DNA of 64,000 bases, from contig NZ_CP061316.1 in the NCBI RefSeq assembly GCF_018688335.1, forward strand, positions 620,001 through 684,000, written 5' to 3'. Made by a program: the position numbers and the translations under genes. This document shows positions 1 to 64,000 of this stretch, piece after piece (within the stretch, counting starts at the first letter, position 1; every line of letters begins with the position of its first letter). The notes below the pieces were generated by a model that saw only the letters and a program-made list of their open reading frames with translations, did not search any database and was not told the DNA's origin. Source of the stretch: Polynucleobacter sp. AP-Jannik-300A-C4 (lineage in GTDB: Bacteria; Pseudomonadota; Gammaproteobacteria; Burkholderiales; Burkholderiaceae).

Positions 1-208
1 AGAGGTCAGGTTCATCGGTATCGCTTAAGCCTTTAGTGAAAGCCAGATCTTCCTGAGCTTGCAGGGCAAAAGCAATGATGCGTACCATCATCCGCTCCTC
101 GGTTTCGGAGGGATGCTTTGCGATGGTGAGGGAGTGACTGCCGTAATAGTGGCGGTCAGAGTCTGCGACGTGGAGGTCAGCTTTGTGGATAGTTGCGCGT
201 AGAGCCAT
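1..208 (-). CDS. yaeQ: YaeQ family protein, N-terminal part only
   Basis: Reading leftward from the ATG at 208, an open frame runs without a stop to the window edge and gives about 69 residues. It opens MALRATIHKADLHVAD and continues with a HPSETEERMM block followed by a TKGLSDTDEPDL block. This is the signature N-terminus of the YaeQ family (PD-(D/E)XK nuclease-like fold; cellular role uncertain, once proposed to affect transcript elongation). About the first third of a typical 180-residue protein is present; the rest is outside the window. It is divergent from the FAD oxidoreductase, so 209-297 must hold both promoters, although I see no clear hexamers there. Confidence 0.85.
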   Translation of the reverse strand, partial: MALRATIHKADLHVADSDRHYYGSHSLTIAKHPSETEERMMVRIIAFALQAQEDLAFTKGLSDTDEPDL

Positions 209-297
209 GGTGCATTATCGCCTTTTAAGGGGGATAGGCCGGATCTCCCAGTATTATTTAGAAAATTACCCTGATTTACTGTGTATCGTAGAGTCCC

Positions 298-1908
298 ATG
301 ATCCGTATTACCGAACTTCGCTTGCCGATTAGCCATGCCCCCGAGGCATTGGAGGAGGCGATTTTGAAGCGCTTGAATATCCAAGCCCAGGACCTGGTTC
401 AGTTTGATGTATTCAAACGAAGCTACGATGCCAGAAAAAATGTCGCCCTTGCATTCATCTATACCGTTGATTTATCGGTAAAGAACGAAGAAAAATTGCT
501 TAAACGATTTGCAAACGATGTTCACGTAAGGCTATCCCCAGATACAAGTTATCACTTTGTTGCTAATGCTTCACAACTGAAGGGCGCAAACTTTGTACGT
601 CCTGTTGTTATCGGGTTTGGCCCCTGTGGGATTTTTGCTGCATTGGTATTGGCGCAGATGGGCTTTAAACCTATCGTATTAGAGCGCGGCAAACCAGTGA
701 GAGGGCGCACTCAAGATACTTGGGGCTTATGGCGTAAGAATGTCCTCAATCCAGAATCGAATGTGCAGTTTGGTGAGGGAGGGGCAGGTACATTTTCTGA
801 CGGCAAACTCTATAGCCAAATTAAAGACCCAAAATTTTATGGACGCAAGGTCATTGCTGAATTTATTAAAGCAGGCGCGCCAGAAGAAATTCGTTATGTA
901 GCAAAGCCACATATTGGGACCTTTCGATTGGTTGGTGTCGTCGAAAGAATGCGCCAAGAAATTATCGAGCTTGGTGGAGAGATTCGTTTCTCGCAAAAGG
1001 TGATTGGCTTTGATATTCAGAATGAGCACATTGCTGGAGTCAAAATTGAGGGCCATCCAGATTTACCTGCTAATCATGTAGTGCTAGCTCTTGGACATAG
1101 CGCTCGCGATACCTTCGAAGCACTCCATGCAGCCGGTGTCTATATGGAAGCCAAACCGTTTTCGGTAGGCTTTCGCATTGAGCATCCGCAATCCTTGATT
1201 GACAAGGCACGCTTAGGTCCACATGCTGGCAATGAGCTCATTGGAGCAGCAGATTACAAATTGGTACACCACGCCAAAAATGGCCGTGCAGTCTATAGCT
1301 TTTGTATGTGCCCAGGTGGAACGGTAGTTGCTGCTACCTCTGAGCCTAATCGTGTTGTGACTAATGGTATGAGTCAGTATTCGCGTAATGAGCGTAATGC
1401 TAATGCGGGAATTGTCGTTGGCATTACCCCGGAAGATTATCCTGGCGGTCCACTAGCAGGTATTGAATTTCAGAGGACTTTGGAGTCGAAGGCATATGAG
1501 TTAGGTGGCTCCACCTACGAGGCCCCAGGACAATTGGTGGGTGACTTCCTCGCTGGTAAGGCTTCTACAGACTTTGGTTCTGTAATGCCCTCTTATAAAC
1601 CTGGTGTTCACCTGACAGATCTGGCTGATGCTTTACCTGCTTATGCAATTGAGGCAATCCGAGAGGCAATCCCTGCCTTTGAAAAGCAGATTAAAGGCTT
1701 CTCGATGAAGGATGCAGTATTGACCGGCATTGAGACTCGCACTTCCTCCCCATTGCGTATTACGCGAGGATCAAACTTTCAGAGTCTGAATATCAAAGGC
1801 CTTTATCCCGCGGGTGAGGGTGCTGGCTATGCTGGTGGAATCTTGTCAGCAGGGGTTGATGGGATTAAAGTGGCAGAAGCAGTCGCCCTTGACTATCTTC
1901 CTCAATAA
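298..1908 (+). CDS. FAD-dependent oxidoreductase (COG2509 type)
   Basis: A 536-residue protein with about 100 N-terminal residues typical of this uncharacterised dehydrogenase family, then a dinucleotide-binding Rossmann motif GFGPCG at residues 106-111 followed by an acidic residue after the second strand (VLERGK, near 128-132). A GEGGAGTFSDGK block follows the FAD motif, and the C-terminal GEGAGYAGGI segment is the usual second FAD contact. The physiological substrate of the family is not known. It is divergent from yaeQ and is followed after 19 bases by hemN, so the two may be cotranscribed. Family assignment is confident; reaction and pathway are not. Confidence 0.85.
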   Translation: MIRITELRLPISHAPEALEEAILKRLNIQAQDLVQFDVFKRSYDARKNVALAFIYTVDLSVKNEEKLLKRFANDVHVRLSPDTSYHFVANASQLKGANFVRPVVIGFGPCGIFAALVLAQMGFKPIVLERGKPVRGRTQDTWGLWRKNVLNPESNVQFGEGGAGTFSDGKLYSQIKDPKFYGRKVIAEFIKAGAPEEIRYVAKPHIGTFRLVGVVERMRQEIIELGGEIRFSQKVIGFDIQNEHIAGVKIEGHPDLPANHVVLALGHSARDTFEALHAAGVYMEAKPFSVGFRIEHPQSLIDKARLGPHAGNELIGAADYKLVHHAKNGRAVYSFCMCPGGTVVAATSEPNRVVTNGMSQYSRNERNANAGIVVGITPEDYPGGPLAGIEFQRTLESKAYELGGSTYEAPGQLVGDFLAGKASTDFGSVMPSYKPGVHLTDLADALPAYAIEAIREAIPAFEKQIKGFSMKDAVLTGIETRTSSPLRITRGSNFQSLNIKGLYPAGEGAGYAGGILSAGVDGIKVAEAVALDYLPQ

Positions 1909-1927
1909 TTCCATAAGCTAATTTTTG

Positions 1928-3343
1928 ATGAGCTCTGTAGTTTCTGCATCTAAGCAAAATGAAAAAGAAGTACTTTTTCATCCAGAGTTATTGCAGAAGT
2001 TTGATATCAATGGCCCACGCTACACCTCATACCCTAGTGCCGATCGCTTTCATAATGAGTTCAGTGAATCTGATTATTTGAGGGCATTGCAACGTGTAGC
2101 CCAGGCTGATGAGCCACTATCACTATATTTTCATTTACCGTTTTGTCCCAATATTTGCTATTACTGCGGCTGCAACAAAATCATTACTAAAGATCACGGT
2201 CGCAGCGCTAAATACATCAAGTATTTGGCTAAAGAGATGGCAATGGTTTGCGCTGCAATGGGTGTGCAGAAAAAAATACCAGTAACCCAGTTGCATTGGG
2301 GTGGGGGTACACCAACATTTTTATCTCACGAAGAGATGATTGAATTGATGCACCATACGCGTGAGCATTTTGAGCTACTTCCTGGTGGCGAATACTCAAT
2401 AGAGATTGATCCACGACGTGTCACTGAATCAGATATTGCTTTACTTGCTGAATTGGGTTTTAACCGCATCAGTCTTGGTGTGCAAGATTTCAACCTCGAG
2501 GTACAGCAAGCGGTGCATCGCGTCCAAACAATTGAGGAAACTCAAGCAGTAATAGATTGGTCTAGGAAGTACGGATTTAAATCTAGAAGCGTTGATTTGA
2601 TCTATGGCTTACCAAAGCAGACACCAGAGACCTTCAAAGAAACGGTCGATGCGGTTCTCAAAATGAGTCCTGACCGTCTTTCTGTTTATAACTATGCGCA
2701 CTTGCCCCATATTTTTAAGCCCCAACGCAGAATTGCTGAGGCAGATTTGCCTAGAGCTGCTGACAAGCTCGATATTTTGTCAAACACGATCGCAAGATTG
2801 GGTGATGCAGGTTATGTCTTTATTGGCATGGACCACTTTGCCAAGCCAGATGATGAATTGGCGATTGCTCAAACAGAGGGTAATTTGCATCGCAATTTCC
2901 AAGGCTATTCTACGCAAGCTGAATGTGATCTCTTGGCTTTTGGAATTTCGTCGATTGGTAAGGTGGATGATTGTTACTCGCAAAATGTCCGCACACTAGA
3001 CGAGTATTACTCGGCAATCGATGATGGCCATCTGCCGACACTCCGAGGCCTGCAATTAGACAAGGATGATTTACTGCGTCGTGAATTAATTGGCGAGTTA
3101 ATGTGCCAATTTGCTCTGGATACTGATTTATTTGGCAAGACTCACCAAATCAACTTTCCAAGTTACTTCAAGATAGAGATTGAAGAGCTCAAGCATCTGG
3201 AACAGGCTGGCCTACTGGAGTGGCAGGGTGCGAAGATGGTCGTGCCCATCAAAGGCCGACTCCTGGCTCGACGTGTGGCAATGACCTTTGATCGCCATCT
3301 TAGAGAATCTCAAGCAAAGGGCACTTACTCAAAAGTGCTTTAA
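1928..3343 (+). CDS. hemN: Oxygen-independent coproporphyrinogen III oxidase
   Basis: Radical-SAM enzyme that decarboxylates coproporphyrinogen III to protoporphyrinogen IX without oxygen, in cytoplasmic haem synthesis. The iron-sulfur ligands form the HemN-type CxxxCxxCxC cluster (CPNICYYCGC, C73/C77/C80 plus C82), preceded by the SYPSADRF block near residue 35 that is typical of true HemN rather than the HemW paralogue. The GGGTPTFL motif for SAM binding follows. Full family length (471 residues). I use the ATG at 1928; a TTG one codon upstream is also open. It lies 19 bases behind the FAD oxidoreductase. The two FNR-type boxes nearby are downstream of this gene and do not belong to it. Confidence 0.95.
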   Translation: MSSVVSASKQNEKEVLFHPELLQKFDINGPRYTSYPSADRFHNEFSESDYLRALQRVAQADEPLSLYFHLPFCPNICYYCGCNKIITKDHGRSAKYIKYLAKEMAMVCAAMGVQKKIPVTQLHWGGGTPTFLSHEEMIELMHHTREHFELLPGGEYSIEIDPRRVTESDIALLAELGFNRISLGVQDFNLEVQQAVHRVQTIEETQAVIDWSRKYGFKSRSVDLIYGLPKQTPETFKETVDAVLKMSPDRLSVYNYAHLPHIFKPQRRIAEADLPRAADKLDILSNTIARLGDAGYVFIGMDHFAKPDDELAIAQTEGNLHRNFQGYSTQAECDLLAFGISSIGKVDDCYSQNVRTLDEYYSAIDDGHLPTLRGLQLDKDDLLRRELIGELMCQFALDTDLFGKTHQINFPSYFKIEIEELKHLEQAGLLEWQGAKMVVPIKGRLLARRVAMTFDRHLRESQAKGTYSKVL

Positions 3344-3371
3344 GCGAAATTGAGTGAGAGCCTGTACTCAT

Positions 3372-3385
3372 TTGATCTACATCAA
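3372..3385. promoter_or_regulatory. FNR/ANR-type binding site, distal
   Basis: TTGAT CTAC ATCAA is an exact match to the FNR consensus TTGAT-N4-ATCAA. It lies 138 bases upstream of the ompW start and 72 bases (about seven helical turns, centre to centre) from a second perfect box at 3444-3457, so dimers on the two boxes would sit on the same face of the helix. Confidence 0.8.
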
Positions 3386-3443
3386 AAACTCATCAAAATA
3401 GTGTTGGTTTAAAACCAAAAATTAATTTCTGCAGTCTCTGAAT

Positions 3444-3457
3444 TTGATTTGCATCAA
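3444..3457. promoter_or_regulatory. FNR/ANR-type binding site, proximal
   Basis: TTGAT TTGC ATCAA is a second exact FNR consensus. If it acts as a class II activator site (centre near -41.5), transcription of ompW would start near 3492, leaving about 30 bases of leader. Immediately downstream, 3492-3502 carries the two half-sites in inverted order around one base (ATCAA A TTGAT), which could overlap the predicted start. The start point is inferred, not seen. Confidence 0.8.
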
Positions 3458-3522
3458 ATTACAACCCCATCTTCAATTTGAAAATAGATCCATCAAATTG
3501 ATAACAAAAAAAGGGGTAAATC

Positions 3523-4146
3523 ATGCGTCTTAAAACTCTAGTAGCCGCTATGGCAGCAGTAGCTTCATTGGCTCCAATCGCCGCTCAAGCTCAATCTTCA
3601 AGCGAGAACCCATGGATGGTTCGTGTGCGCGCCGTGGACTTGCTTTGGCAGAATGGTCAGACTGGCGCTGTTCAAACATTAGACGTAAAAGCTAAAGATC
3701 AGATCATTCCTGAGTTTGATGTCTCCTATTTCTTTACTAAAAATATTGCTGCCGAGTTGGTATTGACTTACCCACAAAGCATTCAGATTGATGCTGGTGG
3801 AAATAAGTTAGGTACGATCAAGGCGCTTCCACCATCGTTAGTTCTTCAGTATCACTTCACAGAGTTCGGTGCATTTAAACCTTATGTTGGTGCTGGTATA
3901 AATTACACGATTTTCAGTAGTCGTAATAATTTGGGCGGTGGTACCTATTCTGTTGATAGCTCTAGTGTTGGCGCTGTTGGTCAAATTGGTATGGACTATA
4001 TGTTTGATAAAAATTGGGGTCTAAACGTTGACTTGAAATATGCAACGATGTCGACTAATGTTTCCAGTCCTGCATACGGCCCAGTCGCAGGTAAGCTGAC
4101 TTTGAATCCATGGATGCCAGCTGTTGGTGTAACTTACAAGTTCTAA
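3523..4146 (+). CDS. ompW: OmpW family outer membrane protein
   Basis: A 207-residue precursor with a classic signal peptide (MRLKTLVAAMAAVASLAPIA, cleaved after AQA near residue 24) and the N-terminal NPWMVRVRAVDL strand typical of OmpW. The barrel includes the PPSLVLQYHF and KPYVGAGINYT strands and ends in the aromatic outer-membrane signature TYKF. OmpW forms an eight-stranded barrel thought to pass small hydrophobic compounds. A good ribosome binding site (AAAGGGG) lies just upstream of the ATG. The two FNR boxes in the 179-base promoter region predict induction when oxygen is low, as is known for E. coli ompW. It is monocistronic, closed by the hairpin at 4171. Confidence 0.92.
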   Translation: MRLKTLVAAMAAVASLAPIAAQAQSSSENPWMVRVRAVDLLWQNGQTGAVQTLDVKAKDQIIPEFDVSYFFTKNIAAELVLTYPQSIQIDAGGNKLGTIKALPPSLVLQYHFTEFGAFKPYVGAGINYTIFSSRNNLGGGTYSVDSSSVGAVGQIGMDYMFDKNWGLNVDLKYATMSTNVSSPAYGPVAGKLTLNPWMPAVGVTYKF

Positions 4147-4170
4147 GAATTCAGTTCTTAGTTCTTGAGA

Positions 4171-4198
4171 TAGAGCCCTTAAGGGGCTCTATTTTTTT
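4171..4198 (+). terminator. Intrinsic terminator of ompW
   Basis: The arms TAGAGCCC and GGGCTCTA form an 8-bp stem around a short loop, followed by a run of seven T. It sits 25 bases after the ompW stop. The leftward ATPase gene that follows ends at 4208. Confidence 0.85.
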
Positions 4199-4207
4199 GT
4201 TCACTCA

Positions 4208-4804
4208 TTATTGAATCAAGTGTTCAATCAACTTCTCAAATTTGGCTTCATCAAAATGTAAATTATCAAAGCGCTGTATTGCAATATGCTCTGGAGGATT
4301 AACTCTGCGTTTGGTGTATTGATCCCAGTGCTTGAGTTTGTATTCATCTCGAGGGTCTGCGCGCTTTTCCATACGACGCTTTGCTTCACTTTCATCGAGA
4401 TCTATCCAGGCGATTTTGATGCTAGATACACTGGGTACTCCAAGCTCCTCGGGATTGAACATCCGTCCGCTTTGTATCTCGCTAGAGAATGGACCTACTA
4501 GGATGACATTGACGCCAAGTTGGAGGTTTTCTTTGGCGATGGCGATGAGGCCTGCATATTCCCAATCCCTGAGGTTCTGAAGATAGAAGGGGCTATCGCG
4601 ATCATTGGGATTATTGGTAGTGAGCTCCATGACATGGGCACTATAGGCGCCGTAGACTGTATCTTTATCTAAGAAGAAAAAGTCCTCACCGGTCTTTTCC
4701 ACTATTAGGGGTAGAGCCTTTTTAGCTAAAGTAGTTTTACCGGTGCCCGCATGGCCTGCAAAGAGGATAAGTCGTGGTGCGCCAGGGCTGAGCTTACAGG
4801 TCAT
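4208..4804 (-). CDS. P-loop ATPase/kinase-like protein (AAA_33 type)
   Basis: A 198-residue single-domain P-loop protein. The Walker A motif GHAGTGKT is at residues 17-24, and a DLDESEAKRRMEKR segment near residue 140 resembles the lid region of small kinases. This is the general build of zeta-toxin-like, shikimate-kinase-like or polynucleotide-kinase-like proteins grouped as AAA_33. The substrate is unknown. No antitoxin-like partner lies next to it, so I do not call it a toxin. It is convergent with ompW and divergent from uup. Confidence 0.7.
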   Translation of the reverse strand: MTCKLSPGAPRLILFAGHAGTGKTTLAKKALPLIVEKTGEDFFFLDKDTVYGAYSAHVMELTTNNPNDRDSPFYLQNLRDWEYAGLIAIAKENLQLGVNVILVGPFSSEIQSGRMFNPEELGVPSVSSIKIAWIDLDESEAKRRMEKRADPRDEYKLKHWDQYTKRRVNPPEHIAIQRFDNLHFDEAKFEKLIEHLIQ

Positions 4805-4905
4805 TTATCGCTTTATTTGGGTGTATTGCCTGGTTAAATTCTACTTCTCAATCCCATGTTTATTGGAAATATCACCACTTTGCTTGAAGTGACGATAATG
4901 TCGCC

Positions 4906-6825
4906 ATGGCTTTAATCGTACTCACTGATGCAAAACTGGCTTTTGGCCACGTTGACCTCCTCGCAAATACTGCTTTCTCATTGGAATCTGGGGAGCGTGT
5001 TGGCTTAATTGGCCGCAATGGCACTGGCAAATCTTCTTTATTGAAGATCTTGGCTGGCATAGAAAAAATGGATGATGGTTTGCTGCAATATCAGCAAGGC
5101 CTCCGCATTGCCTATGTTCCTCAAGAACCAATATTTGAGGCTGAAGAAACTGTCTTTGATGCCGTATCCAAGGGTGTAGCTCAGGCCAAGGCGCTGCGCG
5201 AAGAGTATGAAGCTCTGAGCGTAGGAGAGTGGGACGATGCTGCTCACCACCGCCTTGACGAAGTGCAATCCCAATTGGAGGCTTTAAGTGGCTGGAACTG
5301 GGAGCAGCGCGTTCATGAAACATTGGATCGCCTGCATTTAGAAGCTGATGTCAAGATCAATACCTTATCGGGTGGAACGAAGAAGCGTGTTGCCTTAGCT
5401 CGCGCTCTTGTGGAGATGCCGGATGTATTGCTATTAGATGAGCCTACCAACCATCTCGATTTAGATTCGATTTCTTGGTTGGAGGATTTGCTTAAAGAGT
5501 ACAAAGGCTCGGTAATTCTGATTACCCATGATCGTGCCTTCTTAGATAACGTTTGCACGCAAATTGTAGAACTTGATCGTGGAATCTTACGCACCTACCC
5601 AGGAAATTTCTCGGCGTACGAAGTATTAAAAGATCAGGAGATGAATTCTGAATCTTTGGCTAATGCGCGCGCGGATAAATTACTCGCCCAAGAAGAGGTC
5701 TGGATTCGCAAGGGGGTTGAAGCAAGGCGTACGCGTAGTGTTGCGCGTATTGCGCGCTTAGAAGCACTGCGAACTACTCGCTCACAAAGACGTGATGCGG
5801 TTGGGCAAGTCAAGCTTGCAGTTTCCGCGGGAGATAGAAGCGGCAAGATCGTTGCGGATCTGCAGAATGTTTCTAAGTCTTACGATCGCCCGATTGTGAA
5901 AGATTTCACGGCAACCATTTTGCGTGGCGATAAAGTGGGTCTGCTTGGTCCTAATGGTGCAGGCAAAACTACGCTTCTCAAATTAATACTGGGGACGATC
6001 GCGCCAGATTCTGGAACGGCAACCATGGGCACTCGCATTGAGGTAGCCTACTTTGATCAGATGCGCGAAGGCTTAGATCTCAATGCTTCGCTTGAGGACT
6101 ACATTAGCCCAGGTAGCGAGTGGATTGAAATCAATGGCAATAAGAAGCACGTCAAGAGTTATTTGAGTGATTTCTTATTCGCACCAGAGCGTACTAATTC
6201 ACCAGTCAGCACTTTGTCTGGTGGAGAGCGGAACCGTTTATTGTTGGCACGCTTATTTGCCCGTCCTGCAAACGTCTTGGTTTTGGATGAACCAACCAAT
6301 GACTTGGATATCGACACTCTGGATTTACTCGAGCAATTACTCCAAGACTACAAAGGTACGGTGTTCTTGGTCAGCCATGACCGCTACTTCTTGGATAACG
6401 TCGTGACCAGCATCATTGCTAACGAAGGCGATGGATTCTGGCGTGAGTATGAAGGTGGTTACGAAGACTGGAAGATCCAGAAAGCGCGCTCAGATAAGAT
6501 CCGTGCGGCCAATGGCGGCGCTAAAGCTGTTGAAAGATCAGAGGTAAAGCCAGAGATAAAAGTTGAATCAAAGCCCACTGCTGTAAAGGGTAGCGTGAGC
6601 AAGCTCAATGGGAAAGAACGGTTGGAGCTAGAGGCATTACCTTTACAGATTGAGACGCTTGAGACGGAGCAAGCAGATATTGGTATTGCGATGAGCAACC
6701 CCGATCTTTATAAAAACGAACCTGAATTGGCCGCGAGTATGCAAGCGCGTCTATCTGAAATTACTGCAGATCTAGATATCAAGTTACAACGCTGGGAATT
6801 GCTCTTAAGTCGTTCAGAATCTTAA
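4906..6825 (+). CDS. uup: ABC-F family ATPase, Uup type
   Basis: A 639-residue protein with two ATP-binding cassettes and no membrane helices. The first has Walker A GRNGTGKSS at residues 36-44, signature LSGGTKKR and Walker B LLLDEPTNHLDL. The second has Walker A GPNGAGKTT near residue 350, signature LSGGERNR and Walker B LVLDEPTNDLDI. The linker between them is highly basic (ARRTRSVARIARLEALR). A C-terminal helical tail from about residue 560 matches the Uup coiled-coil domain, which binds DNA. ABC-F proteins act on the ribosome, and Uup also affects precise transposon excision and branched DNA. Assignment to Uup rather than EttA or YheS rests on the tail and total length. Confidence 0.9.
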   Translation: MALIVLTDAKLAFGHVDLLANTAFSLESGERVGLIGRNGTGKSSLLKILAGIEKMDDGLLQYQQGLRIAYVPQEPIFEAEETVFDAVSKGVAQAKALREEYEALSVGEWDDAAHHRLDEVQSQLEALSGWNWEQRVHETLDRLHLEADVKINTLSGGTKKRVALARALVEMPDVLLLDEPTNHLDLDSISWLEDLLKEYKGSVILITHDRAFLDNVCTQIVELDRGILRTYPGNFSAYEVLKDQEMNSESLANARADKLLAQEEVWIRKGVEARRTRSVARIARLEALRTTRSQRRDAVGQVKLAVSAGDRSGKIVADLQNVSKSYDRPIVKDFTATILRGDKVGLLGPNGAGKTTLLKLILGTIAPDSGTATMGTRIEVAYFDQMREGLDLNASLEDYISPGSEWIEINGNKKHVKSYLSDFLFAPERTNSPVSTLSGGERNRLLLARLFARPANVLVLDEPTNDLDIDTLDLLEQLLQDYKGTVFLVSHDRYFLDNVVTSIIANEGDGFWREYEGGYEDWKIQKARSDKIRAANGGAKAVERSEVKPEIKVESKPTAVKGSVSKLNGKERLELEALPLQIETLETEQADIGIAMSNPDLYKNEPELAASMQARLSEITADLDIKLQRWELLLSRSES

Positions 6826-6840
6826 TTTGATCTGCTTGGT

Positions 6841-7512
6841 TTATGACTTGCTCAGCACCATAGTCAAAAACCTGGAGATATCTACTAGCTCATCTGGGTG
6901 AAGAGAGTGTTCCATCGGGTAGGTATTCCAGTCCACCTGATAGCATAATTTTTCTAGGATATCAGCTGAAGCCTCAGCTCGTTCTGGAACGATCACAGCA
7001 TCCCAAACACCATGCGCCATAAAAATCGGTGTTTTGCTATTTGCATCACTTCTCTCGACTGCAAGTGATTTTGCTAGGGGCAGGTAGCCTGATAGAGCCA
7101 TGATGCCTGCCAGTGTGTGTGGAAAGCGTAGACCGACCTGTAAAGACATGGCACAGCCCTGTGAGAAGCCAGCTAAAACAATTTTGTCATAGACAATGCC
7201 ACGGCTTGCTTCTCGCTCAATTAGCTCCGCAATAGCTGTTGCGGACTTGTGAGTGCCGGCAACATCTTCGCGGGCATTAATGTCTCTTTCGGTAATGTCA
7301 TACCACGCTGGCATAAGGTAACCGCCATTGACAGTGACTGCCATAGAGGGTGCACTTGGAAAAACAAAGCGTATAGCAGGGCACTCAGACAGATTGAGTT
7401 GCGGAATGATGGGTACAAAGTCATTGCCATCAGCCCCTAGTCCGTGCAGCCAAATGACGGAAGCGCTTGGATTGGGGGCGGTTTCAATTTCAATGCAAGG
7501 CAATGTGGCCAT
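6841..7512 (-). CDS. Carboxylesterase/phospholipase-type alpha/beta hydrolase
   Basis: A 223-residue hydrolase of the dienelactone-hydrolase-like carboxylesterase II family (related to YpfH). The oxyanion-hole motif WLHGLGADG is at residues 21-29 and the nucleophile elbow GFSQG at 115-119 puts Ser117 as nucleophile. Asp171 (HGVWDAVIVP) and His202 (EHSLHPDE) complete the triad. There is no signal peptide, so it is cytoplasmic. It ends seven bases before nothing on its own strand and starts just downstream of cbpM (gap 6 bases), suggesting cotranscription with cbpA-cbpM. The natural ester substrate is unknown. Confidence 0.85.
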   Translation of the reverse strand: MATLPCIEIETAPNPSASVIWLHGLGADGNDFVPIIPQLNLSECPAIRFVFPSAPSMAVTVNGGYLMPAWYDITERDINAREDVAGTHKSATAIAELIEREASRGIVYDKIVLAGFSQGCAMSLQVGLRFPHTLAGIMALSGYLPLAKSLAVERSDANSKTPIFMAHGVWDAVIVPERAEASADILEKLCYQVDWNTYPMEHSLHPDELVDISRFLTMVLSKS

Positions 7513-7518
7513 GAATTT

Positions 7519-7845
7519 TTATCCTAGATTTTCACGAAGCAACTGATTGCGCAGGCGACTAATTTCTTCCAGAAGATCAAGTGCTAAAGCAACTCCAGGC
7601 GTATTGAGTTCCAGATCATGAGTTAAACGAGCAGCAGTCTTTGCACGCTTTAGAGATTCCCCACTAAAACGCCAGTCTTCAGGGGATGAGCCAGTAGGGC
7701 TCAATACTCCCTCTGTTACCCATGACATGATGAGATCCTGGGGCGCACGCGTAGCCTGTGAAATTTCCACAATGCTCATGTGCACCTCTTCTTCAACAAG
7801 ACTACCTTCAATCCAGGTGATTTTTGTTTGTGTCATGTTTATCAT
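7519..7845 (-). CDS. cbpM: Chaperone modulator CbpM
   Basis: A 108-residue MerR-HTH-like protein encoded directly behind cbpA. CbpM binds the J domain of CbpA and blocks its work with DnaK. The N-terminal half carries a helix-turn-helix-like segment (VEISQATRAPQDLIMSWVTEGVLSP is the region, about residues 24-48) and the C-terminal half is helical with an ISRLRNQLL segment. The ATG at 7845 overlaps the cbpA stop as ATGA, indicating translational coupling. An in-frame ATG three codons on (7836) is an alternative. Confidence 0.85.
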   Translation of the reverse strand: MINMTQTKITWIEGSLVEEEVHMSIVEISQATRAPQDLIMSWVTEGVLSPTGSSPEDWRFSGESLKRAKTAARLTHDLELNTPGVALALDLLEEISRLRNQLLRENLG

Positions 7846-8822
7846 CCCTTCAGGTGGGTTCTGGGGTTGAAATCAAAAGCTTTCTCTAGTGATTGATAAG
7901 CTTCTTTTTGAGCATCGGTTTCTGCGCTAGGCAAAACAATATTTGGCACAACGTACAAGTCACCAGCTTCTTTGCTGGGGATACCTTTTTCTTTGAGTCT
8001 CATCTTGCGACCTGTTGCTGTGCCAGCTGGAATCTTTAATTCCAGAGTGGAGCCCGCAGGGGTAGGGATATTGACAGTAGTACCTAGTGCAGCTTCCCAT
8101 GGTGCTAGTGGTAAATCCAGGTAAACATCTTTTCCGTCGACACGGTAAATAGGGTTTGCATGAAAATCAATCTCAAGGTACAAGTCACCTGCACCACCTG
8201 TACCCATACCAGGACCGCCTTGCCCAGCTAAGCGTAAATTCTGTCCGGCCTTGATGCCCTTGGGAATGCTGACATCAAGTTTGCGTTCCTGTGTGCTGAC
8301 ATGACCATTGGCATCTTGCGCAGGCATATGCAGGGAAATGGTACGTTTTGCGCCGTTATAGGCATCAGCAAGATCAATCAGGATTTTGGCATGATGATCT
8401 TGACCTTTAAAGTTCATGCCCTGACGGGGGTTACCACCTCGACCACCTTGAGTATGGCGACCTCTGCCAAAAAGAGATTCAAAGAATTCACTTTGATCAC
8501 CTTCATAGCCACCACCAAATCCACCATGGCCACCACCAAAGTTGCCATCGGAATATTCAAATCCCTCATTCCAGTTCGGTGGAGGTGTGAAATCTTGGCC
8601 ATTTTTCCAATTGGCGCCCATGCGATCGTATGCCGCACGCTTCTCGGTGTCTTTCAGTACGGAGTAGGCTTCTCCGACAGCTTTAAACTGCTCTTCTGCG
8701 CCAGCTTCTTTATTCACATCTGGGTGATATTTGCGTGCTAGCTTGCGATAAGCCGCTTTAATTTCTGCTTCGGTTGCACCACGTGCTACACCGAGTGTTT
8801 CGTAGTAGTCCCTGAATTTCAT
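7842..8822 (-). CDS. cbpA: Curved DNA-binding DnaJ-type co-chaperone
   Basis: A 326-residue class II J-protein. The J domain occupies residues 1-70 with the catalytic HPD triad at 33-35. A Gly/Phe-rich linker spans about 95-140, and two beta-sandwich peptide-binding domains follow. There is no zinc-finger region, which separates it from DnaJ. CbpA delivers substrates to DnaK and can coat DNA in stationary phase. Its partner cbpM overlaps the 3' end. The 82-base region upstream to the terminator at 8905 must hold the promoter; TAGAAT preceded by TG is a possible extended -10, but I see no clear sigma-32 consensus. Confidence 0.93.
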   Translation of the reverse strand: MKFRDYYETLGVARGATEAEIKAAYRKLARKYHPDVNKEAGAEEQFKAVGEAYSVLKDTEKRAAYDRMGANWKNGQDFTPPPNWNEGFEYSDGNFGGGHGGFGGGYEGDQSEFFESLFGRGRHTQGGRGGNPRQGMNFKGQDHHAKILIDLADAYNGAKRTISLHMPAQDANGHVSTQERKLDVSIPKGIKAGQNLRLAGQGGPGMGTGGAGDLYLEIDFHANPIYRVDGKDVYLDLPLAPWEAALGTTVNIPTPAGSTLELKIPAGTATGRKMRLKEKGIPSKEAGDLYVVPNIVLPSAETDAQKEAYQSLEKAFDFNPRTHLKG

Positions 8823-8904
8823 AATCCTAATGAAGTCCTGATTGAATCAATAAGCTTCATTCTACAATCCCTCGGCTAAATTTTCGGTCTCTTTTTGAGT
8901 GTAG

Positions 8905-8928
8905 AAAAAGCGGGCATAAAGCCCGCTT
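8905..8928 (-). terminator. Intrinsic terminator of the leftward sugar-acid genes
   Basis: On the minus strand the arms AAGCGGGC and GCCCGCTT pair around a five-base loop and run into TTTTT. It lies 27 bases after the stop of the dehydratase gene and separates it from cbpA. Confidence 0.85.
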
Positions 8929-8955
8929 AGAATCAACCTGCTCCAGGATCTGGGC

Positions 8956-10503
8956 TTAGCTCATGACCCCGACTTGCCATGGTACGAATTCATAATCTCC
9001 AAGACCTAGCAATTCACTTTTAGAGGGTTCACCAGAGGCCGTTCTGAGAAAGAGCTCAAAAATCTGCTGCCCCATCTCCTGAACTGAAACCGCACCATCT
9101 AAGATCTCACCGCAATTAATATCCATGTCTTCGGTAAGCCGCTCATACATCGGTGTATTGGTGGCAAGTTTGATGCAAGGTGCTGGCTTTGATCCAAACA
9201 TGGAGCCACGCCCTGTAGTAAATGCAATCAAGTTTGCACCGCCAGCAATTTGACCTGTTGCTGAAACTGGATCAAAACCAGGTGTATCCATAAACACAAA
9301 ACCTTTGGCCGTTACTGGCTCTGCATACCGATACACTTCCATTAACGGTCCCGTTCCACCTTTCATGGATGAACCAAGTGATTTTTCAAAGATATTGGCT
9401 AGGCCGCCGATTTGATTCCCGGGACTGACTTGTCCATTGATCTGAACATCGCGACCGACAGAATATTCATCCTTCCACCAGCGAATACGTTGAATTAATT
9501 TCTCACCAATAGCCTTGCTTGCTGCTCGGCGGGTCAGTGTGTGTTCAACACCATAAATCTCCGGCGTTTCAGAGAGAATGCCGGTGCCACCATGACGCGA
9601 CAAAATATCAATCGCAGCGCCCAAGGCTGGGTTAGCGGTAATCGAAGAGAAACCATCCGAGCCACCACATTGCAAACCAACGCAAAGGTGGCTTGCAGAG
9701 ACAGTTTGCCTTTTCACTTTATTGGCTTCCGGGAGAAGTGCTTTTACAGCCTCAATTCCTGCTTCAATTGTTTTGCGTGTTCCACCAGTTTCTTGCATGA
9801 TGAAAGTGTGCAAAGTGGAATTTTCTTGCAGGGCTTCTTGCTCCATCAACCCTTTGAGTTGATTACGTTCACAACCCAGGCCGATGATCAGAGCGGCAGC
9901 TAGGTTAGGATGCTGCGCATATCCAGCCATGGTTCGGCGAAGCAGTTGCATAGGCTCGCCACTCATTTCCATTCCACAACCAATACCATGACTAAATGCA
10001 ACCACCCCGTCGATATTGGGAAAATCTTTTAAGTGTTCGGGGGTAAACCACGCTGCAATTTTGTTCACGACGGTTGCAGAGCAATTCACAGTAGATAGAA
10101 TGCCAATGAAATTGCGTGTACCTACTTTGCCATTGGCGCGCACGTAACCTTGAAAAGTCGCACGTTCAGTTTCTGGTAAGAGGGTAGTGGGTTTGTATTC
10201 GCTAGCATAGGCATAGTCGCGATCGAATTCACGAAACTCCGTGTTATGACTATGAACCATCGTGCCAGGCTCAATATCGGTATTGGCGAATCCTACGGTC
10301 ACGTTGTATTTCAGAATAGCTTCGCCCTTGAGAATTTTCTTTGCTGCAATTTTGTAACCTGCTGGCACTTGACTGCGGCTCGTGAAATTCTCACTTGGGA
10401 CTGCTTCACCAATTGCCACATCTACCCGTGCAACCACAATGTTGTCATTGGGATGGAGTCGAATAATTGGCCCGGCTAATTTTTTTTCAGATGTTTCAAT
10501 CAT
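8956..10503 (-). CDS. UxaA/GarD family sugar-acid dehydratase (altronate dehydratase type)
   Basis: A 515-residue enzyme in which the small SAF domain (about residues 1-100, IRLHPNDNIVVARVD) and the large GD_AH catalytic domain are joined, as in E. coli UxaA and GarD. The family removes water from aldonic or aldaric acids to give 2-keto-3-deoxy acids. Cysteines in the HGIGCG, GLGCE and GLQCGGSDG segments are the usual metal or cluster ligands. The substrate cannot be read from sequence; D-altronate, galactarate and related acids are possible. It follows the 3-hydroxyacid dehydrogenase gene after 32 bases on the same strand and ends at a terminator, so these two form a leftward operon opposite the SMP-30/regulator operon. 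Confidence 0.85.
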   Translation of the reverse strand: MIETSEKKLAGPIIRLHPNDNIVVARVDVAIGEAVPSENFTSRSQVPAGYKIAAKKILKGEAILKYNVTVGFANTDIEPGTMVHSHNTEFREFDRDYAYASEYKPTTLLPETERATFQGYVRANGKVGTRNFIGILSTVNCSATVVNKIAAWFTPEHLKDFPNIDGVVAFSHGIGCGMEMSGEPMQLLRRTMAGYAQHPNLAAALIIGLGCERNQLKGLMEQEALQENSTLHTFIMQETGGTRKTIEAGIEAVKALLPEANKVKRQTVSASHLCVGLQCGGSDGFSSITANPALGAAIDILSRHGGTGILSETPEIYGVEHTLTRRAASKAIGEKLIQRIRWWKDEYSVGRDVQINGQVSPGNQIGGLANIFEKSLGSSMKGGTGPLMEVYRYAEPVTAKGFVFMDTPGFDPVSATGQIAGGANLIAFTTGRGSMFGSKPAPCIKLATNTPMYERLTEDMDINCGEILDGAVSVQEMGQQIFELFLRTASGEPSKSELLGLGDYEFVPWQVGVMS

Positions 10504-10535
10504 GTAATGCTTTCGGTAAATAAGTTTTTTATTGA

Positions 10536-11474
10536 TTAGTCCATGTTCAATACATCAAAGGCTGCTTTCAACCTTTTTGAATACGAATTTGAGGTCTGCA
10601 AAACCTCTTCCGGTGTCCATTTTCTAAAGCCTTCGCCGGCTTTCATACCAGTCTTTCCATCATTCATTAATTGCACCACTTTTGGCGGTAGAGTGGTGAT
10701 ATTGGATAGGGATGGATAGATTTCTTTTGCTGCATTGGCCATGCCGTCCCAGCCAGAGATCTCTTTTTGAGTCATTGGACCAACTGCTGCATAACGAAAA
10801 CCAAAGCTATAGCGTACAGCATCATCGATATCTTCGGGGCTTGCAATTCCTTCTTGCACTAAAGAGAGTGCCTCTCTCATCAACGCATGCTGAATACGAT
10901 TAGCTAAAAATCCTGGAATATCTTTTTTCACTAGCACTGGTTTTTTATTGATAGCTTTATAAAGCTGGCATACCTGTTCCGCAAAGGCTAACTCTGTTTT
11001 TTCTCCTATCACAATTTCAACTAACGGAACTACTTCTGCTGGCATAAAGTAGTGAGCACCCATCATTCGGTTTGCGGTTTTCAGGTCGGCAGAGATTTTG
11101 GTAATTGGAAAGCCTGAGCTATTACTACCGATCGGTATGTGAGCTGGCACTTTGTCATCAAGGTAAGCAAAAATCTGTTTTTTTAATTCCAGATTTTCCG
11201 CAACCGTCTCAATTACCCAAGAGCAATCACCCCATAAATCCCACGCGTCCATGGTGGCGCTCACTTGAGCTGCTTCAATGGTGGCCTCATCAAGGGAAGC
11301 GTTCCCACCATGCAAGCCGATCTTAATTGCTAGTTGAGTAGCCTTTTTAAGACAGTCACCAGATTTCTCTTTGCTTCTTCCCAATATTGCAACAGGGATG
11401 TTATGAGAGATGAATCCCGCTGCAATTCCTGCTGCCATAGTTCCTGTGCCGATTATGGCTACATATTGACTCAT
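10536..11474 (-). CDS. 3-hydroxyacyl-CoA dehydrogenase family protein
   Basis: A 312-residue NAD-dependent dehydrogenase. The Rossmann motif GTGTMA is at residues 9-14. The catalytic region GAHYFMPAEVVPLVEI has the conserved His, and a GFLANRIQ segment carries the conserved Asn. Members of this short, single-domain group include 3-hydroxybutyryl-CoA dehydrogenases but also L-gulonate 3-dehydrogenase and carnitine dehydrogenase, which act on free hydroxy acids. Next to a sugar-acid dehydratase and a lactonase, the free hydroxy-acid role is the better inference. It is the first gene of the leftward operon. Confidence 0.8.
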   Translation of the reverse strand: MSQYVAIIGTGTMAAGIAAGFISHNIPVAILGRSKEKSGDCLKKATQLAIKIGLHGGNASLDEATIEAAQVSATMDAWDLWGDCSWVIETVAENLELKKQIFAYLDDKVPAHIPIGSNSSGFPITKISADLKTANRMMGAHYFMPAEVVPLVEIVIGEKTELAFAEQVCQLYKAINKKPVLVKKDIPGFLANRIQHALMREALSLVQEGIASPEDIDDAVRYSFGFRYAAVGPMTQKEISGWDGMANAAKEIYPSLSNITTLPPKVVQLMNDGKTGMKAGEGFRKWTPEEVLQTSNSYSKRLKAAFDVLNMD

Positions 11475-11507
11475 ATTTTTATCTTATGCGGTTAAGTTTG
11501 GGAATGC

Positions 11508-11600
11508 TACAAGTGTATTTATTTATATAACTACAGTAGATTATCATTAATTATGTTTTAATGAATCAGCATTCAATATAACTTATCCGTATAACTTTAT
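11508..11600. promoter_or_regulatory. Divergent control region with repeated TATAACT elements
   Basis: The 139 bases between two divergent catabolic genes are AT-rich and contain TATAACT three times in the same direction (11526-11532, 11577-11583, 11590-11596). The last two continue as TATAACTTAT and TATAACTTTAT only 13 bases apart, just before the SMP-30 ribosome binding site. A TACA-AG-TGTA inverted repeat lies at 11508-11517. These are candidate operators for the GntR/UTRA regulator encoded two genes downstream. That link is inference. Confidence 0.4.
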
Positions 11601-11613
11601 AAGGTTTTTTGCT

Positions 11614-12546
11614 ATGACGATGTATAACCCATTTCAGCCGGTAGAAAAAATTAAGGCAGAAGTTTTTATGTCGATGCCTGCTAAATTCAGAAAAAAATCC
11701 CGTACCGCCTGGTCAGACCCCAATCGTCAAAATGCTGAAGTAGAGTGTTTTTTAGAGGGGCCTTCCTTTGATCGTGAGGGTAACTTATGGTTTCTGGATA
11801 TTCCTTTCGGTCGAGTTTTTAGAATTACACCCAAGGGCGACTGGGATTTAGTGACTCAGTTTGATGGTTGGCCGAATGGCTTGAAGTTCCATAAAGACGG
11901 CCGCGCGTTTATCTGTGACTACAAACTGGGCTTATTGGCTCTTGATCCCAAGACTGGCAAGGTCGAAACAATCTTAGGATCCATGTACAGTGAAAACTTC
12001 AAGGGTTTGAATGATTTGCACTTTGCTTCCAATGGAGATCTGTACTTTACTGATCAAGGTCAAACCGGCATCGCGGATCCAACGGGTAGAGTATTTAGAT
12101 TGCGGGAAAATGGACAGTTGGATCGTTTAGCCATAAACGTACCAAGCCCCAATGGCATTACCTTGAATACGCAAGAAAAGCATGTATTCGTTGCGGCTAC
12201 AAGATCTCAGCAAATTTGGCGCTTGCCTCTGATGGCGGATGGCTCGGTTTCTAAAACCGGTGTAGCTATTCAGTTGACTGGTGGTGTTGCTGGGCCAGAT
12301 GGTATTGAGATGGATTCTGAAAATGGATTATTGGTATGTCACCTAGGTGTTGGTATCTGGAGGTTTGATAGCAATATGCTCCCGACACATTTGATCTATT
12401 CTGACAACCCACATCATCATCACTTGGCAAACATGTGCTTTGGTGGCGAGGATGGCAGAGATTTGTACATTACCGAATCTCTCTCTGGCGATATCTTGAA
12501 GGCGCGTTTACCAGTAGCTGGTAAGAAGATGTTTGGTCTCTCCTAA
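11614..12546 (+). CDS. SMP-30/gluconolactonase family lactonase
   Basis: A 310-residue six-bladed propeller enzyme. Likely metal ligands are visible: the Glu of FLEGPSFD, the Asn/Asp of GLNDLHF, the Asn of SPNGITL and the Asp of GPDGIEMD. The family opens sugar lactones (gluconolactone, gulonolactone and others) to free acids. There is no signal peptide, so it acts in the cytoplasm. An AAGG lies nine bases upstream of the ATG. It is the first gene of the rightward operon and overlaps the regulator by 14 bases, which ties lactone opening to the dehydratase and dehydrogenase on the other side of the shared promoter region. Confidence 0.85.
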   Translation: MTMYNPFQPVEKIKAEVFMSMPAKFRKKSRTAWSDPNRQNAEVECFLEGPSFDREGNLWFLDIPFGRVFRITPKGDWDLVTQFDGWPNGLKFHKDGRAFICDYKLGLLALDPKTGKVETILGSMYSENFKGLNDLHFASNGDLYFTDQGQTGIADPTGRVFRLRENGQLDRLAINVPSPNGITLNTQEKHVFVAATRSQQIWRLPLMADGSVSKTGVAIQLTGGVAGPDGIEMDSENGLLVCHLGVGIWRFDSNMLPTHLIYSDNPHHHHLANMCFGGEDGRDLYITESLSGDILKARLPVAGKKMFGLS

Positions 12547-13282
12547 ATTGAAAGAGTCTCTACCGCTTTATAAGGCCTTAGCAAATTCGCTGACTCAGCG
12601 GATTTATGAGGGTGATTGGGCGGTAGGGTCTAACTTGCCATCGGAAGCAGTGCTCTGCAAAACCTTCGAAGCAAGTCGTCATACATTGCGACATGCTCTT
12701 CAAACTTTGGAGAGGGATGGTTTGGTATTGCGTCGACAAGGAGCGCCAACTCAGGTGATCTCACGACGGAAGGTGAGAAGATTTACTCAAAGCTTTAATT
12801 CGCCCATTGATATTTTGAGTTATCCAAGAAATACGTATCGACAAAATATTATTGAAAATTTTATTGAGTTGGATAAGTCGCTAAGCGAAATGATCGGCAG
12901 TGCAGTAGGATCTTCCTGGTACCACATTGGAGGTATCCGCAAGCAACGGGAGTCTGAAGAAGTCATTGCGTGGACTGATATCTACATCCTACCTCAGTTT
13001 GCATCTTTAACTTCGGATCCTGAGCACAGTCAAGTGATGGTGTTCGAGCAGATTGAGAAAAAATATGGCACTCGTATTGATCGAGCTGAAGTAGATGTGT
13101 ACGCTCTAGGTGTACCTGCCACTATTGCAAAGAGGCTTGAGTTGAAGGTGGGCGATCCATGTTTAGTTATTGTTCGTCGTTACTTCGATAATCAGGACAA
13201 GCTTTTTGAGGTAACTTTTACCTACCATCCTCACAATAAGTACACTTATAAGATGGAGTTTAAGAGTGATGTCGGTAACTAA
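12533..13282 (+). CDS. GntR-type regulator with UTRA sensor domain
   Basis: A 249-residue HutC-subfamily regulator. A winged helix at residues 8-75 (LPSEAVLCKTFEASRHTLR is the recognition region) is followed by a UTRA effector domain from about 100 to the end. UTRA domains bind small metabolites such as sugar acids or urocanate and release DNA. The best start is the TTG at 12533, because an AAGAAG lies 5-7 bases upstream; a second TTG at 12548 is possible. The gene overlaps the end of the lactonase gene, so it is translationally coupled and probably autoregulated through the divergent promoter region. Confidence 0.88.
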   Translation: MVSPKLKESLPLYKALANSLTQRIYEGDWAVGSNLPSEAVLCKTFEASRHTLRHALQTLERDGLVLRRQGAPTQVISRRKVRRFTQSFNSPIDILSYPRNTYRQNIIENFIELDKSLSEMIGSAVGSSWYHIGGIRKQRESEEVIAWTDIYILPQFASLTSDPEHSQVMVFEQIEKKYGTRIDRAEVDVYALGVPATIAKRLELKVGDPCLVIVRRYFDNQDKLFEVTFTYHPHNKYTYKMEFKSDVGN

Positions 13283-13297
13283 ATTGCAAGAATCAAT

Positions 13298-14347
13298 ATG
13301 AAATACTTATCTGTCGCTAAAGCTGAAGCATTTATTGCTGAAGCATTGTATGCTCACCAAGTGCCTTTGGCAGATGCTCAAGTTGTTGCACAGCTGATGG
13401 TGAAGTCAGATCTTGTTGGTGCTGATGGGCATGGAATTTTTAGGTTGCCCGCTTACATCAAAAGAATTGGTGCGGGCGGCATCAACCTCACTCCCAATAT
13501 TCGTATCGAACGTGAGCAGGGTGCAACCGCCTTGATTAATGGCGATAACGCCTTAGGTCATTTGGTCATGAATAGAGCGGTTGATGTTGCAATAGAAAAA
13601 GTCAAGAAACACAGCGTTTGCTGGGTGGGTAGTCATTATGGAAATCATTCTGGAGCAGCATCCGTATATGTCAGAAAGCTAGCCGAACAAGGTTACATTG
13701 GTATTTATATGGCCGTTGGTAATGCTAATCACATGGCGCCATGGGGTGGCATTGATTTGTTGTTATCAACTAATCCAATTGCGATTGCTGTGCCATCAGG
13801 CGATAAGCCAATTGTGCTATTGGATATTGCCACTACGGTAGCTGCTTACGGTAAGGTAAAGCTTGCCGCTCAAAAGGGCGAGGCTATTCCGGATACTTGG
13901 ATGATTGATAGAAATGGGCAGCCAATTACGGACCCCAAAAAATCTAGTGAAGGTTCTTTGCTGCCAATTGGTGGATACAAGGGATATGGGCTTGCCGTGA
14001 TGATTGGCTTGCTTGCTGGGGCCTTAAATAATGCAGCTGTTGGTAAGGAAACCATTGATTTCAATGCCCACCATGATCTCATTACTAATACAGGTCAAAC
14101 AATTATTGCGGTTGATCCTAGCGCCTTTGGAGATAAGGAGCTATTTACTGCCCGTGTGGTTGCCTTGGTTGATGATTTGAAGGCTTCCTCTAAATTGCCT
14201 GGTGTAAACCAAATTCGAGTGCCTGGAGACGGAGCTGCTAGAGTGATGGCAGAGCGACTTCAGAATGGCATTCCAATATCAACTGAATTACAAGAGTCTT
14301 TAAATAGCTGTGCCAAGGAGTGTGGAATTGCAGTATTAGATTTATAA
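13298..14347 (+). CDS. Ldh2/YiaK-type NAD(P)-dependent dehydrogenase
   Basis: A 349-residue enzyme of the malate/L-lactate dehydrogenase 2 family, which has its own fold, distinct from Rossmann dehydrogenases. Recognisable blocks are the early SDLVGADGHGIFRLP segment, the GSHYGNHSGAASVY segment and the late GGYKGYGLAVMIGLLAG glycine-rich segment. Known members reduce or oxidise 2-keto/2-hydroxy acids such as malate, ureidoglycolate, sulfolactate and 2,3-diketogulonate. In this cluster a sugar-acid-derived keto acid is the likely substrate. It sits 15 bases after the regulator and 19 bases before the Bug receptor. Confidence 0.85.
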   Translation: MKYLSVAKAEAFIAEALYAHQVPLADAQVVAQLMVKSDLVGADGHGIFRLPAYIKRIGAGGINLTPNIRIEREQGATALINGDNALGHLVMNRAVDVAIEKVKKHSVCWVGSHYGNHSGAASVYVRKLAEQGYIGIYMAVGNANHMAPWGGIDLLLSTNPIAIAVPSGDKPIVLLDIATTVAAYGKVKLAAQKGEAIPDTWMIDRNGQPITDPKKSSEGSLLPIGGYKGYGLAVMIGLLAGALNNAAVGKETIDFNAHHDLITNTGQTIIAVDPSAFGDKELFTARVVALVDDLKASSKLPGVNQIRVPGDGAARVMAERLQNGIPISTELQESLNSCAKECGIAVLDL

Positions 14348-14366
14348 CTTACCGAAGGGGACAAAA

Positions 14367-15338
14367 ATGATTAAGAAGTCGATTAAAAAAATAGTTTTAG
14401 CTGCTTTAGTGTTGCCACTAGTTTTGGGAACGGCATTTGCAGCTTACCCAGATAAACCAATCAAAATGATGATTGGATTTGCACCTGGAAGTGCTACCGA
14501 TATTGTGGGAAGGATAGTTGCCAATGAACTCAGCATCGCCTTAAAGCAGCCAATTGTCGTCGAGAATAGGGGTGGTGCAGCTGGCACGCTGGCAGCAGAC
14601 GCTGTTGCTAAAAGCAATCCTGATGGCTATACCGTTCTATTTGCTCAGAATGGCTTGGCCATTAATGTGGCATCTAATCCGAAATTACCTTTTGATGGGC
14701 AAAAAGATTTACTCCCAGTAGTAGGAGTTGCAGCTACTCCACATATATTAATTGTTGGCAAGGGCTCAAAGGCTAAAAGTGTTGCTGAGCTTACTGCAAT
14801 GCTCAAAGCTGCTCCCGGTAAGCTGAGTTTCGGATCATCCGGAATTGGTAATTCTGATCACATGGCCGGTGAACTTTTTTTAGCGACTACGGGTACTCAA
14901 GCGATTCATGTTCCTTATAAGGGTGGTTCTCCAGCAGCAACAGATCTAGTAGGCGGCCAAATTGATTTTTATTTTGCCGGCATGCCAGTAGGCCTTCCTT
15001 TATTTAAGGGCGATAAGGTGAATGCATTAGCTGTAACTGGCAAAAACCGATTTAGTGGGGCGCCTGAATTAGTCACAATGCAAGAGGCTGGAGTGAAGGG
15101 TTACGAGATGGCTTTATGGCAAGGAATATTTGTGCCAGCAGGAACTTCTCCAGCAATCATTAATACCTTAAGCACAACTGTTCTGAAAATTCTGGATACT
15201 CCGGAGATGAAAGAGCGTTTTGTAAAAGCGGGTGTACAAATGGCGCCTATGAATACACAGCAATTTTCTGATTTGTATACTTCCGACATCGCCAGATGGA
15301 AGGTGGTTATTGAAAAGGCAAAAATTAAGTTAGATTAA
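14367..15338 (+). CDS. Bug family periplasmic substrate-binding protein
   Basis: A 323-residue precursor with a signal peptide (residues 1-25, ending GTAFA). The mature start AAYPDKPIKMMIGFAPGSATD has the Bug family PxRPI-like opening and the glycine-rich carboxylate-binding loop. Bug proteins are the receptors of tripartite tricarboxylate transporters, but in Burkholderiales most are encoded without their TctA/TctB partners, as here. The position at the end of the sugar-acid operon suggests it captures the pathway substrate or senses it. An AAGGGG ribosome binding site precedes the ATG. Confidence 0.88.
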   Translation: MIKKSIKKIVLAALVLPLVLGTAFAAYPDKPIKMMIGFAPGSATDIVGRIVANELSIALKQPIVVENRGGAAGTLAADAVAKSNPDGYTVLFAQNGLAINVASNPKLPFDGQKDLLPVVGVAATPHILIVGKGSKAKSVAELTAMLKAAPGKLSFGSSGIGNSDHMAGELFLATTGTQAIHVPYKGGSPAATDLVGGQIDFYFAGMPVGLPLFKGDKVNALAVTGKNRFSGAPELVTMQEAGVKGYEMALWQGIFVPAGTSPAIINTLSTTVLKILDTPEMKERFVKAGVQMAPMNTQQFSDLYTSDIARWKVVIEKAKIKLD

Positions 15339-15356
15339 ATTTTGCTTAACTAAAGC

Positions 15357-15391
15357 ATGGGGTGTTAACACCAGTTAGCACCCCATTTTTA
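15357..15391 (+). terminator. Intrinsic terminator of the sugar-acid operon
   Basis: Arms ATGGGGTG (15357-15364) and CACCCCAT (15379-15386) form a perfect 8-bp stem, followed by TTTTT. It fills the gap to the convergent pirin gene, whose stop is at 15392. Confidence 0.85.
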
Positions 15392-16093
15392 TTATTGGTA
15401 AAGCTCAAAAACCAAAACTTCAGCGTTCTTGCCGTTACCAATAGTTAGTTTACTTTCGCCTTCAATTAGTAAGGCATCTCCACCAGATAGCGATATGCCA
15501 TTGATATCCAGAGAGCCCCGCACAAGATGGGCATAAGCCTTGTGATTTGGGTCAAGTTTTAATTGCTGAGATTGGGATCCATCAAATAAGCCTGCATATA
15601 TTCGGGCATCGGAATGAATTTTGACCGCGTTACCTGCGCCATCGGGGGATGCTATTAAGCAAAGTTTGCCTTGCTTGTCCGAGATAGGGATGGATTTTTG
15701 CTCGTAACTTGGCTGAATTTCCATGATATTTGGTTGAATCCAAATTTGCAGGAAGTGAGTGGTCTGATCTTTAGCGTGATTGAATTCACTATGGGTGACC
15801 CCAGTTCCAGCGCTCATACGTTGAACATCGCCGGGTGGGATACCTTTCACGTTTCCCATGCTGTCTTCGTGGGCCAATTCACCAGATAAAACATAGCTGA
15901 TGATTTCCATATTGCGGTGGCTATGCTTACCAAAACCCATACCTGCCGCTACTCGATCCTCGTTAATTACTCTTAAATTGCCCCAGCCCATAAATTGGGG
16001 GTCATGGTAGCCAGCAAAAGAGAAGGAATGAAAGCTTTTAAGCCATCCATGGTCTGCAAAGCCACGTTCTTGGGATTTTCTAAGGACTAACAT
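15392..16093 (-). CDS. Pirin family bicupin protein
   Basis: A 233-residue bicupin. The iron-binding set is present: HSHRNMEI gives two His, and GTGVTHSEFN gives the third His and the Glu. Bacterial pirins include quercetin 2,3-dioxygenases and redox-sensing partners of metabolic enzymes. I start at the ATG at 16093 because the protein then opens MLVLRKSQERGFADHGW, the standard pirin N-terminus, with an AGGAG six bases upstream. The frame is open further to 16132, but that would add 13 atypical residues and reduce the space for the divergent promoters. Confidence 0.87.
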   Translation of the reverse strand: MLVLRKSQERGFADHGWLKSFHSFSFAGYHDPQFMGWGNLRVINEDRVAAGMGFGKHSHRNMEIISYVLSGELAHEDSMGNVKGIPPGDVQRMSAGTGVTHSEFNHAKDQTTHFLQIWIQPNIMEIQPSYEQKSIPISDKQGKLCLIASPDGAGNAVKIHSDARIYAGLFDGSQSQQLKLDPNHKAYAHLVRGSLDINGISLSGGDALLIEGESKLTIGNGKNAEVLVFELYQ

Positions 16094-16164
16094 CTCGGCT
16101 CCTTTTCGGAATGCGAATATGCCTATTATCATTAGCTTTTGACATATTTGCTGATTGGCATTCC

Positions 16165-17571
16165 ATGGGAAGTATCAAACAAGACATTAAAGAATCTGCC
16201 CTTGGTTTTACTGAGGCCGCCCAAGAAAGATGGAGAGATTTTGTCCAGTTTCTGAAAGAGACCTGGCCAATTCTTGCATTGCTTTTCGTTTTGCTGGCGG
16301 GTATTTGGCTATATGCTGATCCACCACCTCCGCGGCAAGTATTAATGGCTACCGGAACTGAGGGTGGTTCATATGAGTTAATGGCTAAAAAATATGTCGA
16401 TTTTTTTGAGAAAAAAGGGATCAAGCTTGAGTTGGTAAAAACCAAAGGTGCTCAAGAAAATCTAAAGCGCCTTGCCGATCGTAAAGATCCCTTGCAAGCA
16501 GCGTTTGTTCAGGCTGGAACATTTAATCCAGACGGAATTGGTGGTATTGATTCACTGGGTGCGGTTGATTATGAGCCTATATGGTTTTTTTATCGCGGTC
16601 CAGAAATTAAGGCGGGTAATTTTAGAGAAGCCAACGGTCAAATGAAATATTTCCTAAAGGGGAAAGTTTCAGTAGGTGCAGTTGGTAGTGGCACCCACTC
16701 TCAAGCTATGCGCTTGATTCAGGCATCCGGACTTCAGAAAGAAGCTCATTTCTTATATTTACCTAACCATGAGGCAGTAAATGCCCTTAAGAAGGGTGAG
16801 ATTGATGGGGCATTTTTAGTTGATGGTTATCAATCAGAAAATGTTCAAGCATTACTGAGTGATCCACAAATTCATCTCGCCGGATTTGAGCGAGCCGAGG
16901 CATATACCCATCTCTTGCCTTACTTGCATATCTTAAAAGTGCCTATTGGTGGATTTAGTTTGCCCAGAAACAATCCTGATGCTGACATACAGTTGATATC
17001 AACAACAACCAATCTATTGATTGATGATCGCATGCATCCTGCACTTCAATTCCTATTTTTAGAAGCGGCGCATCAAATTAACGGCAAAGCTAATTTCTTT
17101 GCGCGGCGTGGTGAATTCCCTTTCTTTGGAGATTCTCACTTCCCAGAGAGTTCAGTTGCTGTGCATTATGAGAAAAATGGTTCGCCTTGGTTGATGACCT
17201 TTTTCCCATTTTGGTTAGCGGAGCTCATCAACCGTTTAGTTTTTGTATTCTTGCCCTTCTGTGCCATTGCTTATCCAGCCCTCATTAGTCTTCCTGGCTA
17301 TCGGGATAAGCGGATGCGCCGCAAGATTAATTCTTTGTATGGGATTCTCAAAGGCTATGAGCAGGAGATGATTGAGGGTTTCTCATCAGGATCTGGTGAT
17401 GAATATCTTAAAAAGCTGGATTTGTTGGAATATGAAGCGCTCCAATTAAAAGTTCCCAAGAGTATGGCTGGCGACTACTATACTTTGAGGACCAGTATTG
17501 ATTATGTGCGTAACTGCTTAAATCGAGATACAAGACCATATCAACTTCAAGATGCTAGTGTTGATATTTAA
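16165..17571 (+). CDS. TAXI-type TRAP receptor with N- and C-terminal membrane segments
   Basis: A 468-residue protein. After an about 30-residue cytoplasmic start, one hydrophobic helix (PILALLFVLLAGIWLYA) leads into a TAXI solute-binding domain that begins with the family hallmark ATGTEGGSYELMA. A second hydrophobic segment near residue 355 (RLVFVFLPFCAIAYPALI) is followed by a charged helical tail. The receptor is therefore tethered on both sides rather than freely diffusing. No TRAP permease is adjacent. Starts at 16111 and 16165 are both open; I prefer 16165 (MGSIKQDIK) because the frame to 16111 overlaps the divergent promoter region. Confidence 0.8.
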   Translation: MGSIKQDIKESALGFTEAAQERWRDFVQFLKETWPILALLFVLLAGIWLYADPPPPRQVLMATGTEGGSYELMAKKYVDFFEKKGIKLELVKTKGAQENLKRLADRKDPLQAAFVQAGTFNPDGIGGIDSLGAVDYEPIWFFYRGPEIKAGNFREANGQMKYFLKGKVSVGAVGSGTHSQAMRLIQASGLQKEAHFLYLPNHEAVNALKKGEIDGAFLVDGYQSENVQALLSDPQIHLAGFERAEAYTHLLPYLHILKVPIGGFSLPRNNPDADIQLISTTTNLLIDDRMHPALQFLFLEAAHQINGKANFFARRGEFPFFGDSHFPESSVAVHYEKNGSPWLMTFFPFWLAELINRLVFVFLPFCAIAYPALISLPGYRDKRMRRKINSLYGILKGYEQEMIEGFSSGSGDEYLKKLDLLEYEALQLKVPKSMAGDYYTLRTSIDYVRNCLNRDTRPYQLQDASVDI

Positions 17572-17603
17572 TACGATATGCTGCTTAAATAAAGATTTGT
17601 CCT

Positions 17604-18956
17604 ATGAGACCTTATGACCACCCCGATAGAAGACAGTTGCACGATGAGGTCCATGCACGCCCCCCAATTGCGCTGTGGCCAAACGAAAGAGTGCTATCCC
17701 AATCTTTTCTGCTCGATGCGAATTCTCGCAAAACTCAAATTGAATGGATTCAAAAGTTAAGCGCTGCATTAGGTGCGCCTAAGGATGAGCGGGGACACTC
17801 TTTCAAAATATTGACTCTAGCTCCTGAGCCGCAAAGGGTGCTGATTAAGTGGGAATTGCATGGTGAGTTTGCAACCATCGCAGCCATTGTGCATAACCCC
17901 GTCAAAATTACTGGACCTCTTCTGGAGTCTCGCCTAGCCCTTGAAAAGAGTTTGGATAAATTACTTCAGGATCTGGGTTGCCCTATTATTATTGAGGCGG
18001 GTGGCGAAAGAATTTCCGCCTTAGATCTTGCGTTTGAGCATCGCCCTCTGTTTTCTGAGGCTCAAGAAGTTTCCGCTATTTTTAGTGGCAATACTGTGCT
18101 GGGAAGTTATATTTTGTTGAGCAAGCGCGCTCAACTGTGGACGGATTTAAGTTTGGATGAAGATGGCTTCATCTCTTACTTTATTCCACACGATATCTTG
18201 GGCTCACGACAAGCTGGTCGTATAGCGCGAGCTCTTGCTGAGGCGGAAACCTATCGTATGGCAGCTATGATCGCATTCCCAGTAGCCAAGAGCCTCTCTA
18301 TGCCACTGAGAAGCGCGGAGTCGGAATTGGCAGATCTTTCTGAGAATATTTCTCAGCTACAAACCGAGCCTGGTATCCATACCGAAAAGGATGGACAGTT
18401 TTTAGGTGAGCTTTCTCATTTAGCCTCAAGAGCCGAGCAGTGGATTTCAGGCTATGGATTACGATTTACGGCCTCAGAGGCATACAGTCAATTGCTTAGT
18501 AAAAACCTATACGAGTTAGCAGAATCCCCGATTCCAGGTGTGCAGTCCTTGTCAGAGTTTATGGATCGTCGTTTTCAGCCTGCGATGGGAACCTGTATTT
18601 GGACTCAGCGTAGGTTAAAGGAGTTATCTGACCGAATCTCGAGAACAACTCAAACCCTGAGGACCCGTATTGAATTTGTAAATGAGGAGCAGACGCAGAA
18701 ATTACTAGCTAGTATGGATCAGAGAGCGCGTTTGCAATTGCGCCTGCAAGAGACGGTAGAGAGTCTATCGGTTCTGGTGTTGACTTACTATGCAGTGAGT
18801 TTATTGGCCTATGTCGCTAAAGGCGGCAAAGAGGCTGGTCTTGCCATTCATCCAGAGATTGTTGCTGCAATTGCAGCTCCAGTAGTGGCGATCGTCTTCT
18901 TGTTCATTAGCAAGCGACGACGCAAGCGAATAGTTGAGATGGGTAAGTCCCTTTAG
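17604..18956 (+). CDS. DUF3422 family protein
   Basis: A 450-residue protein opening MRPYDHPDRRQLHDEVHARP, the signature start of DUF3422 (COG4949), a family of unknown function. A long predominantly helical middle with a likely coiled coil around residues 330-390 is followed by two hydrophobic helices (about 390-410 and 420-438) and a very basic tail, so it is probably an inner-membrane protein with a large cytoplasmic domain. It lies 32 bases behind the TAXI receptor and shares its terminator, suggesting a joint role that is not known. Confidence 0.85.
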   Translation: MRPYDHPDRRQLHDEVHARPPIALWPNERVLSQSFLLDANSRKTQIEWIQKLSAALGAPKDERGHSFKILTLAPEPQRVLIKWELHGEFATIAAIVHNPVKITGPLLESRLALEKSLDKLLQDLGCPIIIEAGGERISALDLAFEHRPLFSEAQEVSAIFSGNTVLGSYILLSKRAQLWTDLSLDEDGFISYFIPHDILGSRQAGRIARALAEAETYRMAAMIAFPVAKSLSMPLRSAESELADLSENISQLQTEPGIHTEKDGQFLGELSHLASRAEQWISGYGLRFTASEAYSQLLSKNLYELAESPIPGVQSLSEFMDRRFQPAMGTCIWTQRRLKELSDRISRTTQTLRTRIEFVNEEQTQKLLASMDQRARLQLRLQETVESLSVLVLTYYAVSLLAYVAKGGKEAGLAIHPEIVAAIAAPVVAIVFLFISKRRRKRIVEMGKSL

Positions 18957-18961
18957 ACATT

Positions 18962-18987
18962 AAAAAAGAGGCCTAGGCCTCTTTTTT
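18962..18987. terminator. Bidirectional intrinsic terminator
   Basis: A perfect 26-base palindrome: six A, GAGGCC, its complement and six T. It can end DUF3422 rightward and the sulfide dehydrogenase pair leftward; their stops are 5 and 24 bases away. Confidence 0.9.
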
Positions 18988-19011
18988 AATTGCAACGGTT
19001 TCTTGATGAGC

Positions 19012-20289
19012 TTAGCCGAGGCTGTCTGCCCAGATATTGTGTGCCCAACCCCAAGCATAAACACCCTCGAGGGCTGTAGGTCCTGGAGATAAGCCTCCAG
19101 CTCCTTTAACCGGCAAGAAGGTTTTCTTTTCGGCATCATATTGATGCACGCTAGCCACGTGAACTACATCCCTGGTATTAACAAAGCTATAGCAGGTATT
19201 GGTAACCACTGGAGCTGGATTAACTTCCAAGCCGCTGAGTTCAGCCACGATAGCTGCTGCTGCAACCTTAGCATGCTGATTGGCCATATGCCCTGATTTT
19301 GGCATCGTTGGAGCAATCTGAATCGAGTCACCCAAAACGTGAATATCTTTTTGGGCAGTTGATTCAAAGTTCAAGAAATTCACATTGACCCAGCGTCCAT
19401 TGGAGTTGGCTAAACCTGTCTTGATGGCAATTTCACCGGCAGACATTTGCGGCAAGACATTCAACACATCAGCCTTCACATCATCAGCAACTTCCAGTTT
19501 GAGTGTTTTGGTCTTAGCGTCAACACCAACTACATTATGTTTAGGTCGATACTCAATGATGCCGGCGTACTGCTCGGCCCATACCTTCTTGAATAAACCA
19601 CCTTTTGAGGTGACATCCTGGTTAGCATCCAGAATTAATACCTTGCCCTTAGGATTATGTTGCTTGAGGTAATTTGCAACCTGGCATGCACGCTCATAAG
19701 GCCCTGGAGGGCAGCGATATGGTGCCTCTGGAATGCTAATTGCAAAAGTACCACCTTCGCGCATGGCGGCGATTTGTTTATGTAGGGCAACAGTTTCAGG
19801 GCCCGCTTTCCAGGCTTGTAGGGTTACGCCATCCTTGTTGGCTTGTGCGAGGCCCTCAACACTATTGAAGTTCAGTGATATGCCGGGAGATACGACGGCT
19901 TTGTCGTAACGCAAAGTTTTGCCGGAGGCGAGGGTTACCGTTTTCTTTTCCGGATCAATACTGCTCACGCTGTCTTGAATAATCTTGATGCCATGACGCT
20001 TGCTCAAAGTGTCATATGGTGATGTGATTTCAGCCAAAGTTCGTGAACCACCAACAACTAAATTGGATAGTGGGCACGAGATAAAAGAAGTATTTGGCTC
20101 TATGAGGGTCACTCGTGCTGTGTTGTTAGAGAATAGGCGCAAATACTTGGCAGCAGTAGCGCCACCATAACCGCCACCAATCACTAGAATTTCTGCTTTT
20201 TGTAAATTAGCTGCTCTTGTTTGTCCGCTGAGACCCGCAAGCAAGCCAATTGCTGCAGCGCTGTGACCTATAAAGTGTCTACGATCCAT
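19012..20289 (-). CDS. fccB: Flavocytochrome c-type sulfide dehydrogenase, flavoprotein subunit
   Basis: A 425-residue periplasmic flavoprotein. It opens with a Tat-type signal (DRRHFIG, then a hydrophobic stretch to about residue 26). The FAD motif GGGYGG is at residues 38-43. The two redox cysteines expected of FCSD are present: Cys193 in PYRCPPGPYERA and Cys366 in TNTCYSF. A further conserved Cys72 lies in CPLSN. The enzyme oxidises sulfide (or, in SoxF relatives, related sulfur species) and passes electrons to its cytochrome partner. It lies nine bases after the cytochrome gene and ends at the shared palindromic terminator. Confidence 0.88.
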   Translation of the reverse strand: MDRRHFIGHSAAAIGLLAGLSGQTRAANLQKAEILVIGGGYGGATAAKYLRLFSNNTARVTLIEPNTSFISCPLSNLVVGGSRTLAEITSPYDTLSKRHGIKIIQDSVSSIDPEKKTVTLASGKTLRYDKAVVSPGISLNFNSVEGLAQANKDGVTLQAWKAGPETVALHKQIAAMREGGTFAISIPEAPYRCPPGPYERACQVANYLKQHNPKGKVLILDANQDVTSKGGLFKKVWAEQYAGIIEYRPKHNVVGVDAKTKTLKLEVADDVKADVLNVLPQMSAGEIAIKTGLANSNGRWVNVNFLNFESTAQKDIHVLGDSIQIAPTMPKSGHMANQHAKVAAAAIVAELSGLEVNPAPVVTNTCYSFVNTRDVVHVASVHQYDAEKKTFLPVKGAGGLSPGPTALEGVYAWGWAHNIWADSLG

Positions 20290-20298
20290 GCCGCCTCC

Positions 20299-20634
20299 TT
20301 ATTGTTTTTTGCCAAGTTGATTGGCAATAGTTTTAAGTTGTTCATCTGTGTAGCCTTTAGCTAACTGGGGCATGATGGTTCCTTCGAGTGCGCCAGATTT
20401 GTAATCCATGAGTTTTTTCAGCATCTCTTGGCTGGAAAGATTGTTAATAAGTGGCATACCACCCTCAGGAACTCCTTTGCCATCAGTGCCATGACAGTTG
20501 GCACAAGTTGCAGCAAGGCTCCGGTTATAGAGTTTGGTGGCATCTGCGTTTTGCGCAAAAGAAACGGTGCTCAACTGGCTGATGCCAATAAAGGCGCTCG
20601 CCATAAGAATCGGTTTTAAGTACTTCATTCGCAT
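20299..20634 (-). CDS. Monohaem class I cytochrome c, probable partner of FccB
   Basis: A 111-residue precursor with a signal peptide ending near SFAQ and one haem site CANCH; the axial Met is probably in the GTIMPQLAKGY segment. It is of c553/SoxE size. Classical FccA has two haems, so this is a reduced form. The start chosen, ATG 20634, has GGAGAAG about seven bases upstream; ATGs at 20652 and 20628 are also in frame. It is the first gene of a two-gene leftward operon and must be the electron acceptor of the flavoprotein. Confidence 0.85.
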   Translation of the reverse strand: MRMKYLKPILMASAFIGISQLSTVSFAQNADATKLYNRSLAATCANCHGTDGKGVPEGGMPLINNLSSQEMLKKLMDYKSGALEGTIMPQLAKGYTDEQLKTIANQLGKKQ

Positions 20635-20817
20635 AGGAATCTTCTCCATCAAGCATGCAACTGTTTTAGGGTTCTAAATCGTTATAGACTGTATATTAAT
20701 CAGATCAAAGAGCGATAAGTGTTTGTACTTAGATTGTTTGGTGATTTGCTTATATCAATCAGTGAGGCTTGGACGCCTGTTTTAAGGGTGATTACTAAGG
20801 ACCTATAAACTATCGTT

Positions 20818-22539
20818 ATGCGAGGCTCTTTTTCCTACCGTAGCGCGATAGCGATTCTCTTATTGGGTATCTTTACGTATTTATATGCTTTAGATAGTCG
20901 CTTTGCCCCAAAGAATGGGGATGAATACCCCTATATGCACATCGTACGGATGACTGCGGATGCTGGCGCTTGGTTGCCCCTTCAATCTGAGATGGATGGC
21001 ATTAAAAATACTAAGCCACCCCTGTTATTTTGGGGGGGTATCGCCAGTACTGCTTGGGGTAGCGATTGGAGTCTTTTTGCGCTGCGTTGGCCCAGCGTTC
21101 TATATACCGGCTTAACAGCATTTTTCTTATTTTTGGCAGTCGCTCGCTTTAGTGGAAAAAAGCAGACCGGCATGCTGGCAGCATTAGTGTGGCTTTCTTT
21201 TTTTGCAAGCTATCGCTATGGTCGCCCATTTCTCACTGATCCCCCGGAAGTATTTTGGTTGAGCTTGCCATTCTTTGCGCTGCTCTATTGGGGTAGAGCT
21301 GCCTTTGAATCTAAGCTCTTATTTCCGCTGTTGGCGGGTGCCTCATTTGGTATGGCCTTATTGTCAAAGTCCTTTGCTTACATTGTTCCAGCTGCGTTTG
21401 CCTTAGGTCTTTTTTACTGGCGCTGGCGCGAGTGGAGTATTCCAAAAGTCTTATTGAAAGACTTATATAAAGTCATTTTGATTACTCTTCTTGCTCTGGG
21501 TGTATTCGCGCTCTGGTTTGTGCTGGACCCTTTTCCAGAGGCAGTTTGGAAAGAGTTTGTTCTGGGCGAGAACGCTGGCAAGTTCGAGGCGCGGAGCTCA
21601 CATTACCTGCTTGATCTAGTGCGTGGAGGGGATAGTATTTGGATGCTAGCCTTAACGACTCTAGCAAATGCCGGTCTTTTCACCTTTGTGTTGATTTCTG
21701 CTTTGCTCCAATGTTGGCGGGAACGTCGATTTTTATCGCTTGAAGAAAGCTTATTGCTACTCTTGGTGTTGGCATTTTTTATTGTGTTCAGTTTGCCAAG
21801 TCAGCGCTCTGGTCGATATCTGCTGCCAGTGATGCCCGCATTTGCTGTCCTAATCGCAATTTACTGGGAGAGATTGCCTTTGTGGGGATTTCGGATTGCA
21901 TTGCTTTTACAGTTGATCTTGCTTTCTGCGCTCTCTTGGGTTGGCGGAAACTTGCAGCTATCGAATTTCTTGGGACAGCCTGGCATCTGGAATTACTCCC
22001 TATGGCATTGGGGATTTATGGGGACTTCGATTGCCTTAGTCTTGCTAGGTATATTTAATCGGGATCGCAGTAAGGTTATTGCTTTGGCGGGATGCTTTCT
22101 TTGCTACTGCGCACTCACTACCAGTCTTTCGCCTCTAGAGGGAGCTTTAGGCCGATACTCTCAATCTACTATTCGGGATGTTGCTGGAAAAGATGTTTGG
22201 GTGCCTTGTGACTACCGCGCTAAAGATGAGGAGTATCGACTCTTGTTGCCTGGTGCAATATTGCATGGCTATTTGGCAAAGGATGCTTCCCAGATTGATT
22301 TGCTCACTAATACTTATCCATTAGTAGCTGTTCAGTCTGCAATAGATGTAGAGCCAGTGCTTTGTGAATCTTGCCAGATCGTCGGTAAGCGTATGGAGAT
22401 GCGTGCTCGCCATTCCAATGCTGAGATTCAGGCGATACTTAAAGGCCATATTGGAGAGCATTTATTTGTGAATGAGTATTTAATTTCTACACCCGCAACG
22501 ATGACCTTGCCATTGGTAGGTAAGGACGCTTGTCGATGA
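20818..22539 (+). CDS. GT39 family membrane glycosyltransferase (ArnT/PMT-like)
   Basis: A 573-residue multi-spanning protein with roughly eleven to twelve hydrophobic segments. The first periplasmic loop carries NGDEYPYM, matching the acidic catalytic motif of the GT-C dolichyl- or undecaprenyl-phosphate-sugar transferases, and a DPPEVFW loop motif follows near residue 140. ArnT members transfer aminoarabinose to lipid A; others modify proteins or polysaccharides. The acceptor here is unknown. Its stop overlaps the next start as ATGA, so it is the head of a three-gene operon. Confidence 0.82.
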   Translation: MRGSFSYRSAIAILLLGIFTYLYALDSRFAPKNGDEYPYMHIVRMTADAGAWLPLQSEMDGIKNTKPPLLFWGGIASTAWGSDWSLFALRWPSVLYTGLTAFFLFLAVARFSGKKQTGMLAALVWLSFFASYRYGRPFLTDPPEVFWLSLPFFALLYWGRAAFESKLLFPLLAGASFGMALLSKSFAYIVPAAFALGLFYWRWREWSIPKVLLKDLYKVILITLLALGVFALWFVLDPFPEAVWKEFVLGENAGKFEARSSHYLLDLVRGGDSIWMLALTTLANAGLFTFVLISALLQCWRERRFLSLEESLLLLLVLAFFIVFSLPSQRSGRYLLPVMPAFAVLIAIYWERLPLWGFRIALLLQLILLSALSWVGGNLQLSNFLGQPGIWNYSLWHWGFMGTSIALVLLGIFNRDRSKVIALAGCFLCYCALTTSLSPLEGALGRYSQSTIRDVAGKDVWVPCDYRAKDEEYRLLLPGAILHGYLAKDASQIDLLTNTYPLVAVQSAIDVEPVLCESCQIVGKRMEMRARHSNAEIQAILKGHIGEHLFVNEYLISTPATMTLPLVGKDACR

Positions 22540-23783
22540 ACCGCGTAGTTGCTTTTTGTTTTTTATTACTTGCTTCTGTGTTGGGCTATCTACATATTGA
22601 TAGTCGCCCAATATGGGCTCCATTTGCAGTTGAATTCCCAGTTAACAGTGCGCTGCAAGCAGATGATGTTCCTCAGTCAATCGAGGACACAAAGTCGGCT
22701 AAGAATATTAAAAATATTGCATCACCAAAGATTGCGCAACCAAGCCTCAGGATCGATTGGTTGCCAGATACCGGAGCTCCCTCAGTACACGCTGCTTCCT
22801 TAATTGCGCTGAAAGATGGCGCGATTCGGGCCTTCTGGTTTGCAGGGAGTCGCGAAGGTGCGCCAGATGTGGTGATTAATACATCTGTGTTTGATCCTCA
22901 GGCAGCTAGGTGGAGTGCTCCAACTGTTGTAATGGATCGAGTTAGTGCAGAAAAGGGTCTGTCCCGTTACATTGCTAAATTAGGTAATCCCGTTCCAGCA
23001 AGACTGGCAGATGGTCGCATGCAGTTATTTTTTGTCACCGTATCGATTGGAGGTTGGGCAGGCAGTTCAATCTCTTCAGTGATCTCGGATGATGAGGGTT
23101 TGACTTGGGGTCGGCCTCAGCGCTTGATTAGCTCGCCCTTAATTAATCTGAGCACCTTGGTGAAGTCCCCGGCTGTCACATTTACAGATGGACGCTTGGG
23201 TTTGCCTGCTTATCATGAATGGATTGGTCGCTTTGGGGAGTTCCTCAGAATCGAGGCCAGTCAGGTTATTGATAAACGACGTATGAGCTCTGGTAGGAGT
23301 GCAATTCAGCCTGTAATTTTTGCTGATGGGCCGCAAGAGGCAAGCGCTTTTTTCCGTCAAACACGACCTAGCTCGCAGCCAAAGCAAATCCCCGCAAGTG
23401 AAACCAAAGATGCTGGACAGTCTTGGACCGTAACAAAGGATCTCGAAATTCCAAATCCAAACTCAGCCCTTGCTGCACTTACTTTGGCTAATGGCACAAA
23501 ATTAATGGTGCTCAATAATATTGAAGCAGCGCGTTATCGATTGGTAATGGTGATGTGTGAGCCACACTCTAATCAATGGCGAGTGATTCAGGTGCTTGAA
23601 GATGATGAAACTTTACTCAATAACTTACATCGAGAATTCTCATACCCGTACTTAATATCTGCTGATGGTGAGGATGCCCATCTTGCCTATACTTGGAATA
23701 GACAAAAGATTAAGCATGTGTACTTTCCGGCTGCCTGGCTCAAATACGCTGTAAGCAGTCTTAAAGAAAAGGATACGCAATGA
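22536..23783 (+). CDS. Sialidase-fold (BNR/neuraminidase-like) exported protein
   Basis: A 415-residue protein with an N-terminal membrane anchor or uncleaved signal (VVAFCFLLLASVLGYLHI) and a sialidase-type propeller from about residue 75. Asp-box-like turns are visible (SDDEGLTWG; KDAGQSWTV). Proteins of this COG4692-like group often lack proven sialidase activity. It starts at the ATG (22536) that overlaps the GT39 stop, and its own stop overlaps the next gene, so the three are translationally chained. A role in trimming or recognising a surface glycan is plausible but not shown. Confidence 0.75.
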   Translation: MNRVVAFCFLLLASVLGYLHIDSRPIWAPFAVEFPVNSALQADDVPQSIEDTKSAKNIKNIASPKIAQPSLRIDWLPDTGAPSVHAASLIALKDGAIRAFWFAGSREGAPDVVINTSVFDPQAARWSAPTVVMDRVSAEKGLSRYIAKLGNPVPARLADGRMQLFFVTVSIGGWAGSSISSVISDDEGLTWGRPQRLISSPLINLSTLVKSPAVTFTDGRLGLPAYHEWIGRFGEFLRIEASQVIDKRRMSSGRSAIQPVIFADGPQEASAFFRQTRPSSQPKQIPASETKDAGQSWTVTKDLEIPNPNSALAALTLANGTKLMVLNNIEAARYRLVMVMCEPHSNQWRVIQVLEDDETLLNNLHREFSYPYLISADGEDAHLAYTWNRQKIKHVYFPAAWLKYAVSSLKEKDTQ

Positions 23784-24403
23784 TGGCGCCATATTTACAA
23801 ATCATTGCCTTGCTTGAAATGTCGCTTACTTGTGCGGTAGTGTTGATGATTCTTTTGCAAAAACTATCATCAACAGAGATCCCATTGTTAATTCGAGTGC
23901 TGATCGTTTTATTACTAGGCAATCTATTTTTCTGGCCGCTGGGAATGTCGCTTGAATTACCATTGTCGGCATACGTCCGTGGCGTTACTGGTGAGCTTAG
24001 TATCATGACGATGCTTTTGTTGTGGAGCTCCATCTTGCCTGCTGCACAAAAGACGCCGCTGGGATTCAAGGTCCCTTTAGCAATCATTGCAATTGTGTTT
24101 TATCCCCTGGCGTTAGGCTTTGGAATGTTCGACCCCTATGTATGGGGCTATGGTTCCATTGGGTTCTTAGGTGCTGTCATTTTATTTGCCCTAGTCTGCG
24201 GTCTGGCTGGATGGACCAAGGGTGTTTGGCTTATTTCAGTTGCAATCATTGCTTGGGCAGCCCATTGGCATGAGTCAGCGAATCTCTGGGACTATCTCCT
24301 CGATCCTTTCCTGGCGATCTGGGCTCTCTTTGCCATCCCCAGCACAATTTATCAGAAGCGTCGTGAGAAGGCGCAATCAGGATATCTTTTTAGAGCGGGT
24401 TGA
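23780..24403 (+). CDS. Multi-spanning membrane protein of unknown function
   Basis: A 207-residue protein with about six hydrophobic helices and a short basic C-terminus (YQKRREKAQSG). I do not recognise a family. The start overlaps the sialidase-like gene as ATGA, and the gene ends 48 bases before a strong terminator, so it completes the GT39 operon. A role as a membrane partner of the glycan-related genes is inferred only from position. Confidence 0.75.
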   Translation: MMAPYLQIIALLEMSLTCAVVLMILLQKLSSTEIPLLIRVLIVLLLGNLFFWPLGMSLELPLSAYVRGVTGELSIMTMLLLWSSILPAAQKTPLGFKVPLAIIAIVFYPLALGFGMFDPYVWGYGSIGFLGAVILFALVCGLAGWTKGVWLISVAIIAWAAHWHESANLWDYLLDPFLAIWALFAIPSTIYQKRREKAQSGYLFRAG

Positions 24404-24451
24404 TTGTCTATAAAGTAGGTATTGATCCTAGCGATGATGCGGGTGCAATAA

Positions 24452-24478
24452 AAAAGGCCAGCTATAAGCTGGCCTTTT
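24452..24478. terminator. Bidirectional intrinsic terminator
   Basis: Arms AAAAGGCCAGC and GCTGGCCTTTT form a perfect 11-bp stem around TATAA. It closes the rightward GT39 operon and the leftward Bug-receptor operon, which ends at 24505. Confidence 0.9.
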
Positions 24479-24504
24479 AACAACATTTGCAATCCGATTA
24501 AAGA

Positions 24505-25497
24505 TTAATCAGAAATCTTTGATTTACGAATCAATGGACCCCACTTATTGAGCTCTGAATCAACTTGAGCCTTAAGAGATTGTGATGTGACTTTATCCAT
24601 TGAAACAATGTCAATACTGGACTCATCAAGACGCTTTTTAATATCTGGATCTTTCAACGCGGCTTTCAAGGCTGCATTCACCTTCGCTATAACAGCTGGT
24701 GGAGTGCCTTTAGGTGCATAGATACCATGCCAGACTTTAACGTCAAAGCCTTTTAAACCTTGCTCATCTAAAGTAGGAATATTAGGCAAGCTTGGCAAGC
24801 GCTTTGGTGTTGTTACGCCAAAAGTTTTCACTTTGTCTGCTTTGATATATCCAACAGTCTGAGTGGTTTGATCGCAGAGCAGATCAACCTGACCGCCTAA
24901 CAAATCAGTAAGTGCTGGACCTGTACCTTTGTAAGGAATGTTGGTTAGCTTCACACCTAAGCGACTTTGGAACAGTAAGCCGCAAAGTTGTGACACTGCG
25001 CCTGGGCCAGCATTAGCCATAGTTACTTTAGAGCCATTAGCTTTGATATAGGCTTCGAGTTCTTTAAAGTTGTTTGCTGGCAAATCTTTTTTGCCTAAGA
25101 GCACCATTGGAACATCAACAACTTGACCAATGTATTCAAAGCTCTCTAATGGATCGTATGGGAGCTTGTCATAAAGGGCTGGCGCAGTTGCCATGCCAAT
25201 GTGATAAATAAACAGTGTGTAGCCGTCTGGTTTTGCGCGCGCAACTTTGGTTGCTGCAATTGTGCCGCCTGCGCCAGTTACGTTTTCAACTACGACAGTT
25301 TGCCCAAGTGATTTGCCCATTGGTACGGCGAGCAAGCGAGCAACAGTATCTGTAGGTCCACCTGCTGAGAATGGAACAATTAAGGATATCGGTTTTGTTG
25401 GATATGCTTCATCTGCTGCTGAGGCTTGTGTTGACAAGAGGCTGCCGGTAAGGAACAAGGCCCCTACGCTGGCTAGCAAAGTTTTCTTTAATTTCAT
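24505..25497 (-). CDS. Bug family periplasmic substrate-binding protein
   Basis: A 330-residue precursor with a signal peptide ending near ASA (residue 27). The mature N-terminus EAYPTKPISLIVPFSAGGPTD is typical of tripartite tricarboxylate transporter receptors. No TctA/TctB genes are adjacent. It is the last gene of a leftward run behind a CitE-like lyase, an MmgE/PrpD protein and a MaoC hydratase, suggesting a carboxylate ligand such as a C5 dicarboxylate. Related in family, but not close in sequence, to the receptor at 14367. Confidence 0.88.
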   Translation of the reverse strand: MKLKKTLLASVGALFLTGSLLSTQASAADEAYPTKPISLIVPFSAGGPTDTVARLLAVPMGKSLGQTVVVENVTGAGGTIAATKVARAKPDGYTLFIYHIGMATAPALYDKLPYDPLESFEYIGQVVDVPMVLLGKKDLPANNFKELEAYIKANGSKVTMANAGPGAVSQLCGLLFQSRLGVKLTNIPYKGTGPALTDLLGGQVDLLCDQTTQTVGYIKADKVKTFGVTTPKRLPSLPNIPTLDEQGLKGFDVKVWHGIYAPKGTPPAVIAKVNAALKAALKDPDIKKRLDESSIDIVSMDKVTSQSLKAQVDSELNKWGPLIRKSKISD

Positions 25498-25556
25498 TTA
25501 AGTCTCCGTTAATGTGTAATGCGGGGTAATTTTGCCACTTTTAGCAACTATCGACT

Positions 25557-26402
25557 TTAGGGTTTACCAGTAATGGCAAGTGTCCTTTGCGCCAATAAGA
25601 CCACTGGTCGGTCAATCATGCGGCCATCTAATTTCACTGCGCCACCCTTAGATGCTTTGTCCGCTTCAATCACGCGATGTGCCCAAGAGACTTCTGCGGC
25701 AGTAGGCATAAAGGAAGTCTTCACTAGGGAAACCTGTTTTGGGTGGATGCATAGCTTGCCACCAAAGCCCATTCTTTTCGCGCGCTCTGCATCGTCTGTA
25801 ATGCGCTCAATGTTGTCAGTAGAAGGAGTAACCCCATCAATGGGAGGGGCAATTTGCGCCAAGCGTGAGGCCAAAATAATCTGAAAGCGTGCTGTTTGCA
25901 GTTCGGTTTCTTGGGCGTCACACACCATTCCCAAGTCTGCCTGCAAATCAATATTGCCCAAAGCCAGACGTAATACCTGCTCAGAGTTTGCAATCTCATT
26001 AAGGCGATCAAGGCCAATGGCAGTTTCAATCATTGGAATGATTGCTGTGTTTGGCAGGATTTGTGCTGCACCATTAATTTGGTCGAGAGATTCACTCTTA
26101 GGAATTAACAAACAGGCTGCATCTAATTCTTGAACCAAGATTAGGTCGGCTGAATAAAAATGACTGCCAGGAGAATTCGATCGAATGATCAGACGTTTTT
26201 TTTGTTCTGCACTAAACGTAGGCCAGGCAGAGCGTATAGCAGCACGTGCAGATTCTTTTTCTTCCTCAGCAACTGCATCCTCAAGGTCGATGATGACGCC
26301 ATCGGCGCCACTATCTAAGGCTTTAGTAAAGCGCTCTGGGCGTGTGCCCGGAACAAATAAAAAGGTGCTGCTAAAGCCAAGGGGTGTATCAAGTGGGTTC
26401 AT
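25557..26402 (-). CDS. CitE-like CoA-ester lyase (HpcH/HpaI aldolase family)
   Basis: A 281-residue TIM-barrel lyase. Typical blocks are SSTFLFVPGTRPERF at the N-terminus, GVIIDLEDAV (metal- and CoA-side acidic residues), PMIETAIGL and GKLCIHPKQV. The family includes citrate lyase beta, malyl-CoA, and citramalyl-CoA lyases. As a single subunit without citrate lyase alpha or gamma, it should act on a CoA ester; next to a MaoC hydratase, citramalyl-CoA is an attractive substrate. The ATG at 26402 is preferred to the TTG at 26405. It follows MmgE/PrpD after 54 bases. Confidence 0.82.
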   Translation of the reverse strand: MNPLDTPLGFSSTFLFVPGTRPERFTKALDSGADGVIIDLEDAVAEEEKESARAAIRSAWPTFSAEQKKRLIIRSNSPGSHFYSADLILVQELDAACLLIPKSESLDQINGAAQILPNTAIIPMIETAIGLDRLNEIANSEQVLRLALGNIDLQADLGMVCDAQETELQTARFQIILASRLAQIAPPIDGVTPSTDNIERITDDAERAKRMGFGGKLCIHPKQVSLVKTSFMPTAAEVSWAHRVIEADKASKGGAVKLDGRMIDRPVVLLAQRTLAITGKP

Positions 26403-26456
26403 CAATGAGGCTTTATTAAAAATGAAGCAAAAGAGAAAAAATAAACGACTCTGAAG

Positions 26457-27827
26457 TTAAGGGAGTAATCGGCCTATCTTGGACTGATTGCGGATATTCC
26501 ACAAGCGCTCGATAGCGGCACTCATCTCGCTTGGGCTTGCGCCGCCACTAAATGCAGCAAGACGCATCGCCTTATCTGTAATCTCAGTACGGCTTAGGGT
26601 ATTTCCAGGATCGCCCTTGGGTTCATCAACACGACCCTCTAATACTTCACCATTATTTAAGTAGACTTTGACTTTACCGATCCAGCTTTGGGGGTAAGCA
26701 CTATCGACTTCAGGGTCCAAGACCATAGTGACGCGATCGCGGAAAGAGCAAATATCTTGATCATGGAAGTGTTGATCAAATTCTTGCAGGCCTGCAAATT
26801 GATAGTGGGCAACTATCGCGAGTACGGTACCCATTGAGAACTTAGATTGGTGCACGGTTGTGGGGTCGGTGACTGGACCCAAGACATCGATTGCCCCTTG
26901 GTGAACCAAGGTTTCCACCTTGGCGATATCGCTAGGCTTGAGATCTTGTTTCAACATGACTTGCAATAAGGCATCGGCAGCAGGGTGTGTATGACGACAT
27001 GAGGCGTGATATTTGAAGCTCGTCTCAGCAATGGTCCAGCGAGTTCCTAGTCGATCAATTAATTTGCTTGGATCAGAATCACTCGACATTCCGGCGGCCA
27101 AACCCTGTTTACCTTCTAGGATGTGTTCGGCACCAGTAAAGCCAGATTGCGCTAAGTAGGCTGACATCAAGCCGGTTGAAGCGGCATGTGCTGTATGAAG
27201 TTGCTTGGAGTCAGCGGCATCGCGCAGAAATTCCCAAAGGCCGGCAGATTGTGTTCCAGCTGAGCCAAAGGCATGCAGCATTTGGCTTGGGTTGAGTTTG
27301 AGAAGATGACCTACAGCTGCTGCTGCAGCTAAGGTACCGGCTGTGCCTGTAGTGTGAAATATTTTGTAGTGTGAGCGACCTAGGAATTCCCCAACCCGAA
27401 TACCGACTTCATAGCCAGCGACTGCAGCTACGAGCAGATCTCTTCCTGAAGCGCCTATGGCTTGGGCGGTTGCAAGAGCAGCAGGAAATACGATAGTCCC
27501 CGGATGAAATACGGAACCATTGTGCACATCATCTTGTTCGGCTACGTGCGATGCGGCTGCATTTGCTAAGGTAGCCAAGAAAGGGCTTGAAGTTGTGCGG
27601 TGAATCAGAATTTCAGCAGAGCCAGGGTTGGTGGCATTGAAGCCCCCCATGTTTTGCGCAAACTGCGTAATAGCCTCTACGGCGCGCGAACCTTTGCCAG
27701 CAATTGCAGACCCAAACCAATCTACTAGTAAATCTTCGGTGCGGGAAATCACCTCTTCAGGAATATCGCCAATCTTTAATTCAGAAGCAAATGTAGCTAA
27801 AGCTTTAGATAAATGCGGAGAAGTCAT
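26457..27827 (-). CDS. MmgE/PrpD family protein
   Basis: A 456-residue member of the family that contains 2-methylcitrate dehydratase (PrpD) and cis-aconitate decarboxylase (CAD/ACOD1). Family active-site positions can be seen: the EQDDVHNG...FHPG block, the His of FHTTGT, the Lys of DSKQLH, and the Lys/His region SFKYHASCRHTH. These do not separate dehydratase from decarboxylase. The frame is open to 27878 but overlaps the upstream gene there; the ATG at 27827 (MTSPHLSKAL) has AAGGA about ten bases upstream and clears the previous stop at 27842. The neighbours suggest a role in a short dicarboxylate pathway. Confidence 0.82.
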   Translation of the reverse strand: MTSPHLSKALATFASELKIGDIPEEVISRTEDLLVDWFGSAIAGKGSRAVEAITQFAQNMGGFNATNPGSAEILIHRTTSSPFLATLANAAASHVAEQDDVHNGSVFHPGTIVFPAALATAQAIGASGRDLLVAAVAGYEVGIRVGEFLGRSHYKIFHTTGTAGTLAAAAAVGHLLKLNPSQMLHAFGSAGTQSAGLWEFLRDAADSKQLHTAHAASTGLMSAYLAQSGFTGAEHILEGKQGLAAGMSSDSDPSKLIDRLGTRWTIAETSFKYHASCRHTHPAADALLQVMLKQDLKPSDIAKVETLVHQGAIDVLGPVTDPTTVHQSKFSMGTVLAIVAHYQFAGLQEFDQHFHDQDICSFRDRVTMVLDPEVDSAYPQSWIGKVKVYLNNGEVLEGRVDEPKGDPGNTLSRTEITDKAMRLAAFSGGASPSEMSAAIERLWNIRNQSKIGRLLP

Positions 27828-27841
27828 AACAAAATCATTCC

Positions 27842-28726
27842 TTAGGCTAAAACTGCGGTGGCTTGCATGGTGAGCCAACCTTCGTGATCTTCAGCCCAAA
27901 TAGAGATGGTTTTTCCAGACGGATCTTTCTCTAGATCCGGTTTGGCGCTGACTTTAAAAGGATTGATATCAAAAGTAGGGCGAATTGCGCGGAACTCAAA
28001 GCTCTTCAATCTGCAGCCTGGAATACTTTGACGCACTAGATCTACCAACAAGCTTGCAATTAAAGGGCCATGAACAATCAGGCCAGGATAGCCCTCTACT
28101 TCAGTGACGTATTTACGATCATAATGAATGCGATGACCGTTAAATGTCAGTGCTGAGTAACGAAACAACAAAACATCATCCGGCCTTATCGTCTTGGTCC
28201 ACTGTGCGCCTGTAAGTGCGGGTGTGGGTGCAACAGGTTTATCGTCTGGGCCAGGTGCATCGCGATACACGATGTCATGCTCTTCAATTAAGGCTAAGCC
28301 ATTTTGATTGGAGATTGCATGCTTCACCAATACGAAGATGAGATCACCGGTGCGACCTGCCTTGTGCGTAACAGATTCAATTTTAGAAACGCGTTCGATC
28401 TCATCGCCCACTGCAAGTGGAGCTAGCCATTGAACTCGGCTACCAGCCCACATCCGACGTGGTAGCGGTACAGGTGGTAAAAATCCGCCACGTTTAGGGT
28501 GACCATCAGGTCCGATTTCAGATTGAAGGGCGCAAGGCAAAAAATAGAGCCAGTGCCATAACTCGGGAAGAAAGGTTCCATCATTCGGGGTAGGGTCGGA
28601 ACGATCGAGCGTCGCAGATAAAGCTTTGACAGGTGCTGCTGTGACGATGTCTTGAAGGGTTTCGGTTTTGCCGAGCCACTCCTGGAGATGGGTGATGGTT
28701 TGAGGTTCGATTCGCATAACTTCCAT
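27842..28726 (-). CDS. MaoC-type hydratase (mesaconyl-/itaconyl-CoA hydratase-like)
   Basis: A 294-residue double hot-dog protein: an FAS1-like N-terminal dehydratase half and a MaoC-like C-terminal half with the catalytic FNGHRIHYDRKY region near residue 195 and a PGLIVHGPL segment. This build matches mesaconyl-C4-CoA hydratases and itaconyl-CoA hydratases, which form citramalyl-CoA, the substrate of a CitE-type lyase encoded two genes downstream. It starts 31 bases after chrA; a second ATG at 28717 is possible. The stop lies 14 bases before the chosen MmgE/PrpD start. Confidence 0.8.
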   Translation of the reverse strand: MEVMRIEPQTITHLQEWLGKTETLQDIVTAAPVKALSATLDRSDPTPNDGTFLPELWHWLYFLPCALQSEIGPDGHPKRGGFLPPVPLPRRMWAGSRVQWLAPLAVGDEIERVSKIESVTHKAGRTGDLIFVLVKHAISNQNGLALIEEHDIVYRDAPGPDDKPVAPTPALTGAQWTKTIRPDDVLLFRYSALTFNGHRIHYDRKYVTEVEGYPGLIVHGPLIASLLVDLVRQSIPGCRLKSFEFRAIRPTFDINPFKVSAKPDLEKDPSGKTISIWAEDHEGWLTMQATAVLA

Positions 28727-28757
28727 TATGCCAATTTCGGCCTTAAATGCGATGGGT

Positions 28758-30083
28758 CTAGATCAATAAACTTGCCAGTAAATAACTGAGTAAGCCCGCT
28801 AAGGCTGAACCGGTTAACACGCTAATAACCCCTTTTTGAAATTTAAATAGCGCTAAACCTGCAAGTAAGGTGATTGCAATCGAAACCCAAGAGATGGAGC
28901 CACCAAGACCAAGTGGAAAAAAGACGTGATAGGCAAAGAACAGTCCAAGGTTGGCGATGACGCCAACTACAGCGGCAGAGATTGCTGTGAATGGTGCAGT
29001 GAAACTCAATTTGCCATGTGTGGACTCAATGAGTGGTCCACCGACCAAGACCAGGAAAAAAGAGGGTAGGAAAGTAAACCAGGTGGCAACGCAAGCACCA
29101 AGCACGCCAAACCAAAATGGATTGCTATTGCCAATGAGATGTTGAATGTGACCAGCGAGGTAGCCAACAAACGCTACTACCATGATGAGTGGTCCGGGGG
29201 TAGTTTCTCCAAGCGCTAAACCATCCATCATTTGGCCGGCACTGAGCCAATGAAATTGATCGACAGCTCCTTGATAAACATAGGGCAGAACCGCATAAGC
29301 GCCTCCAAATGTGAGAAAGGCAGCCTTTGTAAAAAACCAAGCGATCTGTGGATAGAGTGTTTTCCATCCAAAAATTAGAGCCAATCCAATAAATGGAATA
29401 AGCCACAGTCCTGTAACAACTGAGCTATGTAATACCAATCTTTTTCTAGAAAACTTGGCATGCTCTGGAGTGGGCGTGTGATCGTCAATGATTGCAGCAG
29501 CATGGGTCCCACTCACTTTATCGTGAGAAGCAGTTTGTTGAAAATATTCTGGGTAACGCTTACCACCCCAAATACCAAGCAAGGCTGCGAAGATAACAAT
29601 GATCGGGAATGCTAAGTTGAATATAAATATCGCTAGAAAGGATCCCAGTGCAATCCAGCGCAACGCTTGATTGTGAATCGTACGTTTACCAATACGTACT
29701 GCTGCATGCAGGACGATAGCAGTGACGGCAGGTTTAATTCCGAAGAAGATCGCGGCAATCCAAGGAACCTGGCCAAAAGTCAGGTAGATCCAAGATAGGC
29801 CAATCAAAATAAAGAGAGAAGGCAAGACAAATAGGGTGCCGGCCAGAACACCACCCCAAGTCCGATGCATGAGCCAGCCAATATACGTGACCAACTGCTG
29901 AGCTTCTGGCCCTGGTAAGAGCATGCAATAGTTCAGCGCATGTAAAAAGCGCCGCTCAGAAATCCAGCGACGCTTCTCAACAAGCTCTTGATGGAGGACG
30001 GCAATTTGTCCTGCAGGCCCACCAAAGCTAATAAAGCCGAGCTTGGCCCAAAATTTCAGGGCTTCGCGAAGTGGAACGCTCAA
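28758..30083 (-). CDS. chrA: Chromate transporter, two-domain ChrA
   Basis: A 441-residue long-chain CHR protein with two homologous membrane halves. The first has SFGGPAGQIAVLH and LPGPEAQQ; the second has TFGGAYAVLPYV and TPGPLIM. These FGG and PGP motifs define the family, which exports chromate, although some members have other roles. The start is a TTG at 30083 that overlaps the fabI stop as TTGA; the resulting opening LREALKFWAKLGFISFGG is the standard start, so the unusual codon is well supported. Chromate efflux downstream of an essential lipid enzyme is an odd pairing. Confidence 0.88.
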   Translation of the reverse strand: MSVPLREALKFWAKLGFISFGGPAGQIAVLHQELVEKRRWISERRFLHALNYCMLLPGPEAQQLVTYIGWLMHRTWGGVLAGTLFVLPSLFILIGLSWIYLTFGQVPWIAAIFFGIKPAVTAIVLHAAVRIGKRTIHNQALRWIALGSFLAIFIFNLAFPIIVIFAALLGIWGGKRYPEYFQQTASHDKVSGTHAAAIIDDHTPTPEHAKFSRKRLVLHSSVVTGLWLIPFIGLALIFGWKTLYPQIAWFFTKAAFLTFGGAYAVLPYVYQGAVDQFHWLSAGQMMDGLALGETTPGPLIMVVAFVGYLAGHIQHLIGNSNPFWFGVLGACVATWFTFLPSFFLVLVGGPLIESTHGKLSFTAPFTAISAAVVGVIANLGLFFAYHVFFPLGLGGSISWVSIAITLLAGLALFKFQKGVISVLTGSALAGLLSYLLASLLI

Positions 30084-30865
30084 ACTTCTTCCATTCCACC
30101 AACAACTTGGCTAAAGCCGTTATCAACATAAATGATTTCAGCGGTGATGCCGTTTGCTAAATCAGATAACAAGAACGCAGCGGTATTGCCAACATCATCA
30201 ATGGTGACGTTACGACGCAGTGGTGCAGTTTGCTCAACGGCCTCCAAGATCTTTCCAAATCCTTTGATGCCTGAGGCAGCCAAAGTTTTAATTGGGCCTG
30301 CAGAGATACCGTTAGCGCGAATGCCTTTAGGTCCAACTGAGCCAGCGATGTAACGTACTGAGGCTTCTAGTGAAGCCTTGGCTAAACCCATCGTGTTGTA
30401 GTTAGGTACGTTCTTCATTGAACCTAAGTAAGTGAGAGTCAATAAGGACGACTTGTCGCGCAACATAGGTAAAGCTTCTTTAGCCATTGCTGGGAAGCTG
30501 TAAGCAGAAATATCATGGGCAATTTTGAAGCCTTCACGAGACAGGCCATCTAAAAAGTCGCCGGCAATTGCTTCGCGTGGCGCAAAGCCGATTGCATGAA
30601 CAAAGCCATCAAACTGAGGCCAAGTCTTTGCCAAATCCTTAAATAGGGCAGTAATCTGCTCATCACTGCCAACATCACAGTCAAAAATCAGCTCGGTATT
30701 GAATTCCTTAGCGAAATCAACAATACGGTCTTTAAAGCGCTCGCCAACGTAGGTAAAGGCTAGTTCAGCCCCTTCGCGGTGACATGCCTTGGCAATGCCA
30801 TAGGCAATAGAGCGGTTAGAAAGAAGGCCGGTAATCAGAATTTTTTTGCCAGCGAGAAAGCCCAT
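30080..30865 (-). CDS. fabI: Enoyl-ACP reductase (NADH)
   Basis: A 261-residue short-chain dehydrogenase-type enoyl-ACP reductase that performs the last step of each fatty-acid elongation cycle. The divergent SDR nucleotide site GLLSNRSIAYGIAK is at residues 13-26, and the YNTMGLAK block supplies the catalytic Tyr and Lys with the FabI spacing of six residues. It is probably the first gene of the leftward run that continues with chrA. It diverges from yejA, leaving about 50 bases for both promoters. This is the triclosan-sensitive class of reductase. Confidence 0.95.
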   Translation of the reverse strand: MGFLAGKKILITGLLSNRSIAYGIAKACHREGAELAFTYVGERFKDRIVDFAKEFNTELIFDCDVGSDEQITALFKDLAKTWPQFDGFVHAIGFAPREAIAGDFLDGLSREGFKIAHDISAYSFPAMAKEALPMLRDKSSLLTLTYLGSMKNVPNYNTMGLAKASLEASVRYIAGSVGPKGIRANGISAGPIKTLAASGIKGFGKILEAVEQTAPLRRNVTIDDVGNTAAFLLSDLANGITAEIIYVDNGFSQVVGGMEEV

Positions 30866-30915
30866 ATCGTGTCCTTTGCTTCAAATGTGGTTTGCTATCT
30901 ACAATTGTTGCATAT

Positions 30916-32787
30916 ATGCCCATGCACCCTGTCATCCGCCAAATCCCCACTTTGCTGCTCTTAGCCCTTCTGGCTGGGGTGGTAGTCAATTCAGCTCAGG
31001 GTGCTCAGGGGATCGCTCAGTACGGCAAACCTAAATACGCGGATGGATTTAGCCATTTTGACTATGTGAATCCCAATGCCTCGCGAGGTGGCACCTTAAC
31101 TTTGCCTAACCCGGATCGCCGCACAAGCTTTGATAAATTCAATCCATTTACGCTCCGCGGTGTCGCTGCCCCTGGTATATCTCAGCTGATGTTTGAATCT
31201 TTGGCGGTAGGCAGTGCGGATGAGGTCTCCAGTGCCTATGGTCTGATCGCAGAAGATATTGCAGTTGCGCCTGACAAGATGTCTGTGGTCTTTCGGATTC
31301 GTCCAGAGGCGAAGTTTTCGGATGGCAGTGCGATCTTAGCTAGTGATGTTAAACACAGCTTTGACACTTTGATGAGTTCACTTGCTAATCCGCAATTTAA
31401 AACGGTCTATGCCGATGTCAAGCAAGCGGTGGTGGTTTCTGATCGAGTAATCCGTTTTGATTTCAAGAACAGTAATCCTGAATTACCGGTGATGGTGGGC
31501 ACCCTGCCGGTGTTCTCTCGTAATTGGGGTAAGAAGCCCGATGGCACGATTACACCATTTGATAAATTGACCTTTGAGCTACCGATAGCAAGCGGTCCGT
31601 ATGTGATTGAGTCATACAAAGCTGGTAAGACCATGATCTTTAAGCGCAACCCAAATTACTGGGCCGATCAAGGCGGTAAGACGCTTAATGTCCGTGTCGG
31701 TTTTTATAACTTTGATCGCGTGAACTACAAACTCTATAGTGATGACGCTGTTCGCCTAGAAGCCTTTAAGGCTGGAGAGTTCGATGCTCTGGTGGAGTAC
31801 CGCGCCAAGAATTGGGCAAAGAGTTATGTTGGCCCTAGATTTAATGATGGCACTCTAGAAAAGAAAGCTTTCCTCAATCACAACGGCGCAGGCATGCAAG
31901 GTTTTGCTATGAATGTACGCCGTCCGATTTTTCAGGACCCGCGCGTGCGACAAGCCTTGGGTTATGCGCTCGACTTTGAGTGGTTAAATCGCCAGCTTTT
32001 CTTTGAGCAATACAGTCGAATTAATAGCTACTTTACAAATAGTGATCTGAGCGCCAATTTTGATGGCCCTCGCAAACCCACTGAAGCAGAATTGAAATTA
32101 CTCAAACCTCTGAAGGCGCAATATCCTAAGTGGGTACCAGATGCAGTTTTTGGTCCGATGCCTCCTGCCCCTTCTACTGCCGCCCCTGATAGCTTGCGTC
32201 AGAACTTGCGAAAAGCAAGAGATTTATTAGCTCAGGCTGGTTGGCAATATCGAGATGGCGCTTTACGCAATATGCAAGGCGAGCCATTCCGATTTGAGAT
32301 GGTCGAAGATGGTCCATTTTTCTTAAGAGTGATTTCTTCTTATGTGCGTAACTTAGAGAAGCTGGGTATTCAGGTGGATATTCGGACGAGTGATTTTGCT
32401 TTGCATCAAAAGCGCATGGATGAATACGACTTCGATATGACTACCATTCGTTTCCCGGACTCACAAAGCCCAGGTAATGAATTGTGGGATCGCTTTGGTA
32501 GTCAGGCTGCAAAAGAAAAAGGTTCCGACAATGTGATTGGGGTTCAATCACCAGTGGTCGATGCCCTAGTAGATGCAGTCGTCAAAGCCCAGACCCGTGA
32601 AGAGTTACGTGCAGCTACTAGAGCTTTAGATCGTGTTCTTTGGAATAGTTATTACGTGATCCCGCAGTGGTACAACCCGACACACCGAATCGCGTATCGT
32701 AAAGAGATGCGCTACCCAGAACCTCCTTTGTATTACACCGCCGAATCTTGGATTCTGCTCAATTGGTGGAAAGAAGGGGCGCGCTAA
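30916..32787 (+). CDS. yejA: Peptide ABC transporter substrate-binding protein, YejA type
   Basis: A 623-residue SBP_bac_5 receptor with a signal peptide (IPTLLLLALLAGVVVNSAQG). The YGKPKYADGFSHFDYVNP opening and the RRTSFDKFNPFTLRG segment are typical of YejA. The Yej system imports oligopeptides and, in E. coli, microcin C. The frame is open from a TTG at 30892, but the ATG at 30916 (MPMHPVIRQ) is more likely; no strong ribosome binding site marks either. The stop overlaps the next start by one base (TAATG). Confidence 0.88.
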   Translation: MPMHPVIRQIPTLLLLALLAGVVVNSAQGAQGIAQYGKPKYADGFSHFDYVNPNASRGGTLTLPNPDRRTSFDKFNPFTLRGVAAPGISQLMFESLAVGSADEVSSAYGLIAEDIAVAPDKMSVVFRIRPEAKFSDGSAILASDVKHSFDTLMSSLANPQFKTVYADVKQAVVVSDRVIRFDFKNSNPELPVMVGTLPVFSRNWGKKPDGTITPFDKLTFELPIASGPYVIESYKAGKTMIFKRNPNYWADQGGKTLNVRVGFYNFDRVNYKLYSDDAVRLEAFKAGEFDALVEYRAKNWAKSYVGPRFNDGTLEKKAFLNHNGAGMQGFAMNVRRPIFQDPRVRQALGYALDFEWLNRQLFFEQYSRINSYFTNSDLSANFDGPRKPTEAELKLLKPLKAQYPKWVPDAVFGPMPPAPSTAAPDSLRQNLRKARDLLAQAGWQYRDGALRNMQGEPFRFEMVEDGPFFLRVISSYVRNLEKLGIQVDIRTSDFALHQKRMDEYDFDMTTIRFPDSQSPGNELWDRFGSQAAKEKGSDNVIGVQSPVVDALVDAVVKAQTREELRAATRALDRVLWNSYYVIPQWYNPTHRIAYRKEMRYPEPPLYYTAESWILLNWWKEGAR

Positions 32788-33863
32788 TGCAAGGACAAAT
32801 GTGGTCATATATTTTCAAGCGCGTGCTCTTGATGATTCCTACTTTGTTGGGTGTTTTAACTCTCACCTTTGCAGTAGTGCAATTTGTGCCGGGTGGTCCA
32901 GTTGAGCAATTGATGTTGGAGCTCAAAGGTAAGGGTGATGCCGCAGTGAGTGGGGCAGAGTCTTCTGGTGGCGGCAGCAACTATCGTGGCCGCCAAGGTG
33001 TGGATGCCGAGCGTTTAGCTGAGGTAAAGGCTTTATATGGTTTTGATAAGCCGCCAGTAGAGCGCTATTTCATGATGCTCAAGCGTTTTGCCCAGTTTGA
33101 TCTCGGTCAGAGTTACTACCAACACCAAAGTGTTTGGCAGTTGGTGGTTTCTAAATTGCCAGTATCTATCAGCATAGGTTTATGGACTTTCTTTCTGACT
33201 TACTTGGTCTCAATACCCTTGGGTATTGCTAAGGCAGTCAGGGATGGCTCCCGCTTTGATGCAGTGACGAGCACGATGATTTTGGTGGGCTATGCCATCC
33301 CGGGATTTGTGTTGGGTGTTCTCTTGCTTGTCATCTTTGGCGGCGGCAGTTTCTTGCAAATCTTCCCACTGCGCGGACTGACTTCAGATAACTGGAGTGA
33401 GTTGAGCATGATTGGGAAGGTAATGGATTATTTGTGGCATTTGGTTTTACCGATTACTGCTTCAGTTTTAGGAAGTTTTGCAGTGATTACGATGTTGACG
33501 AAGAACTCTTTCCTGGAGGAGATTCGTAAACAGTACGTGTTGACTGCGAGGGCTAAGGGCCTCACTGAGAAGCAAGTGCTTTGGAAGCATGTCTTCCGTA
33601 ATGCGCTCTTGCCTCTAGTGACGGGCTTTCCAGCAGCCTTTATTGGCGCCTTTTTTACCGGATCATTGCTGATTGAAACCCTGTTTTCTTTGGATGGCCT
33701 GGGTTTACTGTCTTATGAGTCCGTTATGAGGCGTGACTATCCAGTGGTTTTCGGAACACTTTATCTTTTCACCTTGATCGGTTTATTTACTAAATTGATC
33801 TCGGATCTTTGTTATGTCTATATTGATCCGCGTATTCAGTTTGGTGCTGGAGGTGGCTCATGA
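32787..33863 (+). CDS. yejB: Peptide ABC transporter permease, YejB type
   Basis: A 358-residue inner-membrane permease. The first membrane helix (RVLLMIPTLLGVLTLTFAVV) and the long periplasmic loop that includes a Gly/Ser-rich stretch near residue 60 are typical of the DppB-like YejB. The EAA loop that docks on the ATPase is visible (TARAKGLTEKQVLWKHVFRNALLP region, about residue 255). The ATG at 32787 shares a base with the yejA stop and has GAAAGAAGGGG upstream, so upstream in-frame codons are rejected. Confidence 0.9.
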   Translation: MQGQMWSYIFKRVLLMIPTLLGVLTLTFAVVQFVPGGPVEQLMLELKGKGDAAVSGAESSGGGSNYRGRQGVDAERLAEVKALYGFDKPPVERYFMMLKRFAQFDLGQSYYQHQSVWQLVVSKLPVSISIGLWTFFLTYLVSIPLGIAKAVRDGSRFDAVTSTMILVGYAIPGFVLGVLLLVIFGGGSFLQIFPLRGLTSDNWSELSMIGKVMDYLWHLVLPITASVLGSFAVITMLTKNSFLEEIRKQYVLTARAKGLTEKQVLWKHVFRNALLPLVTGFPAAFIGAFFTGSLLIETLFSLDGLGLLSYESVMRRDYPVVFGTLYLFTLIGLFTKLISDLCYVYIDPRIQFGAGGGS

Positions 33864-34885
33864 GTCGCTGGCATCGATTTAAAAACAGTCGCATGGGTTA
33901 TGCCAGTCTCTGGATCTTTATGGTTTTGTTTGGCCTGTCTATGTGCGCTGAGCTGATAGCCAATGACAAGCCTTTGGTAGTCCGCTACGAAGGTAAGTTT
34001 TATTTCCCGATTGTGAAATCACAACCCGAGAGAGTGTTTGGAGGTGACTTCGCTACACCAACGGATTTTTTAGATCCCGATATTCGTCACAACATTACGA
34101 GCAATGGTAATTGGGCGATTTATCCCCCGATACCTTATAGCTATGAAACACTGAACTACTTTTCAAAAGTACCCAATCCTGCGCCACCATCTTTTGACAA
34201 CTGGTTGGGTACTGACGATCGGGGACGCGATGTTCTCGCGCGCTTGATTTATGGATTTCGCCTCTCAATTCTGTTTGGCTTGGCACTCACTATTGTTGGT
34301 GTGAGTGTAGGCATCATCACTGGCTCTTTAATGGGATTCTTTGGCGGCAAGTTTGATCTGATTTCTCAGCGCTTGATTGAAATTTGGTCAGCGATGCCAG
34401 AGTTATATCTGCTGATCATCTTTGCTTCTATTTTTAACCCCAGTATTTGGCTCCTGATTATCTTACTAGCAGCATTTGGTTGGATGGGTTTGTCTGACTA
34501 CGTGCGTGCTGAGTTTTTCCGTAATCGTGCATTGGAATATGTGCGAGCTGCCAGAGCTTTGGGTTTAACGAATTTGCAAATCATGCGTCGTCATATCCTG
34601 CCTAATAGCTTGACACCAGTCATTACCTTTTTACCTTTCAGAATGAGTGCAGCGATTTTGTCGCTCACGAGTTTGGATTTCCTAGGTCTTGGTGTGCCTC
34701 CAGGAACCCCGAGTTTAGGAGAATTGCTATCACAAGGTAAAAGTAATTTAGATGCCTGGTGGATTTCACTATCGACCTTTGTGGTCTTGGTTGCCACTTT
34801 GCTCTTGCTTACTTTTATGGGCGAGGCCTTGCGTGATGCTTTCGATTCTCGCAAGTCAGGCGCCATGAGTGGGGGGCGTTCATGA
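33860..34885 (+). CDS. yejE: Peptide ABC transporter permease, YejE type
   Basis: A 341-residue second permease. After one N-terminal helix there is a large periplasmic insert (about residues 40-120) typical of YejE, then DWLGTDDRGRDVLARLIYGFR and four to five more helices. The docking loop contains RAARALGLTNLQIMRRHILP. It overlaps yejB by ATGA at 5' and yejF by ATGA at 3', so the operon is translationally chained. Confidence 0.9.
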   Translation: MSRWHRFKNSRMGYASLWIFMVLFGLSMCAELIANDKPLVVRYEGKFYFPIVKSQPERVFGGDFATPTDFLDPDIRHNITSNGNWAIYPPIPYSYETLNYFSKVPNPAPPSFDNWLGTDDRGRDVLARLIYGFRLSILFGLALTIVGVSVGIITGSLMGFFGGKFDLISQRLIEIWSAMPELYLLIIFASIFNPSIWLLIILLAAFGWMGLSDYVRAEFFRNRALEYVRAARALGLTNLQIMRRHILPNSLTPVITFLPFRMSAAILSLTSLDFLGLGVPPGTPSLGELLSQGKSNLDAWWISLSTFVVLVATLLLLTFMGEALRDAFDSRKSGAMSGGRS

Positions 34886-36561
34886 GCTCCGCACCAAAAC
34901 TGAATGCAGAAATTACGCCATTACTTCGCTACGAGGATTTTTCAATCTCCTTTGGTTCAGGTCGGCGTGAGAAATTCGCTGTCAACCATCTTGATCTTGA
35001 GATTGGGGTGGGGGAACGAGTTGCCTTAGTTGGTGAGTCTGGCTCAGGAAAGACGCTGACTGCCTTAGCGCCCTTGCGTCTTGAGCCTGAAGGTGCAAAA
35101 ACATCTGGCCGTATTTTATGGAGCGGTAAAGACTCGAATGCCGGCAATCAGCCGGTCAATTTATTGGATTTGCCAATCCAAGATATCCGTGAGATTCGGG
35201 GTCGTGAGATTGCCATGGTCTTTCAAGAGCCCATGACTGCACTCAACCCTTTGTTCACTATTGGCAATCAAATTGTTGAGGCTGTACAGGTATATCAACC
35301 TTTGATCTCTAAAGCAGACTCTATGTCTGCAGCAATCGAGTTACTTAAGAAAACTGGCATCCCGGAACCAGAGAAACGCTTCCAGTCTTATCCGCACCAA
35401 TTGTCTGGTGGCCAACGTCAACGTGCCATGATTGCGATGGCCTTAGCATGCAAACCCAGATTGTTAATTGCAGACGAGCCAACTACTGCTTTAGACGTTA
35501 GTCTGCGCTTGCAGATTTTGGATTTACTCAAAGAGTTGCAAGAAGAGTCTAAAGATCATGGTGGCATGGCCATTCTCCTGATTACTCATGATCTCAATTT
35601 GGTAAAGCATTTTGCTCATCGTGTTGCTGTATTAAATCAAGGAAACTTGATGGAGCTTGGATCAACCAAGCAGGTGTTCGAGCGCCCAGAAGATCCTTAT
35701 ACAAAAGCCCTAGTAAATAGCGAGCCTGTGCGCGATCTGGCGCCAGTGATGCCATTGGCGCCCGTCCTGCTAAAGGCAGATAACTTATCCGTTTCTTACC
35801 CTGGTACTGAAGCTGCTGCTTGGTTTAAAAAACCTCCACGTCATCAGGTCTTGCGTAAAGTCAGTTTTGAACTCAAGCAAGGTCAGACCATTGGCGTGAT
35901 TGGTGAATCTGGTTCAGGTAAGACTACCTTAGGCATGGCGGTCTTAGGTTTGTTGGGTGACACTGCCGCAGAAATCATGGGTGATGTGGATGTACTTGGT
36001 GTTGATTGGCAAAAGTTAAAGCCAGCAGAACGTCGCGCTATGCGCTCAAGTCTGCAGGTGATTTTTCAAGACCCCTTTGGTTCACTTTCTCCACGTATGA
36101 ATGTGATGCAAATTGTTTCAGAAGGTTTGGATGTGCATTTTCCCGATTTGTCTGCGACGGAACGCGAGAAGCGTGTCTTAGATATTCTTCGAGAAGTCGG
36201 CATTGATCGTTCTGCCCTCACACGTTATCCCCATGAGTTTTCGGGTGGGCAAAGGCAGCGGATTGCGATTGCCCGTGCTTTGATCCTAAAACCACAGATC
36301 TTGGTCTTAGATGAGCCCACTTCAGCATTGGATGTGTCGATTCAAAAACAAGTGCTTGCCTTATTGACTGAGCTCCAGAAAAAATACAACTTGGCCTATC
36401 TGATGATTAGTCATGATTTAGCTGTTATTCGAGCAATGTCGCATGAGGTCTTGGTGCTCAAAGCGGGAAGGGTGGTCGAGTTTGGTGATACTGAGACTAT
36501 GATTCAGCATCCTCGCCAAACCTATACCAAAGAGCTATTCACGGCCGCCGAGCTAACTTAA
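34882..36561 (+). CDS. yejF: Peptide ABC transporter ATPase, fused double cassette YejF
   Basis: A 559-residue protein with two Opp-type ATPases. The first has GESGSGKT near residue 51, signature LSGGQRQR and Walker B LLIADEPTTALDV. The second has GESGSGKT near residue 341, signature FSGGQRQR and Walker B LVLDEPTSALDV. The fused arrangement, in place of separate D and F subunits, is diagnostic for Yej. It ends the operon. No convincing terminator was found in the 136 bases before the next gene. Confidence 0.92.
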   Translation: MSSAPKLNAEITPLLRYEDFSISFGSGRREKFAVNHLDLEIGVGERVALVGESGSGKTLTALAPLRLEPEGAKTSGRILWSGKDSNAGNQPVNLLDLPIQDIREIRGREIAMVFQEPMTALNPLFTIGNQIVEAVQVYQPLISKADSMSAAIELLKKTGIPEPEKRFQSYPHQLSGGQRQRAMIAMALACKPRLLIADEPTTALDVSLRLQILDLLKELQEESKDHGGMAILLITHDLNLVKHFAHRVAVLNQGNLMELGSTKQVFERPEDPYTKALVNSEPVRDLAPVMPLAPVLLKADNLSVSYPGTEAAAWFKKPPRHQVLRKVSFELKQGQTIGVIGESGSGKTTLGMAVLGLLGDTAAEIMGDVDVLGVDWQKLKPAERRAMRSSLQVIFQDPFGSLSPRMNVMQIVSEGLDVHFPDLSATEREKRVLDILREVGIDRSALTRYPHEFSGGQRQRIAIARALILKPQILVLDEPTSALDVSIQKQVLALLTELQKKYNLAYLMISHDLAVIRAMSHEVLVLKAGRVVEFGDTETMIQHPRQTYTKELFTAAELT

Positions 36562-36697
36562 GCTTTGAGCAAGAATCCTGGCAAGGCGCTAAATTGGTGT
36601 ATTTATGCACCGCAATAGAAAATACTCCTTTTAAAACATCACATTAGGCTCCAAGCTGGTACTTGGTGAAATAGCTCTTCTTTGTTAGAATGGATTG

Positions 36698-37381
36698 ATG
36701 TCACTTAAAAAAGACCTCTTGCCAACCTTGCTTAAGCAAGCGTCGATGGCCGCGCTAGTTGCGTTCGCATTTGCTGCGCATCCCGTGTTGGCAGTTGATC
36801 CTGCATTGGATGCATCTAAAGAAGCTCCTGTAGAGGCACCCAAAGAGACTCCTAAGCAAAGCATGTTTCAGGTAGGTAAGTCTTACTTTGCTCGTGCGTC
36901 AGATCGCTTGGCAGATTCGGTTACCGTTAAATCAGATGAGCTGATTAATCGCGCCATGGAAGTGATTGGAGTGCGTTATCGCTGGGATACAGAGTTACCA
37001 CAATCCGGTTTAGATGGAAGTAGTTTTGTCGGATATGTTTTTAAGGACAAACTAGGTTTTTTATTGCCTCGTAAATCTACTCAAATGAGTCGCGTAGGTA
37101 AGCCAATTACTCGTGAAGAATTGCAGCCTGGTGATTTGGTGTTCTTCAACACCATGCGCTTAACTTTCTCTCATGTCGGCATTTATGTTGGCGACAATAA
37201 ATTTATCCACTCCCCATCGAAGGGAACTAGTGTGCGTGTAGATGATCTTGGCAGTCTCTATTGGGATAAGCGCTTTGATGGTGCGCGCCGTTTGGATGGT
37301 AGTGATAACTTGGGTGATGCCGAGCGTCAAGAGTTGTTGAATGAAATGAGCAAACTCAAACGCAAGTCTCGTAGCCTTTAA
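36698..37381 (+). CDS. NlpC/P60 family protein lacking the catalytic cysteine
   Basis: A 227-residue exported protein: signal peptide to about residue 30, an Ala/Pro/Glu/Lys linker, then an NlpC/P60 domain from about 95. Active homologues of this Burkholderiales type carry FDCSGFVRYVF; here the same place reads LDGSSFVGYVF, so Gly replaces the nucleophilic Cys. The codons GAT GGA AGT AGT leave no single-base route back to Cys by misreading. The rest of the domain is well kept: LQPGDLVFFNT, and SHVGIYVG with the His. The protein is therefore probably a peptidoglycan-binding pseudoenzyme. I use the ATG at 36698; a TTG one codon earlier is open. Confidence 0.82.
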   Translation: MSLKKDLLPTLLKQASMAALVAFAFAAHPVLAVDPALDASKEAPVEAPKETPKQSMFQVGKSYFARASDRLADSVTVKSDELINRAMEVIGVRYRWDTELPQSGLDGSSFVGYVFKDKLGFLLPRKSTQMSRVGKPITREELQPGDLVFFNTMRLTFSHVGIYVGDNKFIHSPSKGTSVRVDDLGSLYWDKRFDGARRLDGSDNLGDAERQELLNEMSKLKRKSRSL

Positions 37382-37390
37382 TCTTCTGCT

Positions 37391-38350
37391 TTAGAAGCTT
37401 GCCGCTAGGCCAATTGAAGTTCCTCGGACGTTCTGTCCAAATTGATACCGAAATACCAATCGCACCCTGCTAAACATGGGGTCTGAAGCGCTGCGATCAA
37501 TCTCTACTCCAGTGCCCACAGAGGAGAGTGAATCAAAACCAAGAGCTCCGCGGAGCTGACCAAGAAACTCAGTATGTGCCACCTCAAAGACGGCTCGTAG
37601 TGGTCTTTCTAAAACGGTAAGTGGTGTGGGGTATCTGGCTCGAGCCCACAATCCTAAACTTTGAGAGTCTGCAGATCCTTGAACGGCAGCGGAGCTATCA
37701 AAAGTATTGAGCGCAATATTGGTGTAGCGCAATTCTGCATCGTATTCTCGTTCGGGCTTGTAATCCTCATAGTCCAACATAAGTGAGCCACCAAGGCCAT
37801 ATGCATTCATACGACCTCCATTTAAGAACTGTAGGTCTACCCCTGTTTTATTTTCTATGATGCGACCAGCAATCGAGAGGTCGCTTTCTACGTGGCCCAA
37901 CATGATGTTGGCAATCGGGCGAATGCGAAGCTGATCCGTTAGTGGGAAGTCCCAGCCAACGCCACCAGTTCCAGTAATGCCATTCCAATTGACCGGTACC
38001 GTAATGTTTGTATTGCCTATACCATCGGTAAACGTTGGGTTATATCGGTTAAAGGCAATCGTGCCCTCAAGATAGAGTGGAAAGTTGGCGCTGATACGGT
38101 CTCCACCCCCAAGAGAAATCATTTGTAAGTTTTGATTTTCTCCGCCTTTATCGGTAATTGAGAGCGATCCGGTGGTGACATCTGGGGTTAGTGAGTAGCC
38201 CGTGATTGTCATAAAAGCATCAGTGCGCTTTTTGAGATAGTTGTTTGCTGCGACTGTAAATTGGCCTCCTGCCTGAGCATGGGCGAAATGCGCTTGAGTT
38301 GCAATGGATATTGCGATCAATAATTTAAGAAGAGTGGTGGTGGATTTCAT
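37391..38350 (-). CDS. Predicted outer-membrane beta-barrel protein
   Basis: A 319-residue precursor with a signal peptide (LLKLLIAISIATQAHFAHA) and alternating amphipathic strands throughout, ending LAASF with a terminal Phe, as outer-membrane barrels do. The layout resembles solitary autotransporter-type barrels without a passenger domain, but I cannot confirm a family. I use the ATG at 38350; an upstream ATG at 38362 would put four residues before a normal signal peptide. It is convergent with the NlpC/P60 gene (gap nine bases). Confidence 0.7.
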   Translation of the reverse strand: MKSTTTLLKLLIAISIATQAHFAHAQAGGQFTVAANNYLKKRTDAFMTITGYSLTPDVTTGSLSITDKGGENQNLQMISLGGGDRISANFPLYLEGTIAFNRYNPTFTDGIGNTNITVPVNWNGITGTGGVGWDFPLTDQLRIRPIANIMLGHVESDLSIAGRIIENKTGVDLQFLNGGRMNAYGLGGSLMLDYEDYKPEREYDAELRYTNIALNTFDSSAAVQGSADSQSLGLWARARYPTPLTVLERPLRAVFEVAHTEFLGQLRGALGFDSLSSVGTGVEIDRSASDPMFSRVRLVFRYQFGQNVRGTSIGLAASF

Positions 38351-38407
38351 AAACAATTGCACCGAATCCTAAATCAATCACCCCTTCTTGGGAAGTTAGC
38401 CCTAGGG

Positions 38408-39322
38408 CTAGGATCGAAGTTTTTCTTTCAAGGCAGCCATCTGCTCTTGGGCGGCTTCCTCTCCTGCGAGGATTGCTGCATTTCTGGATTTGAAATCACC
38501 GCTATTCATTTGCTTTAGGTGTGGCGTGATCACAATATCAGCGCTTTTGAGTTCGTACTGATTAATACTTCGCTGCATGATAGATATCGTCTGTTGCATG
38601 ACGCCAAAGGTTCCGCTTGCATCTTGATGAACTGGCTCCGAGGAGATATTGACTGCAATTACTAGGGTTGCACCCATCTGTCTTGCATAGCTTGCTGGAA
38701 CTGGTGCGACTAAACCGCCATCAACATATTCTTTACCGCTAATGACGGCAGGCTGGAAGACTCCCGGGACACTGCATGAGGCGCGCACTGCTAGACCTGT
38801 ATTGCCAGAGCGAAACAAAATACCTTTGCCTGACTGCAATTCAGTTGCCACAATTCCCAATGGAATGCGCATTTGCTCGATCGACTTATTTTGCACTTCA
38901 CGGTTGACCATATTTTGGAGGGCATCCCCTTTGATGAGGCCGCCAAATCTTCCAACAAAAGGAAGCCCCCAGTCGGCAATGGTGGCTTCATCCAGATTTA
39001 AAGCGAGTCTGTTCAGGTCATTGCCGGTAGCGCCAGATGCCAGTAGTGCCGCAATAACGCTACCAGCGCTGCTACCGACTACGATATCGGGTCGAATCCC
39101 TTGAGCTTCCAGAGCCTTGATAACGCCTACGTGGGCAAAGCCTCGGGCTGCGCCTGCCCCTAAAGCTAGGCCGATGACGGGTTTGCGGCTGCTCGTGAGG
39201 CTACATCCAGCAAGGCCTGAGCCCCCAATGAGGGCGCCTAAACTAAGACCTAGGCCTAGAAAACGACGTCTAGGTTCAAGCTCGGTGGATAAAAGTCGGT
39301 GTGGAGCTCTATTTGCTTGCAT
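38408..39322 (-). CDS. Patatin-like phospholipase, probable Tat-exported lipoprotein
   Basis: A 304-residue protein. The patatin catalytic set is complete: oxyanion loop GAGAARG at 55-61, nucleophile motif GSSAG at 83-87 (Ser85) and DGG with Asp200. The core is of the RssA/NTE type. Unlike the usual cytoplasmic RssA, it starts with a twin-arginine-like motif (RRRFLG, 18-23), a hydrophobic stretch and a lipobox LAGC with Cys40, which predicts Tat export and lipid anchoring. Its substrate may be membrane phospholipid. It lies 57 bases upstream of the barrel gene on the same strand. Confidence 0.83.
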   Translation of the reverse strand: MQANRAPHRLLSTELEPRRRFLGLGLSLGALIGGSGLAGCSLTSSRKPVIGLALGAGAARGFAHVGVIKALEAQGIRPDIVVGSSAGSVIAALLASGATGNDLNRLALNLDEATIADWGLPFVGRFGGLIKGDALQNMVNREVQNKSIEQMRIPLGIVATELQSGKGILFRSGNTGLAVRASCSVPGVFQPAVISGKEYVDGGLVAPVPASYARQMGATLVIAVNISSEPVHQDASGTFGVMQQTISIMQRSINQYELKSADIVITPHLKQMNSGDFKSRNAAILAGEEAAQEQMAALKEKLRS

Positions 39323-39423
39323 GTGGCTATTGTATTGAGCCTACCTTATAATGACCGAACGGTGAGCGAAAAAGACTTCGTTTCAGCGCGGGCAGCTCTC
39401 CCATAAGGATTTTTGGAGATAAA

Positions 39424-39549
39424 GTGCCCGTAGTAGCTAAACAGCGCCACCAGAACACCGCCAACCCATTACGGAAATACATTTTTATAGCCTCATCAGG
39501 TCCTGACCTGGTAGCCCGAATTTTATGGATGATCACAATAATCGCGTAA
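39424..39549 (+). CDS. Possible small ORF upstream of and overlapping scpB
   Basis: A GTG at 39424 preceded by GGAG at seven bases opens a 41-codon frame that ends at 39549 and overlaps the scpB start in another frame. The product would have a basic N-terminal half and a hydrophobic C-terminal third (ARILWMITIIA). I do not recognise it. It could be a leader peptide that sets scpB translation or a chance frame. Confidence 0.25.
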   Translation: MPVVAKQRHQNTANPLRKYIFIASSGPDLVARILWMITIIA

Positions 39550-40256
39550 TTGAAACAGCTCTCTTGTGCGCGCAAGAACCACTCACAGTTGCAGATTTGA
39601 CGCGCTTATTTGCTGAGGATATTGCATCTGGTGAAATTGATGATGCCCTCTTAGAGCTTCAAAAAGCCTGGGAAGACAGAGGCATGGAATTGGTGCATAT
39701 TGCAACTGGCTGGCGTTTTCAAAGCCGCTTAGCAATGCGTGAATATCTTGATCGCTTAACTCCAGAAAAGCCGCCGAAGTATTCCCGTGCAGTAATGGAA
39801 ACCCTAGCGATCATTGCTTATCGCCAACCAGTGACTCGTGGAGAAATTGAAGAGATCCGTGGTGTTGCGGTTAGTAGCAATGTGATGAAGCAGTTAGAAG
39901 ATCGAGGTTGGGTTGAGGTTATTGGTCACAAAGAGACGGTTGGCCGCCCAGGTTTATACGCCACCACCAAACAATTCTTAGATGATTTAAGCCTTACTAA
40001 TTTACAAAGCTTGCCGATGTTGGAAGATGCTGCGCCGATGGCTGCAGCGGAGCACCTAGGTCAGGCGGTAATGGAGTTTGATCCAAGCGCTACAGTTGAA
40101 ACAGTTATTGAGTTGGATGAAAACGGTCAACCGATTATTCAGTCAACCAGCGACGAGACAAGTGCAGAAGTGGAAGAAGCAGAAGAAGCAGAAGAAGTAG
40201 AGGAAGTAGAAGAAGTTACTCCAGAGCCTGAAGACAAATCAGACGAACAAAAATAA
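39525..40256 (+). CDS. scpB: Segregation and condensation protein B
   Basis: A 243-residue subunit of the SMC-ScpAB condensin. Two winged-helix domains occupy about residues 1-165; the second contains the family segment YSRAVMETLAIIAYRQPVTR and VGRPGLYATT. The C-terminal 45 residues are an acidic tail built from a short repeat (see 40173). ScpB dimers clamp the kleisin ScpA on SMC in chromosome segregation. scpA is not adjacent. rluB follows after six bases, a pairing common in bacteria. Confidence 0.93.
   Translation: MDDHNNRVIETALLCAQEPLTVADLTRLFAEDIASGEIDDALLELQKAWEDRGMELVHIATGWRFQSRLAMREYLDRLTPEKPPKYSRAVMETLAIIAYRQPVTRGEIEEIRGVAVSSNVMKQLEDRGWVEVIGHKETVGRPGLYATTKQFLDDLSLTNLQSLPMLEDAAPMAAAEHLGQAVMEFDPSATVETVIELDENGQPIIQSTSDETSAEVEEAEEAEEVEEVEEVTPEPEDKSDEQK
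40173..40217 (+). repeat. Nine-base tandem repeat coding the acidic tail of ScpB
   Basis: Five copies of a 9-base unit, consensus GAAGAAGYA, encode E-E-A/V repeats. Copies one and two are identical; later ones differ by one or two bases. Such an array can change length by slippage without shifting the frame. Confidence 0.8.
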
Positions 40257-40262
40257 TCATTA

Positions 40263-42023
40263 ATGACAAGTCAAAACGAAAACGATTCATCTCCGAGTAA
40301 ACCTACTTCGGATAATTCCTCTGGCTCTGAGTCTACATCTAATAATTCAGAGGGTGTAAAAGGCGAGGGGCGCGAAGGCGGACAACGTCGCCCACGCCGT
40401 CAGGGCGCAGGTGCCAGCAAGCACCCCTTTAATAAGAAACGTCCATTTAATAAAGATCGGCCTCGTCGTGAGGGCGGTGAGTCTGGTGGTCAGCGCGAGG
40501 GAGGCAATAATGCATCCGCTAAGCTTGCGCCAAATCCAGCAGAGAGTGAAGCTTTGTTTGCCTCAGTGGTATCTGGAGAATTCGATGCTGCATTAGATGC
40601 ACCTGAAGTGCTTGAGGTTAAAAATCCTGATGGTCTAAATGAGAATGAGATTTCTCATCAGACTGGTGCAGAGCGCCGTGCACAACGTGTGCGTCATGAT
40701 GATGATGCGGATATGCCTAGCGATGATGAGATGAGTAGTTTGCAATTCGCAAATATCGATGATCTACCGCTGAGCTTGCGTGATGAAGTGTGGTCCGACC
40801 TAGACGGTTTGGACGACGATGCTGACGACGAAGATACTGTGAAGTTGCATAAGGTACTGGCTGATGTCGGTATGGGTTCACGTCGCGATATGGAAGACTT
40901 GATTATTCAAGGGCGCGTATCCGTAAATGGTTTACCGGCACATATCGGTCAACGTATTGGACCCACTGACCAAGTAAGAATTAATGGCAAGCCAGTACAT
41001 CGCAAGATTCAGACTAAGCCACCACGTGTGATTATGTATCACAAGCCTGCCGGCGAGATCGTGAGTCAATCCGATCCGGAAGGTCGTCCAACCGTATTTG
41101 ATCGTTTGCCAAAGCCGCGTCAAGGGCGCTGGATTGCAGTGGGGCGCCTGGACTTTAATACTGAAGGTCTTCTGTTATTCACCACTTCTGGTGAGCTAGC
41201 CAATCGCTTAATGCATCCTCGTTATGGTGTTGAGCGTGAGTACGCTGTTCGTATTCTGGGTGACCTGAGCCAAGAAAATATGACTCAATTAAAGAGTGGT
41301 ATCACCTTAGATGACGGCCAAGCTAAATTCTTACGTCTTTCCATGGGTGGTGGGGAAGGTGCAAACCGTTGGTATCACGTTGCATTAACTGAAGGCCGCA
41401 ACCGCGAGGTTCGCCGCATGTTTGAGGCTGTTGGCCACACGGTATCGCGCTTAATCCGAACTCGTTACGGTATTTTCTTATTGCCCCCACGCTTGAGACG
41501 TGGCAAGTGGGAAGAGATTGAAGCTGGTGGTATCTATAACCTGATGAAGTTTGCAGGATTAAAAATGCCTCAGCCACAAGATAAAGGCCGCAATCCAAAT
41601 CCTCAAGGTCGCGATCGCCGATCTCCTGCTGGCGAAGACTTTCAGCCAGATCCAATGCAAACCTCAGTTTCTTACTGGGGTTCACGGGATGCTCTCACCC
41701 AGGCCAGCGGTCATGGTGCCCTAACCCATCAAAGCAGAGGCGGCAAGCCTGGTGGCGGTGGACAGGGTGAAGGCCGGGGTCCTTTCCGGGGTCGTACCCA
41801 GGGTGGTCGTCCTGGAGCAGGTGGTCAGGGCGGTCAAGGCGGTGGACAGGGTGGCCAGGGTCAAAACCGCAATAAGAGTAAGAAAGTGCATCACGGGCAG
41901 TCTGCTTTTGTGACGGCAAGCCCTCAAAGTCCTGGAAATGGCCCTAAGCGTGGGGCACCAAAAGGGCGCAAACCTTTCAATAAAGGCCCTAGAAAACCTC
42001 GAAATCCAAGCGAAAGCTTCTGA
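40263..42023 (+). CDS. rluB: 23S rRNA pseudouridine synthase RluB with long tails
   Basis: A 586-residue enzyme, about twice the size of the catalytic core. Residues 1-190 are low-complexity: Ser-rich, then a basic Arg/Gly/Pro stretch, then acidic. The S4 RNA-binding domain spans about 193-245 and the synthase domain about 255-430, with the catalytic Asp297 in GRLDFNTEG. The last 150 residues are Gly/Gln/Arg-rich. RluB-type enzymes modify U2605 of 23S rRNA. Gly/Arg-rich extensions are usual in Burkholderiales homologues and probably bind RNA. It is paired with scpB. Confidence 0.9.
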
Positions 42024-42050
42024 TTTCTATCAGTTTTCCTCTAAATCGGC

Positions 42051-42056
42051 TATAAT
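42051..42056 (+). promoter_or_regulatory. Likely -10 element of the rimP-nusA-infB operon
   Basis: A perfect TATAAT, 28 bases after the rluB stop and just before the structured leader. No good -35 hexamer is visible at 16-18 bases upstream, so the promoter may be weak in that element or need an activator. Confidence 0.55.
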
Positions 42057-42060
42057 TTTG

Positions 42061-42174
42061 GACTTACAGCAGTTCGCTGCTGTTTTGAGTTGTTACCGAC
42101 TGATGTTGCGATCAACGTAAGTCGGCCTGTTCTGAATTTCGAGAATATGGGCTTTGAAGCCCATTTTTTTTTGC
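42061..42174 (+). ncRNA. Structured rimP leader ending in an intrinsic terminator
   Basis: The 5' leader folds by eye into an outer stem (GACTT at 42061 with AAGTC at 42119) enclosing a stem capped by a stable UUCG tetraloop (ACAGCAG 42066-42072 with CTGCTGT 42077-42083) and a TGAT/ATCA hairpin (42101-42114). After it, ATGGGCT (42147) pairs with AGCCCAT (42158-42164) and runs into nine T, an intrinsic terminator placed before the GTG of rimP. A terminator within the leader of rimP-nusA-infB matches the rimP-leader attenuation idea, with NusA as a likely feedback factor. Sequence match to the described gammaproteobacterial family is not tested. Confidence 0.6.
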
Positions 42175-42196
42175 CGTTTTGGATTGAAGGGTATTC

Positions 42197-42688
42197 GTGA
42201 AAGATCAGCGGATTATTTCTGCAGAGGTGGAAAACCTAGGGTACACGCTAGTAGATATCGAGCGTGAAGCCGGAGGTTTGCTACGCGTCACGATCGAAAA
42301 CCCGGATTATGAGCGCTTGATTAATGTCCAGGATTGCGAAAAGGTGAGTCACCAACTGAGCTATACATTGCCAGTGGAAAACATCCCCTTTGAGCGTTTA
42401 GAGATTTCTTCTCCTGGCCTCGATCGCCCTGTGAAGTCAGCGGCTGATTACGAGCGTTTTTCCGGAATGGAAGTGGATTTGAAGTTGCGAGTTGCCGTTG
42501 GTGATCGTAAGAAGTTTCGTGGTGTGTTGCAAGGTTTGCTGAGTGGTGAATTGGATTCGCCTGATGCGAAATTTGGTTTGTTGTTTGAAGGTGCTGATGG
42601 CACTGAATCTCAATTGGAGTTTTCTTTAGCCGAGGTCGATAAGACTCGGTTGGTCCCTGTTATTGATTTCAAAGGAAGAAAGTCATGA
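42197..42688 (+). CDS. rimP: Ribosome maturation factor RimP
   Basis: A 163-residue 30S assembly factor with the standard two-domain build: an N-terminal alpha/beta domain ([20 protein letters not shown]) with the [11 protein letters not shown] motif near residue 77, and a C-terminal SH3-like barrel. It starts at a GTG, which is common for this gene, and overlaps nusA by ATGA. It heads the rimP-nusA-infB-rbfA-truB operon and sits directly after the attenuator-like leader. Confidence 0.93.
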
Positions 42689-44166
42689 GCCGAGAAGTTC
42701 TCATGTTGGCAGACGCCTTAGCGCGTGAAAAGAACGTAGATCAAGCGATTGTGTTTGAGGCGCTAGAAATGGCGTTGGCATCAGCCACTAAGAAACGTTA
42801 TCCGACCGAAGAGGTGGATATTCGCGTATCGATTGATCGTGAGTCTGGTGAATATGAAACCTTCCGTCGTTGGTTGGTTGTTCCTGATGAAGCTGGTCTC
42901 CAAGAGCCAGATAAAGAAATTCTTCATTTTGAAGCTCTCGAGCAATTCCCCGACATGGAAGTTGGTGAATACATCGAAGAGCAAATCGAATCTCTAGCCT
43001 TTGGCCGTATCGGTGCACAAGCTGCTAAGCAAGTAATCTTGCAGCGTATTCGTGATGCTGAGCGTGAGCAAATTTTGAACGACTACCTTGAGCGTGGCGA
43101 AAAAGTCATGACCGGTACTGTGAAGCGTGCAGACAAGAATGGTTTGATCATTGAATCCGGTCGCGTTGAGGCATTGTTGCGCCGCGATCAAATGATTCCA
43201 AAAGAGAACCTCCGCTCTGGTGATCGTGTTCGCGCTTATATCTTAAAAGTCGATCGTGAAGCCCGTGGCCCACAGATCGAACTCTCACGTACTTGCCCTG
43301 ATTTCTTGATCAAGTTGTTTGAGAATGAAGTTCCAGAGATGGAGCAGGGCTTGTTGGAGATTAAGGGCGCAGCTCGTGACCCTGGTATCCGCGCAAAAAT
43401 TGCTGTGATTACTTATGACAAACGTATCGATCCAATCGGTACTTGCGTTGGTGTTCGTGGCACACGCGTTACTGCAGTGCGTAACGAAGTGGCTGGCGAA
43501 GCGGTGGACATCGTATTGTGGTCTGAAGATCCAGCACAGTTTGTGATTGGTGCTTTAGCTCCAGCACAAGTATCTTCTATCGTGGTTGACGAAGAGCGTC
43601 ACGCTATGGATGTGGTAGTCGATGAAGAGAATTTGGCAATTGCGATTGGCCGTAGCGGACAGAACGTTCGCCTTGCTAGCGAATTAACTGGTTGGCAGAT
43701 CAACATCATGACTCCAGAAGAGTCTGCTGAGAAAACTGAAAAAGAAGCTGCTTCTGTACGTCAATTGTTTATGGACAAGTTGGACGTTGACCAAGAAGTT
43801 GCTGACATTTTGATTGAAGAAGGTTTCAATACTTTGGAAGAGGTTGCTTACGTACCCCTTTCCGAAATGTTAGAAATCGATTCTTTCGATGAAGACACCG
43901 TAAACGAGTTGCGTACTCGTGCACGTGACTCTCTCTTGACTATGGAATTAGCTAAAGAAGAGCGCGTTGGCGAAGTCTCACAAGATTTACGTTCCCTTGA
44001 GGGAATGACTACTGAATTGATTGCCAAGCTTGCTGACAATCAAGTTCACACACGTGACGACTTAGCTGAACTGGCTGTTGATGAGCTAGTTGAGGCGACA
44101 CAAATTGACGAAGAAACTGCGAAAACGCTCATCATGAAAGCGCGCGAACATTGGTTTACTTCATGA
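42685..44166 (+). CDS. nusA: Transcription termination/antitermination factor NusA
   Basis: A 493-residue RNA-polymerase-binding factor. Domains in order: N-terminal polymerase-binding domain (1-130), S1 domain (about 135-200), two KH domains ([14 protein letters not shown] and [12 protein letters not shown] as their GxxG segments) and two C-terminal helix-hairpin-helix acidic repeats (about 365-490), as in proteobacterial NusA. It modulates pausing, intrinsic termination and antitermination, including, very likely, at the terminator in its own operon leader. Overlaps rimP by ATGA; infB follows after 13 bases. Confidence 0.96.
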
Positions 44167-44179
44167 GAGGAAGTAGTAC

Positions 44180-46963
44180 ATGGCAACAACAGTAAAAGTA
44201 CTCGCTAAAGAATTAAAACGTACCGCGCCAGACCTTCTGGAGCAATTGAAGGCGGCCGGTATCGAAAAAGGTTCTGAGGACGACAGCATCACCGAAAAGG
44301 ACAAGACTGTTCTGCTTGAGCATTTGCAAAAAGAGCATGGCAGTGCGGATACAGGTAGTCGTAAGAAGATTACTTTGATCAAGCGCGAAAACTCTGAGAT
44401 TCGTCAGGCAGATTCTGCTGGTCGCACTCGTACCGTTCAGGTTGAGGTTCGTAAAAAGCGCGTACTAGTTAAGGCGGGGGATAAAGCTCCTGTAGAGGCT
44501 CCAGCTCCAGCGGCTAAAGAGGTTGCTCCTACAGCACCTGTGAAGCCTATCCTCTCGGCTGAAGAATTAGAAAAGCGTGCAGCTGAAGCTACTAGACAGG
44601 CTGAGTTATTAGCGCGTCAAGAAGCAGAAATGAAAGCGGCAGAAGATGCTCGTCAAAAAGAGGCTGACGCTGTAGCTGCTGCTAGCGCTGCGGAGCCTAC
44701 TGCTGAAAAAGCGGTCAAGTCAGATGACGATGGTTCTGCTGCAGCCGTAAAAGCTGCCGATAAGAAAGCGCAAGCCGATAAAGCGGCTAAAGATATCGCT
44801 GATGCTAGTAAAGCTCAGTTAGCTGACATTACTAAACGTCGTGCTGCCGCAGAAGCTGAAGCTTTAGCGATTCGCGACATGATGAGCACCCCTGCTCGAG
44901 TCCTTAAGGCGCCAAGCGAAATTGCTGCTGAAGAGGCTAAAAAAGGCACGCTCCATAAGCCAGCTAAAGCTGAAGGTGCTGAGGATAAGAAAAAGGCTGT
45001 TGCTAAGGTTGGCGGCAAGACGATTAAGTCTGCTGAGACTTCATCCACTTGGCAAGAAGAGGGCGCCAAGAAACCTGGCGGCCTGAAGACTCGTGGTGAT
45101 AGCTCTGGTGGTGTAGGTGGTTGGCGTTCAGGCGGTGGCAGAAGAAAGCAACGTCAAATTGCAGAAGCCAACGTCGATACCAACTTCCAAGTTCCAACAG
45201 AACCAGTTGTACGTGATGTTCATGTTCCTGAAACTATTACTGTTGCTGAGTTAGCTCATGCAATGGCCGTTAAGAGTGCTGAAGTAATTAAGCTCTTGAT
45301 GGGCATGGGTCAGATGGTAACGATCAATCAGATCTTGGATCAAGATACTGCCATGATCATCGTAGAAGAAATGGGTCACACTGCTCATGCTGCTAAGTTG
45401 GATGATCCAGATTTAGATCTCGGTATTACTGGTCACGATGCAGAGTTATTGCCACGTCCACCAGTTGTTACGGTGATGGGTCACGTTGACCACGGTAAAA
45501 CATCTTTGCTCGATAAGATTCGTGCAGCTAAGGTTGCTACTGGTGAAGCCGGTGGTATTACTCAGCACATTGGCGCTTATCACGTTGAAACGCCGCGCGG
45601 CATGATTACTTTCCTTGATACCCCGGGTCACGAAGCCTTTACGGCGATGCGTGCTCGTGGTGCAAAGGCTACGGATATCGTGATCTTGGTTGTTGCAGCC
45701 GATGACGGCGTGATGCCGCAAACGAAAGAAGCGATTCACCATGCGGTTGCTGGAGGGGTGCCGATTGTCGTGGCGATCAATAAGATTGATAAACCAGAGG
45801 CAAACCTAGAGCGCGTTAAGACTGAGTTAGTTGCTGAGCAAGTGGTTCCAGAGGAGTACGGTGGTGATGTGCCATTTATTGGCGTCTCCGCAAAAACAGG
45901 TGATGGCATTGATGCCTTGCTTGAGAACGTTCTTCTGCAAGCAGAAATTTTGGAACTTAAGGCGGCAAAAGATGCTCCTGCCCAAGGTCTCGTGATTGAA
46001 GCGCGTTTGGACAAAGGTCGCGGCCCAGTTGCCACTATTTTGGTTCAGTCAGGCACGCTCAAGCGTGGTGATATGTTGTTAGCTGGTTCAACCTACGGAC
46101 GTGTACGTGCGATGTTGGATGAAAACGGCAAGCCATGTAATGAAGCTGGTCCATCTATCCCTGTTGAGATCCAAGGTTTATCCGAAGTTCCTGCAGCCGG
46201 TGAAGCGGTTCAAGTGGTTCCTGACGAGCGTAAAGCACGTGAGATCGCACTCTTCCGTCAAGGTAAGTTCCGTGATGTGAAGTTGGCTAAACAGCAAGCA
46301 TTCAAACTTGAAACCATGATGGAAAACATGGAAGAGGGTGCGATTGAGGCGAAGCTATTGCCGCTGATCATTAAAGCCGACGTACAGGGTTCTCAAGAAG
46401 CGTTGTCACAGTCATTGCAAAAGCTATCTACTGCAGAGGTGAAGGTACAAATCGTTCATGCAGCTGTGGGTGGCATTACTGAGACCGACGTGAACTTAGC
46501 AGTCGCTTCCAAAGCAGTCATCATCGGCTTTAACTCACGTGCAGATGGTGCAGCACGTAAGTTAGCTGAAAATAATGGTGTCGATATTCGTTATCACAAC
46601 ATTATTTATGACGCAGTTGATGAAGTGAAGGCAGCATTAAGCGGCATGTTGACACCAGATAAGAAAGAAGAAATCACCGGTATGGTCGAGATTCGTCAAG
46701 TCTTCTTGGTATCTAAAGTTGGTGCAATTGCTGGTTGCTTGGTTCTCGATGGCGTTGTTAAGCGCACCTCTAGTGTCCGACTCTTGCGTGAAAACGTGGT
46801 GATTTGGACTGGTGAGCTGGATTCTCTTAAGCGCTTTAAGGATGATGCAAAAGAAGTTCGCGCTGGTGTTGAGTGTGGTCTGTCATTAAAAGGCTATAAC
46901 GATATTAAAGAAGGCGACCAACTCGAAGCATTTGAAGTGACTGAAGTCGCTAGAACACTTTAA
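44180..46963 (+). CDS. infB: Translation initiation factor IF-2
   Basis: A 927-residue GTPase that brings fMet-tRNA to the 30S subunit. The N-terminal IF2_N domain (1-50) is followed by a long Ala/Glu/Lys-rich, largely helical linker to about residue 330, a second IF2_N-like segment ([23 protein letters not shown]) and the G domain with GHVDHGKTS near 433, DTPGH and NKID motifs. The C-terminal domains II-IV bind tRNA. Internal starts producing short forms, as in E. coli, may exist but I did not identify one. Confidence 0.96.
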
Positions 46964-46977
46964 GAGCAATCGAGTTA

Positions 46978-47346
46978 ATGCATAAAACTAGTCCTCATCG
47001 TAACCAGCGTCTCGCCGATCAAATTCAGCGGGACCTGGCCGAGCTAATCCCCCGTGAATTGCTTAGTCCGAGCCTGGGTTTGATTACTTTACAAAGTATT
47101 GAACTCACTCCAGATTTAGCTCATGCAAAAGTCTTCTTTACTGTTTTGGGCGCAGAGCCTGAAGTAGCATTGAAGGCTTTGCAGGACAAGGCAGGCTATT
47201 TACATTCATTGTTGTTTAAGCGTTTGCACATTCATACTGTGCCTACCTTACATTTCCACTACGATAGCTCTGTTGAGCACGGCATTGAAATGTCGCGCTT
47301 AATTGATCAGGCGGTGGATAGTGATCGCAAAGACGAGAACGCGTAA
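46978..47346 (+). CDS. rbfA: Ribosome-binding factor A
   Basis: A 122-residue KH-fold cold-adaptation factor for 16S maturation. Family blocks: [17 protein letters not shown] at the N-terminus and the late [19 protein letters not shown] segment. Spacing of 14 bases from infB and six bases to truB keeps it in the operon, in the order usual for proteobacteria. Confidence 0.93.
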
Positions 47347-47352
47347 ATAGCT

Positions 47353-48264
47353 ATGTCTGTACGTATCGATGGGGTAGTCTTGCTTGATAAACCTGCTGGC
47401 ATGAGCTCACAAGGCGCAGTCACTGCCGTCAAGCGTGCATTCAATGCAGAAAAAGCTGGGCATACCGGCACACTAGATCCAATGGCAACTGGTTTGCTCC
47501 CAATTTGTTTGGGTGAGGCAACAAAGTACTCACAGGATTTATTAGAGGCTGATAAAACCTATATCGCTCAAGTGAAATTTGGTCAGCGCACTGATACCGG
47601 TGATGCTGAAGGTTTAGTTGTAGAAGAACTTCCTTTGCCTGAATTTGCCAATGATGCCATTATCAAAGCTGCATTAGATTCTCTATTGCCTGCCTTTACT
47701 GGGCCGATTAGCCAAGTCCCACCAATGTATTCCGCGCTCAAGCGCGATGGCAAGCCTTTATATGAATACGCTCGCGCAGGTGTGGAGTTAGAGCGCTCTG
47801 CCCGAGATATTACGATTCATGCCATTCGATGGACCAATATCAATTGGCCGGAAGCCACTTTAGAGGTGAGCTGCAGTAAAGGCACTTATATCCGTGTGTT
47901 AGCTGAAGATATTGGTAAAGCTTTAGGTTGTGGTGCGCATTTGGTTGGCTTGCGCCGAACAGAAGTAGGTCACCTCAACCTTGAGCAATCTTTCACAATC
48001 GAATCTATTCAGAAGGGCTTGCAAGATAGCTCAAGTTATATCTTGCCAGTCGATGCGCTCTTACAAACCTTGCCTCATTTAACTGTAGATGAGCAACAAG
48101 CTAAGCGTTTAGAAATGGGTCAACGAGTCCCACTCAACTCTCCTTCGATAGAAGCGCTGGTGCGGATCTATCGTGCAACTGCGGCACCACATAACTTTAT
48201 TGGTACTGGTGATTGGCGCTCCGGGGTCTTACACCCTAAGCGTTTAATTTCTTCGGCGCATTAA
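47353..48264 (+). CDS. truB: tRNA pseudouridine(55) synthase TruB
   Basis: A 303-residue enzyme that makes Psi55 in tRNA. The catalytic Asp42 is in GHTGTLDPMATGLLP. The YSALKRDGKPLYEYAR and CSKGTYIRVLAEDIG motifs are intact, and a C-terminal PUA-like domain follows. It ends the operon; 53 bases separate it from typA. No strong intrinsic terminator was found there. Confidence 0.95.
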   Translation: MSVRIDGVVLLDKPAGMSSQGAVTAVKRAFNAEKAGHTGTLDPMATGLLPICLGEATKYSQDLLEADKTYIAQVKFGQRTDTGDAEGLVVEELPLPEFANDAIIKAALDSLLPAFTGPISQVPPMYSALKRDGKPLYEYARAGVELERSARDITIHAIRWTNINWPEATLEVSCSKGTYIRVLAEDIGKALGCGAHLVGLRRTEVGHLNLEQSFTIESIQKGLQDSSSYILPVDALLQTLPHLTVDEQQAKRLEMGQRVPLNSPSIEALVRIYRATAAPHNFIGTGDWRSGVLHPKRLISSAH

Positions 48265-48317
48265 ATATATTTAACCCCCTTATTGATTAACCTTATTCTT
48301 AACTTCAGAAGCTTCAC

Positions 48318-50135
48318 ATGACTAAACGCGCACTTCGTAATATCGCCATCATCGCCCACGTTGACCACGGTAAAACTACTTTGGTTGACCAACTCTTGCG
48401 CCAATCAGGCACATTCCGTTCCAATGAAAAAATGACCGAACGTGTCATGGACTCAAACGACTTGGAAAAAGAGCGTGGCATTACTATTTTGTCTAAGAAC
48501 TGTGCGGTTGAGTATGACGGCACACATATTAATATCGTAGACACACCAGGACACGCTGACTTCGGCGGCGAGGTAGAGCGTGTGCTCTCGATGGTTGACG
48601 GTGTTTTGCTCCTGGTTGACGCGGTTGAAGGTCCGATGCCACAAACCCGCTTCGTAACCAAAAAAGCCTTGGCCCTCGGCCTGAAGCCGATTGTCGTGAT
48701 TAATAAGGTTGACCGTCCAGGTGCTCGCACAGACTACGTGATCAATGCCACATTTGAATTGTTTGATAAGTTAGGCGCAACTGAGGAGCAGTTAGATTTC
48801 CCAGTGGTATACGCGTCTGGCCTGAATGGCTATGCCGGTTTGACTGATGATGTACGCGAAGGTGACATGCGCCCATTATTTGATACTGTGCTTAAGCATG
48901 TTCCAGTGCGTGATGACAATCCAGAAGGTCCTTTGCAATTGCAAATTACCTCTATTGAGTACAGCACTTACGTAGGTAAGATTGGTGTAGGCCGTGTAAA
49001 CCGTGGCACTGTAAAGCCATTGATGGATGTGGTTTTCATGGACGGCCCTGATGGCGTTCAACGCAAAGGTCGCATTAACCAAGTATTGAAATTCCGCGGC
49101 TTAGAGCGCGAGATTGTTGATGAGGCGCAAGCAGGCGATATCGTATTGGTAAATGGCATTGAAGATTTGGCCATTGGAACAACAATCTGTTCCCCTGATA
49201 CCCCAGAAGCCTTGCCAATGCTCAAGATTGACGAGCCTACTTTGACCATGAACTTCATGGTGAACACTAGCCCATTGGCTGGTCGTGAAGGTAAGTTTGT
49301 TACTAGCCGTCAGATTCGTGAGCGTTTAGATCGTGAATTGAAGTCCAATATGGCTTTGCGTGTAAAAGATACGGATGATGACACTGTGTTTGAAGTGTCA
49401 GGTCGTGGCGAATTGCACCTCACCATCTTGGTGGAAACCATGCGTCGTGAAGGTTACGAGTTGGCAGTTTCCCGTCCACGCGTGGTATTCCACGAAGTAG
49501 ATGGCGTGAAGATGGAGCCGTACGAGAACTTGACGGTTGACGTAGAAGACACTACTCAAGGTGCCGTAATGGAGGACTTGGGTAAGCGTAAAGGCGAATT
49601 ACTCGATATGGTGAGTGATGGTAAAGGTCGCACACGTCTTGAGTACCGTATTCCTGCGCGTGGTTTGATCGGCTTCCAAGGCGATTTCATGACCATGACT
49701 CGCGGTAACGGTTTAATGAGCCACACATTTGATTCTTATGCACCTGCAAAAGACGGCATCTTGGGTGAGCGTCATAACGGCGTATTGATCAGTCAAGATG
49801 ATGGCGAAGCAGTTGCTTACGCTTTGTGGAAATTACAAGACCGCGGTCGTATGTTTGTGAGTCCTGGCGACCCTTTGTATGAAGGTATGGTGATCGGTAT
49901 TCATAGTCGTGACAATGACTTGGTTGTGAACCCAATTAAAGGTAAACAATTAACCAACGTTCGCGCTTCTGGTACTGACGAAGCGGTACGCTTGGTAACA
50001 CCAATCGCAATGAACCTCGAGTACGCTGTTGAGTTTATCGATGATGATGAATTGGTTGAAGTAACGCCGAAGAGTATTCGTATTCGTAAGCGCTACCTTA
50101 AAGAGCATGAGCGCAAGAAAGCGGCACGCGACTAA
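48318..50135 (+). CDS. typA: Ribosome-associated GTPase TypA/BipA
   Basis: A 605-residue translational GTPase. G1 is [10 protein letters not shown] near residues 13-22, switch I RGITI, G3 [14 protein letters not shown], and G4 NKVD. Domains II, III and V resemble EF-G, and the BipA-specific C-terminal domain ends in a very basic tail. It assists 50S assembly and is needed at low temperature or under stress. It stands alone, closed by the hairpin at 50156. Confidence 0.96.
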
Positions 50136-50155
50136 GCTACTTCAAGCTACACAAC

Positions 50156-50179
50156 AAAAGTCACCTCCGGGTGGCTTTT
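50156..50179 (+). terminator. Intrinsic terminator of typA
   Basis: AAAAGTCACC pairs with GGTGGCTTTT (one G-T pair) around a four-base TCCG loop. It lies 20 bases after the typA stop. The A and T flanks let it act in both directions. Confidence 0.82.
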
Positions 50180-50229
50180 GTTCTTCATTGAAATCCATAT
50201 TCCAAAAATAATAGTAGAAATAGATCCTC

Positions 50230-52599
50230 ATGCTGCCATCCATTGAACAACGTCTTGCCCTAGAGTTATCCGCCAAACCCGCTCAAGTAGCTGCTGCTAT
50301 TGCTTTGATGGATGATGGTGCTACCGTTCCTTTTATTGCCCGTTATCGCAAGGAGGCTACTGGCGGTTTGGATGATGCGCAGTTACGCTTGCTAGAAGAG
50401 CGTCTGAGTTATTTGCGTGAGTTAGAAGATCGTCGTAAGGCAATCGTGGCATCAATTGAGGAGCAGGGCAAGATGACCCCAGAGTTGCTCAAGGCCATCA
50501 TGCTTGCTGAGGATAAGACGCGCCTGGAGGACCTCTACCTTCCATATAAACCCAAGCGCCGAACCAAAGCCCAAATCGCCCTAGAAGCAGGATTAGAGCC
50601 GCTTGCTAATGATTTGCTCGCTAATCCTCATTTAGATCCTGAAATAGAGGCCGCCAAATACATTAAAGAAGCATTTGACGTTGATGGCACGAATAACCCT
50701 GGAGTTCCTGACGTCAAGGTAGCTCTTGAAGGTGCCCGTCAGATTTTGATGGAGCGGTTTGCAGAAGATGCTGGCTTAGTGCAATCGCTAAGAGCATATT
50801 TACTGGATCATGGCGTCGTGGAATCCAAGGTAATTGCTGGTAAGGAGCAAGAAGGTGAAAAATTCGCTGATTACTTTGATTACTCTGAACCAGTTGCTGC
50901 GATTCCGTCACATCGTGCCTTAGCTTTATTTAGAGGTCGTCGCGAACAAATGCTGATGGTCAATCTGCGCTTGGATACTGAGGAAGAAAAACCCAAATGG
51001 GATGCGCCTCATAATCCTTGCGAGTCCCGCATTGCCAATCATTTCAAGATTAAAAATGAAGGTCGTCCAGCTGATCAGTGGCTGGCTGAGACCGTGCGCT
51101 GGACTTGGCGCATTAAGTGCTCCATGCATTTGGAGTCCGAGCTCATGAGTGCTTTGCGTGAGCGCTCTGAAGCTGAAGCGATCAATGTGTTTGCGCGAAA
51201 CCTCAAGGATTTACTGCTGGCGGCACCTGCCGGACCAAAGGTCACCATTGGTTTAGATCCTGGAATGAGAACGGGCGTGAAGGTTGCGGTGGTCGATGCT
51301 ACTGGTAAGGTGGTGGATACGGATGTGATTTACCCACATCAGCCTAAGAACGATTGGGATGGCTCATTGCATACGCTTGCTAAATTAGCCGAGAAGCATA
51401 GGGCGACTTTAATTTCAATCGGCAACGGAACTGCCTCACGCGAGACAGATAAGTTGGCGCAAGATTTAATTAAGGCCAAGCCAGAGCTTAAATTAACAAA
51501 GATTGTGGTATCTGAAGCAGGGGCATCGGTTTACTCTGCCTCCGAATACGCCTCAAAAGAATTGCCCGGCATGGATGTATCGCTCAGAGGGGCAGTATCC
51601 ATTGCGAGAAGGTTACAAGATCCACTTGCAGAGTTGGTCAAGATTGATCCGAAGTCGATTGGTGTGGGTCAGTATCAGCACGATGTGATGCAGACACAGC
51701 TAGCCAAGTCTTTGGTTGCTGTTGTGGAGGATTGCGTAAATGCAGTAGGTGTTGATGTGAACACGGCATCAGCGCCTTTACTAGCACGGGTTTCGGGTTT
51801 GAGTAGTGCGGTTGCCGAAGGTATTGTTTCTTATCGGGATAGCAACGGCGCATTTCAGACTCGGGCAGATTTGCGGAGCGTGCCACGCTTAGGTGACAAG
51901 ACATTTGAGCAGGCAGCGGGTTTCTTGCGAATCATGAATGGTAAAGATCCATTAGATGCATCAGCAGTCCATCCAGAATCCTATCCCTTGGTTGAGAAAA
52001 TACTCAAAGATATCAAGAAGGGCGTTAAAGAAGTGATTGGTGACGCAACTATTTTGAAAGGACTTAGTCCAGAAAAGTATGCCGATGAGAAGTTTGGAGT
52101 ACCTACGGTCACAGACATTATCAAGGAGTTGGAAAAGCCGGGTCGTGATCCGAGGCCTGAGTTCACAACCGCCACATTTAAAGATGGCGTAGAAAAAATC
52201 AGCGACCTCAAAGCGGACATGATCCTAGAAGGGGTCGTAACTAACGTTGCAGCCTTTGGTGCATTCGTGGATATTGGTGTTCATCAAGATGGTCTGGTAC
52301 ATATCTCTGCATTAGCCAATACCTTTGTTAAAGATCCACATACCGTAGTTAAAGCAGGTCAGGTTGTGAAGGTCAAAGTGCTTGAGGTTGATGAAAAGCG
52401 TAAGCGGATTGCTTTGACGATGCGACTATCTGATGAAGCCCCTAAAGTGTCGATAGGCGCAAAGCCTGAGCAAAGGGCAAATCGACCTGGAACCCCAAGA
52501 ACTCCAGAAGCTAGAAGACCGCAGGAAGATAGAAGATCTGCGCCCCCAATGAATAACGCTATGGCAGATGCTTTACGTAAACTCAAGGGTGGCGGTTAG
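50230..52599 (+). CDS. tex: Tex-type S1 RNA-binding transcription accessory protein
   Basis: A 789-residue cytoplasmic protein with the full Tex layout: helical N-terminal region with [17 protein letters not shown] near residue 33, a YqgF/RuvC-like domain ([16 protein letters not shown] near 337), a helix-hairpin-helix module (about 500-570) and an S1 domain (about 655-725, [19 protein letters not shown]). The C-terminal tail is Arg/Pro-rich. Tex is essential or virulence-linked in some bacteria and is a relative of eukaryotic Spt6. Monocistronic by its surroundings. Confidence 0.95.
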
Positions 52600-52665
52600 T
52601 AAGGGTTAATAAGCATTAGCAAGAAATCGTTACACTACAAGAATAGCGAGCATTGGAGAAATTGA

Positions 52666-53424
52666 ATGAGCATAGCTAAAAGCTTCCTGTTGGGATTTTT
52701 GACTCTCTTTATCTCGACCTCTATTGCTCAAACTGCGCCAACAGTAGCTGCTGCCTCAGATCTCAAGTTTGCTGTCGAAGAAATTGCTGCCAACTATAAG
52801 ACTGATAAAGGGCAAGACGTAAAACTGGTATTCGGCTCATCAGGTGTGCTGTGGCAACAAACCAAAAATGGCGCACCATTTAGCTTGCTGATGTCTGCTG
52901 ATGAGGCTTATGTAGACGACTTATCTAAACATGGTTTAACAGTTGATGATGGAACTCTGTATGCAATCGGCAGAATCGTGCTCTTGCAGAAAAAAGGCGG
53001 TTCAATGCAGCTCGGCACTGACAAAGACGCCCTAATGAAAGCAATTCAAGCGGCTAAGAAGATTGCTATAGCCAATCCAGATCACGCCCCTTATGGCAGA
53101 GCGGCGAAAGAATACCTTATAAGTATCGGGGTCTGGGATTTGGCTCAGCCCAAGCTGGTATTTGGAGAAAATATTTCTCAAGCAACGATGTTTGCTTTAA
53201 CGGGGTCGGCTGATTTTGCGATCTCCGCCTTATCTCTAGCTTCTTCGCCACAAATTCAAGCTCAATCCTCATCTGTGCTGATACCGGATAACCTTCATAA
53301 GCCGCTGAAACAAAAGATGGCTTTGATTAAAAACTCCGCACCAAGTGCTAAAGAGTTGTATCTCTACCTACAAGAGCCTAAGTCCAAGCAAGTGATGAGG
53401 CGCTATGGTTTTGTTGCCCCGTAG
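52666..53424 (+). CDS. ModA-like periplasmic oxyanion-binding protein
   Basis: A 252-residue precursor with a signal peptide (FLLGFLTLFISTSIAQTA). The mature start TVAAASDLKFAVEEIA has the ModA-type AASD/S oxyanion loop, and FGSSGVLWQQTKNGAPFSLLMSAD matches the second binding segment. The family binds molybdate or tungstate. No modB/modC permease or ATPase is adjacent; instead an arsenic operon starts 37 bases downstream. It may be a stand-alone molybdate binder or bind another tetrahedral oxyanion; sequence alone cannot tell. Confidence 0.78.
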   Translation: MSIAKSFLLGFLTLFISTSIAQTAPTVAAASDLKFAVEEIAANYKTDKGQDVKLVFGSSGVLWQQTKNGAPFSLLMSADEAYVDDLSKHGLTVDDGTLYAIGRIVLLQKKGGSMQLGTDKDALMKAIQAAKKIAIANPDHAPYGRAAKEYLISIGVWDLAQPKLVFGENISQATMFALTGSADFAISALSLASSPQIQAQSSSVLIPDNLHKPLKQKMALIKNSAPSAKELYLYLQEPKSKQVMRRYGFVAP

Positions 53425-53435
53425 TCATTAATTTG

Positions 53436-53451
53436 TAATATATTTCTATTA
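53436..53451. promoter_or_regulatory. Candidate ArsR operator
   Basis: TAATA-N6-TATTA is a small inverted repeat in the very AT-rich 37-base gap before arsR, ending ten bases from its ATG. An autoregulatory ArsR site is expected somewhere here. The repeat is short, so the call is tentative. Confidence 0.35.
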
Positions 53452-53461
53452 TTATCGAATT

Positions 53462-53788
53462 ATGAAAAATACTGAAGCAATACAAGCATTCGTTGCCCTA
53501 GGGCAGGAGTCACGCTTAAACGTTTACCGCCTCATTGTGCAAAAGGGCGATACAGGTTTAATGCCATCACAAATTCATGAGATGTTGGGTATTCCGAATG
53601 CAACGCTCAGCTTTCATCTAAAAGAGCTTTATCAGGCCAATCTCATTACTGTCGAGCGTCAGAGTCGTAACCTCATATACAGACCAAACCCTGGAATGGT
53701 TGAAGCGCTCAGTGGGTTTTTGCTGGCTAACTGCTGCGGGGGTAAATCCTGCGAATCACCAAAATCTTTAAAAAAGGCAAATGCTTAA
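53462..53788 (+). CDS. arsR: ArsR-type arsenic-responsive repressor
   Basis: A 108-residue winged-helix protein. The DNA-reading helix lies in IPNATLSFHLKELYQANL. There is no CxC pair in the recognition helix as in plasmid R773 ArsR; instead a C-terminal cluster NCCGGKSC gives Cys91, Cys92 and Cys97, similar to the independently evolved As(III) site of Acidithiobacillus-type ArsR. Arsenite binding should release the operator. The stop and the arsC start share one base (TAATG). Confidence 0.88.
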   Translation: MKNTEAIQAFVALGQESRLNVYRLIVQKGDTGLMPSQIHEMLGIPNATLSFHLKELYQANLITVERQSRNLIYRPNPGMVEALSGFLLANCCGGKSCESPKSLKKANA

Positions 53789-54267
53789 TGAAACAGTACA
53801 ACATTCTTTTTTTATGCACCCATAATTCTGCTCGATCCGTATTGGGTGAGGCTTTAGCATCAACACACCCAAGTGGTAAGTTCGTAGGCTATTCAGCAGG
53901 CTCAACACCGGGTACAAGTGTTAATCCAATTGCTGCTGATATCGCAGAGGAGTTGGGCATGGACCGCACACTCCTAAAGTCAAAAAGCTGGGATGTATTT
54001 GGTGGACCTAATGCCCCCCAAATGGATTTCATTATTACGGTATGTGATAACGCTGCTGGCGAGGTTTGTCCATTTTGGCCTGGTAAGCCTGCAACAGCGC
54101 ATTGGGGCTTTCCTGACCCATCGCAAGTGCAGGGTACTGATTTAGAAAAGAGAGCAGCATTTCATGAGGTCAAGAATGGTCTCAAGAAACGCTTAGATAT
54201 CTTGGCTGCAATGCCATTAGAAAAACTTGACTCTATGAGCCTTAAAGAAATTCATACTAAAGCATGA
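53788..54267 (+). CDS. arsC: Arsenate reductase, thioredoxin-coupled LMW-phosphatase type
   Basis: A 159-residue enzyme reducing As(V) to As(III). The anion loop CTHNSARS gives Cys10 and Arg16. Two further cysteines, Cys86 and Cys94 ([16 protein letters not shown]), correspond to the relay pair that hands electrons to thioredoxin in this class, and the HWGFPDPS block supplies the general-acid Asp. It is placed between regulator and efflux pump and overlaps acr3 by ATGA. Confidence 0.92.
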
Positions 54268-55316
54268 GCTCGATCACAAAAAAACTCTCCTTTCTGGATC
54301 GCTATTTAACGGTCTGGATTTTTGTTGCAATGGCGGTTGGTATTGCCTTAGGCCACTTTATCCCAGGTATGGAAGGATTTATTAATTCCTTTCAGGTCGG
54401 CACAACCAATCTCCCAATTGCTATTGGTTTGATCTTAATGATGTACCCACCGTTTGCTAAGGTGCGCTACGAAGACTTGCCCGACGTATTTAAAGATAAG
54501 CGCATCTTCGGTATATCCATTTTGATGAACTGGATTATTGCGCCGACTTTAATGTTCTTTTTGGCAATCACTTTTGTTCCTGACCAACCAGAATATATGG
54601 CTGGCCTGATTTTGATTGGCATCGCGCCTTGTGTTGCGATGGTCATTATTTGGAATGATTTAGCCAAAGGCTCCACTGAATACGCTGCTGGCTTAGTAGC
54701 ATTTAATGCCATTTTTCAAGTATTGTTTTTTAGTGTCTATGCTTATTTCTTCTTGACTGTATTGCCACCTTACTTTGGTCTCGCTGGATCAAATGTCAGC
54801 GTCGGTATGGGTCAGATTGCAGAGAGTGTATTTATCTACTTAGGCATTCCCTGCATTGCTGGAATATTGACTAGGGTAGTCATGCTCAAGTTCATGTCTA
54901 AGGAGCATTACCACGAGCATTTTGTGCCCCGCATTGGCAAGATCACTTTAATAGCTTTACTCTTCACCATCATCGTGATGTTTAGCCTCAAGGGCGGAGT
55001 GATCTTAACGCTCCCAATGGATGTTGTGACTATTGCCGTGCCATTGTTGGTTTTCTTTCTCATCATGTTCTTGCTCACTTTCTTGGTTACTGGCAAGATA
55101 GGAATCGATTACAAACGATGCTGCACGCTTTCCTTTACCGCTTCTAGTAATAACTTTGAGTTGGCTATTGCTGTTGCTATTGCAGTCTTTGGAATTAATT
55201 CTGGAGCAGCCTTTGCTGCAGTCATCGGCCCTTTGGTAGAGGTGCCCATCATGATTGGCTTAGTCACTGTAGCCTTATGGTTTAAGGAAAAGTATTTTCA
55301 AAAGGATGTATCTTAA
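54264..55316 (+). CDS. arsB: Arsenite efflux permease of the ACR3 family
   Basis: A 350-residue protein with about ten membrane helices, opening [23 protein letters not shown] as ACR3 pumps do. The essential Cys is present at 123 in [13 protein letters not shown], and the late [18 protein letters not shown] helix break is intact. It exports the arsenite made by ArsC. The name arsB is used loosely: it is ACR3, not the ArsB family. It abuts arsH with no gap. Confidence 0.92.
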
Positions 55317-56036
55317 GTGTTTGAGTCGCCACTGCAATATCCAGCTTTAGTAGAGGATCTTTTCCAGATTCCTGAATTGGAAAAATTGAGTATTCAGGCT
55401 GGTGATCATGCGCCTCGGTTTTTGCTACTGTATGGTTCACTGCGAGAGAGATCCTATAGTAGGCTCCTTACTTTCGAGGCGGCGAGGCTGTTAATCGCTA
55501 TGGGTGGCGAAGTCAAAATTTTTGACCCTACTGGTCTGCCTCTAGTTGATGGTGCACCCGATACCCATCCGAAGGTGCAGGAATTGCGCCAATTGGCTTT
55601 GTGGGCAGAGGGGATGGTTTGGACCTCACCGGAACGACATGGTGCTATGACCGGCTTGCTAAAAACACAGATTGATTGGATTCCTTTGTCTGAGGGTGCC
55701 GTTAGACCAACTCAAGGCAAAACTTTGGCGGTAATGCAGGTATGCGGGGGATCGCAATCCTTTAATGCGGTGAATCAAATGCGTATCTTGGGACGATGGA
55801 TGAGGATGATTACGATTCCCAATCAATCATCGGTTGCCAAATCTTTTACAGAGTTTGAAGAAGATGGGCGTATGAAGCCATCTTCCTTTTATGATCGCGT
55901 CGTTGATGTCATGGAAGAGCTCTATAAGTTCACATTACTGACTCGTGGAGTTAGCGAGTATTTGACGGATCGCTACAGTGAGCGAAAAGAATCTGCTCAG
56001 GAGCTATCTAAGAGGGTAAATCAAAGAGCAATATAG
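55317..56036 (+). CDS. arsH: ArsH NADPH-dependent FMN reductase
   Basis: A 239-residue flavodoxin-fold protein. The FMN phosphate loop is [10 protein letters not shown] near residue 40, and [19 protein letters not shown] and [23 protein letters not shown] follow, all diagnostic of ArsH. ArsH oxidises trivalent organoarsenicals or protects from redox stress. It starts with GTG immediately after the acr3 TAA, so its translation is probably coupled. It completes an arsR-arsC-acr3-arsH operon. Confidence 0.92.
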
Positions 56037-56137
56037 CCTCTGAAGACTAGCTATCTGTTCTAGCTGGATTATGGGATTTATTTGTGAGTTCAATATACCC
56101 TCACTCTTGGATGGCCCTTGCGCAACATGGTTGTTTG

Positions 56138-56162
56138 ATGATAACATATTTGTTAGTATCAT
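56138..56162. promoter_or_regulatory. Candidate operator of the toxin-antitoxin pair
   Basis: An interrupted inverted repeat: TAACA (56142-56146) with TGTTA (56151-56155), flanked by ATGAT on the left and ATCAT on the right. It ends four bases before the toxin start, where a HigA-type antitoxin would bind to repress both genes. Confidence 0.5.
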
Positions 56163-56165
56163 TGA

Positions 56166-56489
56166 ATGACTTATACCATTCGCTATTACAGCCCCGATGT
56201 ATTGGAGCAAATTTTTGATTTACCTATTTCTTTGCAGGCGCGCTACATTGCTTTGACGCAGCGCATGATTGAATATGGGCCGCATTTAGGTTTGCCGCAT
56301 ACCGATTCGTTTGGCGGTGGTTTATTTGAGCTTAGGCTAAAAGGTATAGAGGGAATTGCAAGAGTTTTCTTTTGTACTGTGGTGGAGCGAGAGATTGTGA
56401 TGTTGCATAGCTTTATTAAGAAATCGCAGAAAACTCCTGATAAAGAACTAAGGCTAGCCAAGTTGAGAATGAGGGAAGTGAAATTATGA
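56166..56489 (+). CDS. RelE/HigB-like toxin (phage Gp49 type)
   Basis: A 107-residue basic protein of the phage-derived Gp49-like HigB group. A LGLPHTDSFGGGLFELRLKG core is followed by ARVFFCTVVEREIVMLHSFIKKSQKTP, where the conserved Arg and the hydrophobic-HSFIKKS strand are typical of ribosome-dependent mRNases of the RelE fold. The toxin precedes the antitoxin, as in hig modules, and overlaps it by ATGA. Probably an accessory gene. Confidence 0.88.
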   Translation: MTYTIRYYSPDVLEQIFDLPISLQARYIALTQRMIEYGPHLGLPHTDSFGGGLFELRLKGIEGIARVFFCTVVEREIVMLHSFIKKSQKTPDKELRLAKLRMREVKL

Positions 56490-56785
56490 AGACAAAGACA
56501 TTGACCCATAAACAAGCAGTTGGCAAGATGTTAAAAAATCCAGCAGTCAAGGCTGAGGTTGAGCGCTTAAATAAAGAGGAGTTTGCGATTCTTGATGAAA
56601 TACTGCAGGCTCGTAAAGCCGCAGGTTTATCTCAGGCTGAAGTGGCTCGCAGAATGGGTACACAAGCTCCAGCAATAGCCAGACTCGAAAGCTCTTTGGC
56701 AACTGGAAAGCACTCCCCAAGTTTAAGTACGCTTCGAAAGTATGCTGCTGCCTTAGGTAAGAAGGTCGAATTACACCTAGTCTGA
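56486..56785 (+). CDS. XRE-type HigA-like antitoxin
   Basis: A 99-residue protein. An N-terminal helical segment contacts the toxin; a Cro/C1-type helix-turn-helix spans about 38-92 (ILQARKAAGLSQAEVARRMGTQAPAIARLE region). It neutralises the toxin and represses the pair. Its stop is 27 bases from the convergent small membrane protein gene. Confidence 0.88.
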   Translation: MKTKTLTHKQAVGKMLKNPAVKAEVERLNKEEFAILDEILQARKAAGLSQAEVARRMGTQAPAIARLESSLATGKHSPSLSTLRKYAAALGKKVELHLV

Positions 56786-56811
56786 TCCGACTAATTTTGG
56801 GCTATTGTTTG

Positions 56812-57048
56812 TTATGTCCTAAATGGCCTAACAAGATTCTCTAAGGCAAATGCATCATTAGCATGCTGAAGTTCATCAATCGATATGCGGAGTTTCTTGA
56901 GCTCTTTGCATGACAACTTACGCAATTTTTTGCGATCCATGCCGTAGGTATCCAGTAGATAACGGACTCTGGATAAGCAAATCTGCAGGCGGATGAGCCA
57001 AGCTAGGGCAAATAGGCCTGGTGCAAGAAATAGAAGCAAAATACTCAT
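56812..57048 (-). CDS. Small membrane-anchored protein of unknown function
   Basis: A 78-residue protein with one N-terminal hydrophobic helix (ILLLFLAPGLFALAWLIRL) and a basic, helical cytoplasmic part (GMDRKKLRKLSCKELKKLR). I do not recognise a family. It is separated from uspA by the terminator at 57061 and has no clear ribosome binding site, so it is less certain than its neighbours. Confidence 0.55.
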   Translation of the reverse strand: MSILLLFLAPGLFALAWLIRLQICLSRVRYLLDTYGMDRKKLRKLSCKELKKLRISIDELQHANDAFALENLVRPFRT

Positions 57049-57060
57049 TTAGTGGCCTGT

Positions 57061-57086
57061 AAAAAAGGCCGTCACATGGACGGCCT
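57061..57086 (-). terminator. Intrinsic terminator of uspA
   Basis: On the minus strand AGGCCGTC pairs with GACGGCCT around a five-base loop and is followed by six T. It lies 32 bases after the uspA stop. Confidence 0.85.
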
Positions 57087-57118
57087 ATTGAAGTTAATCT
57101 GATGATTAACCTTTGTAC

Positions 57119-57544
57119 TTATTTAACCAATAAAACAGGCTGCTTGGCTGCATTGCTTACCTTTTGTGCGACAGAGCCCATGATGGCATCCACGATGCCA
57201 CTACGACCTTTTGAGCCCATGACAATGAGGTCAAACTTTTCTTTATTGGCTAGAGTAATGATTTCGCTGGCAATGTGACCGCGCTTAATCACCATGCTGT
57301 GTTTGACGCCAGCAGTATCCAGAGCCTTTTGAGCTCCTTTGAGATCTTTCTCACTCACTTCGCGGAGGTAGTCATCAATTACGCTATTAGCAACAAATTG
57401 CTTCACGTGACCAAGGCCAATATCATCATGCACACTAATTAATGTAACGGTGCACTTGCTGCGCAAATCCTTAGCTAACTTTCCAACATACTTGGCCGCA
57501 TTGAGCGAAGATTTGGAGCCGTCAACTGGTAATAAAATTTTCAT
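57119..57544 (-). CDS. Universal stress protein, UspA family
   Basis: A 141-residue single USP domain. The start MKILLPVDGSKSSLNA has the conserved Asp, and the GSKGRSGIVDAIMGSVAQKV segment holds the G-2x-G-9x-G-S nucleotide-binding pattern, so this is an ATP-binding type. Such proteins are induced in stationary phase or energy stress. It is monocistronic with its own terminator. Confidence 0.9.
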   Translation of the reverse strand: MKILLPVDGSKSSLNAAKYVGKLAKDLRSKCTVTLISVHDDIGLGHVKQFVANSVIDDYLREVSEKDLKGAQKALDTAGVKHSMVIKRGHIASEIITLANKEKFDLIVMGSKGRSGIVDAIMGSVAQKVSNAAKQPVLLVK

Positions 57545-57663
57545 TTGCCCCTCTATTTTTGTAGTGAATAAACTGCAACTGCATATGACTAATTTACTAT
57601 GAAAACCACCATAAATCTACGAAAAAGTGCCAGATCCAACGAAGCGCTTGTCTAGAACTTAAT

Positions 57664-58437
57664 TTACTTTAGAAACGCATCGTAAAAGGTCTTGATGATC
57701 AATATCGTCACTAGAATAAAGAAACCTTTGCGGATAAAGGTATTGCCATGTTTGATGGCAATCTTAGTTCCAATTTGGCCGCCTACGAGATTAGCGCTAG
57801 CCATCAATAAGCCAAGCTGCCAGTCAAAAAAACCGAGATAGAAAAAGACGCAGAGTGCCCCTAAATTGGAAGCAATATTAAGGTACTTCGCAGGCGCTGC
57901 AGATCGTAAAAAATCAAATCCTAATATTCGGGTGTAGAAGAGTTTATAAAACGCACCAGCTCCAGGCCCCAGAAAGCCATCATAAAAACCAATGATGCCT
58001 GCACCGGTAGAGGCGATTGCTTTTTGTTTGTGATGCTCATGCTTAGGTGCATGCACTAGACCGGCACTGGATTTGATATTAAAGATCAGTAGTGCAAGCA
58101 ATAAAAAAGGTAGAGCGCCTCTGAGCCATTCGGTTGGTAGTTGAGTGACAAGGTATGCTCCCGCTACTGAGGCGAAAAATGCAAACGAGGAAGAAATGAT
58201 GACCAAGCCCCAGGGGCTTTTATTGGCTCGGCTGTACTGAATGGCTGAACCAATAGTTCCCACAATCGAGCCAAACTTATTTACAGAGAGTAGTGTGGCT
58301 GGTGGAAATCCAGGAAGGGCCGCAAAAAGGGCTGGCACTTGAATCATTCCTCCGCCACCAATAATGGAGTCGACCAAGCCTGCAAATAAAGCGCAGGCTA
58401 GTAAAAGGCCAAGGTCGAATGCAGAGAGTTCAAGCAT
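57664..58437 (-). CDS. TSUP (TauE/SafE) family permease
   Basis: A 257-residue protein with about eight hydrophobic helices in two repeats. The family GGGGM motif (IIGGGGMIQVPAL) and the second-half GFYDGFLGPGAGAFY motif are clear. TSUP members export or import sulfite, sulfoacetate, thiosulfate and similar anions. The substrate here is unknown; the sulfide dehydrogenase at 19012 shows the organism handles reduced sulfur, but the two loci are far apart. Confidence 0.85.
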   Translation of the reverse strand: MLELSAFDLGLLLACALFAGLVDSIIGGGGMIQVPALFAALPGFPPATLLSVNKFGSIVGTIGSAIQYSRANKSPWGLVIISSSFAFFASVAGAYLVTQLPTEWLRGALPFLLLALLIFNIKSSAGLVHAPKHEHHKQKAIASTGAGIIGFYDGFLGPGAGAFYKLFYTRILGFDFLRSAAPAKYLNIASNLGALCVFFYLGFFDWQLGLLMASANLVGGQIGTKIAIKHGNTFIRKGFFILVTILIIKTFYDAFLK

Positions 58438-58552
58438 GTTGTCTATTATTTTCTAGTTCTTATGGGTGTTGCTGGCACATTTTAGAGGGGTTTCTGGATG
58501 GTCGCATTGAGTTTGTTTTATTCCTCTGGGTGGAGTGGATAATCTAGTCCAA

Positions 58553-59446
58553 ATGAAAGTCAATTCTGAAGGAGTCTCCTCATCAAAAGTGTATCTGCCT
58601 GCTGGGCAGGATTACGCCTGTCTGTTGGATTTCTTTATTGCCAATTTCCCGCATATTGATAGAGGTGAGTGGGAAGCTCGTTTTGAAGAAGGTCTGGTAT
58701 TTAACCAAGAGGGTGAGGCACTTGCTGCAAGCGATGCCTACATATCTAATACGCACTTACTATATTTCAGGCGCTTAGCCCGGGAACCAGAAATTCCTTT
58801 TGAGGAAGACATCTTATTTCAGGATGAGCACATCCTAGTTGCAGATAAACCCCATTTTTTACCGGTAACGCCAAGCGGTCTGTATTTACATCAAACCCTA
58901 CTGAACCGTCTAAAGAAAAAAACTGGGATTCAGGAACTGAGTCCGATTCATCGAATTGATCGCGACACGGCAGGCCTAGTGATTTTTTCTGTGAATCGAC
59001 TAGAGCGAGCCCAATACCAAAATTTATTTAGAGATCGCGCAGTCAAGAAAGTCTATGAAGCGATCGCACCCTATTCAGAGCGCCTCATCAACCAATTGCC
59101 AATGACCTATCAAAGTAGATTGGAAGAATCTGAACACTTTCTGCAAATGGAAGAGGTGGAGGGCGTGCCTAATGCTGATACCTTGATTGAATTGATAGAA
59201 GTAAATAAACCCTGGGCTAAATATCGCTTAACCCCTGGTAGTGGCAAGAAGCATCAATTGCGTTGCCATCTCAATAGCTTGGGTATCCCCATTGAGCATG
59301 ATCAGATCTACCCTGTGCTTACCCCTTATCAAGAGTATGATTTGGACTTTTCTAAACCTCTGCAACTCTTAGCAAAAGAGATTGAATTTAAAGACCCGGT
59401 AACGGGGCAAGAGAGATCTTTTGTGACCCAGAGAGTATTAGCTTGA
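58553..59446 (+). CDS. RluA-family pseudouridine synthase
   Basis: About 297 residues. The catalytic motif HRIDRDTAGLVIF holds the active-site Asp, preceded by VADKPHFLPVTPSG and followed by the GKKHQLRCHLNSLGIPI motif, all typical of RluA/TruC-like enzymes. Which RNA it modifies is not evident. A GTG at 58535 is in frame and would add six residues; I prefer the ATG at 58553 without strong evidence. Eight bases after its stop the dusA remnant begins, so in the ancestor it was next to dusA. Confidence 0.85.
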   Translation: MKVNSEGVSSSKVYLPAGQDYACLLDFFIANFPHIDRGEWEARFEEGLVFNQEGEALAASDAYISNTHLLYFRRLAREPEIPFEEDILFQDEHILVADKPHFLPVTPSGLYLHQTLLNRLKKKTGIQELSPIHRIDRDTAGLVIFSVNRLERAQYQNLFRDRAVKKVYEAIAPYSERLINQLPMTYQSRLEESEHFLQMEEVEGVPNADTLIELIEVNKPWAKYRLTPGSGKKHQLRCHLNSLGIPIEHDQIYPVLTPYQEYDLDFSKPLQLLAKEIEFKDPVTGQERSFVTQRVLA

Positions 59447-59453
59447 TATTGGT

Positions 59454-59525
59454 ATGACTGTAAAAACACCCAAGCGCTTAGCTGTTGCCCCCATGATGGA
59501 TGGTAACGACAACCCAATAAAATAG
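59454..59525 (+). pseudogene. dusA: 5' remnant of dusA, interrupted by island integration
   Basis: A 23-codon frame starting at ATG 59454 reads through KRLAVAPMMD, the N-terminal signature of tRNA-dihydrouridine synthase A (normally followed by WTDRHCRY). After the Asp codon it departs (GNDNPIK, stop at 59523) and no dusA sequence continues. Expected length is about 330 codons. A break at exactly this motif is the known result of integration by the dusA-specific tyrosine integrases, which use the 5' end of dusA as att site; the element usually restores a full dusA at its other end. The restored copy would be outside this window. Confidence 0.75.
59484..59501 (+). other. Probable att core of the dusA-targeted element
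   Basis: The 18 bases GTTGCCCCCATGATGGAT encode the last conserved residues VAPMMD before dusA homology ends. The core should recur as a direct repeat at the far end of the island, at the start of the intact dusA. Only one copy is in the window, so the exact crossover cannot be fixed. Confidence 0.55.
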
Positions 59526-59572
59526 GGGTTAAAATGGGTGTTGTGTGCACCAGTGTGTGCAGTTTTATTGGG
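59513..59572. repeat. Perfect 10-base inverted repeat next to the att core
   Basis: CCCAATAAAA (59513-59522) and TTTTATTGGG (59563-59572) flank a 40-base stretch that contains two near-copies of TGTGTGCA. Position just inside the island end suggests arm-type or excisionase sites of the integration system. It also overlaps the promoter region of the first island gene. Confidence 0.6.
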
Positions 59573-59596
59573 CCCCCTGTTTATACTGACTCGACT

Positions 59597-60226
59597 ATGA
59601 GCCCTCTCATCTGGATTCTAATTCTGTTTGCTGCCTTACTGCTTGGCTATGCAGTTGGAGTAGGGGGTCTATATCGATTCCAGAATCGTGGTGAAACTCT
59701 AGTTCGCCAAGCATTGATCAATTACATGCCAGCTGATTCTTGGCACCTATTAAACAATGTGACTCTGAAGCTGGAGAAAGGCACTACCCAGATTGATCAT
59801 GTCCTGATCTCTCGCTTTGGTGTCTTTGTCATCGAGACTAAGCATTACAAAGGATGGATCTTTGGTGATGGAAAGTCAAAAAGCTGGACTCAGGTGCTAT
59901 TTCATAGAAAGCATCGATTTCAGAATCCAGTACATCAGAACTATAGGCATGTGAAAGCAGTCCAGGCATTACTTGATTTCTTACCTCCAGAGCATGTCAC
60001 TGGCCTGGTTGTTTTCACCGGTGACTCCATATTCAAAACAGCTCCACCAGCTGGAGTCCATACTTTAGGTAGCATGATCTCTTATTTGCAAGGTCTTGAA
60101 GAGGAGACTTTGACAGAGAATCGTATGCAGTTTTGTGTTGGTAGGCTGGAATGTACTCGCCTGGCATTAACCAGGGAAACTGATATTGAGCACCGAACTG
60201 GCCTAGAGGCTAGGTACAAGAAATAG
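59597..60226 (+). CDS. Membrane-anchored NERD-domain protein
   Basis: A 209-residue protein with one N-terminal helix (LIWILILFAALLLGYAVGVG) and a NERD domain. The family pattern is complete: Glu33 in RGETLVR, TQIDHVLISRFGVFVIETKHYKG with Asp67, Glu80 and Lys82, which form the predicted restriction-endonuclease-like metal site. NERD domains are linked to DNA or RNA processing and, fused to helicases, to phage defence. The frame extends to 59534, but the ATG at 59597 begins directly before the membrane helix. It is the first gene of the island. Confidence 0.82.
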   Translation: MSPLIWILILFAALLLGYAVGVGGLYRFQNRGETLVRQALINYMPADSWHLLNNVTLKLEKGTTQIDHVLISRFGVFVIETKHYKGWIFGDGKSKSWTQVLFHRKHRFQNPVHQNYRHVKAVQALLDFLPPEHVTGLVVFTGDSIFKTAPPAGVHTLGSMISYLQGLEEETLTENRMQFCVGRLECTRLALTRETDIEHRTGLEARYKK

Positions 60227-60331
60227 GGAGATTCCCGAGTTTGATCAATTTGCCCCCATATTTTTTTGGTAAGGGGTATTTACAGGCCTAAAATATAGCG
60301 AAGCCCACTTATATATGAAATTGATAACGAT

Positions 60332-60841
60332 ATGACCAAGCTACTTTTCGCTGTATTTGCAATATTTTCCCTGCTAATAAGTGCTCAATCAAATGCGCAA
60401 ACAAAGCAATTTAGTGGCGACTGGATCACTGATATTGGTGGCGGCTACGACGAGGCTTATGTAACAAACGATTCCAAATCATCATTCGGACTTATTTGCA
60501 TGGATTCATGCCTTTGGTATGTAGATTTTCAAAAGACTTGTGATGATGGTGACAAATACACTGCGCTGATGGCTGATGGCAGTAGTGCTGGAGCTGTTGA
60601 ACTTTCCTGCCTAAAAATAGGCAAGAGATACATTTTGATCCTCAATGACTTTGATATGGTGCAAAAGGCAACACTCCGATCTGAAAATATTGGCTTCTCA
60701 ATTGCATTGCAGGGAGGAAAGTTTCATGTCTCTAGATTTAGCCTCAGAGGTGTTAAAACAGCTCAAGAGAGAGTTTTCAAGGCGGCAGCTTCTGGTCGAC
60801 CATCTGGGAAATCCACTGGATATAAGGATATAAAACTTTAA
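60332..60841 (+). CDS. Secreted protein with four cysteines, unknown family
   Basis: A 169-residue precursor with a signal peptide (LLFAVFAIFSLLISAQSNAQ, cleaved near residue 22). The mature part has four Cys (56, 60, 70, 93), likely paired as disulfides, in a beta-rich domain, and a basic C-terminal tail. I do not recognise it. Its stop shares a base with the next start (TAATG), so the two products probably work together at the inner membrane/periplasm. Confidence 0.7.
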   Translation: MTKLLFAVFAIFSLLISAQSNAQTKQFSGDWITDIGGGYDEAYVTNDSKSSFGLICMDSCLWYVDFQKTCDDGDKYTALMADGSSAGAVELSCLKIGKRYILILNDFDMVQKATLRSENIGFSIALQGGKFHVSRFSLRGVKTAQERVFKAAASGRPSGKSTGYKDIKL

Positions 60842-61836
60842 TGAATATCATCATTCCAAACACAGTAATTTGGAGTAATGCCTATAAAGTTATCTTGGCA
60901 ATTGCCATAGTTATTGCATGTTTTTCTAATGAGGCTGCTTATAACATCGGAAGATTATTCACAATCTCTCTGATGTCAGTTGGATTCGCTCACTTTCTAT
61001 TCAAGAAAAAGTCTGAATATGCTAAGAGCTTAGCCAAAGCAATCGCCGCTCTGATCCCAGTCTTTGTTGCAATCTCATTTATTGTTTCCGATAAGGTTGC
61101 AAAAGATTCAATGGCATCAATGCATGAGTCCATGGTTGAGCAAAAAGATGCTTACCAAAAGACAATTGATGGCACCTATTCATTGGCAGATGCAAACAAG
61201 AGTCCTGATAAGCCTGTATCTATGGATGAATTTAAGAGGTTTAGGGCCGCAAGCAGCAAGGATGAGATGCTGAAAGAGATGCCCGCTTTACTTAAACTAG
61301 CTACTAGACAGAGCTCTTACACACTCGCTTACCAGACAAAAGTGATTGCAGATCTTCAGCTTGCTGAGTCCATGCAGACTGAAAATCTAGCAAATTCTGT
61401 AGGAGCCCAAAGACTGAAAGCTGCAGGTCAAAAGTATGGAGCTTTAATTGCTCAAATGAAGGCAAATGCAGCTGAATTTAATGCCCAATACAAGGCTACT
61501 TTCTACCTAATAGCGGCTAATTACCCATCTGAAATTACTGCATTTGATCGATCATTTAATGATAGTGTAAAAAATCAAAATGAAATGTATGCGGCTGAGG
61601 GTGAATTAGCTATTGAGCTACAGAAACTTGCCGATATTTTGATTGCAGGATATAAGAATCAGCAAGTTAAGTACGATCCAGGGCAAAAGACATTGTTGTT
61701 TGTAAATGATTCTCTGATGAATTCATATAACGCATCTGTTGCAAAGATTGCAGATCTTGCAAAGTTAGAGGAAGAAATTTCCCAAAGAATCATTTCCAAT
61801 TTATCAAAATATGAAAAGGCCTCCGCTAAGAGGTGA
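60841..61836 (+). CDS. Inner-membrane protein with long helical domain, unknown family
   Basis: A 331-residue protein. Three hydrophobic helices at about 14-30, 33-52 and 64-83 are followed by about 245 residues that are almost entirely helix-forming, rich in Ala, Lys, Glu and Gln and probably coiled coil. An odd helix count puts the two ends on opposite sides. No enzymatic motif seen. It is coupled to the secreted protein upstream by a one-base overlap. Such proteins can act as membrane scaffolds, but no function should be assumed. Confidence 0.7.
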   Translation: MNIIIPNTVIWSNAYKVILAIAIVIACFSNEAAYNIGRLFTISLMSVGFAHFLFKKKSEYAKSLAKAIAALIPVFVAISFIVSDKVAKDSMASMHESMVEQKDAYQKTIDGTYSLADANKSPDKPVSMDEFKRFRAASSKDEMLKEMPALLKLATRQSSYTLAYQTKVIADLQLAESMQTENLANSVGAQRLKAAGQKYGALIAQMKANAAEFNAQYKATFYLIAANYPSEITAFDRSFNDSVKNQNEMYAAEGELAIELQKLADILIAGYKNQQVKYDPGQKTLLFVNDSLMNSYNASVAKIADLAKLEEEISQRIISNLSKYEKASAKR

Positions 61837-61906
61837 TGGCATGCTGAAAAAGACATGGTCAATCTATGGGTAATCTAGCAGGCATTGTTTTGATGCGATA
61901 TACGAG

Positions 61907-62104
61907 CTATTTTTTTAGAAAAATGACTGCAATCATATAGCCAAAAAACATTTCTCCAAATGCAGCTAAACCCCAAATCGGGGCACTGATCAGGCTCCAA
62001 ATAATGGAAATCCCGATTATTGAAAGAAAGACAGTTTTCTGTGCAGCAATTAACCTTCCTAATGCAAGTCCAACAAGGGAGAAGAATATGAAGTATCCAA
62101 GCAT
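61907..62104 (-). CDS. Small multi-helix membrane protein
   Basis: A 65-residue protein that is hydrophobic almost throughout (two to three helices), with an AGAGG ribosome binding site eight bases before its ATG. It points against its neighbours and is the only leftward gene in the visible island. Family unknown. Its promoter shares the 227-base AT-rich region with the chaperone module. Confidence 0.6.
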   Translation of the reverse strand: MLGYFIFFSLVGLALGRLIAAQKTVFLSIIGISIIWSLISAPIWGLAAFGEMFFGYMIAVIFLKK

Positions 62105-62331
62105 TTATGAAGCCTCTTTTTAAGCTGGGTTGAAAAGTGATTTTTCTTAATAATTAATGCATTTTTTTATTGTGCAGTCATACATCATAAAGTGCCAAGC
62201 TATTTTTTTTGGTTTTATGCGAGGTTGAAATCTATAAGAGTTAGAATGAATTTCTTAATAATAATTAAATGTAATATGCACAAAAAATAGGCATATTTTT
62301 TTCACTTAAGTTACATTTTTGGTAAAAACAC
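62105..62331. promoter_or_regulatory. AT-rich divergent region before the GrpE/Hsp70 module
   Basis: No frame of interest. The stretch holds several T and A tracts and a 12-base direct repeat TTTCTTAATAAT (62143-62154 and 62251-62262), 108 bases apart. The GrpE-like gene begins right after it. I see no clear sigma-32 heat-shock promoter (CTTGAA with CCCCAT), so the module may not be under ordinary heat-shock control. Confidence 0.5.
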
Positions 62332-62691
62332 ATGACAGATGATGAAGTCAATAAGTTGGAAAGTTTAGTCATAGATATGGCCATTGAGAGCTGGCGCTTT
62401 TCAAGACTTTTTGTCAGGGTTGCTGGAAAGTTGGATGCTGGTGAAACTGCAAAATACGTAAATCAACTTCGGTATTTTCAAAAGAAAGTCGAGGATGGGC
62501 TCAATCAGATTGGTTTAAAAGTTGTAAATCTAGAAGGTCAATCATTTGATGCTGGTATGGCGGTATCTGCAATCAATATTGAAGACTTTGAAGCTAGTGA
62601 TATTTTGATCGTTGAACAAATGATAGAGCCGGTCATTATGGGTGCTGATGGTTTAAGGCGGTCCGGTGCTGTGATGTTAAGGAAAGTTTGA
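62332..62691 (+). CDS. Short GrpE-like nucleotide exchange factor
   Basis: A 119-residue protein. Residues 1-62 are helical. From 58 on it parallels the GrpE head: IGLKVVNLEGQSFDAGMAVSA matches the GrpE pattern HGVE-x-I-x-x-x-G-x-x-FDP-x-x-HEAV, and the end GLRRSGAVMLRK matches the GrpE closing strand (RVLRPAMVVV). The long N-terminal dimer helix of real GrpE is mostly absent. Directly followed, after one base, by an Hsp70 gene, exactly the partner a GrpE would serve. The similarity is by eye and moderate; a different Hsp70 cofactor is possible. Confidence 0.65.
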   Translation: MTDDEVNKLESLVIDMAIESWRFSRLFVRVAGKLDAGETAKYVNQLRYFQKKVEDGLNQIGLKVVNLEGQSFDAGMAVSAINIEDFEASDILIVEQMIEPVIMGADGLRRSGAVMLRKV

Positions 62692-62692
62692 A

Positions 62693-64000
62693 ATGAAATA
62701 TGTCGGCATAGACTTAGGTACAACTAATAGCGCAATTTGCACTTATGACGGAGAGTCAGTCCGCCTCTATAAAAGTCCTGAGCAGCATGATGTCACGCCA
62801 TCTGCGATATTCATTGATAAGCGTGGAAATAGGTATGTAGGTGCCAGGGCCTATGATAGCTCTGCGAAAAATCCAGATAATTCAGCAACTTTATTTAAGA
62901 GATTGATTGGTACAAATACACCAATTACCTTGAAGGCTGTAGATAAGGTTATGACACCAGAGGAGTGCTCGGCTGAAATCCTTAGAGTACTTTTTTCTTA
63001 TCTACCAGAGGAAATTAGAAATGATGACTCTACAGGCACTGTAATCACAGTACCTGCAGCATTTAATCAAATGCAAAAAGATGCAACAATGGCAGCTGCC
63101 GAACTTGCTGGAATCGGTAAGGTTGCCCTAATGCAAGAGCCTGTTGCGGCAGTAATGTCTGTAATGAAGAGTAGAAAAATTGATGGCACATTCCTAGTCT
63201 ATGATCTTGGCGGCGGGACGCTTGACATTGCAATTGCGGAGAGCACCTCAGGTCGGGTTAGTCTTCTAGCTCATGGCGGAATTGCAATGTGTGGTGGGCG
63301 AGATTTTGATCGGATTCTTTTTGATAATGTTGTCAAACCATGGCTTGTCAGCAACTTCGACTTAGGTGAAGCTTTTGCCACCGAGCCTAAATTTAAAAAA
63401 TTACGCAATATTGCTCTTTGGGCTGCTGAAAAAGCAAAAATTGAGCTTTCTCAGAAAGAAGATGCAATTATTAGCATGCCTGAAACTGATATTGGAATTC
63501 AGGACGAGTCAGGTGCAGATATTTATCTGGATATCTCGCTTAGTCGTAACCAGTTAAACGATCTCATATCGCCCAAAATAGAAGAATCAATTGGTGCGAC
63601 AAGGGATGCTCTGGAAAAAGCAGGGCTAACACCCCATGATATTGAGAGGGTTGTATTTGTAGGGGGGCCAACAAACTATAAGCCCCTAAGAGATAAAGTT
63701 GCCTTTGAATTGGGAATTGCCCCTTCAACCGATGTCAACCCGATGACTGCTGTTGCAGAAGGTGCCGCAATTTTTGCAGAATCAATTGACTGGTCTACGC
63801 AGAATAGGTCAAGAAAAAATAGTCGAGGTGCTCTTAGTACTGGCGGAACTTTGAATCTTGGTTTTAACTACATAGCCAGAACGCCAGATCAAAAATCCAA
63901 AATTATTGCCATGGTTTCAGGAAGTGTTGCGCCTGGTACAGAGTTTCAAATTGATAATTTAGACACTGGATGGTCTTCTGGTCGGATTACTTTGGTTGAT
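62693..64000 (+). CDS. Divergent Hsp70 family chaperone (C-terminus outside window)
   Basis: 436 residues are present. The actin-like ATPase domain is complete: phosphate-1 GIDLGTTNSAI (5-15), KRLIG (69-73), phosphate-2 VYDLGGGTLDIA (169-180), GGRDFDR (201-207) and adenosine motif VVFVGGPTNYKPLR (320-333), then NPMTAVAEGAA. After residue 362 the DnaK linker (VLLLDVTPLS) is absent and replaced by a polar Ser/Asn/Arg stretch; the next segment does not resemble the DnaK peptide-binding domain start. It is therefore a specialised paralogue, not the housekeeping DnaK, cotranscribed with the GrpE-like gene inside the island. Confidence 0.9.
   Translation, partial: MKYVGIDLGTTNSAICTYDGESVRLYKSPEQHDVTPSAIFIDKRGNRYVGARAYDSSAKNPDNSATLFKRLIGTNTPITLKAVDKVMTPEECSAEILRVLFSYLPEEIRNDDSTGTVITVPAAFNQMQKDATMAAAELAGIGKVALMQEPVAAVMSVMKSRKIDGTFLVYDLGGGTLDIAIAESTSGRVSLLAHGGIAMCGGRDFDRILFDNVVKPWLVSNFDLGEAFATEPKFKKLRNIALWAAEKAKIELSQKEDAIISMPETDIGIQDESGADIYLDISLSRNQLNDLISPKIEESIGATRDALEKAGLTPHDIERVVFVGGPTNYKPLRDKVAFELGIAPSTDVNPMTAVAEGAAIFAESIDWSTQNRSRKNSRGALSTGGTLNLGFNYIARTPDQKSKIIAMVSGSVAPGTEFQIDNLDTGWSSGRITLVD

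Follow-up and report, generated by a model that had tools for sequence, protein, structure and literature searches.

A mobile Hsp70 operon with a GrpE-like partner, a J-like protein without HPD and a tagged membrane protein on a Polynucleobacter island

At the right-hand end of the window (the whole stretch of 64,000 nucleotides that was analysed), and continuing past its edge, lie five tightly packed genes. Going by sequence and structural models, their products are an exchange-factor-like protein with a GrpE head, an Hsp70 whose ATPase core is intact, an AAA+ ATPase, a membrane protein with one helix and a J-like protein (Table 1). The operon is carried on a 15.7-kb island inside dusA that is flanked by att-like repeats; relatives have an empty site, and homology to this empty site stops at about position 59500. 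The first-pass annotation had placed a GrpE-like ORF one base ahead of an Hsp70 ORF, within an apparent integrated island that also holds a NERD gene; the gene arrangement is as described, and the repeats and the empty site bear out the island. The remainder of the Hsp70, cut off at position 64000, was found beyond it. Of what had been expected there, a J-like gene is present, along with an AAA+ ATPase and a membrane protein. No effector was identified, and among the core genes none could be recognised as coding for a nuclease, a toxin or another killing enzyme.

Table 1. Features of the island and of its Hsp70 operon. L007 coordinates plus 57999 give the extended window frame.
Feature	Position	Strand	Description
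Left att-like repeat, island left end	59472..59501	.	copy of dusA 5′ part; 26/30 identical to 75140-75169
NERD-domain protein, island cargo	59534-60226	+	Pfam NERD E 1.2e-32
GrpE-like gene	62332..62691	+	119 aa; helix pair plus beta wing, lacking a long coiled-coil stalk
Hsp70 gene	62693..65185, extended frame (L007:4694-7186)	+	830 codons; first 436 inside window (to 64000)
Hsp70 layout			ATPase domain 1-372, ~115-residue insert, SBD-beta-like 488-590, C-terminal tail
AAA+ ATPase	L007:7183-8619	+	478 aa; Pfam AAA E 1.1e-32
One-helix membrane protein	L007:8631-9257	+	208 aa; N-terminal tag KKGFAGLSSLESKV
J-like protein	L007:9273-10919	+	548 aa
D5-type primase/helicase	L007:12450-13796	-	D5_N E 6.6e-22
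Tyrosine integrase	L007:15961-16998	-	E 1.3e-21
Right att-like repeat	75140-75169, extended frame (~L007 17141)		inside dusA

Within the genus, 3 of 186 genomes carry the operon, and a second count gives 3 of 299 genomes, with its own genome counted both times. Together with the empty site in relatives, the first of these counts rules out a fixed core locus in all relatives, and it upholds the mobility that had been proposed for the gene pair. Elsewhere the operon stands beside Tn7-like genes, on plasmids, in a tRNA-Phe island and at a different place in a congener; it was found in none of 50,697 phage records. In the Hsp70 tree, 49 of 70 sequences are from Pseudomonadota, and their clustering (10 changes versus 17.7 in shuffles) suggests that the operon has spread in part vertically. 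The variety of settings bears on a housekeeping explanation, in which the machine assembles or stabilises the integrase, primase or NERD protein of its island. The operon is indeed located between such genes on the island described here, but it recurs in all the other contexts just listed with its own genes as the constant part, and this already disfavoured explanation is highly improbable.

Among 51 complete loci the GrpE-like gene accompanies the Hsp70 gene in every case, which excludes pairing by chance, and the J-like gene is present in 50, the AAA+ gene in 48 and a separate membrane protein gene in 47, leaving three loci devoid of the AAA+ protein and four devoid of a separate membrane protein. 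Of the 75 listed pairs of grpE-like and hsp70 genes, 64 overlap by 4 bases. Other GrpE and Hsp70 proteins are encoded in the genome, so that the island pair as its sole GrpE or Hsp70 is ruled out.

By fold, the 119-residue protein is predicted to be a short GrpE. AlphaFold2 models it as two helices and a beta wing (pLDDT 95.1), and GrpE or GrpE-complex entries occupy ranks 1-12 of a Foldseek search of the PDB with this model, with E below 0.001 at rank 1 only (6.3e-4) and a TM score by query of up to 0.59. A profile of 57 GrpE-like members aligns with 28 canonical GrpEs at E 7.9e-5 (probability 61), its score of 33.2 comparing with 19.4 for the best of 60 column shuffles. The sole Pfam match, PF01025 (GrpE), falls below threshold (E 0.14, 12.3 bits versus a cut-off of 25.8). 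Foldseek, model and profile thus agree on the GrpE-type nature that had been suggested for this protein, with the curated Pfam score missed, and they rule out a protein unrelated to GrpE.

The adjacent Hsp70 matches PF00012 over its ATPase domain (E 1.9e-59), where the genome's own DnaK is identical at 128 of 357 positions. Across the family, the phosphate-1 and phosphate-2 motifs are each retained in 79 of 82 members, whereas the DnaK-type hydrophobic linker, detected in 22 of 29 DnaK/HscA proteins, is matched by the identical regex in 0 of 82; the early description of a full ATPase domain without the DnaK linker therefore stands. Between the ATPase domain and the SBD-like stretch lie about 115 residues (372-488) that appear beta-rich by eye. 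Residues 488-590 align weakly with the substrate-binding beta domain of DnaK (hhalign E 8.6e-4, probability 24), a modest alignment whose score of 33.9 compares with a shuffle maximum of 30.5, and a PDB sequence search with the C-terminus gave nothing useful.

The HPD contact is a defining feature of J proteins, and its counterpart on the Hsp70 side is the arginine that we take to be R167 of E. coli DnaK. This position is Arg in 29 of 29 DnaK/HscA controls; in the island family, 78 of the 79 members placed (82 searched) have Ala there and the remaining one has Gly, and the equivalent of DnaK N170 is Gln in all 79. On the other side, HPD is absent from all 66 J-like N-termini that were located among 78 proteins. 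The residues that normally make the HPD contact are thus missing from the Hsp70 and the J-like protein alike, a paired loss at the sequence level. Resemblance of the J-like protein to J domains is weak both in a whole-length hhalign comparison (E 0.13) and with an N-terminal profile (P 0.0033, probability 10; score 18.3 versus a shuffle maximum of 17.3). In the model of the protein, helices lie at residues 10-13, 22-33, 38-49 and 51-59; Foldseek with this model returned no confident match (best E 0.1), the protein has no Pfam J-domain match (PF00226) at E up to 1, and a PDB sequence search with the J-like profile gave nothing useful. The J protein anticipated past the window edge is accordingly represented by a J-like gene, but not by a classical J protein. 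Both sides of the contact have been lost family-wide, yet the operon persists with its GrpE-like partner and the Hsp70 keeps its ATPase core, and alternative triggering of the Hsp70 cycle becomes a testable question in a small operon.

The DnaK-DnaJ-GrpE and HscA-HscB machines have in common with the island operon an Hsp70 ATPase core, a GrpE-fold partner and a J-like partner. Unlike those machines, the island proteins have no HPD, matching arginine, hydrophobic linker or GrpE stalk, and the operon differs further in the pre-SBD insert of its Hsp70, in its mobility and in having an AAA+ protein and a membrane protein with a tag. Its AAA+ protein resembles the IetA of IetAS (PADLOC, E 5.2e-27, covering the AAA half), though FtsH models fit better (E 1.1e-35), and no IetS-type protease was recognised among the operon proteins with Pfam and PADLOC.

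The membrane proteins of the operon family have an N-terminal tag, GFAGLSSL, in common. It is found in 86 of 1189 called genes, every one of them of the membrane class (86 of 91 unfused members, a figure that is partly circular because the profile that collected the class itself contains the tag); an ectodomain-only profile recovers 79 of the 86 tagged proteins and misses 7. The tag is absent from 764 neighbour genes and from 860 control ORFs, and 16 loci encode two or three tagged proteins. At the DNA level, the tag pattern has a single match in the entire genome, within the Hsp70 operon. Ten carriers together give 20 matches, of which 9 fall inside the operon and the other 11 outside it as judged by place, versus 7 for a reversed control pattern, and none of the 7 non-operon matches inspected (of 11) has a credible N-terminal tag. 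Beyond the helix the membrane proteins differ: PG_binding_1 is present in 21 of 60 (about one third), SLT in 1 and TonB_C in 1. As the tag precedes the helix, it would be cytosolic if the wall-binding part lies outside. There are four natural fusions of the J-like and membrane proteins, none of which retains the beta region of the J-like C-terminus; two keep the tag internally and two do not have it. Docking of the tag on the J-like C-terminal beta domains is weakened as a candidate by these fusions, which all lack those domains while two retain an internal tag. The C-terminal beta domains are likewise missing from an unfused J-like protein (L094, 363 aa).

These features invite comparison with Zorya, which likewise has a membrane protein with a peptidoglycan-binding ectodomain in a defence setting; the peptidoglycan-binding domain of ZorB is needed for Zorya defence (PMC11890865). 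It could be that a peptidoglycan-anchored protein senses DNA injection or wall perturbation and signals via the tag to a complex of the Hsp70 and AAA+ proteins, which would then inactivate the phage genome or remodel a host target, with cell death unneeded. Such a sensor, which overlaps the reading preferred below, is consistent with a peptidoglycan-binding domain past the single helix, as in ZorB, with the putatively cytosolic position of the tag and with the four fusions. However, 39 of the 60 membrane proteins, the window's among them, have no PG_binding_1 match (the window's own gave no peptidoglycan-binding match in Pfam), and no ZorA-like motor, nuclease or helicase was recognised in the core, which is also without ZorC/D/E and has Hsp70 machinery instead; we regard a Zorya-like sensor as possible, though on the doubtful side.

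Relatives of the operon lie near Zorya, BREX-2, RADAR, Hachiman, Hma or Hhe-type genes in distant bacteria. One set of neighbours comprises Zorya, BREX-2 and a helicase/AAA pair, with one copy adjoining a zorA gene; others include RdrB with a dptF remnant and, elsewhere, a methyltransferase and a UvrD/endonuclease pair. Direct scans of large neighbours identified HmaA, HmaB/C, Hhe/PDC-S37 and Orf5/HEC-06, with no match for 2 of the 8 chosen, and the Vibrio and Aminobacter loci have no clearly named defence gene nearby. In a matched control (96 versus 96 genes from the same 19 contigs, E <= 1e-15), 178 PADLOC families were matched near the operon versus 9, a contrast that counts families rather than proteins, many of them redundant models of a single protein. 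The pair thus does recur beside known defence genes of varied kinds, and from these neighbours we infer a defence function for the operon.

The same neighbourhoods weigh on a phage-independent explanation, namely that the operon is a mobile module for envelope stress or stress tolerance, devoted to the folding or turnover of membrane proteins linked to peptidoglycan, and that islands simply gather it along with defence genes. The PG_binding_1, SLT and TonB_C domains of the membrane proteins would fit such a role, the Hsp70 and AAA+ families act in protein quality control, the core yielded no recognisable toxin or nuclease, and a few neighbours are without defence matches. Against this, various defence systems repeatedly adjoin the operon in unrelated hosts, as the PADLOC contrast also indicates, and the operon is rare and patchy; a stress module is rather unlikely.

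The explanation that we prefer, with a probability of about 0.6, is a dedicated, mobile, HPD-free Hsp70 machine that serves a tagged envelope protein and is probably anti-phage. A dedicated chaperone machine or a defence sensor had been proposed at the outset, which the findings support in part; the client is most likely the tagged membrane protein of the operon itself, whose gene lies past the window edge. HscA with IscU is a case of an Hsp70 serving one client via one fixed motif, and the tag may similarly be a fixed client site bound by the island Hsp70. The natural fusions suggest that the J-like protein recruits the Hsp70 to its membrane partner. The GrpE head would then reset the Hsp70, and the AAA+ ATPase would remodel or extract the released membrane protein. 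Conceivably, this cycle keeps the envelope protein silent until a phage that disturbs the envelope, or that burdens the cell with unfolded protein, displaces the Hsp70 from the tag, whereupon the freed membrane protein would assemble and stop the infection or the cell. More tentatively, the chaperone may itself be the phage sensor, such that infection, by flooding or stripping the Hsp70, frees a tagged, peptidoglycan-linked effector that closes the cell, with the otherwise near-universal HPD-arginine contact replaced by another interface; this is a speculative possibility. If the defence reading is true, the range of immune mechanisms gains a chaperone machine that comes with a client tag of its own, and the tag is a sequence handle for membrane partners in other genomes.

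The apparently new elements are an Hsp70 without the arginine that meets HPD, a J-like partner without HPD and a tag common to the membrane proteins. No description of the operon was found in the open literature searched, which mostly excludes subscription papers and bioRxiv, so a published account may exist; term searches of PMC12169576, PMC7159879, PMC11090510, PMC13092281, PMC8649781, PMC10121019 and PMC11890865 did not return it. The second theme of the GAP1-N2 GTPase conflict systems (Kaur et al. 2020, PMC7159879) is a predicted conflict system whose neighbourhood combines Hsp70, GrpE and a protein with a DnaJ domain; these systems are GTPase-centred, have FNIII-DnaJ or TPR proteins and come mainly from actinobacteria and firmicutes. 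The island operon, by contrast, has an AAA+ protein and a tagged membrane protein and a tree dominated by Pseudomonadota, and Pfam shows no GAP1-N2 GTPase among 13 of the island's proteins (a set that excludes four smaller replication-block ORFs), nor does one recur in the core. CoCoNuT type III (PMC11090510) includes CnuD, an Hsp70-like NBD/SBD protein from an operon with a predicted antiviral role; CnuD is linked to GTPases of the McrB type and has been predicted to be an RNA binder with poor ATP hydrolysis. The island Hsp70, in contrast, keeps its ATPase motifs, and no McrB-type GTPase partner is among the 13 proteins scanned. Finally, bNACHT25 ties phage sensing to the Hsp70 system via the host's own DnaJ (PMC12169576), whereas the island supplies its own chaperone set.

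The five-gene operon encoding the GrpE-like protein, Hsp70, AAA+ ATPase, one-helix membrane protein and J-like protein most probably constitutes a dedicated chaperone machine with a membrane client from its own operon (probability roughly 0.9). Its genes lie on the same strand, with small gaps or overlaps, in a genome consisting of one contig of 1,998,164 bases, from which positions 620001-684000 form the window; the Hsp70 gene runs past the window end, and its remainder was read from L007, the locus holding the continuation to the right. By gene content, the host appears to belong to the Burkholderiaceae and to resemble Polynucleobacter. The operon is followed by an ORF of 130 codons and the gene of an HNH protein; beyond these, primase/helicase and tyrosine integrase genes form a block on the opposite strand, which adjoins a gene that we take, from its translation, to be dusA. 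A type IV restriction model matches the HNH part of the former protein (E 8.6e-20), which may represent another defence gene of the island. Outside the operon, the genome encodes a single canonical GrpE and two Hsp70s of full length, which are read as DnaK and HscA.

Features of the island, its surroundings and selected loci from other genomes (extended frame = L007 position + 57999)
Feature	Coordinates	Length (aa)	Remark
Putative arsenic operon	window 53462-56036		By eye; presumably ArsR-like regulator, low-molecular-weight phosphatase-type reductase, ACR3-type pump and ArsH-like flavoprotein
HigB/HigA-like toxin-antitoxin pair	window 56166-56785		By eye; outside the island
Repeated 30-base stretch from 5′ part of dusA	window 59472-59501 and 75140 (extended frame)		26/30
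NERD-domain protein	window 59534-60226		Within the island; weak similarity to NERD parts of MAD6 and PglW
GrpE-like protein		119	Operon
Hsp70		830	Operon
AAA+ ATPase		478	Operon
One-helix membrane protein		208	Operon
J-like protein		548	Operon
HNH protein	L007:11333-12193 (69332-70192, extended frame)		Downstream of operon
Aeromonas Hsp70	L014 8091-10588		Interrupted, in two ORFs
E. coli NH-21 copy	L223 15008-16207		Starts at IS1; AAA+ gene shortened; no GrpE-like or Hsp70 gene annotated in this copy

The GrpE-like protein scores below the Pfam threshold. When a profile of 57 members was compared with PDB sequences, the sole match at E up to 1 was GrpE (E 0.14), and comparison with 28 canonical GrpEs gave E 7.9e-5 and a probability of 61, with a score of 33.2 against a maximum of 19.4 across 60 column shuffles. 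An AlphaFold2 model from the 57-row alignment (pLDDT 95.1) displays a beta wing in addition to two helices, at residues 3-31 and 36-59. In a Foldseek search of the PDB with this model, ranks 1-12 are all entries of GrpE or its complexes (rank 1 at E 6.3e-4, the other GrpE ranks at E 0.002 to 0.76; TM by query up to 0.59). As modelled, the protein is a GrpE head in which a short helical pair replaces the long stalk.

The ATPase domain of the Hsp70 is 36% identical to that of the genome's DnaK (128 of 357 aligned residues). The first-pass annotation had reported that a DnaK-type linker is absent, and this holds across the family, as a DnaK-like linker was found by regular expression in none of 82 members and by the same expression in 22 of 29 DnaK/HscA proteins. 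What it had described as a divergent C-terminal start looks rather like an inserted domain of ~115 residues after the ATPase domain, beta-rich by eye. Residues 488-590, which precede a C-terminal tail, align with the substrate-binding beta domain of DnaK (E 8.6e-4, probability 24; score 33.9, where shuffles averaged 15.7 and reached at most 30.5).

In DnaK, the arginine preceding the NEPTAA motif (R167) contacts the aspartate of the J-protein HPD motif, a contact reportedly addressed in genetic work by Suh and colleagues in 1998. At this position, the operon Hsp70s carry alanine (78) or glycine (1) in the 79 that could be placed among 82 searched, versus arginine in all 29 DnaK/HscA controls, and the neighbouring asparagine position is glutamine in 79 of 79. 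Similarly, the tyrosine of VPAYFN is alanine in the 80 operon Hsp70s in which the motif was found and tyrosine in 28 of the controls. On the partner side, the helix order of the J-like N-terminus resembles that of a J domain, with a weak match to the J-domain profile (P 0.0033; score 18.3, shuffle maximum 17.3), and HPD is absent from every one of the 66 N-termini that could be located in 78 J-like proteins. The residues of the contact are thus absent from both partners. The J-like N-terminus, for which Pfam, hhalign over the full length and Foldseek gave no firm match, is probably a J domain by descent. Two J-like proteins (L011 and L009) are extended at the N-terminus by a segment whose cysteines are spaced as in a zinc ribbon, and a similar segment forms a separate upstream ORF of 105 aa in the congener G359.

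The operon membrane proteins consist of an N-terminal segment that we infer to be cytosolic, a hydrophobic helix (one in 49 of 60 proteins, two in one, and none found in 10) and a variable outer part, in which PG_binding_1 was identified in 21 of 60 and a lytic transglycosylase domain and TonB_C in one each. Near the N-terminus, most contain the motif GF[AS]GLSxLxSDV or a close variant. This tag is present in 86 of 1189 called genes, all of the membrane class, and in none of 764 neighbour genes or 860 control ORFs; it marks 86 of the 91 unfused class members, a figure to be read in light of the class having been gathered by a profile that contains the tag. When the profile was restricted to the outer part, it retrieved 86 called proteins, 79 of them tagged, and missed seven tagged proteins. 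In the own genome, the DNA pattern of the tag matches once, within the operon. Two or three tagged proteins are present in each of sixteen loci, some of these loci being near copies, and in L012 one lies beside its operon on the opposite strand.

Four fusions of J-like protein and helix were observed, in L015, L079 and twice in L091 (the helix of one of the L091 pair being read by eye). In each, the J-like part stops short of the C-terminal beta domains; two lack the tag and two carry it internally. These fusions imply that the J-like and membrane proteins are functionally tied. The likeliest putative reader of the tag is the Hsp70, because tagged proteins occur in L091, where the AAA+ gene was not found. 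This multicopy case (Mesosutterella multiformis, G500) has six matches to the Hsp70 C-terminus, three of them pieces of one stretch, and a single locus with three GrpE-like genes and two J-like/membrane fusions.

Searching the genome collection with the C-terminal part of the Hsp70 identified 116 relatives, 80 of which were kept, along with 4 on viral contigs. Of these 84 loci, 51 are complete, having sufficient flank around an intact Hsp70. All 51 contain the GrpE-like gene, 50 the J-like gene, 48 the AAA+ gene and 47 the membrane protein; L084, L091, L092 and L093 are the exceptions. Among the 75 listed pairs of GrpE-like and Hsp70 genes, 64 have a 4-base overlap. A quickly built tree covers 70 Hsp70s of 14 phylum-level groups, and those of Pseudomonas, Acidovorax, Pusillimonas and Comamonas group together in it. 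Over all groups there are 18 label changes, versus a shuffle mean of 19.8 (as low in 7 of 200 shuffles), and Pseudomonadota alone are clustered (10 changes versus 17.7), which suggests exchange across groups atop some vertical descent. A longer form, in which additional genes follow the J-like gene, was seen in L011, L014, L018, L027, L029, L034-L037, L042, L046 and others. The additions are another tagged membrane protein and proteins of a 214-aa type (18 loci), a 165-aa type (7) and a 217-aa type (6); the one scanned representative of each gave no Pfam match above the cut-off.

Of 41 genomes of the genus searched for dusA, the own genome among them, 38 have it, and 30 loci were returned. In four of the 29 others (L194, L196, L198 and L199), the pseudouridine synthase that is the left neighbour of the island in the own genome ends where dusA begins; it is more distant or in pieces in L209, L215 and L217. 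L207 has a different integrase at the site, and the remaining loci have neither gene within the 1.5 kb examined. The left flank of L194 matches the window up to ~59500 and the right flank resumes at ~75140-75150, so that ~15.7 kb, from the NERD gene to the integrase, were inserted. The operon Hsp70 is present in 3 of 186 genomes of the genus, and the J-like gene in 3 of 299 sampled in the phylum, own included in both; the congener G359 carries the operon at a different genomic place.

Elsewhere, the operon often has defence genes for neighbours. On the Polaromonas plasmid pPNAP01, it is flanked by zorA on one side and by BREX-2 genes and a helicase/AAA pair, Gabija-like by our reading, on the other. 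It adjoins tns genes of a Tn7-like element on Shewanella and Aeromonas plasmids. In E. coli HeN100 it belongs to a tRNA-Phe island and has rdrB and a dptF remnant beside it; a cut copy lies near a dptF remnant in E. coli NH-21. At least 2 of 5,426 E. coli genomes (these two) are carriers, a lower bound from a DNA search with a Serratia copy. On a Sinorhizobium plasmid, where the distant Hsp70 relative alone was examined, that gene is split by a transposase gene and adjoins a DNA methyltransferase and a UvrD/endonuclease pair. On Vibrio and Aminobacter plasmids, the surroundings of the operon contain no defence system that could be named with clarity.

For a matched control, 20 carriers with contigs >200 kb were taken, reduced to 19 by dropping the multicopy L091. 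The up to six genes of ≥200 aa closest to each operon (96 genes, four operon-accessory clusters excluded) were compared with equally many genes from a single 20-kb stretch chosen at random on that contig. At E ≤ 1e-15, 178 PADLOC families had matches near the operon versus 9 in the control, counted as families rather than proteins. At E ≤ 1e-80, the near genes include two HamA, two HamB, type I methyltransferase and specificity genes, AbiEii, C3a139 and two PDC models; control matches were to mad3-like (3 members), DEDDh (2), PDC-S48 (2), RtcR-type (1) and RT-protease (1) models. Among eight hand-picked large neighbours from other loci, six match HmaA, HmaB, HmaC, Hhe/PDC-S37, Orf5/HEC-06 and PDC-M26A, and two have no match.

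On balance, we favour an anti-phage role for the operon. Rather doubtful is a sentinel mechanism, in which the Hsp70 would hold the tagged membrane protein silent and infection would free it. Hsp70 and GrpE genes, with DnaJ-FNIII proteins, occur in ~14% of GAP1-N2 GTPase neighbourhoods (Kaur et al., 2020; PMC7159879), and thus a predicted conflict system that includes an Hsp70 triad is no novelty as such. CoCoNuTs are described as using an Hsp70-like subunit (PMC11090510), and bNACHT25 as sensing phage via host DnaJ (PMC12169576). The operon is set apart from those systems by its partners, its lost J contact and its tag. The main texts of DefensePredictor, a Tn7-cargo survey and an E. coli defence-island survey do not contain the terms chaperone, dnak, hsp, heat shock or grpe. 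The bold case for the operon would be a categorically new immune mechanism.

Two further genes recur upstream of the operon. A regulator, which we take to be of the WYL type, is found there in four loci. A helicase-like protein of ~1,810 residues, alike by eye, is present in three hosts (L018, L025 and G359), and its L018 copy matches Hhe and PDC-S37.
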